The notes below the pieces were generated by a model that was not told the origin of the DNA, did no database searches, and saw nothing but the letters and a program-made list of their open reading frames with translations. Below are positions 1-57,278 of a stretch of DNA of 57,278 bases, piece after piece. The translations under genes and the position numbers were made by a program. The DNA lies in contig CAIPWR010000154.1 of NCBI GenBank assembly GCA_903868795.1, positions 1-57,278 on the forward strand. The letters run 5' to 3'. Origin of the DNA: an uncultured Spartobacteria bacterium (lineage in GTDB: Bacteria > Verrucomicrobiota > Verrucomicrobiia > Chthoniobacterales > UBA6821). The first letter of the stretch is position 1, and each line of letters begins with the position of its first letter.

Positions 1-92
1 CCCTCTAGCGTGCCGGCCTTGATGGAATCCATGGAGCCGGATTGGTCGAGGATAAAGGCGATTTCGGTGAGGTTGTTGGAGTTGTTGGTCAT
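1..92 (-). CDS. VWA-domain protein, N-terminal fragment
   Basis: The reverse complement opens with ATG at 92 and reads through the window edge, so only the first 30 residues are visible. They include DQSGSMDS, which matches the DxSxS metal-binding (MIDAS) motif at the start of a von Willebrand factor A domain. VWA domains bind a divalent metal and mediate protein contacts; in bacteria they occur in tellurium-resistance-type and surface proteins. The domain begins almost at the N-terminus with no signal peptide, which suggests a cytoplasmic protein. The specific function cannot be told from this fragment. Confidence 0.7.
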   Translation of the reverse strand, partial: MTNNSNNLTEIAFILDQSGSMDSIKAGTLE

Positions 93-210
93 AGGTGCTT
101 CTTGTTTCGTGTTCGGTCGGTTGGTGCTTTGAGGACCCCGTGTCCCTGCCGCTCTATAATTATACCCATCTGGTAGGTCACAGGGTGTCCTATGTCGGAA
201 AAAAGTTCTG

Positions 211-519
211 CTATTGTGCGATTCCGACCGGGACGATGCCATTGCCGTACCATGTCGTAATGCCATTGGGACCGTAGGCGGTGCCACCACCACACCCGCC
301 ATACCATGTGGTGATGCCGTTGGGACCGTAGGCAGTTCCACTTTGGCTGTTCCCATACCAGGTGGTGATACCATTGGGACCGTAGATGGTGCCGCTCTGG
401 TTTTCATGATCGTGATGGCAGTGCGAGGTAGAATAGTCCCAATCATCGGGATATGCATGGCTCGCGGAAGGGAGTGCGATGGCCGCAACTGACAGGAGTC
501 GGAGGATGGTTTTGTTCAT
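211..519 (-). CDS. small secreted protein with three YGPNGITTWYG repeats
   Basis: This 102-residue protein has a clear signal peptide: a basic start, a hydrophobic stretch (LLSVAAIALPSA) and an AxA-like end at SHA, about residue 22. A His/Asp/Glu-rich linker (STSHCHHDHENQ) follows, then three near-identical units containing GTxYGPNGITTWYG, spaced 16 to 18 residues apart. Because the units are also repeated at DNA level, the copy number may vary by slippage. I do not recognise the family. The exported, aromatic-glycine, repeat-built chain suggests a cell-surface or extracellular role, and the histidines could bind metal; both are inference. It is divergent from the MNT gene to its right. Confidence 0.7.
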   Translation of the reverse strand: MNKTILRLLSVAAIALPSASHAYPDDWDYSTSHCHHDHENQSGTIYGPNGITTWYGNSQSGTAYGPNGITTWYGGCGGGTAYGPNGITTWYGNGIVPVGIAQ

Positions 520-635
520 GGAGCGTCATCGTAACGCTCCGCATGGACACCAAGTGTCCCAGCTCTTTATTTCATAAGTAGTGCTACAAAAACTTGCAGG
601 TTGAATCCCTATCGGGAGGGGAGTATGGATGGGGA

Positions 636-956
636 ATGAATCCAGTGGTAAGCGATCTCATTGCCAAGAACCGTGACGCTGTCACGGAGTTGTGCCATGC
701 CCAAAAGGTACTGGGATTGGAACTATTCGGGTCGGCAACCAGAGAGGACTTTGATCCCGATCTTAGTGATCTGGATTTTCTGGTGGAATTTAAGGATCCG
801 GATCGTCCAGGTATCGCCGACCGTTTTTTAGGTCTTGCTGAGGGATTGGAACGAATCCTTAACCATAAGGTGGATCTCGTGACGAAGAGGTCGTTGAAAA
901 ACCCGGTTTTTATCGGCTCGATTAGTCGTTCCAAAGAAGTTGTCTATGCGGGATGA
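636..956 (+). CDS. MNT-type nucleotidyltransferase (antitoxin-like)
   Basis: The protein has 106 residues if started at ATG 636; a TTG at 594 is in frame but less convincing. LFGSATRED followed by SDLDFLVEF matches the GSxxR...SDxDxxV active site of minimal nucleotidyltransferases. In HEPN/MNT toxin-antitoxin pairs this enzyme transfers AMP to a tyrosine of the HEPN ribonuclease and silences it. The next ORF overlaps by 11 nt and is a shortened HEPN partner, which supports that role. With a crippled toxin the antitoxin may be a relic or may act alone. Confidence 0.8.
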   Translation: MNPVVSDLIAKNRDAVTELCHAQKVLGLELFGSATREDFDPDLSDLDFLVEFKDPDRPGIADRFLGLAEGLERILNHKVDLVTKRSLKNPVFIGSISRSKEVVYAG

Positions 957-1113
957 GGCAACTTTTGAAAAAACTGCCCATGCACCTCAGATTATCGGAT
1001 TTCGTAACAGGCTGATACATGGATATGACGCCGTTGATCACGCGATTGTTTGGGATGTGTTGCAGAACAAGCTTCCTCGCTTGAAGGCTGAAGTTGACTC
1101 CCTGTTGGGTTGA
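946..1113 (+). pseudogene. HepT-like HEPN (DUF86) remnant, N-terminal half deleted
   Basis: This 55-residue ORF starts inside the MNT gene. It begins MRDEATF, resembling the normal N-terminus of DUF86 HEPN proteins, then jumps into the C-terminal part. That part has QIIGFRNRLIHGYD and VWDVLQNKLPRLKAEVD, both typical of the family. The Rx4HxY signature (RNRLIHGY) is intact, but about 60 of the usual 110 to 120 residues, covering the first helices, are missing. An in-frame internal deletion explains this best. The four-helix fold is probably lost, so I treat it as a decayed toxin. A functional mini-HEPN is possible but less likely. Confidence 0.7.
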
Positions 1114-1198
1114 AAGTTCTTAAAAGCCTGGGGCCTAGGACACTCTAGGACCTTGTTGCTCTGTTAAAGGTGGATCTCTAAACTTGATACATCCTGAT

Positions 1199-3958
1199 AT
1201 GGCCACCCCTAAGATCCGACTCCTAGAGCAACCGCAATCCCTTGCGCATCAGGTTGCGGGAGCGCTGCTCCAGGGAGTGGAGGGGAACCCCTTTGATCTG
1301 TCCAAGACGGAGGTCTGGATTCCGACATCGGGTGCGGCGCGCAGGATTCGGCATGCGCTCGCAAAAGTTTCCTCGGAGAGGGGAAGCGGTGTGATCTCGC
1401 CGAAGTTCTCCTCCCCGATGAAGGCGCTGCTGCCAAAAGGACCACTCGCTTCAAGAACAGACAGGGAAGCGGCTTGGGGTCTGGTGCTCCAGAAGACACC
1501 ACGCACTGCGATGGAGCATCTCTTCCCGAAGGGTGAGGTGCTCGAGGGTGAGCAGGCGCTTCTCGGCACCGCCGGAATGATGTGCGATCTCTGCGACCTG
1601 CTCGCCGAGGGAGGAATCACTCCCGAGGAGCGAAGTATTCCAAGGATCTGCTCCGAGGATGAGGGGCGGTGGCATGAAATCGCCCAACTCTACCGCGGAT
1701 ATCTGGATGTCCTTAAGGATCACCGTCTCTGGGACCCGAACGAGGCCCGCATCAAGGCGTGGGAGGAGCCGGTCGGGCCGATCAGTTCGCTCACGATTGT
1801 CTGTCTTCCCGATCTCACAAAGGCCGCGCAATTGAAGGCGGAGAGCGTGCGCAAGGCCGGCATCCCGGTCACGGTCCTGGTCTGGAAACCAAATAACTCC
1901 ACGACATGGGGAGGGGGATTTGATGCCTGGGGTAGACCCCTTGCCAGCGAGTGGCTCTCTGCGGAAGTGCCTCTTACTCCCGGGCAGATCGTGATGGCGA
2001 AGGACCCGGCGGAGGAGGCGGTGCTTGCCATCGATTTTCTGAGCAAGGCTGGGGGGGATCATTCACTGGTGCTTGGTGATGCGAATCTGGTTCCCTCCTT
2101 CCAGGCCGAAGTGCTCCGACGGGGAGGGAGTCCTTACCTGCCGGATGGGGAGCCGCTTGCACGGACAGAACCAGCCGTGGTGCTTTCAGAATGGATCTCG
2201 CTGAAGCGAGACCGTTCTCTGCGCACGCTTCGCCGGCTGCTCGAAACCCCGGGCTTTGCCGCATGGCTCGGCACCAAGTGTGATCTGACTCATGAGCGAC
2301 TACTCACGGCCTGCGATGCCATGACACTGGAGTTGCTCGCGGAAACCCTGCCGGAGGGTCCGCTTCCTCCCAAGGGGATCCGTGACAAGCAAACCCACGC
2401 CGATGCCTGCAAGTTGCAGAAGGTTCTCCTCGCCGAACTCTCCAAGGGACCCTCCGAGATACTCAAAGCAATCTGGAAGGGGAGTGCCGCCGATCAGGTG
2501 GAAGAGGTTCTGGATTCCTGCGAGGAATCTTCGTCGGTCTTTGATTCGTGGTCTGAGCCAGAGAAAGCACGTGAGGCGGCGCTTGTGAAGTCGCTTTCAC
2601 GGAAAAAGAGTTTTGCGGTTTCCCAACCTGGCGACCTACATCTCTCGGGATGGTTGGAGGCAGCCTGGGCGGAGGGGAAGCGCCTGGCTCTCTGCGGCTG
2701 TGTGGAGGGGAGCCTTCCGGACTCGATGGACGGGCACCCGTTCCTTCCGGACCACAAGCGTGCTGCGCTCGGTGTGCCAGATAATGCGACCCGACGCGCA
2801 CGTGACGCCTACCTGCTCGGGTGTCTTGCCCACGCCCGGGGGCGTGATGAGTTTCGATGCAGCTTCTCCAAATTCGGTCCCGACGGGAGCCCCAGCGTTC
2901 CCTCGGCGCTCCTGATGCGTTGCCCGGAAAACGAGCTCCCTGAGCGGGTGACCAAACTCTTCGGTAAGGCGCATGAGGCATCGGCTCCCACGATCCGTGA
3001 GCACGACTGGAAGTGGAAGCTGCCGCTTGTCCCGACAGAGCTCGAAAAAATCAATGTCACCGACTTTGCGGATTATCTTAAGTGCCCGTTCCGATTCTAC
3101 CTGAGCAAGTTTCTGCGTCTCGGTGGGCATGATCCGGAGCAGAGGGAAATGGACGCGCTCCAGTTCGGCACCCTTGTCCACAATGTGTTGGAACGCTACG
3201 GACGGGAAACCCCGCTTCTGGTAAAAGAGGAGGAGATCATCGCCGCGGTTCTCGTGAGCCTGGAGAGGGAGGTCGCAAGCCGCTTTGGAAGCGATCCCTC
3301 GCCTGCGGTTCGTGTGCAGGTGGAGGCCGCCCGTGTGAGGCTTCTCTCCTTTGCCTCGGTCCAGGCGCAACAGATGGCCGAGGGGTGGAGGATCAAGGAG
3401 GTCGAGTACAAGTCCTCGGGGGACCTGCTCTTTGCAGGGCTGCCTCTCTCCGCCAAGATCGACCGCATCGAGGAAAACGGGGACCGACTGAGGGTTCTCG
3501 ATTACAAGACTTACACAAAAGCGAAGACACCGCAGGAGGTGCATCTGCAACCGGCCTCGCGGGCCTTCCTCGCAGAGGCGAGTGTGACGATTGGCGGCAA
3601 GCAGAGGGCATGGGGCGACCTGCAGCTGCCGCTCTACCGTGCGATCGCCGAGAAGCTCTACCCAGGCAAAACGATAGAGACAGCCTACCTGGTGCTGGCA
3701 GCGGATCCAGAAGAGTGCGATGTGAAGCCCTTTGATCTCTCCGATCTCCTTCTCGAGTCAGCACTCTCCTGCGCGGAGGCCACAGCCACGCAAATGAGCA
3801 AAGGAATTTTCTGGCCTCCCCGCCAGGTCAATCAATCCTGGGAAGATCCATTCAGCATTTTCCTGGATGGGGGTACTTACAGCGAATGCATCGATAAGGC
3901 GACGATTGCGTTTTTGAATCCCGAGGAAAAAGTACAAGCAGGGGAGGCCACCACATGA
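1199..3958 (+). CDS. AddB/RexB-like nuclease subunit with PD-(D/E)XK domain
   Basis: This 919-residue protein resembles the B subunit of AddAB-type helicase-nucleases, which process double-strand DNA ends for recombination. The N-terminal part has a UvrD-like fold without a good Walker A (VWIPTSGAARR). The C-terminal PD-(D/E)XK nuclease shows FADYLKCPFRFYLSKFL, FGTLVHNVLERYG and, near residue 768, VLDYKTYTK. I could not assign the four cysteines of the AddB iron-sulfur cluster with confidence. Start ATG 1199 is preferred over the upstream TTG at 1184, although neither has a strong ribosome site. It overlaps the next gene by 4 nt (ATGA), as expected for a coupled AddB-AddA pair. Confidence 0.82.
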   Translation: MATPKIRLLEQPQSLAHQVAGALLQGVEGNPFDLSKTEVWIPTSGAARRIRHALAKVSSERGSGVISPKFSSPMKALLPKGPLASRTDREAAWGLVLQKTPRTAMEHLFPKGEVLEGEQALLGTAGMMCDLCDLLAEGGITPEERSIPRICSEDEGRWHEIAQLYRGYLDVLKDHRLWDPNEARIKAWEEPVGPISSLTIVCLPDLTKAAQLKAESVRKAGIPVTVLVWKPNNSTTWGGGFDAWGRPLASEWLSAEVPLTPGQIVMAKDPAEEAVLAIDFLSKAGGDHSLVLGDANLVPSFQAEVLRRGGSPYLPDGEPLARTEPAVVLSEWISLKRDRSLRTLRRLLETPGFAAWLGTKCDLTHERLLTACDAMTLELLAETLPEGPLPPKGIRDKQTHADACKLQKVLLAELSKGPSEILKAIWKGSAADQVEEVLDSCEESSSVFDSWSEPEKAREAALVKSLSRKKSFAVSQPGDLHLSGWLEAAWAEGKRLALCGCVEGSLPDSMDGHPFLPDHKRAALGVPDNATRRARDAYLLGCLAHARGRDEFRCSFSKFGPDGSPSVPSALLMRCPENELPERVTKLFGKAHEASAPTIREHDWKWKLPLVPTELEKINVTDFADYLKCPFRFYLSKFLRLGGHDPEQREMDALQFGTLVHNVLERYGRETPLLVKEEEIIAAVLVSLEREVASRFGSDPSPAVRVQVEAARVRLLSFASVQAQQMAEGWRIKEVEYKSSGDLLFAGLPLSAKIDRIEENGDRLRVLDYKTYTKAKTPQEVHLQPASRAFLAEASVTIGGKQRAWGDLQLPLYRAIAEKLYPGKTIETAYLVLAADPEECDVKPFDLSDLLLESALSCAEATATQMSKGIFWPPRQVNQSWEDPFSIFLDGGTYSECIDKATIAFLNPEEKVQAGEATT

Positions 3959-6900
3959 GTGCTCCGATCCGCAACACGATGCTTGTGGCCAACGCAGGCA
4001 GTGGGAAGACCTACGCGCTCACCACCCGCATGGTGAAACTCCTCGCCCTGGGAGTGGAGCCACGCAAGATCGCCGCCCTAACCTTCACAAAGAAGGCCGC
4101 CGGCGAATTTCTCGACGCGGTCTTCCTGAGGCTTGCCGAGGCGGCACTTGATCCCAAGAAGCTCAAGGATCTCAATCGTGATCTCAATTCGGATCCGGAT
4201 GAGGGAATGATCCCAACTCTGGACGAGACTCATTGCAGGGTACTGCTATCAAAATTGGTTTCCGATTCGGGTCGTCTGACGATGGGAACGATCGACAGCC
4301 TTTTTGCAAGAGTTGCACGTTCCTTCCCGCTGGAGTCTGGACTTCCAGGGGAGTTCTCCATGATAGGTGATTCGGAGCTGGAGCGCGCCCGCACAGATGT
4401 GCTCGCGTCTATCTTCCGGGAATCTGTTGAATCGGAGGGAGGTGACCAGTTCCTCGATCTGGTACGGAAGATTTCCCGCAGGAGAGGGGAGAGGCAGGTT
4501 TTCATCACGATGCTGGAATCGGTGAAGGATTTTCATGCGAAGTATCTCGAGGATATGTCGCTTCCGTGGGGAGATCCCGACCTCATCTGGGGACCGAAGG
4601 GGAGCGAGATTCTCAACTCGGGAGATGTGAAGGCGGCCGCTGATGCTCTCTGGGCGGAGATCCAGAAGGAGCATCCGTCGCTTGCTCCAGAGGCCCTTGA
4701 GAAGTGGATCGAGAACCTTCAGTCGGCCTGCGATCACAAGCCGGGACGCTTTTGGTCGAAGGATCTCAAGGATTTCATTAAGGGACGTCTCTGCAACTGC
4801 TCAGAGGACAAGAAGACGGGCGAGCAATACCTCCCCACAGGACGTGCTGCCGATGCCCGCGTCTACCTGAGGGGAGCGATCCCCGATCTCCGCAAGAAGC
4901 TGCTAAATACGCTTCTCAAGCCGGTCTATCAAACGCTACTTGAGAAGAGCGCAGCGCTTCACCGTTTCATGGAATTGTTTGAGGATTCCTACCACGCGCT
5001 CACTCGCAGCCGAGGGAAGATGACCTTCTCGGATGTGACCGACCTTCTCTCCGAGCAGGTCGTCAGTCTCGACTGGATGGCGAGTGCAGGATACCGGCTC
5101 GATGCGAAGCTCGATCACTGGCTCCTTGATGAGTTTCAGGACACCAGCCGGATCCAGTGGAAGGTACTCGGTTCCTTTATCGACGAGGTGATTCAGGACA
5201 GCGGCGGTGAGCGCTCACTCTTCTACGTGGGAGACACCAAGCAGGCGATCTACTCGTGGCGAGGTGGTGACCCCAGGCTCTTCTTTGAAATCTTCGACCG
5301 TTACAATCAGGGGTCTGACAAGAGGGTCTTCGAGAGGGAGCTCAAGGTCTCATACCGATCTGCCGAAGAGATCGTCTCCTTTGTAAACACGCTCTTTGGA
5401 TCGATCGGCACTCATGCCGGGATACTTTCGATTCCCGACAAGACGGTATCGGCATGGGAAAATGCCTGGAGGGACCACGAGATCGCCGAGAAGAACAAGG
5501 ACCTCGACGGTTATGTCCGCTGGGAGCAGGTCCCCTCGGATGAAGATGACGAGAATCCGGTCCATGAGCGTGTCGCACGCATCCTGGAGGAGGTGGAGCC
5601 CTGGAAGAGGAACCTCAGTTGCGGTGTGCTCACCCGCAAGAACGAGGATGCCTCCTCGATCGCAGCGCTCTTGCAGGCGCGAGGCATTCCGGTCTCGGTC
5701 GAAGGAAAGTCCAATCCCTGCAATGACAACCCCCTCGGCTTGGCGCTGCTGGCAGCCTTCCGCGTTGTCGGATTTCCGCAGGATCAACTCTCGTTCGCGC
5801 TGCTGAATTCCTCTCCCTTGGGAGTTCTCCTGAAGGATGGAGTGGAATCGTTCCGGGCCTACGCTCTCGAGCTGATCGCGGGCCAAGGATACGAGTCTGC
5901 GATCCGAGCATGGACCTCTGGACTCTCCCTCAATCCCTTCCTCTCAAGGAGAGCCGCAGACTTCCTATCCGCTGCGGCCGAATACGACTCATCGAACAAG
6001 GGATCGATCTCCGAGTTTGTCTCATTCCTCGAGAGCCACGTGGTCCAGGAGGCCGAGGCCTCCGGTGTGGTGCGCGTGATGACGTTGCACCAGTCGAAGG
6101 GTCTCACCTTCGACATGAGCATCGTGACGGGACTCGACGGCAAGGGAGGCAATCATGGAGAGACGCTCCACCTTGGGGGAGGCGTTCCCCCCAAATGGGG
6201 ATGCTTGCTCCCTTCCAAGGATGAGGCGTCAGCCGATCCGCTCATGAGCGCCGCACGGGAGGAGATCAGCGCCGAGGAGGAGTACGGCAAGCTCTGCGCG
6301 GCCTACGTTGCGATGACCCGCTCGAAGCAGGCCCTCTATGTGCTGACCAAGAAGCTCAAGATTGACACCTCGTCGAAGAATTTTGCACGTCTGCTGATGC
6401 TCACGCTTTCGCCCGGAAGCGATGAAGTCCCCTTCGGCAACGACAAGTGGTACGAGGCACATCTGCCCCCCAATAAGGAAACATCAGGTGAGAAGAGTCG
6501 GGAGATTCTCACGCCGGTTGTTCCCTGTACCTCTGTGATTCCGCATCCGCTCTCGCCCTCCTCGCTTGCCGTCCATGAGACCCATCCTACACTCAAGGAG
6601 GGTAGGGGTAGTTTCTCTCCTGATGCAGCCGACCTTGGAACAGAAGTCCACGAGGTTCTTTCACGGATCGAGTGGGATGCTTCTCTGGTCGACCTCTCCG
6701 GCTGTTCCCAAAAAGCACATGAACTCTTGGAGTCCTTCCTTAAATCCGAAAGAGCCAAGTCTCTCTATACTAATCCTGGAGAGGATTGGGATCTTTGGAA
6801 CGAAAAGCCATTTGATCTCATGATTGATGGACAATGGATCAGCGGCATCTTTGATCGTGTCCATATCCGCAGGGAGGGTGGGAAGCCGCTCGAGGCTTGT

Positions 6901-7059
6901 ATCTTCGACTACAAGACGAACCGTTCCTTGCCTGAAGCGATCGCCGAGGAGTATCAGGGTCAAATGGATCAGTACCGAAAAGCGGCTTCGAAGTTAATCG
7001 GGATCGGCATGGAAAAGGTCTCAGCCGAAACCGTTCCCATCCGTCATATCAAAAGTTAA
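3955..7059 (+). CDS. AddA/RecB-like UvrD helicase-nuclease
   Basis: This 1034-residue protein carries the superfamily 1 helicase motifs in order. They are Walker A ANAGSGKT (residues 12-19), motif Ia ALTFTKKAA, Walker B LLDEFQDT, motif III VGDTKQAIYSWRGGDP, motif V VMTLHQSKGLTFD and motif VI YVAMTRSKQALYV. A C-terminal PD-(D/E)XK nuclease is visible at CIFDYKTNRS followed by QMDQYRKA. The protein would unwind and degrade DNA ends as a heterodimer with the preceding AddB-like subunit. RecBCD is less likely because the partner is AddB-like and no recD lies nearby. Confidence 0.88.
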   Translation: MSAPIRNTMLVANAGSGKTYALTTRMVKLLALGVEPRKIAALTFTKKAAGEFLDAVFLRLAEAALDPKKLKDLNRDLNSDPDEGMIPTLDETHCRVLLSKLVSDSGRLTMGTIDSLFARVARSFPLESGLPGEFSMIGDSELERARTDVLASIFRESVESEGGDQFLDLVRKISRRRGERQVFITMLESVKDFHAKYLEDMSLPWGDPDLIWGPKGSEILNSGDVKAAADALWAEIQKEHPSLAPEALEKWIENLQSACDHKPGRFWSKDLKDFIKGRLCNCSEDKKTGEQYLPTGRAADARVYLRGAIPDLRKKLLNTLLKPVYQTLLEKSAALHRFMELFEDSYHALTRSRGKMTFSDVTDLLSEQVVSLDWMASAGYRLDAKLDHWLLDEFQDTSRIQWKVLGSFIDEVIQDSGGERSLFYVGDTKQAIYSWRGGDPRLFFEIFDRYNQGSDKRVFERELKVSYRSAEEIVSFVNTLFGSIGTHAGILSIPDKTVSAWENAWRDHEIAEKNKDLDGYVRWEQVPSDEDDENPVHERVARILEEVEPWKRNLSCGVLTRKNEDASSIAALLQARGIPVSVEGKSNPCNDNPLGLALLAAFRVVGFPQDQLSFALLNSSPLGVLLKDGVESFRAYALELIAGQGYESAIRAWTSGLSLNPFLSRRAADFLSAAAEYDSSNKGSISEFVSFLESHVVQEAEASGVVRVMTLHQSKGLTFDMSIVTGLDGKGGNHGETLHLGGGVPPKWGCLLPSKDEASADPLMSAAREEISAEEEYGKLCAAYVAMTRSKQALYVLTKKLKIDTSSKNFARLLMLTLSPGSDEVPFGNDKWYEAHLPPNKETSGEKSREILTPVVPCTSVIPHPLSPSSLAVHETHPTLKEGRGSFSPDAADLGTEVHEVLSRIEWDASLVDLSGCSQKAHELLESFLKSERAKSLYTNPGEDWDLWNEKPFDLMIDGQWISGIFDRVHIRREGGKPLEACIFDYKTNRSLPEAIAEEYQGQMDQYRKAASKLIGIGMEKVSAETVPIRHIKS

Positions 7060-7115
7060 AAGTAAAACCGGAGATAGGACACTTGATGTCCTTGGTGATT
7101 TGCCATGATTGCTGA

Positions 7116-7259
7116 ATGGAAAGCACAAACATCACCATTCCTCCCAATATCTTGGCTCTTCTCGAGGCAACGGCACTTGCCAACAACTGCGACCCTGAGG
7201 AGATCGTTCTCGCAGCAATCGAAGCCTTCTTACAAAACGATGAGATGACCGAAGAGTAG
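7116..7259 (+). CDS. small ribbon-helix-helix-like protein
   Basis: This 47-residue ORF reads MESTNITIPPN, then two helix-like stretches (ILALLEATALANN and PEEIVLAAIEAFLQ). A short beta strand followed by two helices with a spacing of this kind is typical of ribbon-helix-helix DNA-binding proteins or small antitoxins. It sits 56 nt after the AddA-like gene and ends 6 nt before the convergent WYL regulator. No clear ribosome site is seen, so it may be a chance ORF, but its amino-acid make-up looks protein-like. Confidence 0.45.
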   Translation: MESTNITIPPNILALLEATALANNCDPEEIVLAAIEAFLQNDEMTEE

Positions 7260-7265
7260 CTTACC

Positions 7266-8306
7266 CTACTTCTTATACTGCATGACCGCTTGCTGGAGGG
7301 CGGCGGCAATACGGTTTTTCAGGACCGTGGGAGCAAGAACCTTGGCCCTCGGTCCCCATCCCAGGATCCAGGTCTCCAGATCGGGAGCGAGTCCCACCTT
7401 GAGGGTGAGTTCAGCCGAGCCATCTTTGCGGAAGGTCATCTTCTGGGAGGGATGCCACTTCCTTTCCCCGGTGAGTGATGCGGCAAGCGGATCGAGTAGG
7501 ATGCGGACTTCCTGAGCGTTGGTACTCTCAAAAGCAGAGAAGCTGTCACCAAGCATCTCTTCCAAGGAAAAGTCCTTAGGGCGGGTGAAGCGGCGGTTGA
7601 GGTTCTTGAGTTTGGAAATTCGGGCGAGGGCAAAGGTACGGATCGCTTTCCTGCCTAGATCGAAGGCGATCAGGTACCAGATGCCTCCGATACAGCCAAG
7701 GTGGTAGGGATGAACGCGGCGCTCAGTCTCAAATCCGTCTCCAGGCTTCTTATACTGGAAGGCGACTTCCTGAGACTCCAAGAGAGATCCAGAGAGAGCC
7801 TGGAAGCTCTCAAGATCAGAGGCTGGAAGACCCGAAGGACGGAAGCTGACAGCCGCGCTGAGATCTCTGAGAGAAATCTCGTTGCGTGAGGGGAGTCCCT
7901 CGATGAGGCGCTCAAAGGCGCTGCGCAGGGATTTCTCAAAGGGGGTGCCGCGGTACTGCTCGGCGGCACGGTGGGCCACCAGTAGGGCCACGATTTCACC
8001 GTCCGTGAGAGCGACCATGGGGAGGTTCTTGACTTCCTTGGTGTAGAGGAAACCTCTCCGCACGGAATCGTAGTCGATAGGAAGCTGCATCTGATCACGC
8101 ATATAATCGATGTCGCGCTGGATCGTCTTGGCCGAGACTTCAAAGTCGATGGAGAGTCCCTTGCAGTTGGGATACTTCCTTCCCTGCAGCAGTTCATGGA
8201 TCTGCATGATGCGGAGCATCGGCTGTCGAGCCGCACGGCCGTTCTTGGCCTTTTTGAGCTTGCTGGGAGTAACTGAGCGTTTCGATGACTTCGAGATGCG
8301 GGACAT
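7266..8306 (-). CDS. WYL-domain transcriptional regulator
   Basis: The protein has 346 residues from ATG at 8306, preceded by an AAAGGG ribosome site. The N-terminus is a basic extension followed by a winged helix-turn-helix (LRIMQIHELLQGRKYP, then DFEVSAKTIQRDIDYMRDQ). The middle carries the WYL core (GGIWYLIAFD, then RTFALARISKL), and a C-terminal WCX-like extension follows. WYL proteins sense nucleic-acid ligands and often control DNA-repair or defence genes. It is divergent from the first hipBA module, with about 180 nt between the starts, and lies beside addAB. Either could be its target, but that is inference. Confidence 0.85.
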   Translation of the reverse strand: MSRISKSSKRSVTPSKLKKAKNGRAARQPMLRIMQIHELLQGRKYPNCKGLSIDFEVSAKTIQRDIDYMRDQMQLPIDYDSVRRGFLYTKEVKNLPMVALTDGEIVALLVAHRAAEQYRGTPFEKSLRSAFERLIEGLPSRNEISLRDLSAAVSFRPSGLPASDLESFQALSGSLLESQEVAFQYKKPGDGFETERRVHPYHLGCIGGIWYLIAFDLGRKAIRTFALARISKLKNLNRRFTRPKDFSLEEMLGDSFSAFESTNAQEVRILLDPLAASLTGERKWHPSQKMTFRKDGSAELTLKVGLAPDLETWILGWGPRAKVLAPTVLKNRIAAALQQAVMQYKK

Positions 8307-8445
8307 GGACCCTTTATGTCCTAGCCTACTTGGAACCTCAATGTGATTTCTCAGGGCTGCCGGTGATACTTCTCCCGGGCGAATGCGAATCATACAAAAG
8401 ACAGGCGGGGGGGTCGTTTACCAGAGCAAAAATCACAAATGAAAA

Positions 8446-8491
8446 CATAGTTTGCATTGTAGTCAATAAAAGAGCATTAATAGAAACTATG
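8446..8491 (+). promoter_or_regulatory. inverted half-sites upstream of hipB1, probable operator
   Basis: CATAGTTT (8446-8453) and AAACTATG (8484-8491) are exact inverted copies; the second overlaps the hipB start codon. HipB-family proteins repress their own operons through palindromic half-sites, so this is a plausible autoregulatory site. No binding data are available. Confidence 0.4.
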
Positions 8492-8794
8492 ATTTCTATC
8501 CTTGGAGAACGGGAGGCAATAAAAGAGCTCGGCAGGAGGCTCAAGCTCCATCGCTTGAAGCAAAATATCTCCCAGCAACATGTTGCAGATCTGGTGGGCA
8601 TCAGTATGCCTACGTACCGCAAAATTGAGGCTGGGGTTGGAAGTGTGGAATTCCGCCATGTGGCAAGAGCCCTTGGGGTCCTTGGATTCAGCGAGGCTCT
8701 GCACAATCTGATTCCGGAACCGGAAACTAATCTCAAGCTGAACGATCTGCTTGCGCCTGAACGATTAAAGGCATCCCCGAGAACTTCAAAATAA
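8489..8794 (+). CDS. HipB-like XRE antitoxin, module 1
   Basis: This is a 101-residue protein from ATG 8489; the open frame extends upstream without protein-like sequence. The helix-turn-helix is ELGRRLKLHRLKQNISQQH, then VADLVGISMPTYRKIEAG, the usual XRE fold. It would bind DNA and its cognate HipA kinase. Its stop codon directly abuts the hipA start (TAAATG), so translation is coupled. The C-terminal tail of about 30 residues probably contacts HipA. Confidence 0.85.
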   Translation: MISILGEREAIKELGRRLKLHRLKQNISQQHVADLVGISMPTYRKIEAGVGSVEFRHVARALGVLGFSEALHNLIPEPETNLKLNDLLAPERLKASPRTSK

Positions 8795-10024
8795 ATGGAG
8801 AAGAAACTTCAAGTCCGCTGGTGGGATGGATCCGTCGTGGGGCATCTGGTCCATCGGGGAGTCGTTTATTTCGTCTATGATGAATCATGGCTGCGGCGCG
8901 GGCTGAATCTCTCGCCAATCAGCCTTCCATTCACCGATGTGGCATTTAATGGGAGCAAGGGGATTGATGGACTTCCTGGACTTATCGCTGATTGCTTGCC
9001 CGATGCCTGGGGAAAGAAAGTGGCACGCGCCGAATTCGCAGCCCGAAAATGGGGTGAACCAAGCATCATGTCGCTTCTCGCTTGGAGGGGGAGGCGAGGA
9101 CTCGGAGCACTCGGATTCGAACCGGCAACGGAAACGGGTGATTCAAAACTGGAACAGGTCAGTGCTAAAGCTTTGGCCAAGGGAGCCGCTGAAATTGATC
9201 GAGGAAACCCCTCGGAGGTCTTGCCCCAGTTGGTCCGAGGAGGAACTGCGGGAGGAGCCCTGCCAAAGTCCATTGTTCTCTCTTATCCCGATGGGACTCT
9301 CCGAGTGGGAGAACCTGATGGTGAAGGAACACCAAGCCTGCTGAAGTTTGATGTAAGCGAAGATGGTGTTTATGCCCGCTGCGAGCATGTCTTTGCCCGG
9401 ATGGCCCGAGGGGTTGGCATTGATACGGTGGAGACGAGTCTCATCGTTGAAGCAACTGATTCTTCAAGACGGCATCTCCTGGTGAAGCGCTTTGATATCC
9501 CCGATTCGCCTAGCTCCTTGCCTAAGGACCTGAGGATGCATTTTCATACGGTCAGTGGTTTGCTCCACAAAGAACCAACCGACCTCGACTATCGGGACTT
9601 ATTTCGCCTAGCTCTGCGCCTCCACTCGGCTCCCTCCCAGCTCCGAGAGATCGCGCGTCGGATGATCTTCAATGTGATGGCCTCCAATTTGGATGACCAT
9701 GCCAAGAACCATGCATTCCAGCTGGATGAGGGATCAGGGCGGTGGAGTCTCACTCCCGCCTATGACATGACTTTCTCTCCCGGGCTTCTTTCCCGAGGAA
9801 TGACAGTGGCGGATGAAACCTGGCCGTTATCAACGACCATGGAGGCGCTCTGTCTTGATGCCGGTCTGAGTCGTGAGCAATACCGCGAGATCTTCGAGGC
9901 GGTGGAATCTTCGCTCCAAAAGTGGCCGGAGTTGGCAAAGGAGCAAGAAATACCCGAGGTAAAGGTCCGGGAGATCAGCGAGAGGTTCTCCAGAATCAGG
10001 GAGAAAGTGCTGCAAACTGGCTAG
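8795..10024 (+). CDS. HipA-like Ser/Thr kinase toxin, module 1
   Basis: This 409-residue protein has both HipA parts. The N-terminal subdomain runs from VRWWDGSVVGHLV through GLPGLIADCLPDAWG. The kinase core has NLDDHAKNHAF (catalytic Asp near residue 300) and LTPAYDMTFS (metal-binding Asp). HipA kinases phosphorylate aminoacyl-tRNA synthetases such as GltX and stop translation, producing dormancy; the target here is unknown. All visible catalytic elements look intact, so the toxin is probably active. The gene converges on module 2, with 59 nt between the stops. Confidence 0.88.
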   Translation: MEKKLQVRWWDGSVVGHLVHRGVVYFVYDESWLRRGLNLSPISLPFTDVAFNGSKGIDGLPGLIADCLPDAWGKKVARAEFAARKWGEPSIMSLLAWRGRRGLGALGFEPATETGDSKLEQVSAKALAKGAAEIDRGNPSEVLPQLVRGGTAGGALPKSIVLSYPDGTLRVGEPDGEGTPSLLKFDVSEDGVYARCEHVFARMARGVGIDTVETSLIVEATDSSRRHLLVKRFDIPDSPSSLPKDLRMHFHTVSGLLHKEPTDLDYRDLFRLALRLHSAPSQLREIARRMIFNVMASNLDDHAKNHAFQLDEGSGRWSLTPAYDMTFSPGLLSRGMTVADETWPLSTTMEALCLDAGLSREQYREIFEAVESSLQKWPELAKEQEIPEVKVREISERFSRIREKVLQTG

Positions 10025-10083
10025 AAAGGCACCGATCTATCTCTCTCAAAGCGCGCCTTCTGAGTCTCATGGTAGCCTTGGAA

Positions 10084-11430
10084 TTATTTTTTGGATCTCG
10101 AGCGACGGGTTCCTAGTCCATCTGATTGGCCAACAATTGTTTTAGGATTCGCTAATTTGGGAGGGTCAGAAATACCTCCAAGAAGGTTTTCGTTTTCCGG
10201 TTGGGGTAGGGAGTAGTGACGTTTGTCACGAAGTGTCTGGATGCCTTCCTCCCATGCCAGAAGCATGTGTTTTCCAAGATCTCGAAAACCCGAATGCTCG
10301 CTGATCGCTTCACGGACTTTTGGGGCTGTGTCGGTGATCGCCTCGCAGATTGATTCGATCATGAGAGATTGTTCACGGAGGGGGATGCCGAACTCGAGGG
10401 CGATGAAGTTTTTGAGGTTCTTTCCGGGAGACCAAGTCTTTTTGCCCATGAAGGAAATGCCCGGTGGCTGGTTCTGAAAGCCAGGGTAGACCACGGTCGT
10501 CAGGAGATCGTAGGCCGGTGAAAGGCGGGCATCTGCTTTGCTGGAGTATATCAGCGCCAGATTCTTGGCGTGGCAGTCGGCATTACGCAGGGCATAGGTA
10601 AGCAGAAGCATGAGGCTGAGCTGACGGAAGGCCTCCCGCTGAGTTGGCCCGGGAACATGGTCGCGGATCGCCTTCGCGATGCGCTCCCACGTGGTATCGT
10701 ATTTCTTTTCCGGAGAAAGTCCCAGAAGGCAACAGAAGTCCTCCATACCCAGATGAGGGTGCCCTTCCTCATCGACATCAAAGCGGTGTGCGATGAGAGC
10801 TTTGCCATCCATGGAAATCTCGGTTTTGGTGGCAGGGAGAACTTTAGCGGCCACCTGCATGCAGAGGTGTTCGTTGAGAGCGGCGAAGGGGAGATTACGG
10901 GATGACCCCTTGATGATATGTTTCCCAGTGAAGAGGGTGGTCTTGTTGAACGCCTCGATGCTGAAGCTGGTGTCGGTGCCATCAAGGAATTTCGGGATCA
11001 CTCCTGAGACGCCGCTCGTGGCGTGCTGGCGTACAAGTTCCGCAAAGGCTTCTTCGGAGTTGTCGCCCTCAAGCACTTCCGCGACTTCAAAAGGTAGTGG
11101 GGGAGTCGCTAGGTCTGCCCCAGGTGCGGAGACCTGGATACGTCCGATCATGTGACGTCCCACCACGGAAAGGAGGGCTGTAGGTTCAGATCCAATATGG
11201 GGTCCAAACTTTTCCTGAAGCACCTTGAGCAGGTAGCCCTCAGGAAGGTTCATCTGGAAGATTGGATGCAGTGGGGCATCCCAGCGGTAGGATTCTGTTC
11301 TCACCGGCATGGTGAGAGATACGACGTCCTTCGGATCGACATCCGGGTGGTAGGTCATCACGGACTTAAATGCACCCACTGGCTCTAGGGTGGCTACTTC
11401 GCGACCGAGTACGTGGACCGAAAGTTTCAT
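10084..11430 (-). CDS. HipA-like Ser/Thr kinase toxin, module 2
   Basis: This 448-residue protein is only distantly similar to module 1. It shows the HipA signatures HPIFQMNLPEGYLL (N-terminal subdomain), SGVIPKFL, HIIKGSS (ATP-contacting Lys), RNADCHAKNLAL (residues 282-293, catalytic Asp285) and LSPAYDLLT. The C-terminal 45 residues form a basic, low-complexity tail ending RRSRSKK, unusual for the family. It overlaps its hipB by 4 nt. The low similarity to module 1 suggests separate acquisition rather than tandem duplication. Confidence 0.88.
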   Translation of the reverse strand: MKLSVHVLGREVATLEPVGAFKSVMTYHPDVDPKDVVSLTMPVRTESYRWDAPLHPIFQMNLPEGYLLKVLQEKFGPHIGSEPTALLSVVGRHMIGRIQVSAPGADLATPPLPFEVAEVLEGDNSEEAFAELVRQHATSGVSGVIPKFLDGTDTSFSIEAFNKTTLFTGKHIIKGSSRNLPFAALNEHLCMQVAAKVLPATKTEISMDGKALIAHRFDVDEEGHPHLGMEDFCCLLGLSPEKKYDTTWERIAKAIRDHVPGPTQREAFRQLSLMLLLTYALRNADCHAKNLALIYSSKADARLSPAYDLLTTVVYPGFQNQPPGISFMGKKTWSPGKNLKNFIALEFGIPLREQSLMIESICEAITDTAPKVREAISEHSGFRDLGKHMLLAWEEGIQTLRDKRHYSLPQPENENLLGGISDPPKLANPKTIVGQSDGLGTRRSRSKK

Positions 11431-11681
11431 GAGCCTCCAAGCTCCTTTCGGAGTTCATCCAAATTACCTGACGTGCCAATGGGGCGGACATCGAGCTCGA
11501 GGCCTAAGACCGTCAGTAATGAGACGAGCTTTCGGAGGCCGAATTCGGGTAGGCGTCCGTTTTCCAGCCGTGAGAGAGAAGCACCTGGAACTCCTGCGTA
11601 GGAGGCGAGTTCCTTCTGCTTAAGACCAAGTTCCTTCCTGCGATTTGCAAGAAGTTGCCCGAACTCTGCTGTAGTCTTCAT
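11427..11681 (-). CDS. HipB-like XRE antitoxin, module 2
   Basis: This 84-residue XRE protein has a helix-turn-helix reading FGQLLANRRKELGLKQKEL, then YAGVPGASLSRLENG. It is the cognate antitoxin and repressor for the downstream hipA, which it overlaps by 4 nt. Two TGAC-type repeats lie immediately upstream and are likely operators. Confidence 0.88.
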   Translation of the reverse strand: MKTTAEFGQLLANRRKELGLKQKELASYAGVPGASLSRLENGRLPEFGLRKLVSLLTVLGLELDVRPIGTSGNLDELRKELGGS

Positions 11682-11685
11682 AAAA

Positions 11686-11739
11686 TGACAAATAAATCAA
11701 AAAAATGACTATTCAAGGCAAAAGATGACATATAAGTCA
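11686..11739 (-). promoter_or_regulatory. TGAC-type operator repeats upstream of hipB2
   Basis: Two 14-bp boxes precede hipB2: TGACAAATAAATCA (11686-11699) and TGACATATAAGTCA (11726-11739). The second is nearly a perfect palindrome. They start 40 bp apart, close to four helical turns, which would place bound HipB dimers on one DNA face. The AT-rich interval probably holds the promoter. Confidence 0.5.
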
Positions 11740-11824
11740 AAATACTTTGCTTTGGTATGAGCTACAGTTTGAATAGGAAAGAGGGGGCGGTTGCTCCCAA
11801 GCGGGAGCACGATAAGCGTCATGG

Positions 11825-12175
11825 ATGTCCAGAGTCCTTGGCATGTTCATGAACAAGAAAACCAATGCCCCAGCGGATGCTGCAACTCTGCTCAATAGCC
11901 GTCGCGTACCAGCCCGCCTCCACTCCAGTGAGGTGGCTGGGATGCTTGGATTCCAAGACCACGATATCCCGGTACTGGTTGTGGCCCGATTACTGATCCC
12001 GCTCGGAAAACCGGCAGCCAACGCTCCCAAGTATTTTGCCTTGGTGGATGTATTGGCAGCGGGGCAGGACCGAGAGTGGCTTGCGCAAGCCACGCGGGTG
12101 CTGACCAAGTACTGGAGGGACAAGAACTCCCGCAAACGCATCTCAGGGGGGGAGGGTGATGAATCGGGGCAATAG
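11825..12175 (+). CDS. small helix-turn-helix protein beside the recombinase
   Basis: This protein has 116 residues from ATG 11825; starts at 11843 or 11849 are equally possible. The conserved-looking core reads RLHSSEVAGMLGFQ, then VARLLIPLGKP and AAGQDREWLAQATRVLTKYW. It resembles excisionase- or MerR-like winged HTH proteins that pick a DNA site. It is convergent with the recombinase, only 7 nt apart, so a role as recombination directionality factor is plausible but unproven. Confidence 0.7.
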   Translation: MSRVLGMFMNKKTNAPADAATLLNSRRVPARLHSSEVAGMLGFQDHDIPVLVVARLLIPLGKPAANAPKYFALVDVLAAGQDREWLAQATRVLTKYWRDKNSRKRISGGEGDESGQ

Positions 12176-12182
12176 CTCATCT

Positions 12183-13235
12183 TTATCCGGCTGCGGATTC
12201 GTTTTTGGGTGAGCTGAAGGGGATGATCTTCGCCTCGTATTCTTCCAAGGGGGGGAGTGTGACCTGCGCCCTGCGTGCGTAGGCACGATGGACAGCCTTG
12301 CTGTTATGGCCGAGTGCCTTCTGGGCGAAGCGCTCAGGGTATCCGGCAACCTGTGCGCGTTCCGCCCAGCCATAGCGGTAGGAGTGCATTGAGATCCCTT
12401 TGATGCCGAGTCCGTCGCAACGCTGCTTGAACTCGGTGGCCCGGTCTCCGGCCCGCACAGTGGCTAAGTAGGGGAAGAGAAGTCCCTCCTTGGGCAGGTC
12501 TTTGAGGATTGCTTCGACCTCCTTGCCGAATCGGATCTGAGTGGGCTCTACGCTCCGCCACTTGGTCTTCATGCGGAAGAAGGTGATGACTTGGTTATCC
12601 CAGTCGACATCTTCGGCCTTCAGGCTGGCTAGGTCGGACTGGGATGCCCCGAGATGCCAGGCCATTTTGTAAAAGGCTTTGCGTTCGGGGTTGTGCTCCC
12701 GCTCGACGATACGGGTGTGTTCCTCAAGGGTGATGCCGCGCTTTTCCTTGAAGCGGATGACCGGCCATTGGCGCTTCGGCATGATCGGCCAGGCGATCCA
12801 TCCCATATCGAGGCAGAAGTTGTGGAGTCGTCGGAGGAAGATGTTGGTGGAAACCGTTCCGTTTTTAACGCAGTTCAGAAGCTCCTCGGCCTGTGTCTCG
12901 ATGAGGATCTTGGGCAGCAGGGGCTTGATGGCCTTGTCCTTGGAAAAGGTGGTCCAGCGTTTGAGGTTGGCACCTGTCTTCATTTCGAGGTGGGCCTGAA
13001 GGGCAATTCCCCATGTGCGGGTTGTGACACCGGAATCGCTGCCTGCTAGATAGGCCCTGGCGATCTGCAAGTTGAGCATCGGCTGACGCACGGCCGTGTT
13101 CTTGTGCTGAACGATCTGCTCTGCCTCATCGGCTGAGATTTTTCCCAAGCTGGTTCTTGAGCCGGTCTGCGAGTCGACGCAGTAGTAGGTTCCACCGCGG
13201 GTTCCGCGGCGTATGAGTCGGTATCGTTTTTTCAT
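12183..13235 (-). CDS. phage-type tyrosine recombinase with atypical active site
   Basis: This 350-residue protein has an N-terminal AP2-like arm-binding part, a core-binding domain and a catalytic domain. Visible catalytic residues are the HxxR box (SMHSYRYGW, His284 and Arg287), LGH (His310) and the Tyr nucleophile (HRAYARR, Tyr319), with a beta-hairpin Lys near 223-225. The first catalytic Arg, normally in TGLRxSEL, is absent: the aligned stretch is HLGASQSDL (Ser198). I recall similar GSSQ/GASQ motifs in recombinases of Verrucomicrobiota. The gene ends its island next to tRNA-Cys, a common integration site. Confidence 0.85.
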   Translation of the reverse strand: MKKRYRLIRRGTRGGTYYCVDSQTGSRTSLGKISADEAEQIVQHKNTAVRQPMLNLQIARAYLAGSDSGVTTRTWGIALQAHLEMKTGANLKRWTTFSKDKAIKPLLPKILIETQAEELLNCVKNGTVSTNIFLRRLHNFCLDMGWIAWPIMPKRQWPVIRFKEKRGITLEEHTRIVEREHNPERKAFYKMAWHLGASQSDLASLKAEDVDWDNQVITFFRMKTKWRSVEPTQIRFGKEVEAILKDLPKEGLLFPYLATVRAGDRATEFKQRCDGLGIKGISMHSYRYGWAERAQVAGYPERFAQKALGHNSKAVHRAYARRAQVTLPPLEEYEAKIIPFSSPKNESAAG

Positions 13236-13282
13236 GCGGTTGGCGCAACCGCGATGTTGAACGAGCCGATTCCTGGGTAGTT

Positions 13283-13372
13283 ACCGAGTAGTGGGTGAGT
13301 CACCACCCGCACTCGGTGACTAGCCCCAAAACGGTTTTTTTGGTGTCCGTTTTGGTGTCCGTTTGGTGTCCG
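13283..13372. promoter_or_regulatory. hairpin and triple GGTGTCCG repeats between recombinase and tRNA
   Basis: ACCGAGT (13283-13289) and ACTCGGT (13311-13317) form the outer stem of a palindrome enclosing GTGGGTGAGTCACCAC. About 20 bp further on are three tandem copies of TTGGTGTCCG (about 13339-13372). This stretch lies upstream of the recombinase and next to the tRNA, where arm-type binding sites and an attachment site would be expected. The hairpin could also be a terminator. Confidence 0.4.
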
Positions 13373-13409
13373 CTACCTCTAGAGCCTTTGTTTATCTGGC
13401 TCTAGGAGG

Positions 13410-13484
13410 TGGAGGCGGGGGACGGAATCGAACCGTCGCATGGGGCTTTTGCAGAGCCCGGCCTTACCACTTGGCTACCCCGCC
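13410..13484 (-). tRNA. tRNA-Cys (GCA)
   Basis: The reverse strand folds as a cloverleaf. The 7-bp acceptor stem is GGCGGGG with CCCCGCC, and the anticodon loop is CTGCAAA, giving anticodon GCA. The T-loop is TTCGATT, the discriminator base T, and an encoded CCA sits at 13410-13412. It borders the recombinase island and is a likely integration target. Confidence 0.95.
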
Positions 13485-13545
13485 ATCATTCACGACTGAA
13501 TAAAGTGAATTATGCACAAATCGGATATGGGCACAATGGAGCGCA

Positions 13546-15708
13546 TTACCCGCCGGTGGTCGCAAGTCGGAGGGCATACTCCACCCGAAGTTGCCTGAGA
13601 GGAGCGTGGTGGGGTTTGGCAAGCTCTGGATCACTCTTGAGGATTCGTTCCGCTTCCCGGGATGCCACGGAGATCAGATCGGCGTCGCGGTAGAGGTCAG
13701 CGATTCGGAGGGGGGGAAGTCCGCTCTGTGCCGTTCCCAGAATATCGCCCGATCCACGAAGTCGCAGATCTTCCTCGGCAATCACGAATCCATCACTGCT
13801 CTTTTCCAAAATCCGCAGGCGTTCCATCGCCTCAGGGTTGCCGCTTCCCTCGATGAGAACGCAGGTGGAGATGTGAGCGCCACGCCCGATGCGCCCACGG
13901 AGTTGATGAAGCTGAGCTAGTCCGAAGCGCTCGGCATTCTCAACCAGTAGGAAGGTGGCGTTCGGCACATCGACTCCGACTTCGATCACGGAGGTGGTTA
14001 TGAGCACCTTGGTATGGCCCTGGACGAAGCTCTCCATGACGCTCTTCTTCTCTTCCGCGTTCATTCTTCCGTGCAGTAGCTGGCAGGGGAAGGGGGAGAG
14101 GTGTTCGCTCCAGACGGTGATCTCAGCTTCTGCCGCCTTTGCAGCGAGTTTTTCGGATTCCTCGATCAGTGGGTAGACGACGTAGGCCTGGCGCCCCTTC
14201 TCCAACTGTCCGGTAAGGTAGGCGATGATCTCCGGGAGTTTTTCGGAGGTGCGCGCGGCTGTCCGAAGGGTGCCACGTCCGGGCGGCTTCTCATCAAGGA
14301 TGGAGAGATCCAGGTCACCGTAGATGGTCTGGGCCAATGTTCTCGGAATCGGTGTCGCCGTCATCACGAGGACATCGGGAGCCGAGGGAGAGTTCGCCAA
14401 CTGGGTGCGTTGGAGGACGCCGAACTTGTGCTGTTCATCGATCACGACGAGGCCTGCTCCTTGGAGTGCCACCGCGTTGTGAAGCAGGGCATGGGTGCCG
14501 ATCACGACACCAGATCTCTTGGTTTCTGAATGGGTCGTGGGGTTGGAAGTGGACTTCGTTTTTCTGGCTCCGGTAAGCAACTCCACCGGAATGTCGAGAG
14601 GCTCCAACCAGTGCTGAAAATTCCTGAAATGCTGCTCCGCAAGGATCTGGGTGGGGGCCATGAGGATGGCGCGGTGACCTGCCTCAACGGCGGTGAGCAT
14701 CGCTGCCGCAGCCACCACGGTCTTTCCCGAGCCGACGTCGCCTTGAAGCAGTCGGTGCATTCTGTGCGTGCGTGCCATGTCCTCCCGGATCATGGCGATG
14801 GATTTCTGCTGGGCTCCAGTAAGTGCGAAGGGAAGTGCTTTCAGGAAGGCAGAAAGCAGGTCGCCTTGGGAGGATTTCGCGGCCCCTCGCGGCTTGCGTG
14901 CCTCGTTTCTACGGATGGTGACGAGCGTCTGGATCCCGAGGAGTTCCCGAAGTGCAAGTTCACGCCGTGCTGGTTCGAGCATCTCGAGGGACTCGGGAAA
15001 GTGAATATTTCGAAGGGCAGTCCCCCAGTCGGCCTCCTGATGCTGCAAGGGATCGATCCATCCGCTCCAGTCAGTCTCGATCAAGGCACGATGAATGAGT
15101 CCCCGGATAACCCGAACACTGATCCCTTCGCCGGCCGGATGAACCGGAACGATCCGGTCGAGATGGATGCTCTGGCGATCCTCCTCCGTCACCACCTCGA
15201 ACTCCGGATGCTCCATGCAGAGACGTTTTCCGCGGTGGCGGACTTTACCGTGTACGATGAGGCGCGATCCAGTGATCACGCTCTTCTGGACATGAAACAG
15301 ATTAAACCAACGGAGCGTGAGGCGTGCCGAGAGCACGGAACCCGCGGACTCTTCGATCTCGGCCTCGAAACTACGCATCCGCCCGAAGCGGCGGAAAACT
15401 GTTTTTCCAACAATCCCACTCAGGCAGTAAGAGCGTTCGCATTCCGTATCGGGGAAATGATCAAAACGTTTCCGATCCTCATGTCGCCGCGGGTAATGCT
15501 CGAGCAGACCGCGAAGTGTGGTGATGCCTAGTTTGCCGAGAGCCGTGAGTTGGGGGCGTCGGATCCACCCCAGAAGCTCAAGCGATGTTTCTGGAGGATG
15601 GGGAGGTAGTAAAACCGGCTTCTTCTCTTTCTTGGGTTTGCCGGGAAGTTTCGGAGTTCTAGCCTTATTGGCATTGTTTGCCGTCGAGGGCTTCGATTCG
15701 GAGACCAT
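13546..15708 (-). CDS. recG: ATP-dependent DNA helicase RecG
   Basis: This 720-residue protein acts in the cytoplasm, remodelling stalled replication forks and branch-migrating Holliday junctions. The wedge/OB domain comes first (ITTLRGLLEHYPRRHEDR). The helicase motifs are Walker A LLQGDVGSGKT, the DEQH box VVIDEQHKFGV, VMTATPIPRTLAQT, and the C-terminal QLRGRIGRG. The first 35 residues are a Lys/Pro-rich extension, so a later start is possible. It follows recJ with 2 nt between stop and start, a recombination-repair operon. Confidence 0.97.
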   Translation of the reverse strand: MVSESKPSTANNANKARTPKLPGKPKKEKKPVLLPPHPPETSLELLGWIRRPQLTALGKLGITTLRGLLEHYPRRHEDRKRFDHFPDTECERSYCLSGIVGKTVFRRFGRMRSFEAEIEESAGSVLSARLTLRWFNLFHVQKSVITGSRLIVHGKVRHRGKRLCMEHPEFEVVTEEDRQSIHLDRIVPVHPAGEGISVRVIRGLIHRALIETDWSGWIDPLQHQEADWGTALRNIHFPESLEMLEPARRELALRELLGIQTLVTIRRNEARKPRGAAKSSQGDLLSAFLKALPFALTGAQQKSIAMIREDMARTHRMHRLLQGDVGSGKTVVAAAAMLTAVEAGHRAILMAPTQILAEQHFRNFQHWLEPLDIPVELLTGARKTKSTSNPTTHSETKRSGVVIGTHALLHNAVALQGAGLVVIDEQHKFGVLQRTQLANSPSAPDVLVMTATPIPRTLAQTIYGDLDLSILDEKPPGRGTLRTAARTSEKLPEIIAYLTGQLEKGRQAYVVYPLIEESEKLAAKAAEAEITVWSEHLSPFPCQLLHGRMNAEEKKSVMESFVQGHTKVLITTSVIEVGVDVPNATFLLVENAERFGLAQLHQLRGRIGRGAHISTCVLIEGSGNPEAMERLRILEKSSDGFVIAEEDLRLRGSGDILGTAQSGLPPLRIADLYRDADLISVASREAERILKSDPELAKPHHAPLRQLRVEYALRLATTGG

Positions 15709-15710
15709 GG

Positions 15711-17417
15711 TCAGGCCAACTCGCCCGTGGAACTCCTGATGGCCACGATCTGAACCTGGGCCTCATCGCGTCCCTGCCACGTATTCCTATTCACGGTGTA
15801 GGCGACATCCCACGGAGGTCGTGGCAGTGCGTCGAGCGAGGCATTGAACCAGATGGCATCGCGGCGCCGACCGGAGCTTTTGAGCTCGAGACGCAGGTGC
15901 TTTTCCTTGAGGACTCGGGGGGTGGAGGAGGGGGTAACTCCGCGAGAGAAGAGCAAGGGTTGAGCGTTCGATGTGCCGAAGGGGGCCAGACGGTCCTGGG
16001 TATCCAACCATTCCTCGTCAGCGAGGCAGAGGTCGAGTTCCGCATCGAGGCGCAGTCGTGGAATGAGATCCTCGTTACTAATCAGTTCCCGGGTGGCTGA
16101 TTCGAATCGCTCACGGAGTTCGCCGAGGCGCGATTCCCGCAGGCTCAGGCCCGCAGCCATGTCGTGGCCGCCGTAGGCGTCGAGAAGTTCGGAACAGCGA
16201 CCGAGGACCTCGACGAGTGGCAGACCCTCAATGCTGCGTCCGCTTCCCTTTCCTGCACCGGTCTCGTCGAATCCCAGGATCAATGTGGGACGGTGCCATC
16301 GACGGGCGATCCGCGAAGCAACGATCCCTACCACGCCCTGATGCCAATCCCTCTTGCCTGCGACGATCGTGGCATGTCGTTCCGGATCGAAATTCGATGC
16401 GACCCACTCCTCCGCCTGCAGGGTGACATCACGCTCGACAGTCTGCCTTTCCCGGTTCTGTTGGTCGAGGTGAGCTGCGATGCGCGTCGCCTCATTGGTG
16501 TCGTCGGTAAGAAGGAGTAGGAGTGCTTCGGTGGCACTGCCGAGGCGTCCTGCGGCATTGATTCTAGGACCGAGCTTGAATCCGATGTCGGAGGGGTCAT
16601 AGGGAGCGGAAGCTCCCGAGACATGAAGCAGTGCATGAAGTCCGGTCCAGCGTGATTGTCCCAGTTGGCGTAGTCCGGCCTTCACGAAGATCCGGTTCTC
16701 GCCAACGAGGGGGACGATGTCGGCAACCGTCCCGACGGCCACAAGATCCAAAAAATCACGAAGATCGAGCCCCGCAACGGGCGATGCCTTCTGCATCGCA
16801 TGACAGAGTTTGAAGACAATCCCGGCGCTGCAGAGATAGTGGAAGTCAGGGCCAAGCTTGGGATTGACCAGGGCGGCAGCCATCGGGGCAACGGTTTCCG
16901 GGTCAGGTTCGTGGTGGTCCAGAACGACAAGCTCACAGCCCGCCTTAAGCAGTTGCTCCGCCTCAAGGCGGGAATTGGTGCCGCAGTCGACTGCGATAAC
17001 AAGGCTTGGGATGGTTTCCCGCAGGCAACGCGCGACCCCTGCCGTGCTGAGACCGTATCCCTCGGTGGCGCGGTCCGGGATAAAGCATTCCACCAATCCA
17101 CCTGCTGCGCGAAGGTAGCGGCAGAGGATCGTCAGTGAGGAGACCCCGTCGACATCATAGTCCCCGTAGAGCGTGATCCGTTCTTGAGAGCGGACTGCTT
17201 CGATGATGCGTTCAACCGCCTCGGGAATACCCGGGATTTCTTCGGGTGGACGCAGGCTAGCAAGTCGAGGATCAAGAAAGAGCGTTGCTTCATCAGCAGT
17301 TGAGAATCCCCTGGAGCTCAGGAGAATCGCCACCACCTCGGGAATTCCGAGTTCCACCGCCAGACGCCGTGTCAAGAGAGCATCGGGAACGGTAGGGAGG
17401 ATCCAGCGGCGTTGCAT
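15711..17417 (-). CDS. recJ: single-stranded-DNA exonuclease RecJ
   Basis: This 568-residue 5'-3' exonuclease digests single strands during recombination and base-excision repair. DHH-family motifs are present: YGDYDVDGVSSL (motif I), IAVDCGTNS (motif II), VVLDHHEPD (the DHH motif) and the DHHA1-type GGHDMAAGLSL, followed by the OB-like C-terminal domain. It is the first gene of the recJ-recG pair; the short spacing indicates cotranscription. Confidence 0.97.
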   Translation of the reverse strand: MQRRWILPTVPDALLTRRLAVELGIPEVVAILLSSRGFSTADEATLFLDPRLASLRPPEEIPGIPEAVERIIEAVRSQERITLYGDYDVDGVSSLTILCRYLRAAGGLVECFIPDRATEGYGLSTAGVARCLRETIPSLVIAVDCGTNSRLEAEQLLKAGCELVVLDHHEPDPETVAPMAAALVNPKLGPDFHYLCSAGIVFKLCHAMQKASPVAGLDLRDFLDLVAVGTVADIVPLVGENRIFVKAGLRQLGQSRWTGLHALLHVSGASAPYDPSDIGFKLGPRINAAGRLGSATEALLLLLTDDTNEATRIAAHLDQQNRERQTVERDVTLQAEEWVASNFDPERHATIVAGKRDWHQGVVGIVASRIARRWHRPTLILGFDETGAGKGSGRSIEGLPLVEVLGRCSELLDAYGGHDMAAGLSLRESRLGELRERFESATRELISNEDLIPRLRLDAELDLCLADEEWLDTQDRLAPFGTSNAQPLLFSRGVTPSSTPRVLKEKHLRLELKSSGRRRDAIWFNASLDALPRPPWDVAYTVNRNTWQGRDEAQVQIVAIRSSTGELA

Positions 17418-17464
17418 GGAGGGTAAGCTATCCCTTCTGCTGTCTGCTTGGCAATTTTGGGTTT

Positions 17465-18967
17465 CTAGAGCTGCCCGCTGGAATAGGCGAGGGTGGCAAG
17501 GCTCGAAGCGATCGACTGATCACACTCCGCCTTGGTTGCCATGGCCTGGGCCAATGAAGTACGGGCCGTCAGGACATCCTGGATCTGCGTTCTTCCAAGG
17601 TTAAAGTTTGCCATCAGTGCGTCGTAGGAGGCCTGACTTGCCTTCAGGAGTTCATCCGCAGACTGCTTTCGCTGAAGCGATGCCTTGGCCGTGGTGTAGG
17701 AGCGCCAGACGGTGGTTACGGCTTCATCCCGTGCCAGCAAGACGGCCTCGTTGGCCTCGCGCCAGGATGAATAAGCCTGCTTGACCTTGTTCCTGTTGAG
17801 ACCTCCGTCGAAGAACGGCCACTCGACGTTCACAGAACCTGCATAGTTTTGGAAACTCAGGCCGACGTTTTGGATGGCGCCCCCGTTAATGGTGGTATTG
17901 AAATTCTGGTAGCTCTGGACTCCCTTAAGTGAGAATTGTGGTAGGGTACCGGCTTTCGTGGCTTTGAGTGATTGTTCGGCTGCCTGCGCCTGGGCCACCT
18001 TGGCCAAAAGGTCGGGCTTCTGCTTCAGCGAGGTCTGCACGAATTGATCCAGAGGAGCCTGAAGCCTGCTGTCGAGGCGTGAGAAATCATACGGGGCGAC
18101 CTTCAAGCCGCATTCCGGTTCGGCGCCGATCACCTGAATCAGATTGAGGCGGGCAACCTCCCAGTTGGAGCGCGCATTGACGAGGTCGAAGGCCGCTTGG
18201 GCCTTAGCCTGTTTTGCCTGAAGCAGCGTGGGCTCGGTCAGGAGTCCCTGGTCATACCTGGCTTGGGTTGATCCCAAGACATCCTCTGCCGACTTGGCGG
18301 AAACCTCGGCAGTCTCGATGAGTCGTCTGTCGGTCTCCAGCGTGTAATAAGCCTGAGTGACCTGGAAGGTGATCTGCTGATGGGTTGCATTGAAGGAAAG
18401 GTTTGCGGCGTTCTGCGTGCGCTTGGCTGCCTTGGTGCTTGCGATCCTCTGTCCAAAGTCAAAGAGAGTGTACCGCAGATTCACTCCGGCGCTCAGGTTG
18501 CTGTAGTCACCACTGGCCTGGTCGTTGAGCGTGACTGGGACGACAATGCCAGACTGGCTTTGGGCCCCGGTGAGTTTCTGGCTCCAGTATCCGCCGCCGT
18601 AGCTGCTCTCCACAGTCAGTGTGGGGTAGAACTGGGCCTCCGACATCCCTGTCGATGCGGCGGCTTGGACCGCCATCTCCCAAGAAATCCGTGTCAGTGG
18701 GTTGTGCCGCTGTGCCAGATCGACCAACTCGGGAAGCGTGTAGCTCTTCTTTGGGTCGACGAAACTGTAATCATGAAGCTTTGCCATGAGTTCCATCTGA
18801 CGGCTCATTTCTGCCGAGGAGGGGATGGGTGACTGTTTGTCCTTGGAGGAGGGAATGGAGACTGAGTCGGTGGGAGTTCTCGCCATTGCCGTTGTCATCG
18901 ACATCGGATGAACCAGCAGGAACGTCACGACTGTAAAAGATAGGGAGAAACGTAAATACTGTTTCAT
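17465..18967 (-). CDS. TolC/MdtP-like outer-membrane efflux protein
   Basis: This 500-residue protein has an N-terminal signal peptide (FSLSFTVVTFLLVHP, ending near TAMA) and two repeats of the outer-membrane efflux fold, rich in long Ala/Gln coiled helices. An example is AKAQAAFDLVNARSNWEVAR, repeated with LLARDEAVTTVWRSYTTAKA. It would form a trimeric outer-membrane channel and periplasmic tunnel. It is divergent from ytcA, a fusion protein and a FUSC pump, which together resemble the E. coli ytcA-mdtNOP set, so this is the MdtP counterpart. Confidence 0.9.
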   Translation of the reverse strand: MKQYLRFSLSFTVVTFLLVHPMSMTTAMARTPTDSVSIPSSKDKQSPIPSSAEMSRQMELMAKLHDYSFVDPKKSYTLPELVDLAQRHNPLTRISWEMAVQAAASTGMSEAQFYPTLTVESSYGGGYWSQKLTGAQSQSGIVVPVTLNDQASGDYSNLSAGVNLRYTLFDFGQRIASTKAAKRTQNAANLSFNATHQQITFQVTQAYYTLETDRRLIETAEVSAKSAEDVLGSTQARYDQGLLTEPTLLQAKQAKAQAAFDLVNARSNWEVARLNLIQVIGAEPECGLKVAPYDFSRLDSRLQAPLDQFVQTSLKQKPDLLAKVAQAQAAEQSLKATKAGTLPQFSLKGVQSYQNFNTTINGGAIQNVGLSFQNYAGSVNVEWPFFDGGLNRNKVKQAYSSWREANEAVLLARDEAVTTVWRSYTTAKASLQRKQSADELLKASQASYDALMANFNLGRTQIQDVLTARTSLAQAMATKAECDQSIASSLATLAYSSGQL

Positions 18968-19056
18968 CAGTGGGCTAGGTAACGGTGACTGAGATTTCCT
19001 GTCGAGTCCCCATTTGCCTTGCTTCCGATTTCCCGCCCTCCCTAATGTTCGTGCCG

Positions 19057-19317
19057 ATGAATAGGATTCTCTTTGCTACCGGTTCCGTAGGCGTAGCTGG
19101 TCTCCTTTCGGGATGCTCCTGCATTCAGGAAATCGGCAGGGCCTATTTTCCTGCCTGGCTTCTCTCGATCCTGATCGGGTGGGTGCTCACTGGAGTCGTT
19201 CGTTTGATCCTGATCAAGGTGGGGATCGATGGCTGGATTCGTCCCCGTTCCATCGGCTATCCGTCGCTGATCGTTTTCTTCACCCTTCTTATCTATCTGA
19301 TTTTTTTCACCAACTGA
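19057..19317 (+). CDS. YtcA-family small lipoprotein/membrane protein
   Basis: This is an 86-residue protein from ATG 19057; an upstream frame reaching 18985 lacks protein-like sequence. A lipobox LLSGCS (Cys near residue 20) is followed by two hydrophobic segments (AWLLSILIGWVLTGVV and PSLIVFFTLLIYLIFF). This matches the YtcA family, small proteins encoded directly before the mdtNOP efflux genes. The fusion-protein gene starts 5 nt after its stop, so they are one operon. The biochemical role of YtcA is unknown. Confidence 0.75.
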   Translation: MNRILFATGSVGVAGLLSGCSCIQEIGRAYFPAWLLSILIGWVLTGVVRLILIKVGIDGWIRPRSIGYPSLIVFFTLLIYLIFFTN

Positions 19318-19322
19318 ATGCC

Positions 19323-20402
19323 ATGACGACTGAAGAGCAAAAGAATCCCACAGGACTGGCTGAAAACCTAGAGGACCGTCATTCCAGCAAGGCTATCCTG
19401 GGGGCCGTCATCGGGTGGGGATTTGTCATCTTGGCGATCATTGCCGCGGGGGTTGTCTATCGCTGGGAGTCTCGGAATCCTCGATGCAACAACGGGGTTC
19501 TCATGGCCGACATGATCGGCATCGCTCCACGCGTCTCCGGTCCGATCAAGGAACTGCCGATCAAGGATAACCAACTTGTTCACAAGGGAGACCTGCTTTA
19601 CGAGATCAATACGGCTCCTTACGAGATTGCTGTTCAGTCTGCCGCGGCAAACCTTGCCATGACTGAGGGTGCACTGACAAACGCACAGCTTCAGATTAAC
19701 GCGCAGCAGGATCAGGTGCAGGAGGCTCAGGCATCCCTTCAGCAGGCCCAGGCTTCCTACGCGACGGCGAAGGATAGCTACGATAGGATTGCTCCCCTTC
19801 TGGCGAAGCATTTCGCCAGCGCGCAGGATGTCACCGATGCGAAGAACTCCATGAACTCTGCTCTGGCAGGCGTGTCGGCCGCCCAAGCAAAGCTACTCTC
19901 GGCGCAATCCTCCGTGCTCAGCATCGCTGAGGCTCAGGCTAAGAGAGACTCTGCTGCCGCATCCCTTGCCCAGGCTCAGCTGAATCTCAAGTATTGCACT
20001 GTCAAGGCTCCATTCGATGCGCTGATTTCGCAAATGACAATCTCCCGTGGAGCTTACGTAGCACAAGGGCAGCAGGTCTTCACCTTGATCGATATTCATT
20101 CATGGTGGGTCTGCGAGCCGTATCGTGAAGGACAGCTCCACCGAATGAAAGTCGGAGATCCCGTCACCTTGGAGATCAAGACGGCTCCGGGGAAATTCTT
20201 CAACGGCACGGTGGAGAGCATCGGCTGGGGTGCCACTCCGCAGGCTTTACAGAACAGCATTCTCCCCGTGATCCCTCAGGCTCTTGATTGGGTCCAACTC
20301 GAACAGCGCTTCCCCGTCAGGATCAAGCTTGCCGATGATGTTCCGTCGGAAATCCTCCGCGTGGGAACCACCTCGGCCGCGACCGTTCACACGGGGCGTT
20401 GA
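19323..20402 (+). CDS. MdtN/EmrA-like periplasmic membrane-fusion protein
   Basis: This 359-residue protein has one N-terminal membrane anchor (AVIGWGFVILAIIAAGVVY). A biotinyl-lipoyl-like half (IAPRVSGPIKELPIKDNQLV), a long coiled-coil hairpin rich in Ala/Gln, the second lipoyl half (YCTVKAPFDALISQMTISRG) and a beta-barrel domain follow. It would link the FUSC pump in the inner membrane to the divergent TolC-like channel. Its stop codon overlaps a possible TTG start of the next gene. Confidence 0.9.
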   Translation: MTTEEQKNPTGLAENLEDRHSSKAILGAVIGWGFVILAIIAAGVVYRWESRNPRCNNGVLMADMIGIAPRVSGPIKELPIKDNQLVHKGDLLYEINTAPYEIAVQSAAANLAMTEGALTNAQLQINAQQDQVQEAQASLQQAQASYATAKDSYDRIAPLLAKHFASAQDVTDAKNSMNSALAGVSAAQAKLLSAQSSVLSIAEAQAKRDSAAASLAQAQLNLKYCTVKAPFDALISQMTISRGAYVAQGQQVFTLIDIHSWWVCEPYREGQLHRMKVGDPVTLEIKTAPGKFFNGTVESIGWGATPQALQNSILPVIPQALDWVQLEQRFPVRIKLADDVPSEILRVGTTSAATVHTGR

Positions 20403-20407
20403 TCTCC

Positions 20408-21982
20408 ATGGGATCTCCCTCCGGAACCATGGGCCGTATGGGATTAGGCGGCATGGGTATCTCGAAATTCCTCCGTCAGTTGCTGGAGGAGTTGAAGCCG
20501 CTCCCGGACAGGTTCGGCGGAACGATGCGGATGGTGCTGGCCTGCCTTCTGGTCTGGATTGTTGTTCTGACGTTCCGCAATCCGATGGGGGACCTGGGCG
20601 TGTTCATGGTCTTCATCTTCCTTCAAAGGAACAAGTTGATGACCCGTTTTGTCGCCGTGCTTGTGATAGTGGCGCTGATTGTTGCCTCTCTTTGGATCTT
20701 TGGGATCGCCTATCTCTCCTGGAATCTCTCCTGGCTCAGGATCCTGCTTTGGGGGGGCATGTTCTGGATCAATTATTACCTCATGAGCAGTCTTCCGAAG
20801 CTGAGCGTCGTCTTCATGCTGCCCATCTCCTTCGCATCGATTTTCTGCTTCAGCTTTGATCAGGATCCCAATCCCAACACCTTGATCAGTCAACTCGGAT
20901 GGGTCTGGTGTGCCATCGGACTCACCATTCTGGGATCGTTTCTGGTCGAATACTTTTTCGGCGCCCCCAGTGCTCTGGATCTCCTGCGGGCCGAAGTCAG
21001 GAGAACCCTGGACCATACCGAGACCCATTGTCTGGAGCGTACCGAGGGAAGGCTCTCACCGTTGACTCTCGGGGTGAATGTCGGTGTTGCTCAGGATCAG
21101 GCCAAAATGCTTCAGAAATTCGGAGGACTGACACCGCTGCAGAGGGAGAATTGCACGCGGATTATCTCGGCAGTTGGCGCCATTGACCGGCTTGCCTTTG
21201 AGGGGGATCTCTCCGTTCCACCCAGTGCCTCAGAGCGTGCAGATTGGCTCCTCGTCGCATCGCATCTGGATCGACTCAGGAAACGTCTCCTGCTGGGGGG
21301 AGGAGAGTGGGATTGCTCTCGGGGTGCTGGGAGCATCAAGACACCCAAACTGGCTGAGGCGATGCAGGAATTGGAGGATGCCGAGGCCTGTATCGATATC
21401 TCGGTTGAGGGGATGCATGTCCCCACAAAAAAAATATCTGAGGAACCCGCTGTGGCGGCAAAAAAAGATTTCACCGATGCGGAATTCGCCACCAGGGCGA
21501 CGGCCGCCACCATGGCCTGTTACATGTTTGCCAGCATGACCGACTGGAGTGGTATTCATACCTGCATGATCACCTGTGCTGTCTCGGCGATGAACAATGT
21601 CGATTCCCAAGTCTTCAAGCAGCGGCTTCGCATCATCGGGGCATCGATCGGAGGACTCATGGGATTCCTTGCCATGTTCGTGATCCCCCACATGGACAAT
21701 CTGATGGGGGTCCTACTCATTATGGCTCTCGGAACCGGGATCAGCGCCTGGGTCTGCATGGGACGTGTGAAGTATTCCTATATCGGAGTCCAGATGGGCC
21801 TAGCCTTCGTGATGCTTGTCGCCCAAGACCCCCATGCCACAACCGAATTTACCGTAATCCGGGATCGTCTCGTCGGCATTTTGGTGGGTCTCTTCGCCAT
21901 GCGTTACGCCTTCATCTGGTGGACTCCCAAATACATCCGCGGTGTGGATTCCATCTCCGCTCCTCGTCTTAGTCCGATCTGA
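20408..21982 (+). CDS. MdtO-like FUSC-family transporter
   Basis: This 524-residue inner-membrane protein is built as two FUSC halves. An N-terminal block of membrane helices (MVLACLLVWIVVLTF to SFLVEYFF) is followed by a cytoplasmic region of about 200 residues. A second membrane block begins at ATMACYMFASMTDWSG and ends near LVGLFAMRYAFIWW. The family exports aromatic acids and related compounds with a fusion protein and an outer-membrane channel. The start is either ATG 20408 or TTG 20399, which overlaps the upstream stop. Confidence 0.88.
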   Translation: MGSPSGTMGRMGLGGMGISKFLRQLLEELKPLPDRFGGTMRMVLACLLVWIVVLTFRNPMGDLGVFMVFIFLQRNKLMTRFVAVLVIVALIVASLWIFGIAYLSWNLSWLRILLWGGMFWINYYLMSSLPKLSVVFMLPISFASIFCFSFDQDPNPNTLISQLGWVWCAIGLTILGSFLVEYFFGAPSALDLLRAEVRRTLDHTETHCLERTEGRLSPLTLGVNVGVAQDQAKMLQKFGGLTPLQRENCTRIISAVGAIDRLAFEGDLSVPPSASERADWLLVASHLDRLRKRLLLGGGEWDCSRGAGSIKTPKLAEAMQELEDAEACIDISVEGMHVPTKKISEEPAVAAKKDFTDAEFATRATAATMACYMFASMTDWSGIHTCMITCAVSAMNNVDSQVFKQRLRIIGASIGGLMGFLAMFVIPHMDNLMGVLLIMALGTGISAWVCMGRVKYSYIGVQMGLAFVMLVAQDPHATTEFTVIRDRLVGILVGLFAMRYAFIWWTPKYIRGVDSISAPRLSPI

Positions 21983-22033
21983 CGGCAACGCTTCCCCCTT
22001 GCCTTGGGGCAAAGGAAAACTAATCTCCAAAGT

Positions 22034-22486
22034 ATGCGCGTAGGACTTGCAACCGATCATGGTGGATTCGAACTCAAAGAGGAGTTGGTCGCCCAACTCA
22101 AGGCTGCCGGACACGAGGTTGTCGACTTCGGAGCCCATGAGCTTCATCGCGACGATGATTATCCCGATTACGTGGTTCCCTTGGCCCATGCCGTGGTGGC
22201 GGGTGAAGTGGAGCGCGGCATCGCGATCTGTGGAAGCGGGGTCGGAGCCTCGGTCTGTGCGAACAAGATTGAGGGAATTCATGCATGTCTGATCCATGAC
22301 CATTTCTCCGCAAAGCAAGGCGTGGAGGATGACCACATGAACATCCTCTGCATGGGGGGGCGGACCGTCGGTCCCTGCGTGGCTTGGGATCTGGTGGAGA
22401 CGTTCCTCAATGCCAAGTACAGCCAGGAAGCGCGCCATCTCCGCCGTCTGGGCAAGGTTGCCCAACTTGATGCACGGGCTTCCTAG
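22034..22486 (+). CDS. rpiB: ribose-5-phosphate isomerase B
   Basis: This 150-residue enzyme interconverts ribose 5-phosphate and ribulose 5-phosphate in the pentose phosphate pathway. The family features are VGLATDHGGFELKEEL at the N-terminus, the phosphate-binding GSGVGASVCANK with the catalytic Cys one residue upstream of the loop (AICGSG), and the NILCMGGRTVG stretch. ATG 22034 gives the usual start; the frame runs 30 nt further upstream. It is followed after 33 nt by the channel-pqiAB genes. Confidence 0.95.
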   Translation: MRVGLATDHGGFELKEELVAQLKAAGHEVVDFGAHELHRDDDYPDYVVPLAHAVVAGEVERGIAICGSGVGASVCANKIEGIHACLIHDHFSAKQGVEDDHMNILCMGGRTVGPCVAWDLVETFLNAKYSQEARHLRRLGKVAQLDARAS

Positions 22487-22519
22487 CCCCTGCTCCCTTA
22501 CAAGCCCCCTCACGGGAAG

Positions 22520-23038
22520 ATGAAGGATTCCCTGGTTCAGTCGCTGAAAGATTCCGTCGTTGTTCAGGACTCGGAACTGATTGCCGGATTCTTTTCCCCG
22601 GTCGGATTTGCCGGAACGATCCTGATTCTAGTGCTGATTAATCATGCACTCTTCGCAGAGTTGGTGTTCTTGATTCATGGGCGTTTCATGGATCCCCGCC
22701 TTCTGAAGGGGCAGGCTTTTCACGCAAGGCTTGTCGGCTATCTCTGCATCCTGATCATGATTTTGGGGCATCTTACGGAGATTGTCATCTGGGCAACCTC
22801 CCTGGTGATGACAGGACTGGTTACCTCCATGAATGATGCCCTCTACTATTGCGGTAGTACCTACACCACGCTCGGATTCGGCTCCGATCCCATGCAACAT
22901 GGTCGCAGCGCCATCACGGTCGTGATCGCTCTCTCTGGCATGCTGACCGTGGCTGTCACCACGGCGATCGTGATGGCTCAGTTCGGTCGGTATCAAGAGG
23001 CCCGTAAGATCGCTCGTCATAATGCTGTGAAACCATGA
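22520..23038 (+). CDS. two-TM ion-channel-like membrane protein
   Basis: This 172-residue protein has several hydrophobic segments (GFAGTILILVLINHALF, YLCILIMILGHLTEIV, ITVVIALSGMLTVAVTT). Before the last helix is a pore-loop-like stretch, CGSTYTTLGFGSDP. TLGFG resembles the TVGYG/TVGFG potassium selectivity filter. It overlaps pqiA by 4 nt (ATGA), so channel and pqiAB are translationally coupled, an uncommon link. Whether it conducts K+ is inference from the filter-like motif. Confidence 0.75.
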   Translation: MKDSLVQSLKDSVVVQDSELIAGFFSPVGFAGTILILVLINHALFAELVFLIHGRFMDPRLLKGQAFHARLVGYLCILIMILGHLTEIVIWATSLVMTGLVTSMNDALYYCGSTYTTLGFGSDPMQHGRSAITVVIALSGMLTVAVTTAIVMAQFGRYQEARKIARHNAVKP

Positions 23039-24189
23039 AGTCACGATCGAGTCTGGGGCCTGATTGGATCGAGTGTCCTCATTGCGAGGCTCCATGCCGT
23101 CGGAAGCGACTGCCAGACGGTTGTGAACTTCGCTGTGCTCGCTGCGGATCAACGGTGATCGAGCCGATCGGTAAAAAGACGTTCCAACCCGCCTTGTCCC
23201 TCTCCGTGGCGGGACTCATTGCCTTGTTCCTGGCAACCATCAGGCCAGTGCTCACCTTTGATGTGGCTGGCAGGGAGCAGGCCGGCTATCTCTTTACGGG
23301 AGTCAGGGAACTGCTGCACCAAGGGTATTGGATGATCGCTATTCTGGTCTTTTTTGCCTCGATCTTTGCTCCGGCTCTCTACTTGGCCTCGGTCTCCTAT
23401 GTATCGGCTGCTTGTGCCTTTCGACTACGGTTGCCCCAAGTCTCTCTCTGCTATCACATCACCGATTGGGCCGAACCATGGAACTTGATTCCGGTCTATT
23501 CGATCGCCACGGTCGTTTCTGTCGTGAAGCTCCGTATGATCGGTGGGGTGACATGGAATGATGGAGCTCGCTGGGTCCTGTGTGTTGCGGTGCTGACTCT
23601 TCTGGCCCAGCAGGTCTTCGATCGTCGTCTCGTGGAGCATCGTCTCGAAGCCATGGGGGCTCTCGGAGGGTCGAAGAGGGTAGGGATGATGAACGATAGC
23701 TTCCGTGTCTCGACAGCCCGGGCCCTCGTAACAACCGCCGCGCTGCTTTATATCCCATCGAACATCATTCCTGTGATGACGATGACTGTTGCGGGAAAGA
23801 CGGAGCCCCTCACAGTGCTGGGGGGAGTGAAGGAGCTGTGGGATTCCAATCTGCCCGCCATTGCCGGAGTGGTCTTTCTGGCGAGTTTTGTGGTCCCATT
23901 CCTGAAGGTCATTTCCCTGAGTTGGATCCTCTGGCTTCATGGGACGGATTTTCACCAGTCGACCCGGAATAGCATTCATCGCATCGTTCACCGGATTGGC
24001 AGCTGGTCGATGATCGACATCTTCCTTCTGGCCGTGCTTTCCGCAGTGGGGCAACTCGGGGCCCTCGGGAGCGTGATTGCCAATCCGGGGGCCATCTACT
24101 TCTGTGGTGTGATGATCTGCTGTCTTTTTGCGGCGGAAATTTACAAACCGCGACTGATCTGGGAGAGTCATGAGGACCTCACGATATGA
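23035..24189 (+). CDS. pqiA: PqiA-like inner-membrane protein
   Basis: This 384-residue protein has an N-terminal zinc ribbon (IECPHCEAPC, then CELRCARCGS) and two PqiA modules of four membrane helices each. The second module, starting near RALVTTAALLYIPSNIIP, lacks its own ribbon cysteines. PqiA partners the MCE protein PqiB in lipid transport across the envelope. The 4-nt overlaps at both ends place it in the middle of a three-gene operon. Confidence 0.9.
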   Translation: MKSRSSLGPDWIECPHCEAPCRRKRLPDGCELRCARCGSTVIEPIGKKTFQPALSLSVAGLIALFLATIRPVLTFDVAGREQAGYLFTGVRELLHQGYWMIAILVFFASIFAPALYLASVSYVSAACAFRLRLPQVSLCYHITDWAEPWNLIPVYSIATVVSVVKLRMIGGVTWNDGARWVLCVAVLTLLAQQVFDRRLVEHRLEAMGALGGSKRVGMMNDSFRVSTARALVTTAALLYIPSNIIPVMTMTVAGKTEPLTVLGGVKELWDSNLPAIAGVVFLASFVVPFLKVISLSWILWLHGTDFHQSTRNSIHRIVHRIGSWSMIDIFLLAVLSAVGQLGALGSVIANPGAIYFCGVMICCLFAAEIYKPRLIWESHEDLTI

Positions 24190-25775
24190 GTATGACTACC
24201 CAGGATTCTTCCCATGACGACCATGGTGTGATCGCGCCCAAAAAGGGGCTTCGTATTTCGTGGGTATGGCTTTTCCCAATCCTGGCCGCATTTGCCGCGG
24301 CGACCATGTTCTATCGGAACTGGAGCGGTGAGGGGCCGACGATTTATGTGCAGTTTGCCGCTGCCCCGGGAATCAAGCCCGAGAAGACACTGCTCTACTA
24401 CCGTGGGGTCGAGGCCGGCACGGTGATGGGTATCGAGCTTGGAAAGAACCTCGATACTGTTCTGATTAAGGTTCGTCTGCGCAAATACGCTCAGGATCTC
24501 GCACGCGAGGGAACGCTCTTCTGGATCGATCAGCCTGTCTTCAATCTCGCCAAGCCCTCCGGAATCGAGTCGCTGATCGAGGGAAATTCCATTCAAGCAC
24601 GCAAGGGTTCGGGGGCCCCCTCCTATTTCTTTGTTGGCAGTGATGAGGTGCCGCTGGCCCCTCTGGAGGGAGAGCCTCTCTTGATTCGCTTAACGTCCTC
24701 CACGATCCCTTTTGTCGAGACTGGAGCCGAGGTAACCTACCGAGGGCTTCCTGTAGGCTTGGTTCGAAAAAAGGGGCTTGATGAGAATGGCACTCCCTAT
24801 CTCGAGATCGGGCTTTCCAAGCGCTACGTGAATCTCGTGAGAACAACCTCACGCTTCTGGGTGATCAACCCATTTTCCATGAAACTCGGGGCAGGTATTT
24901 TTCAGATCGACGCCCCTTCCTTGAAGAACGTCCTGCTAGGTGCGGTCGCCTTTGATAATCTGGGAGACTTGGGGCCACAGGCGGAAACCCGTTCTCAACT
25001 CCCTCTCTATGCGAGTGAGGAGATTGCCCGGGCCATATCGCCCCCCATCACTCTGCAATTTAAGGATGGTCAGGGACTCACTGAAGGTCTGACTCAATTA
25101 CGCTACCTGGGTGTGCCCGTAGGCGTTGTGGAAAAAGTTTCCCCGCAATCGGGAAAGGTCATTGTGACTGCTCATCTGCGTCCCGGGTACGAGATGCTGC
25201 GCAGGGAGGGTTCGATTTTCTCGATTATTCGTCCGATCATCGAGATTCCCAAGGTGAGTGGCCTGGAAACCCTTGTCAGCGGTATCTATATCGATTGCAT
25301 ACCGGGCAATAAGGGGCCGGAGACGAGTCGCTTCAAAGGCATCAGTCAGGAGGATGCCGAGTTGGTCGATTATCAGGAAGAGGGCTTCGAGGTTGTCCTC
25401 ACGGCCTCTACTTCCAAGGTCGGCGTGGGTACCCCTGTGATTTACCGGGGTGTGCTTGTGGGCAAGATCACGCGCAAGGATCTGGTGACGGGTGGAAATG
25501 GAGTCCGGTTAACTGCCTCCCTGAAGCCCCGTTACGCTTCGCTTCTCCGTGAGAATAGTCGCTTCTGGAATGCGGGAGGTATGAGGATCTCGGGTGGTCT
25601 GATTTCGCTTAATGTTCAATCATCCCTACTGGAATCGAAGGGTTTGGGGGGCGTCGAGTTCTCGACCCCCTCTGGAGAGGCCGCCGGAGGTCCCGTCAAA
25701 GAGGGTTTCCGATACGATCTCTATGATTCGCCCAAGAAGGAATGGCTCCAGTGGGCCCTTCCCAACATCAAATAA
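24186..25775 (+). CDS. pqiB: PqiB-like MCE-domain protein
   Basis: This 529-residue protein has a single N-terminal membrane anchor (VWLFPILAAFAAATMFY) and three MlaD/MCE domains. They begin near IYVQFAAAPGIKPEKT, LIRLTSSTIPFVETGAEV and EVVLTASTSKVGVGTPV, each carrying a Y-R/L-G-x-x-x-G signature (YYRGVEAGTV, YRGLPVGLV, YRGVLVGKI). A partial extra repeat (LRYLGVPVGVV) sits between the second and third. Such proteins stack as hexameric rings that form a lipid-conducting tunnel in the periplasm, fed here by PqiA. Confidence 0.92.
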   Translation: MSMTTQDSSHDDHGVIAPKKGLRISWVWLFPILAAFAAATMFYRNWSGEGPTIYVQFAAAPGIKPEKTLLYYRGVEAGTVMGIELGKNLDTVLIKVRLRKYAQDLAREGTLFWIDQPVFNLAKPSGIESLIEGNSIQARKGSGAPSYFFVGSDEVPLAPLEGEPLLIRLTSSTIPFVETGAEVTYRGLPVGLVRKKGLDENGTPYLEIGLSKRYVNLVRTTSRFWVINPFSMKLGAGIFQIDAPSLKNVLLGAVAFDNLGDLGPQAETRSQLPLYASEEIARAISPPITLQFKDGQGLTEGLTQLRYLGVPVGVVEKVSPQSGKVIVTAHLRPGYEMLRREGSIFSIIRPIIEIPKVSGLETLVSGIYIDCIPGNKGPETSRFKGISQEDAELVDYQEEGFEVVLTASTSKVGVGTPVIYRGVLVGKITRKDLVTGGNGVRLTASLKPRYASLLRENSRFWNAGGMRISGGLISLNVQSSLLESKGLGGVEFSTPSGEAAGGPVKEGFRYDLYDSPKKEWLQWALPNIK

Positions 25776-25836
25776 TCAAGCACCCCCCTGCGTGGATCCA
25801 TTTGCAAAACAGGGGCTCCTGTGAAAGGATCTGATC

Positions 25837-25911
25837 ATGGTTGGTGCTATTCATTGCGTCTGTCGTCAGCCCTCATTCCGCGCTGGCACCTTGCTCCTTC
25901 TTGCCCTCTAA
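25837..25911 (+). CDS. leucine-rich leader peptide of leuA (attenuator)
   Basis: A 24-codon ORF starts at ATG 25837 with a good ribosome site (GAAAGGA, 7 nt upstream). It ends GTLLLLALstop: codons TTG CTC CTT CTT GCC CTC then TAA, five Leu in six codons. It lies 48 nt before leuA, followed by a hairpin with a U run. This is the classic layout of leucine operon attenuation, in which ribosome stalling at Leu codons switches the downstream RNA fold. The ORF is too short to be a protein gene of its own. Confidence 0.7.
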   Translation: MVGAIHCVCRQPSFRAGTLLLLAL

Positions 25912-25932
25912 TTTTTTTCAGGAGCGGCCTCT

Positions 25933-25956
25933 GATCCGGTCGTTCCGGATCCTTTT
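25933..25956 (+). terminator. terminator-like hairpin just upstream of leuA
   Basis: GATCCGG (25933-25939), a 5-nt loop and CCGGATC (25945-25951) form a 7-bp stem, followed by CTTTT. It lies directly before the leuA start at 25960. Two competing pairings are visible: GCTCCTG (25815-25821) with CAGGAGC (25919-25925), and GCTCC within the Leu codons with the same GGAGC. Such alternatives fit attenuation, but no folding was computed. Confidence 0.55.
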
Positions 25957-25959
25957 CCT

Positions 25960-27513
25960 ATGAACAACGACCGAGTCCTTATTTTCGATACGACACTTCG
26001 TGATGGCGAGCAGTGCCCGGGTGCCTCGATGAACCTGCGTGAGAAGCTTGAGATCGCCCGCCAACTGGCGCGCCTCCAGGTTGACATCATCGAGGCGGGA
26101 TTCCCCGTCATCAGCGATGGTGACTTCGAGGCGGTGAAGACGATTGCCGAGGAGATTCAGGGGCCCGTGATTGCAGGTCTCGCACGCTGCGTCCCCAAGG
26201 ATATCGAGGCGGCCGGACGTGCCCTGCTCCCCGCTGGTGGCCGCGCCCGTATCCATGTCTTCCTTGCAACTTCGAAGATCCATCGTGAGCACAAGCTCAA
26301 GAAGGCCAACGAGGAAATCATCCGTCTTGCAGTCGAGGGAGTGAGTCAGGCCAAGTCGATGGTCTCTGATGTGGAGTTCTCTCCCGAGGATGCCTCGCGC
26401 ACCGAACCCGAGTTTCTGGCCGAAGTCGTTCAAGCCGCGATCGAGGCCGGAGCTACCACGGTGAATATCCCTGATACGGTTGGCTATGCGATGCCTGGCC
26501 AGTATGCCGATCTGATCACTTATCTCCGAAAGCATGTCCGCGATATCAAGAAGGCGGTCATCAGCGTTCATTGTCACGATGATCTCGGTATGGCAGTCGC
26601 CAATTCACTGGCCGCTGTTCAGGCAGGAGCCCGCCAAGTCGAGGGAACCTTCAATGGTATCGGCGAGCGCGCCGGTAATGCCGCGCTCGAGGAGGTAGTC
26701 ATGGCGATCAAGACCCGTCCCGATGTTTACGCTGGTCTTTCCACTGGTATTGCCACCAAGGAAATCCTCAAAACTTCCCGTCTCATCAGTCGTCTGAGTG
26801 GTCTTCAGGTCGCCCGTAGCAAGGCGATCATCGGTGAGAATGCCTTTGCCCACGGCTCAGGCATTCATCAGGACGGCATCCTGAAGATGCGTGAGACCTA
26901 TGAAATCATGGATCCTCGTGATGTCGGCTGGGGCGGCACTGATCTTCCCCTCACCAAGCATAGCGGACGCCATGCCATGGTGGCCCGTCTCGAGCAGTTG
27001 GGCCTCGCTCTCACGGAAGCCGAGATCGCACCGATCTTCACCCGCTTTAAGGAACTCGGGGATAAGAAGAAGTTCGTTTACGACGATGACTTGGTCGCGC
27101 TTGCGGGAGATGCCGTTGCAGGCGAGACCGGTGCCTACTCCCTCGAATCGCTCTATGTCGTCTGCGGTGGGAGCACCGTTCCAACCGCCACGGTGAAGCT
27201 CCGCCATGGCGGGGAGATCCTTGAGGAGTCGAGCCCCGGCAACGGTGCAGTCGATGCAGCCATGAAGGCGATCGACCGGATCGTGAAGAAGACGGGTCAT
27301 CTCGCCGTTTACCTCGTCGAGGCTGTCACCGAAGGGCAGGATGCTCTCGGTGAGGTCACGCTGAAGGTGGACTTCGGCGATGGACGCCTGATCACCGGCA
27401 AAGGAGCCTCCACTGATGTGATCGAGGCCTCTGCCCGCGCCTACGTGAATGCCATCAATCGTGTTCTTGTGATGCAGCAGACCGCTCCCGGTGTCGACAT
27501 GCCGAGGGTTTAA
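25960..27513 (+). CDS. leuA: 2-isopropylmalate synthase
   Basis: This 517-residue enzyme condenses acetyl-CoA with 2-oxoisovalerate, the first committed step of leucine synthesis. The catalytic TIM barrel begins FDTTLRDGEQCPGASM and carries the metal-binding HCHDDLGMAVANS; GIGERAGNAALEEVV follows. The C-terminal LeuA dimer domain (residues about 370-517) gives leucine feedback inhibition. leuC and leuD are about 20 kb away. No ribosome site lies at normal distance; CAGGAG at 25919 is 35 nt upstream, with the hairpin between, so translation may depend on leader folding. Confidence 0.97.
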   Translation: MNNDRVLIFDTTLRDGEQCPGASMNLREKLEIARQLARLQVDIIEAGFPVISDGDFEAVKTIAEEIQGPVIAGLARCVPKDIEAAGRALLPAGGRARIHVFLATSKIHREHKLKKANEEIIRLAVEGVSQAKSMVSDVEFSPEDASRTEPEFLAEVVQAAIEAGATTVNIPDTVGYAMPGQYADLITYLRKHVRDIKKAVISVHCHDDLGMAVANSLAAVQAGARQVEGTFNGIGERAGNAALEEVVMAIKTRPDVYAGLSTGIATKEILKTSRLISRLSGLQVARSKAIIGENAFAHGSGIHQDGILKMRETYEIMDPRDVGWGGTDLPLTKHSGRHAMVARLEQLGLALTEAEIAPIFTRFKELGDKKKFVYDDDLVALAGDAVAGETGAYSLESLYVVCGGSTVPTATVKLRHGGEILEESSPGNGAVDAAMKAIDRIVKKTGHLAVYLVEAVTEGQDALGEVTLKVDFGDGRLITGKGASTDVIEASARAYVNAINRVLVMQQTAPGVDMPRV

Positions 27514-27576
27514 AACCTGAAAACCTAAGCAAGATTTCACCCAACTCCTAGCCTCCAACTTCTAACTCCCAATCAA

Positions 27577-28218
27577 ATGAATAAAACACTCCTTATTGTC
27601 CTCGGTGTCCTTGTCATTCTCATCCTTGCCGTCATGGGCAGCTACAATGGACTGGTTGGCAGTTCTCAGGCTGTCGATGCCTCTTGGGCCCAGGTCCAGA
27701 ATGTCTACCAGCGTCGCGCCGACCTGATCCCGAATCTGGTTCAGACAGTTCAGGGTGCAGCGAATTTCGAGAAGTCGACAATTGTTCAGGTCACCGAGGC
27801 ACGCGCTTCTGTCGGCAAGGTGAACATCAACCAGAACCAGGCACCGACTGATCCCGCGCAGTTAGCTCAGTTCCAGCAGGCCCAAGGACAGCTTGGTTCC
27901 GCCCTCTCCCGACTCCTGGTGGTGGCTGAGAACTATCCCGACCTGAAGGCGACCGCAAACTTCCGCGATCTGCAGGCGCAACTCGAGGGAACGGAAAACC
28001 GAATCACCGTGGAGCGTGGGCGCTTCAATGCCGCGGTGCAGGCTTACAATACCAAGATCCGCACACTGCCGACCGTCTTGTTTGCTGGCTTGCTCGGCTT
28101 CCAGCAGAAGCCCTACTTCCAGGCGACCGCAGGCGCTGAGACGGCTCCCTCGGTGAAGTTTGACTTTGGCGGTTCGCCCTCCAGTGGAGGTGGCACTGCT
28201 CCGAATCCGGCGAAATAA
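27577..28218 (+). CDS. lemA: LemA-family membrane protein
   Basis: This 213-residue protein has an N-terminal membrane helix (LLIVLGVLVILILAVMGSY), then the LemA helical core (SWAQVQNVYQRRADLIPNLV, then LKATANFRDLQAQLEGTENR). The Gly/Ser-rich C-terminus is GGSPSSGGG. The function of LemA is unresolved; it is widely paired with TPM-domain proteins, as here (18-nt gap to the next gene), suggesting a joint envelope role. Confidence 0.93.
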   Translation: MNKTLLIVLGVLVILILAVMGSYNGLVGSSQAVDASWAQVQNVYQRRADLIPNLVQTVQGAANFEKSTIVQVTEARASVGKVNINQNQAPTDPAQLAQFQQAQGQLGSALSRLLVVAENYPDLKATANFRDLQAQLEGTENRITVERGRFNAAVQAYNTKIRTLPTVLFAGLLGFQQKPYFQATAGAETAPSVKFDFGGSPSSGGGTAPNPAK

Positions 28219-28236
28219 CCCATAAGATCGATTTTC

Positions 28237-29016
28237 ATGGTTCGACAGCTTTCCCTTGGTCTCCTGCTCCTGCTGGGGATCGGATTGGGTAAGGTGTCAG
28301 CTGAGGCGTTGTTGCCGCCCGCTCCCACACAATATGTGACCGATGAGGCGGGTGTGATTGCACCGCCCTTGGTATCGCAACTCAATCAACGTCTCGCGAT
28401 TTTCGAGAAGGATACTTCAAACCAGATCGTTGCCCTGGTGCTGAAGAAACTCCCTGAGGGATCCTCCATCGATCAGTATGCGCAGCAGTTGTACTCCGCA
28501 TGGCACATCGGGCAGAAAAAAACCTCGAATGGAGCTCTCATTCTTATTTCGGTACAGGAACACAAAGGATGGATTCAGACAGGTTATGGGTTGGAGGGAG
28601 CCCTTCCGGACGCGCTGTGCAGTCGGATTGTTCGCGAAACCATGGCACCCTCATTCAGATCAGGGAACTATGGGGCTGGTCTGGTGGCTGGGATTACAGC
28701 CGTCATGCAGGCTACGAAGGGTGAGTACAAGGGGACGGGTCACCCCCAGGGAAAGCCGACGACGCTCAAGGATTTCCTCTTCTCTCCCCTTGGCTTTTTC
28801 CTGCTTGTCCTTTTCGTACTGATCATCACCGGAAGGAATCGTCGTGATGTTGGCCAGGGTGGCGTGAGTCCCGGTGCTGCAGCCGCGACCGGTTTCTTCA
28901 TTGGAGGAATGGGAGGAGGCTTGGGTGGGGGACGTGGAGATGGAGGAGGAGACTCCGGGGGATTTTCAGGAGGTGGTGGAGATAGTGGCGGTGGAGGTGG
29001 GGGCGGAGATTGGTGA
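28237..29016 (+). CDS. TPM-domain (YgcG-like) membrane protein
   Basis: This 259-residue protein has a signal peptide (LGLLLLLGIGLGKVSAEA), a TPM domain (YVTDEAGVIAPPLVSQL, GALILISVQEHKGWIQTGYGLEGALPD), one membrane helix (FFLLVLFVLIITG) and a very Gly-rich tail. The domain faces the periplasm. Its stop is 2 nt before the best start of the next gene. The lemA-TPM pairing is common in bacteria; the biochemical task is unclear, though TPM proteins have been linked to photosystem repair and phosphatase activity elsewhere. Confidence 0.9.
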   Translation: MVRQLSLGLLLLLGIGLGKVSAEALLPPAPTQYVTDEAGVIAPPLVSQLNQRLAIFEKDTSNQIVALVLKKLPEGSSIDQYAQQLYSAWHIGQKKTSNGALILISVQEHKGWIQTGYGLEGALPDALCSRIVRETMAPSFRSGNYGAGLVAGITAVMQATKGEYKGTGHPQGKPTTLKDFLFSPLGFFLLVLFVLIITGRNRRDVGQGGVSPGAAAATGFFIGGMGGGLGGGRGDGGGDSGGFSGGGGDSGGGGGGGDW

Positions 29017-29018
29017 TT

Positions 29019-29783
29019 ATGAGAAACTGGAGTGCCAGAAGCAAAAAGTTCGAGGAGCGACGTCACGTCGTTGGAGGGATCATCCTTATTAGCCTGCTTT
29101 TTTTTGGATATTACATTCCGATCATTTTGAATCTGTTAATTTTACTCGGCGTTGCTTGGCTTGCGATTGCCTCCTTTTCAGGGTTTCGCTCGGCAGTGCT
29201 TCTTTCCGTTGGAACGTTTGTTTTTCAGCTCTCTGTACTATATTTGAGGCAGTATAGGACATTTAACGGAGTTGTTATCGATTTTTGGGAAGCATTGGAA
29301 CTCTCACTGGTGACCAGTCTCTTTTTCACCATGCTCTTCGGAGCCTTCGTCTGGGTTCGTGCAATTCTGCGTCGAAAGCGTGCCGGATTCGATGAGGTTG
29401 TGGGTGCTTTCAATCTCTATATCTGGATCGCAACCATCTACGCCTGTCTTTACACCTTTGTTTCCAAAGCGAATATCAACGCCTTCCACCTGGACGATCA
29501 ATTAGTGAAGGGAATGGACTTGAAGGAGTGGATGAAAAACTTCAATGACCTCTTCTATTTCAGTTTTTGCACCCAGACGACGCTTGGTTACGGGGATATC
29601 GTTCCCGTCTCACACTTGGCGCGATCCATTGCGGTCACCCAGGCTATGATTGGTCAGTTCTATGTGGCGGTGGTGTTGACCTATATCCTGAATCTCTGGA
29701 TTCAGGATCTGGGACGCCAAGTCGAAAAAGAGATAACCCATCCCGACCTCCCTCCTTCCGCTCCGACTCATCGGGACAAGTAG
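29019..29783 (+). CDS. K+ channel-like membrane protein
   Basis: This protein has 254 residues from ATG 29019; in-frame GTG 29013 and TTG 29010 overlap the upstream stop. Four or five hydrophobic helices are followed by the pore loop FSFCTQTTLGYGDIVPVS and a final helix (AMIGQFYVAVVLTYILNLW). TLGYGD is a potassium-selective filter. No RCK or cyclic-nucleotide regulatory domain follows the pore. It appears to be the third gene of the lemA-TPM operon. Confidence 0.85.
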   Translation: MRNWSARSKKFEERRHVVGGIILISLLFFGYYIPIILNLLILLGVAWLAIASFSGFRSAVLLSVGTFVFQLSVLYLRQYRTFNGVVIDFWEALELSLVTSLFFTMLFGAFVWVRAILRRKRAGFDEVVGAFNLYIWIATIYACLYTFVSKANINAFHLDDQLVKGMDLKEWMKNFNDLFYFSFCTQTTLGYGDIVPVSHLARSIAVTQAMIGQFYVAVVLTYILNLWIQDLGRQVEKEITHPDLPPSAPTHRDK

Positions 29784-29806
29784 GTGGCAGTCGTTATTTT
29801 CTCTCT

Positions 29807-29830
29807 TCCCTTCAAGAAAGATTGAAGGGA
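29807..29830 (+). terminator. hairpin between channel and pyrophosphatase genes
   Basis: TCCCTTCAA (29807-29815) and TTGAAGGGA (29822-29830) form a 9-bp stem with a 6-nt loop, 24 nt after the channel stop. There is no U run directly after it, so it may stabilise the mRNA end or be an imperfect terminator. Confidence 0.4.
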
Positions 29831-29890
29831 GGACATTGGATCCGTACTATCTGTCCTCTTTTTCCTTCCTTAAATCCAACCTCTTTTTCC

Positions 29891-30490
29891 ATGACGAAAA
29901 TTCCCGATCCCTACGTTCAGATCTGTCCCAACTCCTGGCATGATGTCTCCCCAGGAAACGATGCAGGGCAGGGTATCGTTCGTTCCATCATCGAGATTCC
30001 TATGGGAAGCTCCAACAAGTATGAGTTGGATAAGGAGACCGGCTTGCTGAAGCTCGACCGAGTCCTCTACTCGGCTGTCTATTACCCCGCAAATTACGGC
30101 TTCATCCCACAGACTCTAGCCGATGACGGAGATCCTTTGGATATCCTCGTGCTGGGGGCCGAACCTGTTTACCCCCTCACGCTTGTGACCGCGCGAGTCA
30201 TCGGTCTCATGGTCATGAAGGATCAGGATGAACTCGATCACAAGTTGATCGGCGTGCCGGTCGGAGATCCCGAGTACAAGAACTGCAATGATGTCCATGA
30301 ACTCCCTCCGCATCGCCTTGCCGTACTGAAGCGTTTCTTTGAGGACTACAAGATCCTCGAAAACAAGTCGGTGATCGTGGATGACATTCTCTCTGCAAAG
30401 GATGCCCTTCCCGTGATTGCCGAGTCTATCGCCACCTATAAGACTTGGCGCGCAGGTGTTGAGGTTGTGCTGAATAAGCCGCACTCCTGA
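29891..30490 (+). CDS. ppa: soluble family I inorganic pyrophosphatase
   Basis: This 199-residue cytoplasmic enzyme hydrolyses pyrophosphate to phosphate. Family I features are EIPMGSSNKYELDKETGLLKLDR, shortened here to its key residues (Lys, Glu and Arg around 35-50), YPANYGFIPQT and the metal-binding signature DDGDPLDILVLG. The ATG at 29891 is used; the frame is open far upstream inside the previous gene. It is followed after 150 nt by the membrane pyrophosphatase, so the two ways of disposing of PPi are neighbours. Confidence 0.95.
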   Translation: MTKIPDPYVQICPNSWHDVSPGNDAGQGIVRSIIEIPMGSSNKYELDKETGLLKLDRVLYSAVYYPANYGFIPQTLADDGDPLDILVLGAEPVYPLTLVTARVIGLMVMKDQDELDHKLIGVPVGDPEYKNCNDVHELPPHRLAVLKRFFEDYKILENKSVIVDDILSAKDALPVIAESIATYKTWRAGVEVVLNKPHS

Positions 30491-30523
30491 TGCTCTAAGA
30501 GAAAGGGTCTCCCAATGCTGGAC

Positions 30524-30554
30524 AGGGTTGCTGTTTTTGATTAAAAACAACCCT
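30524..30554 (+). terminator. hairpin downstream of ppa
   Basis: AGGGTTG (30524-30530) and the complementary CAACCCT (30548-30554) enclose an inner GTTTTT/AAAAAC stem with a GATT loop. This strong palindrome separates ppa from hppA and probably ends ppa transcription. No long U run follows. Confidence 0.5.
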
Positions 30555-30640
30555 TCCCATGGAAGCCCCCCTTCATGGATGAAAGCGACGGGCAAGCGCC
30601 CGCGTCATCCCCGAAGTGATTTCCATATCAGCAAAAACAA

Positions 30641-32872
30641 ATGGAAAAACTCATTTATCTTCTTCCCATCCTGGGTCTTGTGGCCTTGGTCTATAGGACA
30701 ATCCTATCAGGATGGGTCCGCAAGCAAGATGCCGGCGATGCCAAGATGACCGGAATCGCCAGCCATATCGCCGAAGGAGCGATGGCCTTCCTGAAGGCCG
30801 AATATCGTATTCTTGCAATCTATGTCGTGGTTGCGGGTGCCGGTCTTGGATGTCTCTCTCAAGTACCGAAAGTGGCTGCCCATTCGAGCGTCTTGATCGT
30901 GGGTGGATTTGTTGTCGGCTGTTTCTTCTCCGCTCTCGCCGGATTCTTGGGAATGAAAATCGCCACCCAGGCGAACGTCCGCACCACTCAGGCTGCCAAG
31001 ACCTCCCTTGCCAAGGCCCTCAAGGTCTCCTTCAGCGGCGGTGCGGTGATGGGACTCGGTGTGGCTGGTCTAGCGGTGCTTGGACTCAGCTCCCTCTTTA
31101 TCTTTTTCTTCTTCAAGTTCATGGGCGGCAATTTCGCTACCGGGGGTGGATATGATGCGATGACACGCGTTCTTGAGGTTCTTGCTGGATTTTCGCTTGG
31201 TGCCGAGTCGATCGCACTTTTTGCCCGAGTGGGGGGTGGTATTTATACTAAAGCTGCCGATGTGGGTGCCGATCTTGTCGGCAAGGTTGAAGCGGGAATC
31301 CCTGAGGACGACCCGCGGAATCCCGCCACCATCGCGGACAACGTTGGTGATAACGTCGGTGACGTCGCTGGCATGGGCGCCGATCTTTTCGGTTCCTACG
31401 TGGCCACCGTGCTGGCCTCTATGGTTCTCGGCAACTACATCATCCGGGATAATGGAGGTGCGATCGCCGATGCCTTCGGTGGCATCGGTCCGATCCTCCT
31501 TCCCATGGCCATTGCCGGCATCGGAATCCTTGCCTCAATCATCGGCACATGGTTTGTCGGCATTTCTGACAAGGCTCCAGCCAATACCGCAACCGTTCAG
31601 GGGGCGCTGAACCGCGGAAATAACCTCTCCATGCTCATCGCCTTGGCTGCTTCGTACGGCCTAATCAAGCTGATGCTCCCCGAGTCGATCAAGATGAGCG
31701 TCTTCAATGCGGGTGCCTTCAGCATCACCACGACCTCCTCGTTGAACGTCTTCTGGGCGGTCTGTATCGGCATGGTGGTCGGATACCTGATATCCTTCAT
31801 TACCGAGCACTTCACGGGGCTCGATGGCAAACCCGTTGCCGGAATTGTACAGAAGTCGGCAACCGGTGCCGCCACCAACATCATTGCCGGCCTCGGAACC
31901 GGCATGTACTCAACGGCCTATCCCGTGCTTCTCTTTGCCGGAGCGATTTGGGGAGCTTACTCCCTTGCCGGATTCTATGGTGTTGGCATCGCGGCCTCGG
32001 CCATGATGGCCACGACCGCCATGCAATTGGCCATTGATGCCTTCGGCCCGATCGCTGATAACGCCGGAGGCATCGCCGAGATGAGCGAACTTCCCAAGGA
32101 GGTCCGCGAGAAGACCGATATTCTGGATTGTGTCGGAAACACCACAGCCGCCGTCGGCAAGGGCTTTGCCATCGCCTCCGCAGCGCTAACGGCTCTGGCT
32201 CTCTTCGCCGCCTACGTCACCCTCACCGGCATCCATGGCATCAATATCTTCGACGCTAAGGTTCTTGCCGCTCTCTTTATCGGAGGCATGATTCCGGTCG
32301 TCTTCTCCGCGCTCGCCATGAACAGTGTTGGCAAGGCTGCCATGGACATGGTGAACGAGGTGCGCCGTCAGTTCCGCGAGATTCCAGGTATCCTCGAGGG
32401 GACCGGTAAGCCCGAGTATGGCAAGTGTGTGGAGATTTCAACTCAGGCCGCTCTCCGTGAGATGCTGGCTCCTGGGGTCATCACTCTGGTCACCCCGATC
32501 CTTGTCGGTGTCATCATGGGTCCCGAGTCACTCGGTGCCTACATGGCTGGAGTTACGGTCAGCGGGGTCCTTTGGGCGATCTTCCAGAACAATGCGGGCG
32601 GTGCCTGGGACAATGCCAAGAAGTCCTTCGAGCAGGGGGTCGAGATCGAGGTCAACGGCAAGAAGGAGATGTTCTACAAGAAGTCCGAACCTCATAAGGC
32701 TGCCGTTGTCGGCGACACCGTGGGAGATCCGTTCAAGGACACTTCCGGTCCCTCGATGAACATCCTCATCAAGCTCTCCTCACTCGTCGGTCTGACCATT
32801 GCACCGCTCATCGCTGTGAACGGTCACGAAGCCACATCACTGGTCCGTTGGATTCAGAGCTTCTTCGCTTAA
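30641..32872 (+). CDS. hppA: membrane-bound ion-pumping pyrophosphatase (K+-dependent type)
   Basis: This 743-residue protein with about 16 membrane helices couples PPi hydrolysis to H+ or Na+ export. The core signatures are DVGADLVGKVEAGIPEDDP with following ADNVGDNVGDVAGMGADLF, the FITEHFT region, and the C-terminal GDTVGDPFKDTSGPS. The GNTTAAVGKG stretch has Ala where K+-independent enzymes have Lys, so it belongs to the K+-dependent class; Na+ versus H+ transport is not decided from what I read. A rho-independent terminator follows. Confidence 0.96.
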   Translation: MEKLIYLLPILGLVALVYRTILSGWVRKQDAGDAKMTGIASHIAEGAMAFLKAEYRILAIYVVVAGAGLGCLSQVPKVAAHSSVLIVGGFVVGCFFSALAGFLGMKIATQANVRTTQAAKTSLAKALKVSFSGGAVMGLGVAGLAVLGLSSLFIFFFFKFMGGNFATGGGYDAMTRVLEVLAGFSLGAESIALFARVGGGIYTKAADVGADLVGKVEAGIPEDDPRNPATIADNVGDNVGDVAGMGADLFGSYVATVLASMVLGNYIIRDNGGAIADAFGGIGPILLPMAIAGIGILASIIGTWFVGISDKAPANTATVQGALNRGNNLSMLIALAASYGLIKLMLPESIKMSVFNAGAFSITTTSSLNVFWAVCIGMVVGYLISFITEHFTGLDGKPVAGIVQKSATGAATNIIAGLGTGMYSTAYPVLLFAGAIWGAYSLAGFYGVGIAASAMMATTAMQLAIDAFGPIADNAGGIAEMSELPKEVREKTDILDCVGNTTAAVGKGFAIASAALTALALFAAYVTLTGIHGINIFDAKVLAALFIGGMIPVVFSALAMNSVGKAAMDMVNEVRRQFREIPGILEGTGKPEYGKCVEISTQAALREMLAPGVITLVTPILVGVIMGPESLGAYMAGVTVSGVLWAIFQNNAGGAWDNAKKSFEQGVEIEVNGKKEMFYKKSEPHKAAVVGDTVGDPFKDTSGPSMNILIKLSSLVGLTIAPLIAVNGHEATSLVRWIQSFFA

Positions 32873-32892
32873 AATCCGCTTACCAAAACTTC

Positions 32893-32928
32893 AAAGCCGC
32901 CGATCCTGAAAGGGACGGCGGCTTTTTT
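32893..32928 (+). terminator. rho-independent terminator of hppA
   Basis: AAAGCCGCCG (32893-32902) and CGGCGGCTTT (32916-32925) form a 10-bp GC-rich stem followed by TTT, 20 nt after the hppA stop. This is the clearest intrinsic terminator in the window. Confidence 0.9.
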
Positions 32929-33427
32929 GTTGGTGAGCAATGGTGATGATTTCCCGCAGAGGCGCTGAGGCGCAGTGAGAGGAAAAGAGCCTTTAAGACT
33001 GAAGACTGTGAGGCTTTTAGTAAACTGCAACAGAGTCTCTTAGCCACAAGATGCACAAAAGGCACAGGAATTGGTAAGAGCCTAACAACCAGATAATCTT
33101 TTGAGTTCTGCTTTGCTTCGCGTAATCGAACTTGAGCTTACCCAGAAGACCCGCCCCTCGCAGCTCTGCCTGCGGGACTCCTACCTGTTTCTGCAAACCC
33201 CAGGTTTTTTGCTCTGATCTGTGTTGCCGCTCATTTGGCTAGGATCTCTACAGCACCGGCAGTAGGTATTTCTGCTCCTAACAGGCTACAGTCTAAACCG
33301 CTAATAGCCTTCCTGAGCCTAGTCAGTTATCGCTGGGCGGAATCGGAATGGAGAACGAGGCGCGTGAGCGAAGCCGTAGTAGAGTCTACGGCGAGCGAAC
33401 TGCAACGCAGTTATCCGTCCGAGGCCG
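32929..33427. other. 500-bp intergenic region with repeat-like and palindromic sequence
   Basis: No convincing gene is seen here. The left part has CGCAGAGGCGCTGAGGCGCAG (just under 33 kb) and AGCCACAAGATGCACAAAAGG (33042-33062, shortened), intergenic motifs that recur near 41912 and 57030. The right part, ahead of the nuoD stop, has short palindromes such as CGTAGTAGAGTCTACG and AACTGCAACGCAGTT. These could fold downstream of nuoD and hppA, which converge here. Confidence 0.5.
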
Positions 33428-34690
33428 TCAGCGATCGCATTCTCCGAATACCATGTCGACCGACCCCAAGATCGCGACGAGGTCACCGATCATATTACCG
33501 GGAAGCAGCTTTGGTAGGATGCTCAGGTTGACGAAGGACGGGGCGCGGATGTGAAGGCGGTTAGGAACTCCTCCACCCAAGCTGTTGATGTAGAATCCGA
33601 GCTCTCCCTTGGGGTTCTCGCAGCTGGAATAGACTTCGCCTGCGGGGGCATCGATGCCCTCGGTGGTGATGATGAAGTGGTGGATGAGCTGCTCCATCTT
33701 CTGCAGGACGTCATCCTTGGGAGGGAGGGTGCTCTTTCCATCGACCACATTGATCGGGCCATCGGGCATCGTATCAATAGCCTGGCGCAGAATCCTGAGG
33801 CTCTGACGCATCTCCTCGATGCGGACGAGGTAGCGATCGTAGCAATCACCGACAGTGCCCACCGGGATATCGAAGTCGTACTTGTCGTAGTCGAGGTAAG
33901 GATGAGCCTTGCGAACATCGTATTCGACTCCCGAGCCGCGGAGCATTGGTCCGGTCAGGCCATAGGCGATCGCATCTTCGCGTGAGATGACGGCGATGTT
34001 CTTGGTGCGGTCCATGAAGATCGGATTACGGGTCAGGAGATTGGAGATCTCGTTGAGTGCAATCGGGAAGGAATCAAGAAACTCACGAAGTTGCGCGGGG
34101 AATTTCTCCGGCAGGTCGCGCACTTGGCCGCCGACGCGGGTGTAACTTGTCGTGAATCGTGCACCCGTCAGAAGCTCGCAGAGATTGTAGATCTTCTCGC
34201 GCTCCGTGAAGGTGTACATGAAAACGGAGATCGCTCCGATATCCATGGAGCTGGCACCAAGGCCGAGCAGGTGGGCGGAGATGCGGGCAAGCTCGCAGCA
34301 GATCACTCGGATTGCCTTGCCACGGGCAGGGAGTTCCCAGCCCATGAGTTTCTCAACAGCAAGGGCGTAGGCGACGTTGTTGGCCAGCGGAGCGAGGTAA
34401 TCGAGACGATCCGTGTAGGGAACGAACTGATTGTACTGCATGTTCTCCGCGATCTTCTCGTCGCCGCGGTGCAGGTAGCCGATCTCTGGCTTCGCTTTGG
34501 TGATTACTTCGCCGTCGAGATCGAGAACGATACGGAACACTCCATGAGTGGAAGGGTGCGAGGGACCGAAGTTCAGGGACATCGTTTCTCCCAGTAGTTC
34601 ACTGGCGGGGAGATGGGCTCCATGCTCTTGGATAGCTTGTTGGGTTCGACCCAGTGCGTCTGGTGCTTCGTAGATGGTGCTCGTGCTCAC
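33428..34690 (-). CDS. nuoD: NADH-quinone oxidoreductase subunit D
   Basis: This 420-residue protein is the 49-kDa subunit lining the quinone site of complex I. Typical stretches are LNFGPSHPSTHGVFRIVLDL, PEIGYLHRGDEKI, LLTGARFTTSYTRVGGQVRD, the SSCENPKGELGFYI region, and the C-terminal GSVDMVFGECDR, which is the normal end. No other nuo gene lies within the window on either side, so the gene stands apart from the usual nuoA-N cluster. It is followed upstream by tRNA-Ile2. Confidence 0.96.
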   Translation of the reverse strand: MSTSTIYEAPDALGRTQQAIQEHGAHLPASELLGETMSLNFGPSHPSTHGVFRIVLDLDGEVITKAKPEIGYLHRGDEKIAENMQYNQFVPYTDRLDYLAPLANNVAYALAVEKLMGWELPARGKAIRVICCELARISAHLLGLGASSMDIGAISVFMYTFTEREKIYNLCELLTGARFTTSYTRVGGQVRDLPEKFPAQLREFLDSFPIALNEISNLLTRNPIFMDRTKNIAVISREDAIAYGLTGPMLRGSGVEYDVRKAHPYLDYDKYDFDIPVGTVGDCYDRYLVRIEEMRQSLRILRQAIDTMPDGPINVVDGKSTLPPKDDVLQKMEQLIHHFIITTEGIDAPAGEVYSSCENPKGELGFYINSLGGGVPNRLHIRAPSFVNLSILPKLLPGNMIGDLVAILGSVDMVFGECDR

Positions 34691-34780
34691 GGGAGTGGAT
34701 TAAAGACGATGGTTGGATTGCTTTCCAGCTTTCTTGAGTTTTTCTTGAGTTGGACAGGAACTCTTTTTTTCGGGAAGAAG

Positions 34781-34853
34781 TAGGGGCACCTGGATTTGAA
34801 CCAGGGACCAACCAGTTATGAGCCGGCTGCTCTAACCGCTGAGCTATACCCCC
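34781..34853 (-). tRNA. tRNA with CAU anticodon, probably tRNA-Ile2
   Basis: The cloverleaf is complete: acceptor GGGGGTA with TGCCCCT and discriminator A, D-arm AGCTCAGCGGTTAGAGC, anticodon loop CTCATAA (CAT), T-arm CTGGTTCAAATCCAG. No CCA is encoded. The variable/T-arm stretch TTGGTCCCTGGTTCAA resembles Ile2 (lysidine-modified) more than elongator Met, but Met cannot be excluded by eye. Confidence 0.9.
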
Positions 34854-34983
34854 ATTGGAAAGTGAAAAGATTTGAAAAATCTAAAAGAGTGGAAAGAGAA
34901 AATCCAATCTATCTCCGAATAGCGTCGCAGGTCATCCTCAAAAATTTCTCACTCCATTCAGTGACGGATTTAGAAGATCGGAA

Positions 34984-36027
34984 TCAGGGTGTCGTCAGGT
35001 GATTCCTTGTGTCAGACGGGTTGATGCAGTGGATTTCGACATGCCTGATTTTTCCACCTCGAGAGATGGTCATGGGAACTTTCTCGCCGGCCGTGAGGTA
35101 AAAAGAGGCTTCGAGCACTTGGTCTGGTTGCGTGATTCGATGGTTGCCAAAGACAAGAATCATATCTCCGGATCTCAGTCCGGCGGATTCGGCGGGGCTT
35201 CCCGGTTCCACCGAAGCGATCCGGGTGATGGAGTTTCCCTCAGGCACGGCAGCCTCTTCCACGACCGCACCCACCCATCCTGGGTTGAGTTGGCCGAAGC
35301 GAAGCAGGTCGGTGTTGAGTTTTTCGATCGCTCCCACAGGGAGGATTCGGCAATCACCGGACGCTGTTTTTTCTGCCAGGATCATTCCGATTAGGTGGTC
35401 GTCGAGATCGAAGGCAGGAGATCCCGCCTCTCCCTCAGTGAGCGGAATTTTAGCAATATTTTGCGGCACGCGGAAGTAGCAGTCCCCCTCGTGACTCCTT
35501 GTCCCCGTAATCATGCCGACCGAGATGGAAGGCTCCTCCTCCTTGGAGTACCCGATGGAAAGTGTGGGGCTGAAAGCTAATGGTGTGGGGGTGGCGCGGA
35601 GAGGGAGGAAATTTTCACCGGCGCGCGTCATTTCCCCGCTGAGTTTGAGAAAAGCAGCTCCGCTTCCTTCATCAAGAGCCAGGATGTTACAGGGGTACTC
35701 CTTCCCATCCTTCACGATCACGATGGAATCCAATCCCTTGACCAGATCGGCCGCCGTGCAGATCGTGCCGGACGGGTCGACAAAAAAACCTGTTCCATAG
35801 AGTTCGCCACGGGCATCCGCACCACGCACTCTGACGACAGCTCCCGAGCGCAGCTTACTTGTCGATTGGATTGCCGAAGTTACCCTAGTGGTGAGGGAGG
35901 GAGTCTCTGCTAACCCTCCGATGGTGAGGGGCGAAGCGGAGAGCGGGACCGCGAGAAGAGGCAGTACCACGAGCCTCTTCAGGAGAGCTAATGATTGGGC
36001 TCGATCAGAAACTGAGCGGCGATTCAT
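34984..36027 (-). CDS. HtrA/DegP-like PDZ protein lacking the catalytic triad
   Basis: This 347-residue exported protein has a signal-like hydrophobic stretch near residues 16-32. A trypsin-like domain (GTGFFVDPSGTICTAADLV to EGEAGSPAFDL) is followed by a PDZ domain (ASVEPGSPAESAGLRSGDMI). Aligned to DegP, the catalytic His is Asp94, the Asp is Gly123 and the Ser is Ala201, so all three are missing. It is probably a pseudoprotease that binds peptides or regulates a partner. It overlaps the upstream anti-sigma-like gene by 23 nt, and the sigma factor leads the operon. Confidence 0.82.
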   Translation of the reverse strand: MNRRSVSDRAQSLALLKRLVVLPLLAVPLSASPLTIGGLAETPSLTTRVTSAIQSTSKLRSGAVVRVRGADARGELYGTGFFVDPSGTICTAADLVKGLDSIVIVKDGKEYPCNILALDEGSGAAFLKLSGEMTRAGENFLPLRATPTPLAFSPTLSIGYSKEEEPSISVGMITGTRSHEGDCYFRVPQNIAKIPLTEGEAGSPAFDLDDHLIGMILAEKTASGDCRILPVGAIEKLNTDLLRFGQLNPGWVGAVVEEAAVPEGNSITRIASVEPGSPAESAGLRSGDMILVFGNHRITQPDQVLEASFYLTAGEKVPMTISRGGKIRHVEIHCINPSDTRNHLTTP

Positions 36028-36478
36028 GGTTCGCCGGACGGGCTGGCAAAAGGTACGAAGAGGGGAAGGTGAGGGGGCTGCTCTGAGGTGGAGGTTGGGG
36101 GAGGTTGAGGCCGGAGGGATCGACTCGTAGCGAGACCGGTTGCATGTTCTGGATGGTCACCGGTACCTGAGAGTAGGGGAGCGTCGAGGTGTAGGAGACG
36201 GAGTAGGCGCGGGGTGCATCCTGTCTCGGTGTTTCGCGGATGATGGCAACGCTGGCGATCACGGCGACTGCAGCCGCGCCGGCAAAGGCCATGGCTGGCA
36301 CCCTTAATTCGGGAATCAAGCCCGACAAACGCTCCATGATTAATGCCGAGAGTGAGGGCTTGAGAAGTTCCGCACGCTGGCGTCGGTGAAACTCGCGCAG
36401 AAAGTCCTCGTAGTACCCCTCGGGTGGCTGTTCGTAGCGCTTCAGTTTGATGATCTTGTGCATCGGTTCGTAACTCAT
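36005..36478 (-). CDS. probable single-pass anti-sigma factor
   Basis: This 157-residue protein has a basic cytoplasmic N-terminus of about 60 residues (HKIIKLKRYEQPPEGYYEDF, then REFHRRQRAELL). One membrane helix (VPAMAFAGAAAVAVIASVAI, about residues 60-80) and a Pro/Ser-rich outer part follow. The topology matches RseA-type anti-sigma factors and the gene follows an ECF sigma gene by 30 nt, but no zinc-binding HxxxCxxC motif is present. I infer the role from position and topology. Confidence 0.6.
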   Translation of the reverse strand: MSYEPMHKIIKLKRYEQPPEGYYEDFLREFHRRQRAELLKPSLSALIMERLSGLIPELRVPAMAFAGAAAVAVIASVAIIRETPRQDAPRAYSVSYTSTLPYSQVPVTIQNMQPVSLRVDPSGLNLPQPPPQSSPLTFPSSYLLPARPANHESPLSF

Positions 36479-36508
36479 GCCGGATTCTTTCAGGTGAGTG
36501 ATTCCTTT

Positions 36509-37105
36509 CTAGTTCCTCTTAAACTCATGAAGGGAGTTTTGCAACTGGCGGTGAGCATAAAAGAGGCGCGAGCGTACTGTTCCCTCGGAGATTTTGAGGA
36601 TTTTGGCGATTTCGGCATGGGGTATTCCTTGGATATCGAACATGGTTACGACGATTCTATGGTCGTGAGACAGCTTCTGCATGGAAGCGTTCAATTTTTT
36701 TTGAAGCTCATGGATCGAAACTTCCTTGGTCGGGTCTCCATTGCTGGTAGCAGCGATGAAATCCGGGTCGTTCTCGATGTTGCTGTCGGGATCGTTCAGG
36801 CTGGGATGCTGGCGACGGTTCCTCCTCTTGAGGAAATTGATCGTCATGTTGACCGCGATCGAGTGCATCCAGGTATAGAAGCTCGAGTTGCCGCGGAAGT
36901 TCACAATCGATCGGTAGGCCTTCGAAAAAATATCCTGCAACAAATCGTTGGTATCCTCGTGGTTGGAGGTCATGTGATAGACCAACCCATAGAGCCGGGG
37001 GGAATACTTGACGATCAGTTCATCAAACGCCCCCGGGTCACCCCCCTGGGTGCGTGCGACCAATTCCTGGTCATTATTCTGAAGGGGTTCCAGTTCCGCG
37101 GACAT
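36509..37105 (-). CDS. ECF RNA polymerase sigma factor (RpoE-like)
   Basis: This 198-residue sigma factor starts at ATG 37105, preceded by AGAGGA; the frame extends upstream without protein-like sequence. Region 2 is visible (GDPGAFDELIVKYSPRLYGL, then DLLQDIFSKAYRSI and WMHSIAVNMTINFLKRR). Region 4 has a helix-turn-helix (IPHAEIAKILKISEGTVRSR). It would direct polymerase to envelope-stress or similar promoters. It heads the sigma, anti-sigma, HtrA-like operon, an arrangement like rpoE-rseA-mucD in Proteobacteria. Confidence 0.92.
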   Translation of the reverse strand: MSAELEPLQNNDQELVARTQGGDPGAFDELIVKYSPRLYGLVYHMTSNHEDTNDLLQDIFSKAYRSIVNFRGNSSFYTWMHSIAVNMTINFLKRRNRRQHPSLNDPDSNIENDPDFIAATSNGDPTKEVSIHELQKKLNASMQKLSHDHRIVVTMFDIQGIPHAEIAKILKISEGTVRSRLFYAHRQLQNSLHEFKRN

Positions 37106-37286
37106 GATGAAGAATCCTCTGTCTAACAGGTGAGGGCAGATGGGGGAATTGCTTTCCTGCGAAAAGTTGGATTTCTGAAAAAAAGGGAGGCCCCCGGAAT
37201 TTAGTGGATAAAATTGATGGATGATGGTGCCTAGACACTCTCTGAGTCCTTGTTTTCTTGGAGTCTCCCGTCTATAACATTTGCCC

Positions 37287-38033
37287 ATGACTCGTCCGGC
37301 TACCTCATCGAAAAAATCCTGCGGTCGCTGCATGCCGCTCTTTTCAAGCCCTATTGGACGCAAATGGATCGTCGCGCTGACCGGCATTGTTTTGGTTCTT
37401 TTCGTGATCGGGCATCTCTTGGGTAACCTCTCAATCTTTGCCGGTCCTGATGCGATGAATGCCTACGCGGCCTTTCTGAAGAGCACAGGAGAGCTTCTGT
37501 GGGTCGTACGCATTGTTCTGCTGACCTGCGTGGTGCTCCATATCTGGTTCACGATCACCCTCTGGCGCGAGAATCTCGCTGCCCGTCCCCAGAAATATGC
37601 GGTGAAGAATGAGCTTGGCACCACGGTTTACGCCCGCCTCATGAGGATCTCGGGACTGACTGTTCTGGCCTTCGTCCTCTACCACCTTGCCCAGTTTACC
37701 TGGGAGGCCTTCAATCCGGAGTACAAGACTTGGATCGATGCCCAGGGACGTCATGATGTCTATCGAATGGTCGTGACCGCGTTTGAATGTCCGTTTGTGA
37801 GTGGTTTTTACATTCTCGCCGTTGGGCTCCTCGGCATGCATCTGAGCCACGGGATCGCGAGTCTTTTCCAGACCCTAGGCATCACGACCGAGAAGATGCG
37901 TCCTGTTTTTGAAAAGGGTGGTCTGATCGTGGCCTGGATCATCTTTCTCGGCTTCGCCTCCATCCCGACGGCCGTTCTCTTGGGATTGGTGAAGACCTCC
38001 TCGACTCTCCCTGCCTGCCCCTTTTGCCACTAA
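37287..38033 (+). CDS. sdhC: succinate dehydrogenase cytochrome b subunit
   Basis: This 248-residue membrane subunit belongs to the b558 class that has both haem-bearing halves in one chain. Five membrane helices carry candidate haem histidines in GIVLVLFVIGHLLGNL, VLHIWF, VLYHLAQF, and MHLSHGIASLFQ. ATG 37287 is chosen over TTG 37281. It anchors SdhA and SdhB and passes electrons to menaquinone or ubiquinone. The gap to sdhA is 33 nt. Confidence 0.92.
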   Translation: MTRPATSSKKSCGRCMPLFSSPIGRKWIVALTGIVLVLFVIGHLLGNLSIFAGPDAMNAYAAFLKSTGELLWVVRIVLLTCVVLHIWFTITLWRENLAARPQKYAVKNELGTTVYARLMRISGLTVLAFVLYHLAQFTWEAFNPEYKTWIDAQGRHDVYRMVVTAFECPFVSGFYILAVGLLGMHLSHGIASLFQTLGITTEKMRPVFEKGGLIVAWIIFLGFASIPTAVLLGLVKTSSTLPACPFCH

Positions 38034-38066
38034 TCGAAACTAGTAACGAACCTTTCTACCCCGCCC

Positions 38067-39980
38067 ATGATTCTTGATGCCAAAATCCCCGAAGGTCCGA
38101 TCGAGAAGAAGTGGACCTCGTTTAAGAACAACGCGAAGCTGATTAGCCCCGCAAACAAGCGTAAGTTCAAAGTCATTGTCGTCGGCACCGGTCTCGCCGG
38201 TTCCTCCGCATCCGCTACACTTGCCAAACTTGGTTATCAGGTGGAGACCTTCTGCTTCCATGACAGTGCCCGCCGCGCCCACTCGATCGCAGCGCAGGGT
38301 GGCATCAACGCCGCAAAGAACTATCAGAATGATGGTGACAGCGTCTGGCGCCTCTTTTACGACACGATCAAGGGGGGTGATTTCCGTGCCCGCGAAGCCA
38401 ATGTCTACCGTCTCGCTGAAGTCAGTGGCACTATCATCGACGAGTGTGTCTCCCAAGGCGTTCCCTTTGCCCGAGAATATGGCGGAGAACTTACGAACCG
38501 CTCCTTCGGTGGCGCTCAAGTCTCACGCACTTTCTATGCGAAGGGGCAGACCGGCCAGCAGCTCTTACTCGGCGCCTACTCCGCATTGAGCGCCCAGATT
38601 GGCCTCGGTCGTATCAAGATGCATGAGAACTCCGAGATGCTTGACCTCGTGCTTGTCGACGGCCATGCCAAGGGGATTGTCGTCCGTGACCTAGTCACTG
38701 GTGAGATCACGACCCATGCGGCCGATACCGTCCTTCTCTGCACCGGCGGTTATAGCAATGTCTACTATCTCTCCACGAATGCCCGTGGCTCGAATGTCAC
38801 CGCCACCTGGCGTGCCTACAAGCGCGGCGCCGCTTTCGCGAATCCCTGCTACACCCAGATCCACCCGACTTGCATTCCGGTCGCCGGTGACTACCAGTCG
38901 AAGCTGACCCTCATGTCCGAGTCGCTCCGTAACGACGGACGTGTCTGGGTTCCGAAGAAGCAGGGTGACACCCGTCTTCCACAAGAGATTCCCGAGGAAG
39001 AGCGTGATTACTACCTCGAGCGAAAGTACCCCAGCTACGGCAATCTCGCTCCCCGCGACATCGCCTCCCGCAGTGCCAAGGAAGTCTGCGACGAGGGACG
39101 GGGCGTTGGTCCCGGCGGACTTGGTGTTTATCTCGATTTCTCCGCTGCCATCGCCCGACTGGGTGAAAAGACCATCCGCGAGCGCTACGGCAACCTCTTT
39201 GAGATGTATCAGAACATCACCGGCGAGAGCGCCTACGAGCGTCCGATGCGTATCTATCCCGCAGTTCACTACACCATGGGTGGACTCTGGGTGGACTACA
39301 ACCTCATGAGCACCATCCCGGGACTTCATGTTCTGGGTGAGGCCAACTTCTCCGACCATGGTGCCAACCGCCTCGGAGCCTCGGCGTTGATGCAGGGACT
39401 CTCCGACGGTTACTTCGTGATCCCGAATACCCTCGGTGAGTACCTCTCCACCCAGTTTGGCAAGAAGGTCTCCACCGACATGCCCGAGTTCAAGAAGACC
39501 GAGGAGGAGGTCCGCGCTCGTGTGGAGAAACTCTTGGCCGTGAAGGGCAATGTCCCTGTCGACGAATTCCACCGCCAACTCGGACTCATCATCTGGGATG
39601 AATGTGGCATGGCCCGCAGCGAAGAGGGTCTTAAGAAGGCGATTACGGATATCCGTGCCCTGCGTGAGCGCTTCTGGAAGGAAGTCGCCATTCCCGGCAC
39701 CGGTAAGGAGCTGAATCAATCCCTCGAGCGCGCCGGCCGCGTGGCCGATTTCCTCGAGTTCGGTGAACTCATGTGCATCGACGCCCTGACCCGCGAAGAA
39801 TCGTGCGGTGGTCACTTCCGTATCGAGCACCAGACGCCTGAAGGCGAAGCGCTTCGCCATGACGACAAATTCGCCGAAGTCTACGCCTGGATGTTCCAAG
39901 GTGAAGGGAGCCAGCCGGAGCTTGTCAGGGAACCGCTTCACTACGAGGCCGTCCATCTCGCCACCCGCAGCTACAAGTAA
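38067..39980 (+). CDS. sdhA: succinate dehydrogenase flavoprotein subunit
   Basis: This 637-residue catalytic subunit oxidises succinate to fumarate. It has an N-terminal dinucleotide fold ([20 protein letters not shown]), the FAD-attachment region [15 protein letters not shown], the substrate-site [12 protein letters not shown] and [16 protein letters not shown]. Its length and the sdhC-A-B order fit the enzymes of Bacteroidetes, Chlamydiae and Verrucomicrobia. Both flanking sdh genes lie within 35 nt, so this is one operon. Confidence 0.97.
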
Positions 39981-40009
39981 TCGCCGACACCCCTACAAGA
40001 CTTACGATC

Positions 40010-40777
40010 ATGAGCACCATGAATTTTCATCTCAGACTCTGGAAGCAGAAGTCCGCCGCCGATAAGGGCGAATTTATCAAGATTCACGCCACGGAAATCC
40101 CCTCGGAGTGCTCTTTTCTCGAGATGCTCGATATCGTCAACAACCGCCTCACGAGGGAGGGTAAGGAGCCGGTCTCCTTTGCCAGCGATTGCCGTGAGGG
40201 AATTTGCGGAACCTGTCATATGGTGATCAACGGTGTTCCCCAAGGACCTGGCCGCGGAGCAGCCTGCCAGGTCTACATGCGTAAGTTCGAGAATGGCCAG
40301 ACCATTACCGTGGAGCCCTTCCGTGTCGGCGCCTTCCCGATTGTGAAGGATCTTGTGGTCAACCGCAGCGCCTACGACCGGATCATTCGTTCCGGTGGTT
40401 TCATCTCCGAGCACACGGGCGGTGCACCTGATGCCTCAACAACCCTTATTCCCAAGCCTGTGGCCGATGCTGCCATGGATGCCGCCGCCTGCATCGGCTG
40501 CGGGGCCTGTGCCGCCGCCTGCCCGAACAGTTCCCCCATGCTCTTCGTCGGCGCCAAGGTCACCCATCTCGGACTCCTGCCCCAGGGACAAGCCGAGCGC
40601 AAGAGCCGTGCCCGCAACATGGTCCGCACCATGCAGGAGGAAGGCTTCGGCAACTGTTCCAACTACTACGCCTGCGAGGCTGTCTGCCCTGCGAATGTCC
40701 CGGCCAGCGTCATCGCCATGCTGAATCGCGAGTATATCCGTGGAGAGGTAAGCGAATCAGTCGGCGCAATCGACTGA
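40010..40777 (+). CDS. sdhB: succinate dehydrogenase iron-sulfur subunit
   Basis: This 255-residue protein carries the electron wire of the complex. The plant-type [2Fe-2S] site is CREGICGTCHMVING; the two ferredoxin-like clusters are seen at CIGCGACAAACPNSSP and CSNYYACEAVCPANVP. It is the last gene of sdhCAB, and a short dispersed repeat follows its stop. Confidence 0.97.
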   Translation: MSTMNFHLRLWKQKSAADKGEFIKIHATEIPSECSFLEMLDIVNNRLTREGKEPVSFASDCREGICGTCHMVINGVPQGPGRGAACQVYMRKFENGQTITVEPFRVGAFPIVKDLVVNRSAYDRIIRSGGFISEHTGGAPDASTTLIPKPVADAAMDAAACIGCGACAAACPNSSPMLFVGAKVTHLGLLPQGQAERKSRARNMVRTMQEEGFGNCSNYYACEAVCPANVPASVIAMLNREYIRGEVSESVGAID

Positions 40778-40800
40778 TGGGCTGGCTCTTTTAGCGCGGG

Positions 40801-40864
40801 GCGTTGTTGCCCTGCGGTTGCAGTGTGATTCACACAGCTGCGCTTGGGCGTCTAGCCTCGCATC
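40801..40864 (+). repeat. dispersed intergenic repeat, copy 1
   Basis: This 64-nt stretch downstream of sdhB aligns without gaps to 52412-52475 downstream of yjdM. The best-conserved part is CAGTGTGATTCACACAGCT, here with palindrome GTGTGATTCACAC. The mismatches in the two copies largely preserve the palindrome. Confidence 0.6.
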
Positions 40865-40985
40865 TAAAATAGTATCCCCCCAATGGGGTGAGGGGATGTA
40901 TTCATGCAGGCTTTTTTCCTAAGTTCCTGGGTTCCCTATTTAAATCTTCGGTTCAGGGATCCTTTGAATTAGATCCTTTCCATCC

Positions 40986-41891
40986 ATGTTCGCCGCCCTC
41001 CTGACCACGTTCTGTTTTGCCGCTTCGGCGATTCTGGCGCGTCGTTCTGCGGGAATGCTGGGATCGCAGTCGGCCAATCTTGCGAGGCAAGCGGTGGCGC
41101 TCCTCATCCTCGGTCTCTGGGCACATTGCTTCGGCCAAGGGGTGAGGGGGCCTGGATTCACGCTCTTCATTCTCAGTGGTTTCCTTGGCTTCGGTCTGGG
41201 AGATATTGCGTTGTTCGAGGCCCTTCCCAGACTGGGAGCAGGCCTGACGGTGCTGATCGTCCAGTGTCTGGCCGTACCGATTGGCGCCGTGACGGAATGG
41301 CTATGGCTTGGTACGCGTATCCCTCACGTACAGATGCTGGGGGCCGCAGTGATCCTTGCGGGCGTGGTGCTGGCCATTGCTCCTGAGCGAGAGAGTACGA
41401 TACCGAGGGGACACCGTCGGGCGGGTGTTCTCTTTGCGATCATCGGGGCCTGCGGTCAGGCGTGGGGTGCCGTTGTGAGCCGACAGGGCTTCTTACTCGA
41501 TCATAAGATCGGACTTCAGTTGGATGGTCCTTCCTCGGCTTATCAGCGACTGCTGGGTGGCATCGTCTGCGTGGCGCTAGTTGCATGTTTCACGACTCTG
41601 GTGCGCCGCTGGCGCAATCCGAATTCCGTTCCGCAGGGGCGTCCATGGCGTGATGCGATGCCTTGGATCATCGGCAATGCCTTGGCTGGTCCGGTCCTCG
41701 GCGTGGCGCTCTACCAATGGGGATTGCGTGATTCGCCCAGCGCGATCGTGCTCTCCATCGTCTCCACCACCCCCCTCGCGGTCATGATGCTCTCGTTCGT
41801 ATTCGAGAAATCAAGACCCACTCCAAGGGCGCTGATCGGCTCCTTGCTGGCCGTCCTCGGTGTCATTGCCCTAGTCTGCGGTCGTGGTTAA
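40986..41891 (+). CDS. EamA/DMT-family transporter
   Basis: This 301-residue protein has ten hydrophobic helices in two EamA repeats (first FAALLTTFCFAASAILARR, second GVLFAIIGACGQAWGAVVS). The family moves amino acids, nucleotides or other small metabolites out of or into the cell; the substrate cannot be told. It ends LLAVLGVIALVCGRG, as usual for the family. It is a single gene with about 200 nt of upstream sequence. Confidence 0.88.
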   Translation: MFAALLTTFCFAASAILARRSAGMLGSQSANLARQAVALLILGLWAHCFGQGVRGPGFTLFILSGFLGFGLGDIALFEALPRLGAGLTVLIVQCLAVPIGAVTEWLWLGTRIPHVQMLGAAVILAGVVLAIAPERESTIPRGHRRAGVLFAIIGACGQAWGAVVSRQGFLLDHKIGLQLDGPSSAYQRLLGGIVCVALVACFTTLVRRWRNPNSVPQGRPWRDAMPWIIGNALAGPVLGVALYQWGLRDSPSAIVLSIVSTTPLAVMMLSFVFEKSRPTPRALIGSLLAVLGVIALVCGRG

Positions 41892-41991
41892 ATAGGGTTA
41901 GGAACAGGTTTAGCCACAAAGGAAACAAAAGGCACAAGCCGTAACGGACGACGCTGTATGGTGCTTATAAATAAGGATTGTCTGCCTTGAT

Positions 41992-42001
41992 TTAGCGCTA
42001 A
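41992..42001 (+). promoter_or_regulatory. TTAGCGCTAA palindrome upstream of vapB
   Basis: This perfect 10-bp palindrome lies 20 nt before the vapB start. VapB antitoxins bind palindromes in their own promoter, so it is a candidate operator; the evidence is positional only. Confidence 0.35.
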
Positions 42002-42021
42002 TCTGATGTAAAAATGTTTTT

Positions 42022-42285
42022 ATGCGAACTACCCTTGATCTCCCTGATCCTACCTTTAGAAAACTGAAGGCTGAAGCTTCTCTGCGCGGACTGAAGCTCA
42101 AGGAGATCTTGTGTCAGTTGATCGAGGCGGGACTGGCTACACGGGTTCAAGACTCTCCCGAGGCAACCCCTCGCAGAAGCACGCTTCCTGTGATCCGAAA
42201 GCCCACGGGCAAAAAACATCCCGCCCTTTCGAGCGATCGTCTCGACGAGTTACTTGCCATGGAGGAGGGGAATGTCGGCCGCTGA
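42022..42285 (+). CDS. VapB-like ribbon-helix-helix antitoxin
   Basis: This 87-residue protein starts MRTTLDLPDPTFRKLKAEA, a classic ribbon-helix-helix beginning: a beta strand, then a helix with further RGLKLKEILCQLIEAGL. The C-terminal tail (LSSDRLDELLAMEEGN) would wrap the toxin. It overlaps the PIN-domain toxin gene by 14 nt, as is usual for VapBC. Confidence 0.85.
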   Translation: MRTTLDLPDPTFRKLKAEASLRGLKLKEILCQLIEAGLATRVQDSPEATPRRSTLPVIRKPTGKKHPALSSDRLDELLAMEEGNVGR

Positions 42286-42715
42286 TCTGCCGGACATCAA
42301 TGTCTGGTTGGCTCTTGCCGATCCTGACCACGAACATCATGACAGAGCCAAGCGTTACTGGGAAACAGAGTCAGCACCCCGACTAGCCTTCACCAGGGTT
42401 TCCATGCTGGGACTCCTGCGGTTGCTGGGCAACCGCCATGTCATGAATGGAGATCCCTTCACTGCAGAGGAGGCTTGGAGCGCCTATCAAGCCTTTCGCG
42501 AACTTCCTGAGGTTATCTTCGTTGCCGAGCCCGACTCCGGGGAGTCGAGGATGAAGCAATGGTCTGAAGATCCTACCTTCCCGCCCTCTCATCTCACGGA
42601 TGCATGGCTTGCCTCCGTGGCATTCACCACGCGGTCGCGGTTGGTCTCCTTTGATGCGGATTATCGCCGATTTCAGGGGCTTTCGTTTCTACACCTGACC
42701 GTGAGCAAGACCTAG
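42272..42715 (+). CDS. VapC-like PIN-domain ribonuclease toxin
   Basis: This protein has 147 residues from ATG 42272, which has a strong ribosome site (GGAGGAGG). PIN acidic residues are visible: Asp in LPDINVWLALADP, Glu or Asp in the AEEAWSAYQ region, LTDAWLASVAF and LVSFDADYRRF. PIN toxins cut RNA, often tRNA, when the antitoxin decays. The stop codon TAG lies inside a CTAG that begins a MITE-like scar. Confidence 0.88.
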   Translation: MSAADLPDINVWLALADPDHEHHDRAKRYWETESAPRLAFTRVSMLGLLRLLGNRHVMNGDPFTAEEAWSAYQAFRELPEVIFVAEPDSGESRMKQWSEDPTFPPSHLTDAWLASVAFTTRSRLVSFDADYRRFQGLSFLHLTVSKT

Positions 42716-42740
42716 GGAAGCACTGATCAGCGCTTCACTA
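42712..42740 (+). repeat. scar of a MITE: two fused terminal repeats
   Basis: CTAG, then GGAAGCACTGATCAGCGCTTC, then ACTA. The central 21 bp are two inverted ends of the 44.3-kb MITE joined with no interior. The left half matches the MITE terminus at 11 of its first 12 positions. CTAG includes the vapC stop codon. Confidence 0.6.
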
Positions 42741-42741
42741 A

Positions 42742-44253
42742 ATGGACAACCTTGTGACTATCGACTCAATGAGTGCAGATTCCGAAAAGAATGCCATGGT
42801 GGGCTGGCGGTTCGATAACTCCTATGCCAGATTGCCGCAGTCTCTCTACAGCCGCGTTTCTCCTGTGCCCGTGGCCAATCCGAATCTGGTCATCCTCAAT
42901 GAAAAGCTGGCCTCGGATCTTGGTCTGGATGCGGTTGCTCTGAGAGAGGCGGGCGGGGACATTTTTGCAGGGAATCGTTTGCCGGAAGGCGCCGATCCCA
43001 TTGCCCAGGCGTATGCGGGCCATCAGTTCGGACATTTCACCAATCTCGGCGATGGACGGGCTGTCCTGCTGGCGGAACACCTCACACCTCAGGGTAAGCG
43101 CCTCGACATCCAGCTCAAGGGCTCGGGTCCGACCCCTTATTCCCGCCGTGGTGACGGACGGGCTGCCCTCGGTCCCATGCTTCGTGAATACATCATCAGC
43201 GAGGCGATGCACGCTCTCGGAATCCCAACGACACGCAGTCTGGCTGTGGTGGTGACGGGAGAGCAGATCATCCGGGAGGAACTGCTGCCAGGGGCTGTAT
43301 TGACGAGGGTCGCTGCCAGTCACATCCGCGTCGGGACATTCGAATATGCCAATGCGTTGGGAGATCATGACGCACTCTCAGCACTGACCAGTCACACGCT
43401 GCAGCGCCACTACCCCTCACTTGCAGGGGAGCAGAATCAGGCGCTTGCCCTGCTCGGAGCGGTGATCGAAAGACAGGCCGAACTTGTCGCCTGCTGGATG
43501 TGTGTCGGTTTTGTCCACGGCGTGATGAATACAGACAACATGGCTCTGAGCGGAGAAACTATCGACTATGGGCCCTGCGCCTTCCTCGATGCCTACCATT
43601 CATCGACCGTTTTCAGTTCAATCGATCGTAATGGGCGCTATGCCTACGGCAACCAACCCGACATCGCGCAGTGGAATCTGGCACGATTGGCCGAGGCATT
43701 GCTTCCCCTGATCGATAGTGATCAGCAAAAAGCCGTCGCTGAAGCGGAGGGGGCGCTTGCGAGGTATTCGAAGCTTTTCCATGCGCATCAAGAGGCTGGG
43801 TTTCGTGCCAAGCTAGGCCTGATCAAGGAAGAGGAGGGGGACTGGGAACTGGCGATGGGACTTCTGGAATGGATGCAGAAGGCAGAGGTTGACTTCACCT
43901 CGACGTTTGTTGCTCTGACCAAGTCTGTTGAGACTGGGCGAGTCGATGGTGCCCTTTCTCAGGGAGGCGAGGCATTCCATGCATGGCATGAGCGATGGAT
44001 GGATCGCCTGAAGCGTCAGCATCACAGCAAGGCGGAAGTAGCCGCCACGATGCGTCGCGCCAATCCCGTGATCATCCCCCGCAATCATCGGGTCGAGGAG
44101 GCGTTGGCAGCCGCTGTGGAGGGCAATCTGACACCCCTGCACCTACTGCTGGAGGTACTGGAGAGGCCCTTTGAGGAAACCGCTGCAAATGAACCCTACC
44201 GCGACGCTCCACCTCCAGGTGGAGTATCCTACCGCACGTTCTGCGGGACGTGA
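42742..44253 (+). CDS. selO: SelO/YdiU-family protein adenylyltransferase
   Basis: This 503-residue pseudokinase-fold enzyme transfers AMP from ATP to protein Ser, Thr or Tyr residues in redox regulation. The family core is present: FDNSYARLPQSLYSRV, AYAGHQFGHFTNLGDGRAV, SGPTPYSRRGDGRAALGPML, GFVHGVMNTDNMALSGETID with the metal-binding Asn/Asp, and CAFLDAY. It ends YRTFCGT with Cys near the C-terminus, so no selenocysteine is needed. In-frame starts at 42769 and 42799 are possible. The gene is bracketed by inverted MITE-type ends. Confidence 0.93.
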   Translation: MDNLVTIDSMSADSEKNAMVGWRFDNSYARLPQSLYSRVSPVPVANPNLVILNEKLASDLGLDAVALREAGGDIFAGNRLPEGADPIAQAYAGHQFGHFTNLGDGRAVLLAEHLTPQGKRLDIQLKGSGPTPYSRRGDGRAALGPMLREYIISEAMHALGIPTTRSLAVVVTGEQIIREELLPGAVLTRVAASHIRVGTFEYANALGDHDALSALTSHTLQRHYPSLAGEQNQALALLGAVIERQAELVACWMCVGFVHGVMNTDNMALSGETIDYGPCAFLDAYHSSTVFSSIDRNGRYAYGNQPDIAQWNLARLAEALLPLIDSDQQKAVAEAEGALARYSKLFHAHQEAGFRAKLGLIKEEEGDWELAMGLLEWMQKAEVDFTSTFVALTKSVETGRVDGALSQGGEAFHAWHERWMDRLKRQHHSKAEVAATMRRANPVIIPRNHRVEEALAAAVEGNLTPLHLLLEVLERPFEETAANEPYRDAPPPGGVSYRTFCGT

Positions 44254-44336
44254 ACCGAGGAAAGCGGAAAGTAGAGACACCCTCCCCCTCCTGGAGTCCT
44301 GACGATATCGTTCGAAGGCTTTTTTCTTATGGAGAC

Positions 44337-44618
44337 CTAGGGAAGCGCTGATTAAATCCCATGATGGCCGCTGAAGAGCAGTTGCTGATTTTTGAAGGCG
44401 CGAGCGCTGGGCGATACCCGCAGCGGTCTCGCTCGAGCGAGTAACGCACCAAAGATCGACAACTGGCTTCAGCCCATAGGGTTGCGGGGATAACAGCCCG
44501 GGGGCTGTGTTGGCTTGGCACTTACAGCCCGCTGCGGGGATGCTCGTGCCAAGCCGCCTTGCCCGCGGCCCATTCTTCCCTCAACGGCCTCTATGCGATT
44601 TAATCAGCGCTTCCCTAG
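44337..44618. mobile_element. 274-bp MITE with 22-bp terminal inverted repeats and CTAG duplication
   Basis: The left end at 44341 reads GGAAGCGCTGATTAAATCCC, continuing AT. The right end (44593-44614, reverse complement) is the same with one mismatch. Both are flanked by CTAG (44337-44340 and 44615-44618), a 4-bp target duplication of the YTAR type used by IS5-group elements. The interior holds palindromic GC-rich sequence and no transposase, so it must be moved in trans. The right CTAG contains the stop codon of the LytTR regulator gene. Confidence 0.8.
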
Positions 44619-45352
44619 ATCTTATGGCTCTTCCGGAAGAGAATGCTCTGACGCCGTGAAAATGTAACCTGACGCTTGTGAGGAAGCTTTGCTTCCACCA
44701 GTCCCTCGTCATTTGTTCTTAGGGAGACAAGATTTTGTACATTAATCAACTGATCCCTGGTAGCCCGGAAAAAGAGCGAGGAATCGAGTTTCTTCACGAG
44801 ATACTTCATCGGTTTGTTGACCTTTCCTCTGATGTCACCCCAAAAGACCTCTGTCGTATTCCCGGTCGTTACCATCAGGTCGATGCTCTCGACGGGGAGG
44901 AGAAGGCATTCACCATCAAGCTTGAGCAGAATCGTGTCACCATGGGTGAGGGGTGGTGATTGGCTATCTGGAAATGGAAGACGCGCCAGGGCTTTGGCAA
45001 GACGCTTTTCGTTAAAGGGCTTGAGAAGGTAGTCGACGGCCTCCTCCTCGAAGGCCTTGACTGCAAACTGCTCATAGGCGGTCGTAAAGATAACCGGGGG
45101 GTGATCCGGTCCGAGTTGCCTCAGCAGATCAAAGCCGCTCCCTCCGGGCATCTGGATATCGAGCAGGATAAGATCGGGACGCGACGAGTTCGCTTTGATG
45201 ACGGCCTCAGTCACGGAGGAGGCTTCCCGAATTTCACCCATCATCTCGAGCGAGCGAAGCATCCGTTTCAGTTCCGAGCGAGCGGGTCGCTCATCTTCGA
45301 CGATCAGGATGTCGAGGTCACGGGACACGGCGCCCGGAAAAGGAGAGGTCAT
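44615..45352 (-). CDS. LytTR-family response regulator
   Basis: This 245-residue protein has an N-terminal receiver domain (DILIVEDERPARSE with acidic pocket, phosphoacceptor Asp in LILLDIQMPGGSG, TTAYEQFAVKAFE, and Lys in YLLKPF). A C-terminal LytTR DNA-binding domain follows (IDLMVTTGNTTEVFWGD to LVSLRTNDEGLVEAKLP). It pairs with the MASE1 histidine kinase 24 nt upstream. The stop codon falls within the MITE target site, so the very C-terminus may have been set by the insertion. Confidence 0.92.
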   Translation of the reverse strand: MTSPFPGAVSRDLDILIVEDERPARSELKRMLRSLEMMGEIREASSVTEAVIKANSSRPDLILLDIQMPGGSGFDLLRQLGPDHPPVIFTTAYEQFAVKAFEEEAVDYLLKPFNEKRLAKALARLPFPDSQSPPLTHGDTILLKLDGECLLLPVESIDLMVTTGNTTEVFWGDIRGKVNKPMKYLVKKLDSSLFFRATRDQLINVQNLVSLRTNDEGLVEAKLPHKRQVTFSRRQSILFRKSHKI

Positions 45353-45376
45353 GATGGTGCTCGGGTTAAGGGAGTG

Positions 45377-46942
45377 CTAGATTTCGGCGGGGAGACGTAT
45401 TTCCGCGATGACAGAGTGATTTAAGCTTTGCCTCAGGCTGAAGACCGCCTTTTCACCATACAAGGCTGCTAACTCTCCTTTGATGGAGTGGATTCCCAGA
45501 CCTGACTCATGTCCGAAGTCGAGTTGTCCGGCATTCTCGACGCTTAACAAAAGCCCGTTTCCTTCCACAACGCAGCGAATCCTAATGGGTGTGGATTCAG
45601 AAAAGCTTTCGACGCCGTGTTTCACAGCATTCTCCACCAGTTGGTGAAAAATCATGGGTGGTATCATGTAATCGAGCGATGATGGATCCACATCGAGTGA
45701 GCAGTCCAGACGGTGCTCGTGACGGATTTTCTGGAGTTCAAGATAGGAATTGATGACTAAGAGTTCCTCCCGCAAGGGAACCCGCTCATTCCTGGTCAAC
45801 CGGAGAGAAGTGCGCAGAATATCGGAGAGAGAGATGACGGCCGCCTGTGCTTTGACAGGATCTTCGGAGATGAGGGATTTGATGCTATTAAGGCTGTTGA
45901 AAAGAAAATGAGGATTGAGGTTGGCACGAATGAATCGTAGCTCCGCTTCATTCCGGACTGCGGTGAGTTTGAGGTCGAGAGCCCGAGAGGAGAGTTCCCG
46001 TCCCTCCTCCACGGCGGCCATCAGGATCAGGCAGGAAATCGAGTAGATGATGATGAAGACTGTCATTTCGGCATAGGTCGCCATCGCATCATAGCGGATC
46101 AGGGGACCCATTCCGAATGCGGTGAAACCCGTGGCCATGGTGGTGACAAGGGCGACCGCGAAGGTGACATCCTTACGAAGTGACACTGCAAGCCAGACAA
46201 GCAATGGAAACGAAAGATAAGCGAGTGGATAAAGGATGCTGTGAGCCGTGAATCGATTGCAAAAGCCGAGCAGGACAATTCCAGTCAAAATCAGAAACCA
46301 GAGAAAAGCCGTGGAGGGAAGTCTAAGTGAGGATCGCTGGTTCCAGCATTCTGCAATACGAAGGGCCACTGGAGTGAAGACCAGAATGCCCAGAACATTT
46401 CCTGTCCAGAAAAGCAGACTGGAGAGGGGGATGCCATCCGGCTTCACTGCGCCGATCTCCACCAGGCCCAGGGTGCAAATTAAAGCACTCACGATCGTCC
46501 CCCACGGAGCCCCAGCCAGAATCAGCACTATGATATCGCGAATCCGCGTCATGGACGTTGAAAATCCAAAGACTCGAACCATCAGGAACCAACCGATCAG
46601 CGACTCTAAGGTATTGGCGAGTGATCCCAAGAAGGAGAAAATCAGATTGTCGCCGTATGTCTGGGTCGCCGCGATCGTTCCCAAGGTGATCGCTGGAAAG
46701 AGTCGCCATCCTCCCAGTAGGAGGATGGCGAGAGCAAGTCCGCTGGAGGGCCAGAGCGGAGCGGCAAGTGTCCCGGAGACCTTATAGAACTCCTGACCTA
46801 TCACGCAGAGGGTAAAGACGCCGATGGCTCCCAGAAGGCACTCCAAGGCATTGCGACGGCTCAGAAAGGGGACTTGTGAACCCCTACTCTTCTTGATTTC
46901 GGAGGCGCCCTTCTCCCATGGAAGGATAACGCCACCGTTCAT
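45377..46942 (-). CDS. MASE1 sensor histidine kinase (LytS-type)
   Basis: This protein has 521 residues from ATG 46942; an upstream frame start at 46984 would overlap leuD. An N-terminal MASE1 sensor of about eight membrane helices (SGTLAAPLWPSSGLALAILL onward) is followed by a coiled linker. The His-kinase domain carries NPHFLFNSLNSIKSL with the phosphoacceptor His, and an N-box (MIFHQLVENAVKHG). It would phosphorylate the downstream LytTR regulator. It begins 7 nt after leuD, so it may be cotranscribed with leuCD. Confidence 0.9.
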   Translation of the reverse strand: MNGGVILPWEKGASEIKKSRGSQVPFLSRRNALECLLGAIGVFTLCVIGQEFYKVSGTLAAPLWPSSGLALAILLLGGWRLFPAITLGTIAATQTYGDNLIFSFLGSLANTLESLIGWFLMVRVFGFSTSMTRIRDIIVLILAGAPWGTIVSALICTLGLVEIGAVKPDGIPLSSLLFWTGNVLGILVFTPVALRIAECWNQRSSLRLPSTAFLWFLILTGIVLLGFCNRFTAHSILYPLAYLSFPLLVWLAVSLRKDVTFAVALVTTMATGFTAFGMGPLIRYDAMATYAEMTVFIIIYSISCLILMAAVEEGRELSSRALDLKLTAVRNEAELRFIRANLNPHFLFNSLNSIKSLISEDPVKAQAAVISLSDILRTSLRLTRNERVPLREELLVINSYLELQKIRHEHRLDCSLDVDPSSLDYMIPPMIFHQLVENAVKHGVESFSESTPIRIRCVVEGNGLLLSVENAGQLDFGHESGLGIHSIKGELAALYGEKAVFSLRQSLNHSVIAEIRLPAEI

Positions 46943-46949
46943 GGATGTA

Positions 46950-47561
46950 CTACTTGGCCGAGAGATAAGGAATCGCTGCCACACGAGCCCTCACATCCTG
47001 AAGACCATCGACGAGATCGGCAATGGAATCCCAACGTCCATTCATGAGCGGCTCACGAGCGTGCCCCGGAAGCGTGAACTCAGCTGCAAAATCAACATCA
47101 TCCGTGGTTACCTTGCTTTCGGTGAGATCGAGAGTCACCTGGATGGAGGGTGTCTTCTCGATAAGGGCGGCAAGATCCGCGATATCCTCCTTGGACATCT
47201 TCACGCAGGGAATTCCGAGGGTGGTGGAGTTGCCAAAGAAGATCTCTGCAAAGCTCTCGGCGATGATGGCGCGGAAGCCATAGCGATAGAGGGCCTGCGG
47301 TGCGTGCTCGCGGGAGCTTCCGCAGCCAAAGTTCGAGCCTGAGATCAGGATTGTGGCTCCGTTGAAGCGGGAGTCATCGAGAGGATGGAGGCGCCCTGCG
47401 GCTTTTTCGGCGATCTTGGCATCGGCGAAGGCGAACTCACCGAGTCCATCGAAGGTGACACACTTCATGAAGCGCGCGGGAATGATGCGATCGGTGTCGA
47501 TATCGTCGCCGGGGACGAAGACGCCGCGACCGGTGACCTGAGTGATTTTTTCGAGGGACAT
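46950..47561 (-). CDS. leuD: 3-isopropylmalate dehydratase small subunit
   Basis: This 203-residue swivel domain of the isopropylmalate isomerase shows GDDIDTDRIIPARFMKCV and ILISGSNFGCGSSREHAPQA, the family signature. With LeuC it converts 2- to 3-isopropylmalate. It is separated from leuC by 142 nt of AT-rich sequence with direct AAAAGTGAAA-like repeats, and is followed closely by a two-component system. Confidence 0.96.
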   Translation of the reverse strand: MSLEKITQVTGRGVFVPGDDIDTDRIIPARFMKCVTFDGLGEFAFADAKIAEKAAGRLHPLDDSRFNGATILISGSNFGCGSSREHAPQALYRYGFRAIIAESFAEIFFGNSTTLGIPCVKMSKEDIADLAALIEKTPSIQVTLDLTESKVTTDDVDFAAEFTLPGHAREPLMNGRWDSIADLVDGLQDVRARVAAIPYLSAK

Positions 47562-47703
47562 GACTAGGAAAGGTAAAATGTTATAAAGTGAAAAAGTGAA
47601 AGGTTGGGAAAATTAAAAGTTTAAAAGTGAAATACAGACAGCCGGTTGGATAGAAGTGATCATTTTTAATGGTTTAACTCTTTTAATTGTTTTAACTTTG
47701 GAA

Positions 47704-49113
47704 TCAGCTGATTCCAAAGACCTTGCGGGCGTCGCTCACCTCGCCTGTCAGGGCGGCGGCAGCAACCATGAGCGGGCTCATGAGCATGGTGCGTCCTGTT
47801 GGACTGCCTTGACGGCCTTTGAAGTTGCGGTTGCTGGAGCTAGCGCAGAGCTGGTCGCCGACGAGTTTGTCGGGATTCATGCCGAGGCACATGGAGCAAC
47901 CTGCACCACGCCATTCGAAGCCCGCCTCACGGAAGATTTCCGCGATGCCCATTTTTTCAGCAATCGAGGCGACTCCCTGGGATCCGGGGACGACGATCGC
48001 TTTCACAGTCGGGGAGACCTTGCGACCACGGAGGTGCTTGGCGACTTCCTGAAGATCCGAGAGGCGCCCATTGGTGCAGCTGCCAAGGAAGGCGACATCG
48101 ATCTTGATGCCGACCGCCGGGGTGCCGGCGGGGAGCTTCATGTGTTCGATGGCCTCATGGGCGGTGGCACGATCCTTCTCGGGGAGGTCATCCGGATTGG
48201 GGATCGCCTCGTCGATGAAGATGGCCTGCCCGGGTGTGATGCCCCAGGTAACGGTCGGAAGGATCTCCTCGGCCTTGAAGTTGACGACGTCGTCGTAGAC
48301 GGCGTCCTTGTCTGAGGCAACGGCCTTCCAGCGGGCGACAGCGGCATCCCACTCCGCTCCCTTCGGGGAGTAGGGGCGCCCGCGCAGGTACTCGAAGGTA
48401 GTCTCATCAGGATTCACGTAGCCCACGCGGGCTCCACCTTCGATTGCCATATTGCAGACGGTCATGCGCTCTTCCTGGGTGAAGGCGTCGAAGGTTGACC
48501 CGCCGTATTCGTAGGCGTAGCCGATACCGCCATTCACGCCGAGGTGGCGGATGATGTGAAGGATTACATCCTTGGCATACACACCGGGAGCGAGCTTGCC
48601 GTCGACATTGATACGGCGGACCTTGGGCTTGCCGATCGCCATCGTCTGGGTGGCGAGAACGTCGCGGACCTGGCTTGTCCCGATCCCGAAGGCGATGGCG
48701 CCGAACGCTCCGTGGGTTGAGGTGTGGGAGTCACCGCAGGCGATCGTCGTACCGGGCTGGGTGATGCCCTGCTCGGGGCCAACGATGTGGACGATGCCCT
48801 GATTGCCCGTGGGAAGGTCAAAGAATGTGACGCCCGTTTCGGCGCAGTTCTTTCGAAGTTCCTTCACCATCGCGTCAGCGAGAGGATCGGAGAAGGGTTC
48901 TGCGCGCTGGTCTGTCGGGACGATGTGATCGACGGTTGCGAAGGTGCGGTTGGGATAGAGGACCTTCAGTCCAAGGTCGCGCACCATGCCGAAAGCCTGC
49001 GGGCTAGTCACCTCATGGATGAGGTGCGTGCCGATTAAAAGTTGAGTCCTGCCGTCGGGGAGCGTGCGAACGGTATGTTCCTCCCAGACCTTTTCGAGAA
49101 GCGTTTTGCCCAT
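47704..49113 (-). CDS. leuC: 3-isopropylmalate dehydratase large subunit
   Basis: This 469-residue aconitase-family enzyme carries the [4Fe-4S] ligands in [17 protein letters not shown] and the later [30 protein letters not shown] and [16 protein letters not shown] are typical. The gene is divergent from icd, with 87 nt between starts; a small hairpin (AGAGG/CCTCT) lies in between. It is the first gene of leuC-leuD, away from leuA. Confidence 0.97.
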
Positions 49114-49188
49114 AGATGTTCTAATTTAGCGCAATAGAATCTAGAGGCAATCCTCTCTTTTGTTGATCAGGTGTATTTGAACCTCTAG

Positions 49189-51426
<2,238 letters not shown>

Positions 51427-51441
51427 GGGCTCTTTTCATTC

Positions 51442-51678
51442 ATGGGATCCCGTGCCGAAAACGAAAGAAAGTTTCGCCAATGGTCGGAGCTTTCCACGGG
51501 GCATCGTATCTACCGACTAGATGTACCTGGACGGAGCGGATGGAGTGCGAGATATCTCAAGGAGGTCGATGATCAGGAAAATACTCTTCGATTCTGGCAG
51601 GAAATCTACGATGAGACGGCCAGTTTGGTTGAAATCCACCAAAAATTTCCGGTGGATACGGGCCACAGGAAGGTTTAG
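51442..51678 (+). CDS. small unknown protein after icd
   Basis: This 78-residue soluble protein is rich in charged and aromatic residues (ENERKFRQWSELSTGHRIYR, then GWSARYLKEVDDQENTLRFW). I do not recognise a named domain, though the composition looks like that of a real gene. It follows icd by 15 nt and precedes another small gene by 9 nt. Confidence 0.65.
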   Translation: MGSRAENERKFRQWSELSTGHRIYRLDVPGRSGWSARYLKEVDDQENTLRFWQEIYDETASLVEIHQKFPVDTGHRKV

Positions 51679-51687
51679 AGATTAGCT

Positions 51688-51948
51688 ATGTCTATCACCA
51701 AGAATACGGTAGCGGATAGAATCGCGGCTTATCTTCATCATGAGATCACGATGACCCAACTCGTTGAGTGGTCTGAAAGTGTTTTAATGGATGGTGAATT
51801 GGATCAAGAGGACGCGGCGACGATCGCCGATGTGATTGCCCGACTCGGTGTTGCTGACGTCAGGGCATTCGGCCTCACGTGGGAGGATTGTGAGACCCTT
51901 CTTGGAAAGCTCGGTTTTGCTCCTCGGGTCGACGTGGTGTCTGCATAG
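51688..51948 (+). CDS. small helical unknown protein
   Basis: This 86-residue acidic, helical protein (VADRIAAYLHHEITMTQLVE, then DGELDQEDAATIADVIARLG) starts close behind the previous gene. The repeated helix pattern and acidic surface suggest a small protein-binding domain. I cannot assign a function. Confidence 0.65.
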   Translation: MSITKNTVADRIAAYLHHEITMTQLVEWSESVLMDGELDQEDAATIADVIARLGVADVRAFGLTWEDCETLLGKLGFAPRVDVVSA

Positions 51949-52049
51949 CGTCTCCTCTTACCGCTTGAGTTCTAAGGTCTAAGAAAACCACTGCATACCG
52001 AACTCATATAAGTTTCATCTCTCATCATTCAACCTTCATACTTTTCAAT

Positions 52050-52382
52050 ATGTCTAATCCAGCCTGTCCCGGATGCACGATGGAGGAGGTGATCGCTCAC
52101 CCCGACAAATGGGAGTGCGTCACGTGTGGATTTGAGTGGCCGAAGGAGGCTGAAGCAGAGGTGCCCGATGGTCCTCGCGTCGTCAAGGATGCTCATGGCG
52201 TTGTGCTCTCGGATGGAGACTGTATCGTTCTGATCAAAGATCTTAAGCTGGGAGGCACCCAAGTTCTCAAAGGAGGCTCCAAGTCAAAGCCGATTAAGCT
52301 TGTTGACGGAGATCATGAGATTTCCTGCAAGGTGGATGGGATTGCGGTAGGACTGAAGGCCTGCTTCGTCAAAAAAGCCTAG
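52050..52382 (+). CDS. yjdM: YjdM/PhnA-family zinc-ribbon protein
   Basis: This 110-residue protein has an N-terminal zinc ribbon (NPACPGCTMEEVI, then WECVTCGFEW) and the C-terminal PhnA domain (VVKDAHGVVLSDGDCIVLIK, KVDGIAVGLKACFVKK). The family was named for alkylphosphonate use, but its true role is unsettled. A dispersed repeat and then the integron cassette array follow. Confidence 0.9.
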   Translation: MSNPACPGCTMEEVIAHPDKWECVTCGFEWPKEAEAEVPDGPRVVKDAHGVVLSDGDCIVLIKDLKLGGTQVLKGGSKSKPIKLVDGDHEISCKVDGIAVGLKACFVKKA

Positions 52383-52411
52383 AGGCAGGAGGCTCGCGAT
52401 CTTGGCGGATA

Positions 52412-52475
52412 GCGTCGTTGGTCTGCGCTCGCAGTGTAATTTACACAGCTTCGCTTGCCCGCCTAGCTCTCCATC
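52412..52475 (+). repeat. dispersed intergenic repeat, copy 2
   Basis: This is the partner of the 40801-40864 copy, with CAGTGTAATTTACACAGCT and palindrome GTGTAATTTACAC. It sits between yjdM and the last integron attC. Confidence 0.6.
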
Positions 52476-52496
52476 CAAGCTTACGAGCCTTTGACC

Positions 52497-52554
52497 GCAT
52501 AACGTATAAGATCAGCGACGACCGTAGGGCATTCGCTGCATTGCTTGGTTAGGA
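52497..52554 (-). repeat. attC site 7 (58 bp, array end)
   Basis: Ends are GCATAAC and GTTAGGA on the plus strand, each one base off consensus. The inner TCAGCGACGACC and TTCGCTGCA arms match attC site 1 (55269-55326) closely. Confidence 0.8.
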
Positions 52555-52560
52555 GATGAA

Positions 52561-52821
52561 TTATTCGAGTGGCGCAATAGGCAGCAGCGGCATCTGCCGT
52601 CTTGCTCTATTCCAGTCATCTCGCAACTCTTGAAGATGGATTTCTCTCCAACGGTTGACAAGATCGTAGGCTGTTTGTGGAAGACCGCCCTCATGGATTG
52701 ATCCTGTCTCTATCTCAATAAGAGCCTCATGCTCCCCGTAAATTGCATGAAAATGCGTTGGCGGATGATCTCGGTAATAAAACCTAACGATAATGCCGTA
52801 AAATCGGCTTACTTCAGGCAT
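52561..52821 (-). CDS. DUF4160 protein, cassette 7, second gene
   Basis: The protein has 86 residues from ATG 52821; the frame runs further upstream inside the preceding gene. It reads VSRFYGIIVRFYYRDHPPTH, then FHAIYGEHEALIEIETGSIH, which matches DUF4160. It overlaps the DUF2442 gene by 8 nt. The two domains are often encoded side by side and have a toxin-antitoxin-like distribution. Activity is unproven. Its stop lies 6 nt before attC 7. Confidence 0.82.
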   Translation of the reverse strand: MPEVSRFYGIIVRFYYRDHPPTHFHAIYGEHEALIEIETGSIHEGGLPQTAYDLVNRWREIHLQELRDDWNRARRQMPLLPIAPLE

Positions 52822-53068
52822 GAGCAGGAATCGCTGAATGGGCGATCTCGAGATATGCTGCATCAGGGCATATCTCGATGTCCTCAGACCAAGCAATTTG
52901 CCCAAACTTCCCGATGTGAACCGTACGAAAAAAAGCCTCGTCTGAAAGTGGTGTGAAAACTCCTTGGCCAACATCAGCCGAGAGGTCGATTGTGCCCTCA
53001 ATCCCGTCGGGATACACAATGAAGAGGCGAAACTCCGATAATGCTTGCACTTTGATCGGCCTCTTCAT
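52814..53068 (-). CDS. DUF2442 protein, cassette 7, first gene
   Basis: This 84-residue protein matches DUF2442: QALSEFRLFIVYPDGIEGTI, then DLSADVGQGVFTPLSDEAFF and the DIEICPDAAYLEI end. Its start codon overlaps a palindrome at 53066-53081. With the overlapping DUF4160 gene it forms a two-gene cassette; toxin-antitoxin cassettes are known to stabilise integron arrays. Confidence 0.82.
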   Translation of the reverse strand: MKRPIKVQALSEFRLFIVYPDGIEGTIDLSADVGQGVFTPLSDEAFFRTVHIGKFGQIAWSEDIEICPDAAYLEIAHSAIPAHA

Positions 53069-53081
53069 AGTATAGACTATG
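53066..53081 (-). promoter_or_regulatory. palindrome at the DUF2442 start
   Basis: CATAGTATAGACTATG is a 16-bp inverted repeat (CATAGT/ACTATG) overlapping the start codon. It could be an operator for self-regulation or contain a -10-like TATAGACT. This cassette may therefore have its own promoter. Confidence 0.4.
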
Positions 53082-53114
53082 AGGCTTTCTTCACAGATTG
53101 CAAGCTCCAGAATC

Positions 53115-53204
53115 CCCTAACGGCCTGAACTGAGCGACACCATGCTCGGTGTCCCCATGCAAACTGGCAGACCTAATGGTGTTCGCTCCAGTGATTGGTT
53201 AGGG
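53115..53204 (-). repeat. attC site 6 (90 bp)
   Basis: Ends are CCCTAAC and GTTAGGG. The conserved arms are CTGAACTGAGCGAC and TTCGCTCCAGTGATTG. It is nearly identical to attC sites 5 and 4. Confidence 0.85.
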
Positions 53205-53216
53205 GACTTAACTTCG

Positions 53217-53552
53217 CTACAAAGTCTGGCTTGCATATCTGCTCTCCCGAAAGATTGTTTCCAATTCATAATATCGGTTCAACGTGTCATCCTTGAATAT
53301 TTCCATCTCACCTTTTGTCGCTGCTCCACTTACCTCATGCATAACTGGCTTGATGTCTCTGAGGGCCTCTGCTGCCTCCTCTCGTGATCGAGATTGGAGC
53401 ACTGCTCTGTCCAGCTCCGCTACTAGTGGCCTAAGTCGGGCTGCCAGATCGACTGTGTAGCTGCTTCCATATGGATGATGAAATCTGTCCAACGCTTCAA
53501 TGACGTGCCACATCACTGTCACAAGATTTTTTGCTTCAATATTGAGGTTCAT
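53217..53552 (-). CDS. cassette 6: helical protein of unknown function
   Basis: This is a 111-residue protein from ATG 53552; the frame continues upstream into the attC but that part is attC translation. It is soluble and helix-rich (LVTVMWHVIEALDRFHHPYG, then RLRPLVAELDRAVLQSRSRE and DIKPVMHEVSGA). No domain is recognised. Its GC content is closer to the host than that of the membrane cassettes. Confidence 0.75.
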   Translation of the reverse strand: MNLNIEAKNLVTVMWHVIEALDRFHHPYGSSYTVDLAARLRPLVAELDRAVLQSRSREEAAEALRDIKPVMHEVSGAATKGEMEIFKDDTLNRYYELETIFRESRYASQTL

Positions 53553-53563
53553 AGGTAGCTGTC

Positions 53564-53653
53564 CCCTAACGTCCCGAACTGAGCGACACCATGCACGATC
53601 TACCCATGCAAACCGGCAGACCAAATGGTGTTCGCTCCAGTGATTGGTTAGGG
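53564..53653 (-). repeat. attC site 5 (90 bp)
   Basis: Ends are CCCTAAC and GTTAGGG; arms are identical to those of site 6 except for a few bases in the variable terminal structure. Confidence 0.85.
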
Positions 53654-53660
53654 AGCACGA

Positions 53661-53975
53661 TCATGAAAACATTGTCAGGTGCCAAATAATCATGCAGGTA
53701 ACCATCCATATCAATGTTACAGCAGTTAAAACACAAACTGATTGATAGTCCCGTCTAAAAATGTCTATTACTGCTTTAACTGCCCAAAAAACATCTAACA
53801 AACAACAGAAATAAAAAATTGGCAAATCTATGATTTTAAAACTCAGATTGTCTCCAAAATCATAATAGTTTCTCTCCTCTAACTTGGCATTATGGTAAAT
53901 CCCTAATATATGAATCGAAAAAAGAAACAAACCTATCAGATTGATCGAAGTTAAAATGATGGTGCTTTTTTTCAT
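53661..53975 (-). CDS. cassette 5: small membrane protein
   Basis: This is a 104-residue protein from ATG 53975 with three hydrophobic segments (IILTSINLIGLFLFSIHIL, LPIFYFCCLLDVFWAVKAV, VLTAVTLIWMVTCMIIW). It is AT-rich relative to the host, with many AAA, ATT and TTT codons. No family is recognised. The stop is 7 nt before attC 5. Confidence 0.75.
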   Translation of the reverse strand: MKKSTIILTSINLIGLFLFSIHILGIYHNAKLEERNYYDFGDNLSFKIIDLPIFYFCCLLDVFWAVKAVIDIFRRDYQSVCVLTAVTLIWMVTCMIIWHLTMFS

Positions 53976-53987
53976 GCGTGTCCTGCT

Positions 53988-54077
53988 CCCTAACGGCTTG
54001 AACTGAGCGACACCATGCACGTCACACCCATGCAAACCGGCATACCTAATGGTGTTCGCTCCAGTGATTGGTTAGAC
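53988..54077 (-). repeat. attC site 4 (90 bp)
   Basis: Ends are CCCTAAC and GTTAGAC; arms match sites 5 and 6. Confidence 0.85.
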
Positions 54078-54086
54078 TTTAGTAAA

Positions 54087-54332
54087 CTACTCATCTTCTC
54101 CCTTGAAGAGTAACCCTGTGACTGTCTGACTCTTAGTGACCAGAAGAAAAGCGAGGATGATTTGTAATAATGCAGAAACTCCATAGCCAATAGGAAGCGA
54201 TAAATCTGGATGATTAACGCTTATCAATGAAACAGTGCTGCTTATTACAATTGCTGAATTTGCAGCTACTTCGACAATCAGATACACTCCAAGAATCTTG
54301 AGAAGGATGTTTGTCAGTTGTTTTGTTTTCAT
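54087..54332 (-). CDS. cassette 4: small membrane protein related to cassette 3
   Basis: This 81-residue protein has three hydrophobic segments (ILLKILGVYLIVEVAANSAI, VISSTVSLISV, GVSALLQIILAFLLV). The N-terminal half aligns with cassette 3 (IRVIGFYLLIDAVRALPKVI), so the two are diverged members of one family. The C-terminus is charged (TGLLFKGEDE). Confidence 0.75.
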   Translation of the reverse strand: MKTKQLTNILLKILGVYLIVEVAANSAIVISSTVSLISVNHPDLSLPIGYGVSALLQIILAFLLVTKSQTVTGLLFKGEDE

Positions 54333-54348
54333 AGTTTGTATATTTTGA

Positions 54349-54438
54349 GTCTAACGTCCGGAACTGAGCGACGCGTATGATGGTGGTCGCATGACAGAGT
54401 GGCGAACGCTTAGCGTTCGCTCCAGTGATTGGTTAGAC
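54349..54438 (-). repeat. attC site 3 (90 bp)
   Basis: Ends are GTCTAAC and GTTAGAC, both fully on consensus. The variable region contains GCGAACGC/GCGTTCGC-type inverted arms, and shares GCGTATGATGGTGGTCGCAT with site 2 (54768-54857). Confidence 0.88.
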
Positions 54439-54439
54439 C

Positions 54440-54751
54440 TCATTGCTCATCTGGTGGGCAAATCCGCTTGAAAAAGAAGACTCCCCCTCGAAGGAGATAA
54501 ATCCCTACGACTGAGTAGATAATCAACTCGCTCAGTGAAGAGGCAAAAAGAGAACCCATCGTGCTCCGCAAAATTTGTGCATAGTCTACCGTATGTGCTA
54601 AGTCTGCGTGATCTGCAATGCCGGGTGGAAAAAACTGATGAGTGATAGAATATCCCGATGAAATTACTTTCGGTAATGCTCTAACCGCATCTATCAGCAA
54701 ATAGAATCCAATTACTCTGATAGCAAACCATGTCCATTCTCGTTTATTCAT
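54440..54751 (-). CDS. cassette 3: small membrane protein related to cassette 4
   Basis: This 103-residue protein has hydrophobic segments at both ends (WFAIRVIGFYLLIDAVRALP and LIIYSVVGIYLLRGGVFFF) and a polar middle (FFPPGIADHADLAHTVDYAQ). The stop codon is 2 nt from the attC end. Similarity to cassette 4 covers about 35 residues at the N-terminus. The function is unknown. Confidence 0.75.
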   Translation of the reverse strand: MNKREWTWFAIRVIGFYLLIDAVRALPKVISSGYSITHQFFPPGIADHADLAHTVDYAQILRSTMGSLFASSLSELIIYSVVGIYLLRGGVFFFKRICPPDEQ

Positions 54752-54767
54752 AGGGTGTGTGTTTAGG

Positions 54768-54857
54768 GTCTAACGGCCTGAACTGAGCGACGCGTATGAT
54801 GGTGGTCGCATCCAAGATTGACGAACGCCTAGCGTTCGCTCCAGTGATTGGTTAGGC
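54768..54857 (-). repeat. attC site 2 (90 bp)
   Basis: Ends are GTCTAAC and GTTAGGC, both on consensus; arms are near-identical to site 3. The stop codon of cassette 2 lies inside the GTTAGGC end. Confidence 0.88.
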
Positions 54858-55250
54858 ATGATGGTGCTCAGATCGTATTTTATGGTGAACATAAGCAACG
54901 ACTGCAATGGCAAACGAGGTGAACAGGGAGCATAGAAAACTTCTGTTCAATGGAGAGTGTGGCAATTCACTTAGAGGATAACTCAGCCAGTACAAGGCAG
55001 AAGCAATCGGTATCAGGCAAAGCAACGCTAGAAAGATGAACACGACCTTCGCAGAGCCATCAGGTCGGATGAGCAAACTAATGAGAAGAACGAGGTAAAC
55101 TGTAAGTAACACACCCGCTAAAGCTGCTTGCACAAGCTGAAAATGGGGATAGAGACCCAATAGCAGCGCACCCGATAACACATAGGAGGTATATAAGAGA
55201 TATGAGAAAATAATGCCGCGCAAGAAGTCGGCAGTGATCAATGTTTTCAT
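54852..55250 (-). CDS. cassette 2: four-helix membrane protein
   Basis: This 132-residue protein has four hydrophobic segments (IIFSYLLYTSYVLSGALLLG, AALAGVLLTVYLVLLISLLI, VVFIFLALLCLIPIASALYW, FLCSLFTSFAIAVVAYV) and a His-rich end (RSEHHHA). No family is recognised. Its TAA stop is formed by the attC core, so the reading frame depends on the recombination site. Confidence 0.78.
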   Translation of the reverse strand: MKTLITADFLRGIIFSYLLYTSYVLSGALLLGLYPHFQLVQAALAGVLLTVYLVLLISLLIRPDGSAKVVFIFLALLCLIPIASALYWLSYPLSELPHSPLNRSFLCSLFTSFAIAVVAYVHHKIRSEHHHA

Positions 55251-55268
55251 AGCTTGCGTGTGATTAAT

Positions 55269-55326
55269 GCCTAACGTATAAGATCAGCGACGACCGAAGG
55301 GAGTTCGCTGCATCGCTTGGTTAGAC
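55269..55326 (-). repeat. attC site 1 (58 bp)
   Basis: Ends are GCCTAAC and GTTAGAC, both on consensus. Inner arms are TCAGCGACGACC and TTCGCTGCATCGCTTG. This short type differs from the 90-bp type and recurs only at the array end (site 7). Confidence 0.88.
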
Positions 55327-55347
55327 CTGTTATGGCCCTTTCTGGTC

Positions 55348-55917
55348 TCATGATCCCTTTGATGAGTTGATCCTCTGCTCGTCTAAAATCAGTTTAGCGT
55401 GAGGTGTCACCATTAATCTATAGGTGTTTCCTTTCTCCATACGATAAGAGCAAAAAATTAGTGAATATGAATCTACCCTCGATTCACCAATCTTCTGAAA
55501 TGACACACTCTGATTGATAAACGATGTTCCCATAAAAATATTAGTGTCTACAACCTCTCCCTCTATGGTGACCAACCCACTATATCCTTTTTTAAATATA
55601 ATTGCTGCATCCTGAGCCACAGGAACAGAAAGTACCAAAAATAAAATACCCATGAATAACCAAAAAAAACGAGATACTAGTCTTGCTGTTCTTTTCCTTT
55701 GCTGATCTCCATGTTTGGCCACTTGACTGTTTGGGTCAAGAAAGTCAGCCCAAGGGTTAAGCCCCCAAGGCAATAATGTAATTACCGGAAACCAGCAGGC
55801 ATATGCCACTGCAATAAATCGTCCAATCCATATTGGTTTTACAAATATCAGAATTAAAACGACTCCAATTATCAGAATTAAAAACCCAACTCTAAAATAA
55901 AAATATTTATTCTGCAT
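55348..55917 (-). CDS. cassette 1: membrane protein next to attI
   Basis: This 189-residue protein has three hydrophobic segments (VGFLILIIGVVLILIFV, FIAVAYACWFPVITLLPWGL, FFWLFMGILFLVLSVPVAQD), then an outer or cytoplasmic domain of about 90 residues (LVTIEGEVVDTNIFMGTSFI). No family is recognised. The start codon is only 3 nt past the attI core, so there is no room for a ribosome site of its own; translation may rely on attI sequence. It is AT-rich. Confidence 0.78.
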   Translation of the reverse strand: MQNKYFYFRVGFLILIIGVVLILIFVKPIWIGRFIAVAYACWFPVITLLPWGLNPWADFLDPNSQVAKHGDQQRKRTARLVSRFFWLFMGILFLVLSVPVAQDAAIIFKKGYSGLVTIEGEVVDTNIFMGTSFINQSVSFQKIGESRVDSYSLIFCSYRMEKGNTYRLMVTPHAKLILDEQRINSSKGS

Positions 55918-55920
55918 TGC

Positions 55921-55960
55921 GTCTAACTTGTAATTAGATGTAAATCTTTTCGTTTTTGCC
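55921..55960 (-). other. attI core and first-cassette junction
   Basis: GTCTAAC on the plus strand (55921-55927) reads GTTAGAC on the minus strand, a consensus attI/attC core. It is followed at once by cassette 1. The rest of attI should lie between here and the intI start at 56034; its exact right edge cannot be set by eye. Confidence 0.75.
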
Positions 55961-56005
55961 GCCGGGCGATTTTTTGAAAATCTTCGTATAGTCCCGTTTG
56001 CTCAT
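55934..56005 (-). CDS. 23-residue ORF in attI region (possible leader)
   Basis: From ATG 56005 the minus strand encodes [16 protein letters not shown], then KNEKIYI and a stop 6 nt before the attI core. It lies between intI and the array, reading into cassette 1. The position recalls ORF-11 of class 1 integrons, which boosts translation of the first cassette. No good ribosome site is seen, so it may be chance. Confidence 0.35.
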
Positions 56006-56033
56006 CTGTAGAAGCTGGCGTAGAGGGAAGAAT

Positions 56034-57020
56034 ATGAATCCCGTGCCTCTTGAAAAAAACGAAACTCCCAAACCAAAGCTCCTGGATGAGGTGCGTCAGG
56101 TGCTTCGACTCAAGCATTACAGCTTTCGCACGGAGCAGGCGTATTGCGAGTGGATCAAGAGATTCATCGGATTCTCCGGAATGAGGCATCCGAGGGATCT
56201 GGGCGAGCCGGAAGTGACGGCGTTCCTGTCTCATCTTGCTATCGTGCAACATGTCTCATCTTCGACTCAAAACCAAGCCTTTAGTGCGATCATGTTTCTC
56301 TACGCTCAGGTCCTGGATCTGAAGCTGGGTTGGCTGGAGGGAGTGGAGCGGGCGAAGCGTCCCTCGCGGATTCCCGTGGTGCTTTCCAAGGAGGAGGTGA
56401 ACTTGGTTCTCCCAACGCTCACAGGGGAGTATCGCCTGATGGCGGAGTTGCTCTATGGGAGCGGTCTGCGTCTGATGGAGTGCCTGCGCCTAAGGGTCAA
56501 GGATCTCGACTTCGGTTATCTTCAGGTGACGGTGCGCGAGGGGAAGGGGAATCAGGATCGCCGGACGATGCTGCCCGTCAGTCTCGTGCCCGCGCTGAAG
56601 GATCAACTGGAGAGGGGCAGGCATCTCCATGAGCGCGATTTGGCCGAGGGGTTCGGGAGGGTCATGCTTCCCGGGGCTCTGGATAGGAAGTATGCCAACG
56701 CCGCCTCGGAGTGGGGGTGGCAGTGGGTCTTCCCCGCCGCAAAGCGCTCAACGGATCCGCGTTCCGGGGAAGTGAGGCGTCATCATGTGCTGGAGAAGAA
56801 TCTCCAGAATGCGGTGAAACTCGCGGCCAGGCGGGCTGGCTTGACCAAGAATGTGTCGCCGCATGTCTTTCGCCACTCCTTCGCCACCCACTTGCTGGAG
56901 GCGGGCTATGATATCCGGACGGTGCAGGAACTCCTCGGTCACAAGGATGTGGCGACTACCATGATTTACACCCATGTCCTCAGTAAGCCGGGGATCGCGG
57001 TGAGGAGTCCGCTGGATTAG
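56034..57020 (+). CDS. intI: integron integrase IntI
   Basis: The protein has 328 residues from ATG 56034, with GAGGGAAG just upstream (a TTG at 55998 is in frame but weaker). It is a tyrosine recombinase with catalytic Arg in [14 protein letters not shown], the HxxR box in [29 protein letters not shown], and the Tyr in MIYTHVL. The integron-specific extra domain is present ([20 protein letters not shown], then [10 protein letters not shown]). This insert separates IntI from phage integrases. It would recombine attI with folded single-stranded attC sites. Confidence 0.95.
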
Positions 57021-57100
57021 ATCTCTCCTCTTCACAAAAACTTTGCGCCTCTGCGTCTTGTAGGTCTCGGAATATGGATATTCAAGGAGTTATTCGCAAA

Positions 57101-57163
57101 TGCCCGGAAGGGCAAGGTGGCGGCAGCCCGAGCCGAACAGCTCGGGCGCTGGCGCGAAGCCAG
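57101..57163. repeat. three consecutive hairpins downstream of intI
   Basis: TGCCC/GGGCA (57101-57114), CCCGAGC/GCTCGGG (57127-57146) and CTGGC/GCCAG (57149-57163) lie in a row. They look like an intergenic repetitive element rather than a terminator, since no U run follows. Confidence 0.45.
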
Positions 57164-57278
57164 AGCTACCGGTTTGGGAAGACCTCCGATGGCCTGCCAA
57201 TCCCTCCGGCACGAAGGGAGCAGCTTTTGCAGGCAAACTTTCCCGCACTGGCAAAGGTTGGGAGAGCCAAGAATCCCC

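Follow-up and report, generated by a model that had tools for sequence, protein, structure and literature searches.

The usual picture of an envelope-stress sigma switch is that of a proteolytic cascade set off by an active HtrA protease. The closest described systems, RpoE-RseA-RseB/DegS of E. coli and AlgU-MucA-MucB/AlgW of Pseudomonas, share with the locus described here an ECF sigma factor and a putative or established single-pass anti-sigma factor, and in both of them a periplasmic HtrA-family protein reads hydrophobic C-termini through its PDZ domain (excerpt of PMC8545111), as we propose for the present locus. DegS and AlgW are active proteases, with the PDZ ligand constituting the stress signal in the form of the C-terminal end of an outer membrane protein (OMP) or of MucE. 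According to the same excerpt of PMC8545111, the PDZ domains of DegS and AlgW accept large hydrophobic residues at positions 0 and -2, as in YQF and WVF. A like gene order of sigma factor, anti-sigma factor, and HtrA is present in M. tuberculosis (sigE, rseA-htrA-tatB), in which HtrA is an essential serine protease, tatB is the next gene, and sigE is not co-transcribed with rseA, as described in the excerpted text of PMC10027907.

The locus analyzed here lies in a 57,278-nucleotide stretch of DNA (the window) from the genome of an uncultured Spartobacteria bacterium (2.77 Mb, 169 contigs). The first-pass annotation had described a sigma factor gene followed by genes for a membrane protein and an HtrA-like PDZ protein, and the recomputed coordinates agree with this arrangement. 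The three genes encode an ECF sigma factor of 198 amino acids (P0003; 36509..37105, minus strand), a putative anti-sigma factor that is a single-pass membrane protein of 157 amino acids (P0002; 36005..36478, minus strand), and an HtrA-like pseudoprotease with a PDZ domain of 347 amino acids (P0001; 34984..36027, minus strand). The sigma and P0002 genes are separated by a gap of 30 nt (36479-36508), and those for P0002 and P0001 overlap by 23 nt (36005-36027). The same three-gene order was seen again in most of the homologous loci retrieved. The surrounding genes are ordinary neighbors: a gene for the 49-kDa subunit of complex I (33428-34690, minus strand), a tRNA-Met gene (34780-34853, minus strand), and a divergent succinate dehydrogenase cluster (37281-40777, plus strand).

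P0003 matched the Pfam models Sigma70_r2 (E = 1.4e-15) and Sigma70_r4_2 (E = 1e-10), and it scored above the cut-off for the NCBIfam sigma70-ECF model (103.6 bits). Only regions 2 and 4 were above the cut-offs, without region 3, which is the ECF layout, and the sigma proteins of loci from the same genus showed 82-93% identity to P0003. A promoter-like element, GGAAAG-N22-CTGTTA (37124..37157, minus strand), is located upstream of the sigma gene and is kept in most same-genus loci, with GGAAAG being present in 13 of the 15 upstream regions and TGNTA in 14 of 15 as counted by eye. The pattern matched once within the window, compared with an expectation of 0.01, and autoregulation of the sigma gene through this element is possible. 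A genome-wide search for GGAAAG-N21-23-CTGTTA yielded matches at the sigma gene and at one other place, with one match for the reversed control, and no regulon for this pattern emerged from the search.

P0002 did not match any family above the cut-off in Pfam or NCBIfam. Its gene adjoins an ECF sigma gene in nearly all loci retrieved, however, and the protein has the layout of a membrane anti-sigma factor, with a cytosolic N-terminus followed by one helix. The N-terminal segment (residues 1-60; 36299..36478, minus strand) is rich in Lys and Arg and contains the motif KLKRYEQPPEGYYEDFLREFHRRQR, and we propose that it is the sigma-binding part on the basis of its invariant residues (E16, P18, F26, R33, Q34, R35, and R50; n = 37). 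It precedes a single hydrophobic membrane helix, which was read from the sequence at about residues 61-80 (36239..36298, minus strand). Relatives of P0002 in family f18 contain a zf-HC2 domain, the usual zinc anti-sigma domain, in four of four proteins tested, with two of the matches being above the cut-off. In these f18 loci (L106, L123, L125, and L145), the zf-HC2 domain is N-terminal and precedes the class-wide motif, and the motif is therefore separate from the zinc anti-sigma domain. The combination of layout, gene neighborhood, and family f18 relatives makes it very probable that P0002 has anti-sigma activity. One anti-sigma homologue (L208, 2547-3533) carries the cytosolic motif twice in tandem ahead of the membrane helix.

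The closest PDB relatives of P0001 are HtrA proteases, and its named relatives are from Spartobacteria and Chthoniobacterales metagenome-assembled genomes. P0001 matched Trypsin_2 from end to end (profile positions 1-144 of 144, E = 2e-15) and matched both PDZ_6 (7.7e-10) and PDZ_2 (1.1e-8) above their cut-offs, and Trypsin_2 and PDZ_2 were matched in 35 of 35 order members tested. The trypsin-like domain (residues 78-215; 35383..35796, minus strand) is followed by the PDZ domain (about residues 250-332; 35032..35280, minus strand), an arrangement that places the protein in the HtrA/Deg family by descent. A signal-like stretch at the N-terminus, read by eye, indicates that P0001 is apparently exported. 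The PDZ loop W251-V-G253-A254 (35266..35277, minus strand), which aligns with L-G-I of M. tuberculosis HtrA1, presumably binds the ligand carboxylate. Pfam gave no match to a MucB/RseB domain, and the match of P0001 to the MamO model was weak (E = 0.0019, far below the cut-off). AlphaFold2 prediction for P0001 together with three relatives (four rows) gave a mean pLDDT of 31.

The His, Asp, and Ser residues of the catalytic triad had been claimed to be replaced in P0001 by D94 (35746..35748), G123 (35659..35661), and A201 (35425..35427; all minus strand), and alignment with three triad-bearing HtrA-type proteins encoded in this genome placed these residues in the corresponding columns. We examined 84 operonic orthologues in this manner, comprising the window protein, 43 order loci, and 40 others from loci of other class families and from further order members. 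His was present at its column in 0 of 84 sequences, Asp in 0 of 84, and Ser in 2 of 84; not one of the 84 had an intact triad, and none had two of the three residues together. The His column was occupied by S, D, E, T, A, G, Y, L, V, R, P, or I, the Asp column by G (64 sequences), R (14), N (4), or S (2), and the Ser column by G, A, I, P, V, L, or M in addition to the two S residues. Shifting the alignment would not bring the catalytic residues back. T91 and D119 do not vary among the 35 order sequences, and D119 was found in 95, G202 in 98, and P204 in 94 of 98 class-wide rows; given the conservation of these neighboring residues, the alignment register is fixed, and a triad recovered by a register shift was ruled out. 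In family f15, the trypsin-like part has diverged so strongly that the triad columns are uncertain. The column of residue 189 (about 35461-35463, minus strand), which is near the substrate-pocket strand, contains His in 66 of 98 orthologues, often within TTH, and Gln in P0001 of the window.

The P0001 orthologues are members of the HtrA/Deg family that lack the triad by which the family is defined as proteases, and the alignments indicate that catalysis was lost long ago while the fold was kept. Given the absence of the triad, cleavage of the anti-sigma factor by P0001 in the manner of DegS or AlgW is not expected, and P0001 would be unable to act by cutting as do DegS, AlgW, or MucD. The earlier proposal is thus supported in part, namely for a conserved dead PDZ protease tied to a sigma/anti-sigma pair, whereas sensing of misfolded peptides and shielding or exposure of the anti-sigma factor by this protein are possible further steps.

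Of the 213 genomes from the order, 186 contained a relative of P0002; the corresponding numbers were 285 of 384 for a class sample and 93 of 387 for a phylum sample, with the two matches outside the class both being weak (E = 2e-4 and 4e-4). Within the samples searched, the system is essentially confined to one verrucomicrobial class, and it extends to genus g47 of family f15. P0001 relatives of some kind were present in 209 of 213 order genomes, a number that includes ordinary HtrA proteins. The search revealed no P0002 relatives on plasmids, and a scan of viral contigs revealed no relatives of the pseudoprotease. On the basis of this distribution and the lack of plasmid or viral relatives in these searches, the system looks chromosomal and vertically kept. 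Given the wide occurrence of P0002 in the order and class and the recurrent gene order, the operon and the loss of the triad are, as judged from the sequences compared, neither chance nor decay. A relocated pseudoprotease was also sought in 16 genomes without an operonic copy; 20 loci were retrieved from part of the matches, 18 of which contained an open reading frame with at least one active-type motif and look like ordinary HtrA, and relocation was rejected as an explanation for them.

The strongest clue to the function of the pseudoprotease, and one that was absent from the first-pass annotation, is the PDZ-ligand-like C-terminus of P0002. The conserved tail of this protein (residues 138-157; 36008..36067, minus strand) ends in -ESPLSF-COOH, and we propose it as a PDZ ligand on the basis of its invariance, its co-occurrence with the PDZ gene, and a control for gene overlap. 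L144 and F157 are invariant (n = 37), and the consensus for the order is roughly YVL--RPVSYESPLSF-COOH, following a variable linker. We surveyed the tail in 139 distinct loci, a non-random set obtained from the matches listed in the order and class searches and from 40 of the 57 genomes of another search, and related its final residue to whether a PDZ pseudoprotease gene follows immediately downstream. All 98 loci with the PDZ gene had a tail ending in F, Y, or M (F in 88, Y in 7, and M in 3). With the gene absent, such an end was found in 12 of 41 loci (F in 11 and Y in 1), the last residue of the other 29 being P, R, N, K, Q, H, or E. The other two proteins encoded at these loci served as controls: a C-terminal F, Y, or M occurred in none of the 97 pseudoproteases and in 6 of the 139 sigma proteins. 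Fisher's exact test gave a p value of 4e-20 for the table before one locus was corrected, a value that relatedness among the loci makes far too small. Overlap of the two reading frames was ruled out as the cause of tail conservation, given that all 18 loci with non-overlapping frames also had a tail ending in F (13), Y (3), or M (2).

According to our own reading of the sigma tree, there are about ten separate places at which the PDZ gene is absent. The hydrophobic end has gone in six of these places (f35, L102, L108, f4-g6, f15-g151, and the 16-row clade L195-L215), with the exception of a single Y-ended tail in f35, and the terminal F is retained in the other four (f1-g2, f24, L109, and L148). 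Loss of the hydrophobic end with the PDZ gene kept was observed in none of the surveyed loci. An independent-pairs test, which was underpowered, provided seven supported pairs, of which about 2.3-2.7 pointed the same way, 0.0 pointed the opposite way, and the rest showed no difference. Because 11 of the 41 loci without the PDZ gene still have an F-ended tail, the terminal F either serves other purposes or outlives its PDZ partner. In L112, L113, and L138, which belong to f1-g2, the sister genus of that of the window, the PDZ gene is missing, the tail is still F-ended, and the next gene appears by eye to encode a binding protein of a branched-chain amino-acid-type ABC transporter. In f24 (L196, L197, L219, L223, L227, and L229), the anti-sigma reading frames are 312-339 amino acids long with a much longer periplasmic part, and the tails end in -KF or -TF without a PDZ pseudoprotease downstream; these tails are perhaps read by another PDZ protein.

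The form of the tail resembles that of ligands for HtrA-type PDZ domains, which have a large hydrophobic residue at position 0 and often one at position -2. Among the 98 loci with the PDZ gene, position -2 was occupied by L, F, Y, I, V, M, or W in 72 and by Q or R, unlike classical OMP ends, in 20. On the side of the PDZ domain, the loop G was kept in 97 of 98 loci, and the loop W was found in 85 of 88 F-ended loci and in 4 of 10 Y- or M-ended loci. These counts suggest that the PDZ loop and the tail end co-vary, although the exceptions are clustered in a few clades. Given that the ligand-like C-terminus co-occurs with the PDZ protein, the first ligand of this PDZ domain is probably the anti-sigma tail, and we consider binding of the tail by the PDZ domain of P0001 to be probable. 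The anti-sigma tails end in -LSF, -YSF, -FRF, -LAF, and similar sequences, and BamA ends in -GYTF in the genome of the window as well as in 13 of 13 full-length copies in the genus. If the PDZ domain does hold the tail, the likeness of these ends would make OMP tails its natural competitors, although we regard such competition only as a tentative suggestion.

These observations sharpen the reading of the locus to a putative anti-sigma factor with an OMP-like PDZ-ligand end and a dead HtrA protein with a kept PDZ groove, which are conserved together. We propose, with a probability of roughly 0.6, that the pseudoprotease acts without catalysis, as a PDZ co-regulator gripping the anti-sigma tail in a sigma switch of the envelope-stress type. 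The ECF sigma factor would be held by the cytosolic N-terminal segment of the single-pass anti-sigma factor, which would comprise this sigma-binding segment, one membrane helix, a variable periplasmic linker, and the conserved tail. Through its PDZ domain, the exported dead HtrA protein would grip the anti-sigma factor by its free C-terminus, which has the OMP-like form hydrophobic-x-F-COOH, a role comparable to that of the RseB or MucB co-regulator. Unfolded OMP C-termini, being similar in appearance, could displace the tail from the PDZ domain, and its release would affect how stable or how active the anti-sigma factor is. The exposed anti-sigma factor might then be cut by another, active periplasmic protease, resulting in release of the sigma factor. 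The genome also encodes HtrA-type proteins with an intact triad, and an RseP-like site-2 protease was not recognized among the two PF02163 open reading frames inspected (259 and 288 amino acids). Overall, the sequence comparisons suggest that the switch works through gripping rather than cutting. The full version of this scheme, in which the anti-sigma factor's own mimic of an OMP end sits in the PDZ groove of the dead HtrA protein until increasing amounts of OMP tails displace it and so set off the switch, is somewhat doubtful.

Among other explanations, the likeliest is that the pseudoprotease acts as an adaptor that promotes degradation rather than blocking it, either by forming mixed oligomers with an active HtrA protein or by presenting the tail to such a protein. 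HtrA-family proteins work as oligomers, the genome contains triad-bearing HtrA-type proteins that could be partners, and such an adaptor would account equally well for the co-occurrence of the tail and the PDZ gene. A precedent is provided by MamO, which activates proteolysis by MamE without itself cutting (excerpt of PMC4794232). The sequences do not separate an adaptor from the co-regulator that we favor, but the operon contains no gene for an active HtrA protein, the data give no sign of a mixed oligomer, and we consider the adaptor unlikely. Somewhat less likely still is that P0001 serves envelope proteins as a PDZ chaperone and simply shares a transcript with its regulator, with the tail being a degron for another protease. 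HtrA proteins can be chaperones, sigma operons often include their own targets, and the terminal F is retained in 11 of the 41 loci that lack the PDZ gene, whereas this explanation does not predict that the tail is hydrophobic wherever the PDZ gene is present and loses that end only where the gene is absent, nor does it predict the co-variation of loop and tail. That P0001 is still a protease with substitute catalytic residues is highly improbable, given that, although the window protein has Ser203 two residues beyond the lost Ser and most orthologues have His at the residue 189 column, none of the three triad columns is preserved and the substitutes differ between clades, the residue 189 column is Gln in the window protein, and many orthologues have Ala or Gly at residue 203.

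The theme of sigma factor, anti-sigma factor, and HtrA is known, and the variant with a dead HtrA protein appears to be new. We found no description of an HtrA pseudoprotease tied to a sigma/anti-sigma pair in the open literature searched, and studies of ECF classification may tabulate the neighborhood. A paper on stlA and salt tolerance was considered as a lead and discarded, its excerpted text being unrelated to the system. A dead HtrA protein that is found class-wide beside a matching PDZ-type tail constitutes a natural experiment on what the scaffold of PDZ and protease domains does without cutting, and it allows predictions at the level of the peptide, involving one residue, one peptide, and one domain. 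If OMP ends do compete with the tail in a switch that works without cutting, then, relative to E. coli, the anti-sigma factor would have taken over the PDZ ligand and the protease that does the sensing would have turned into a pure receptor, with such a design having been maintained over much of a bacterial class.

The nearest counterpart outside sigma regulation is MamO of magnetotactic bacteria, which is likewise a member of the HtrA family with a degenerate active site and noncatalytic roles (excerpt of PMC4794232). Unlike P0001, however, MamO serves magnetite formation, has a TauE-like domain, and is not linked to a sigma factor. The role that we propose for P0001 is similar to that of RseB and MucB, whereas a match to the MucB/RseB domain is absent. 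In both the E. coli-type and M. tuberculosis systems, the HtrA partner has been described as an active protease, whereas in the window it is dead. Compared with DegS and AlgW, the HtrA protein of the window is not only dead but also encoded inside the operon, and the ligand-like end is borne by the anti-sigma factor itself.
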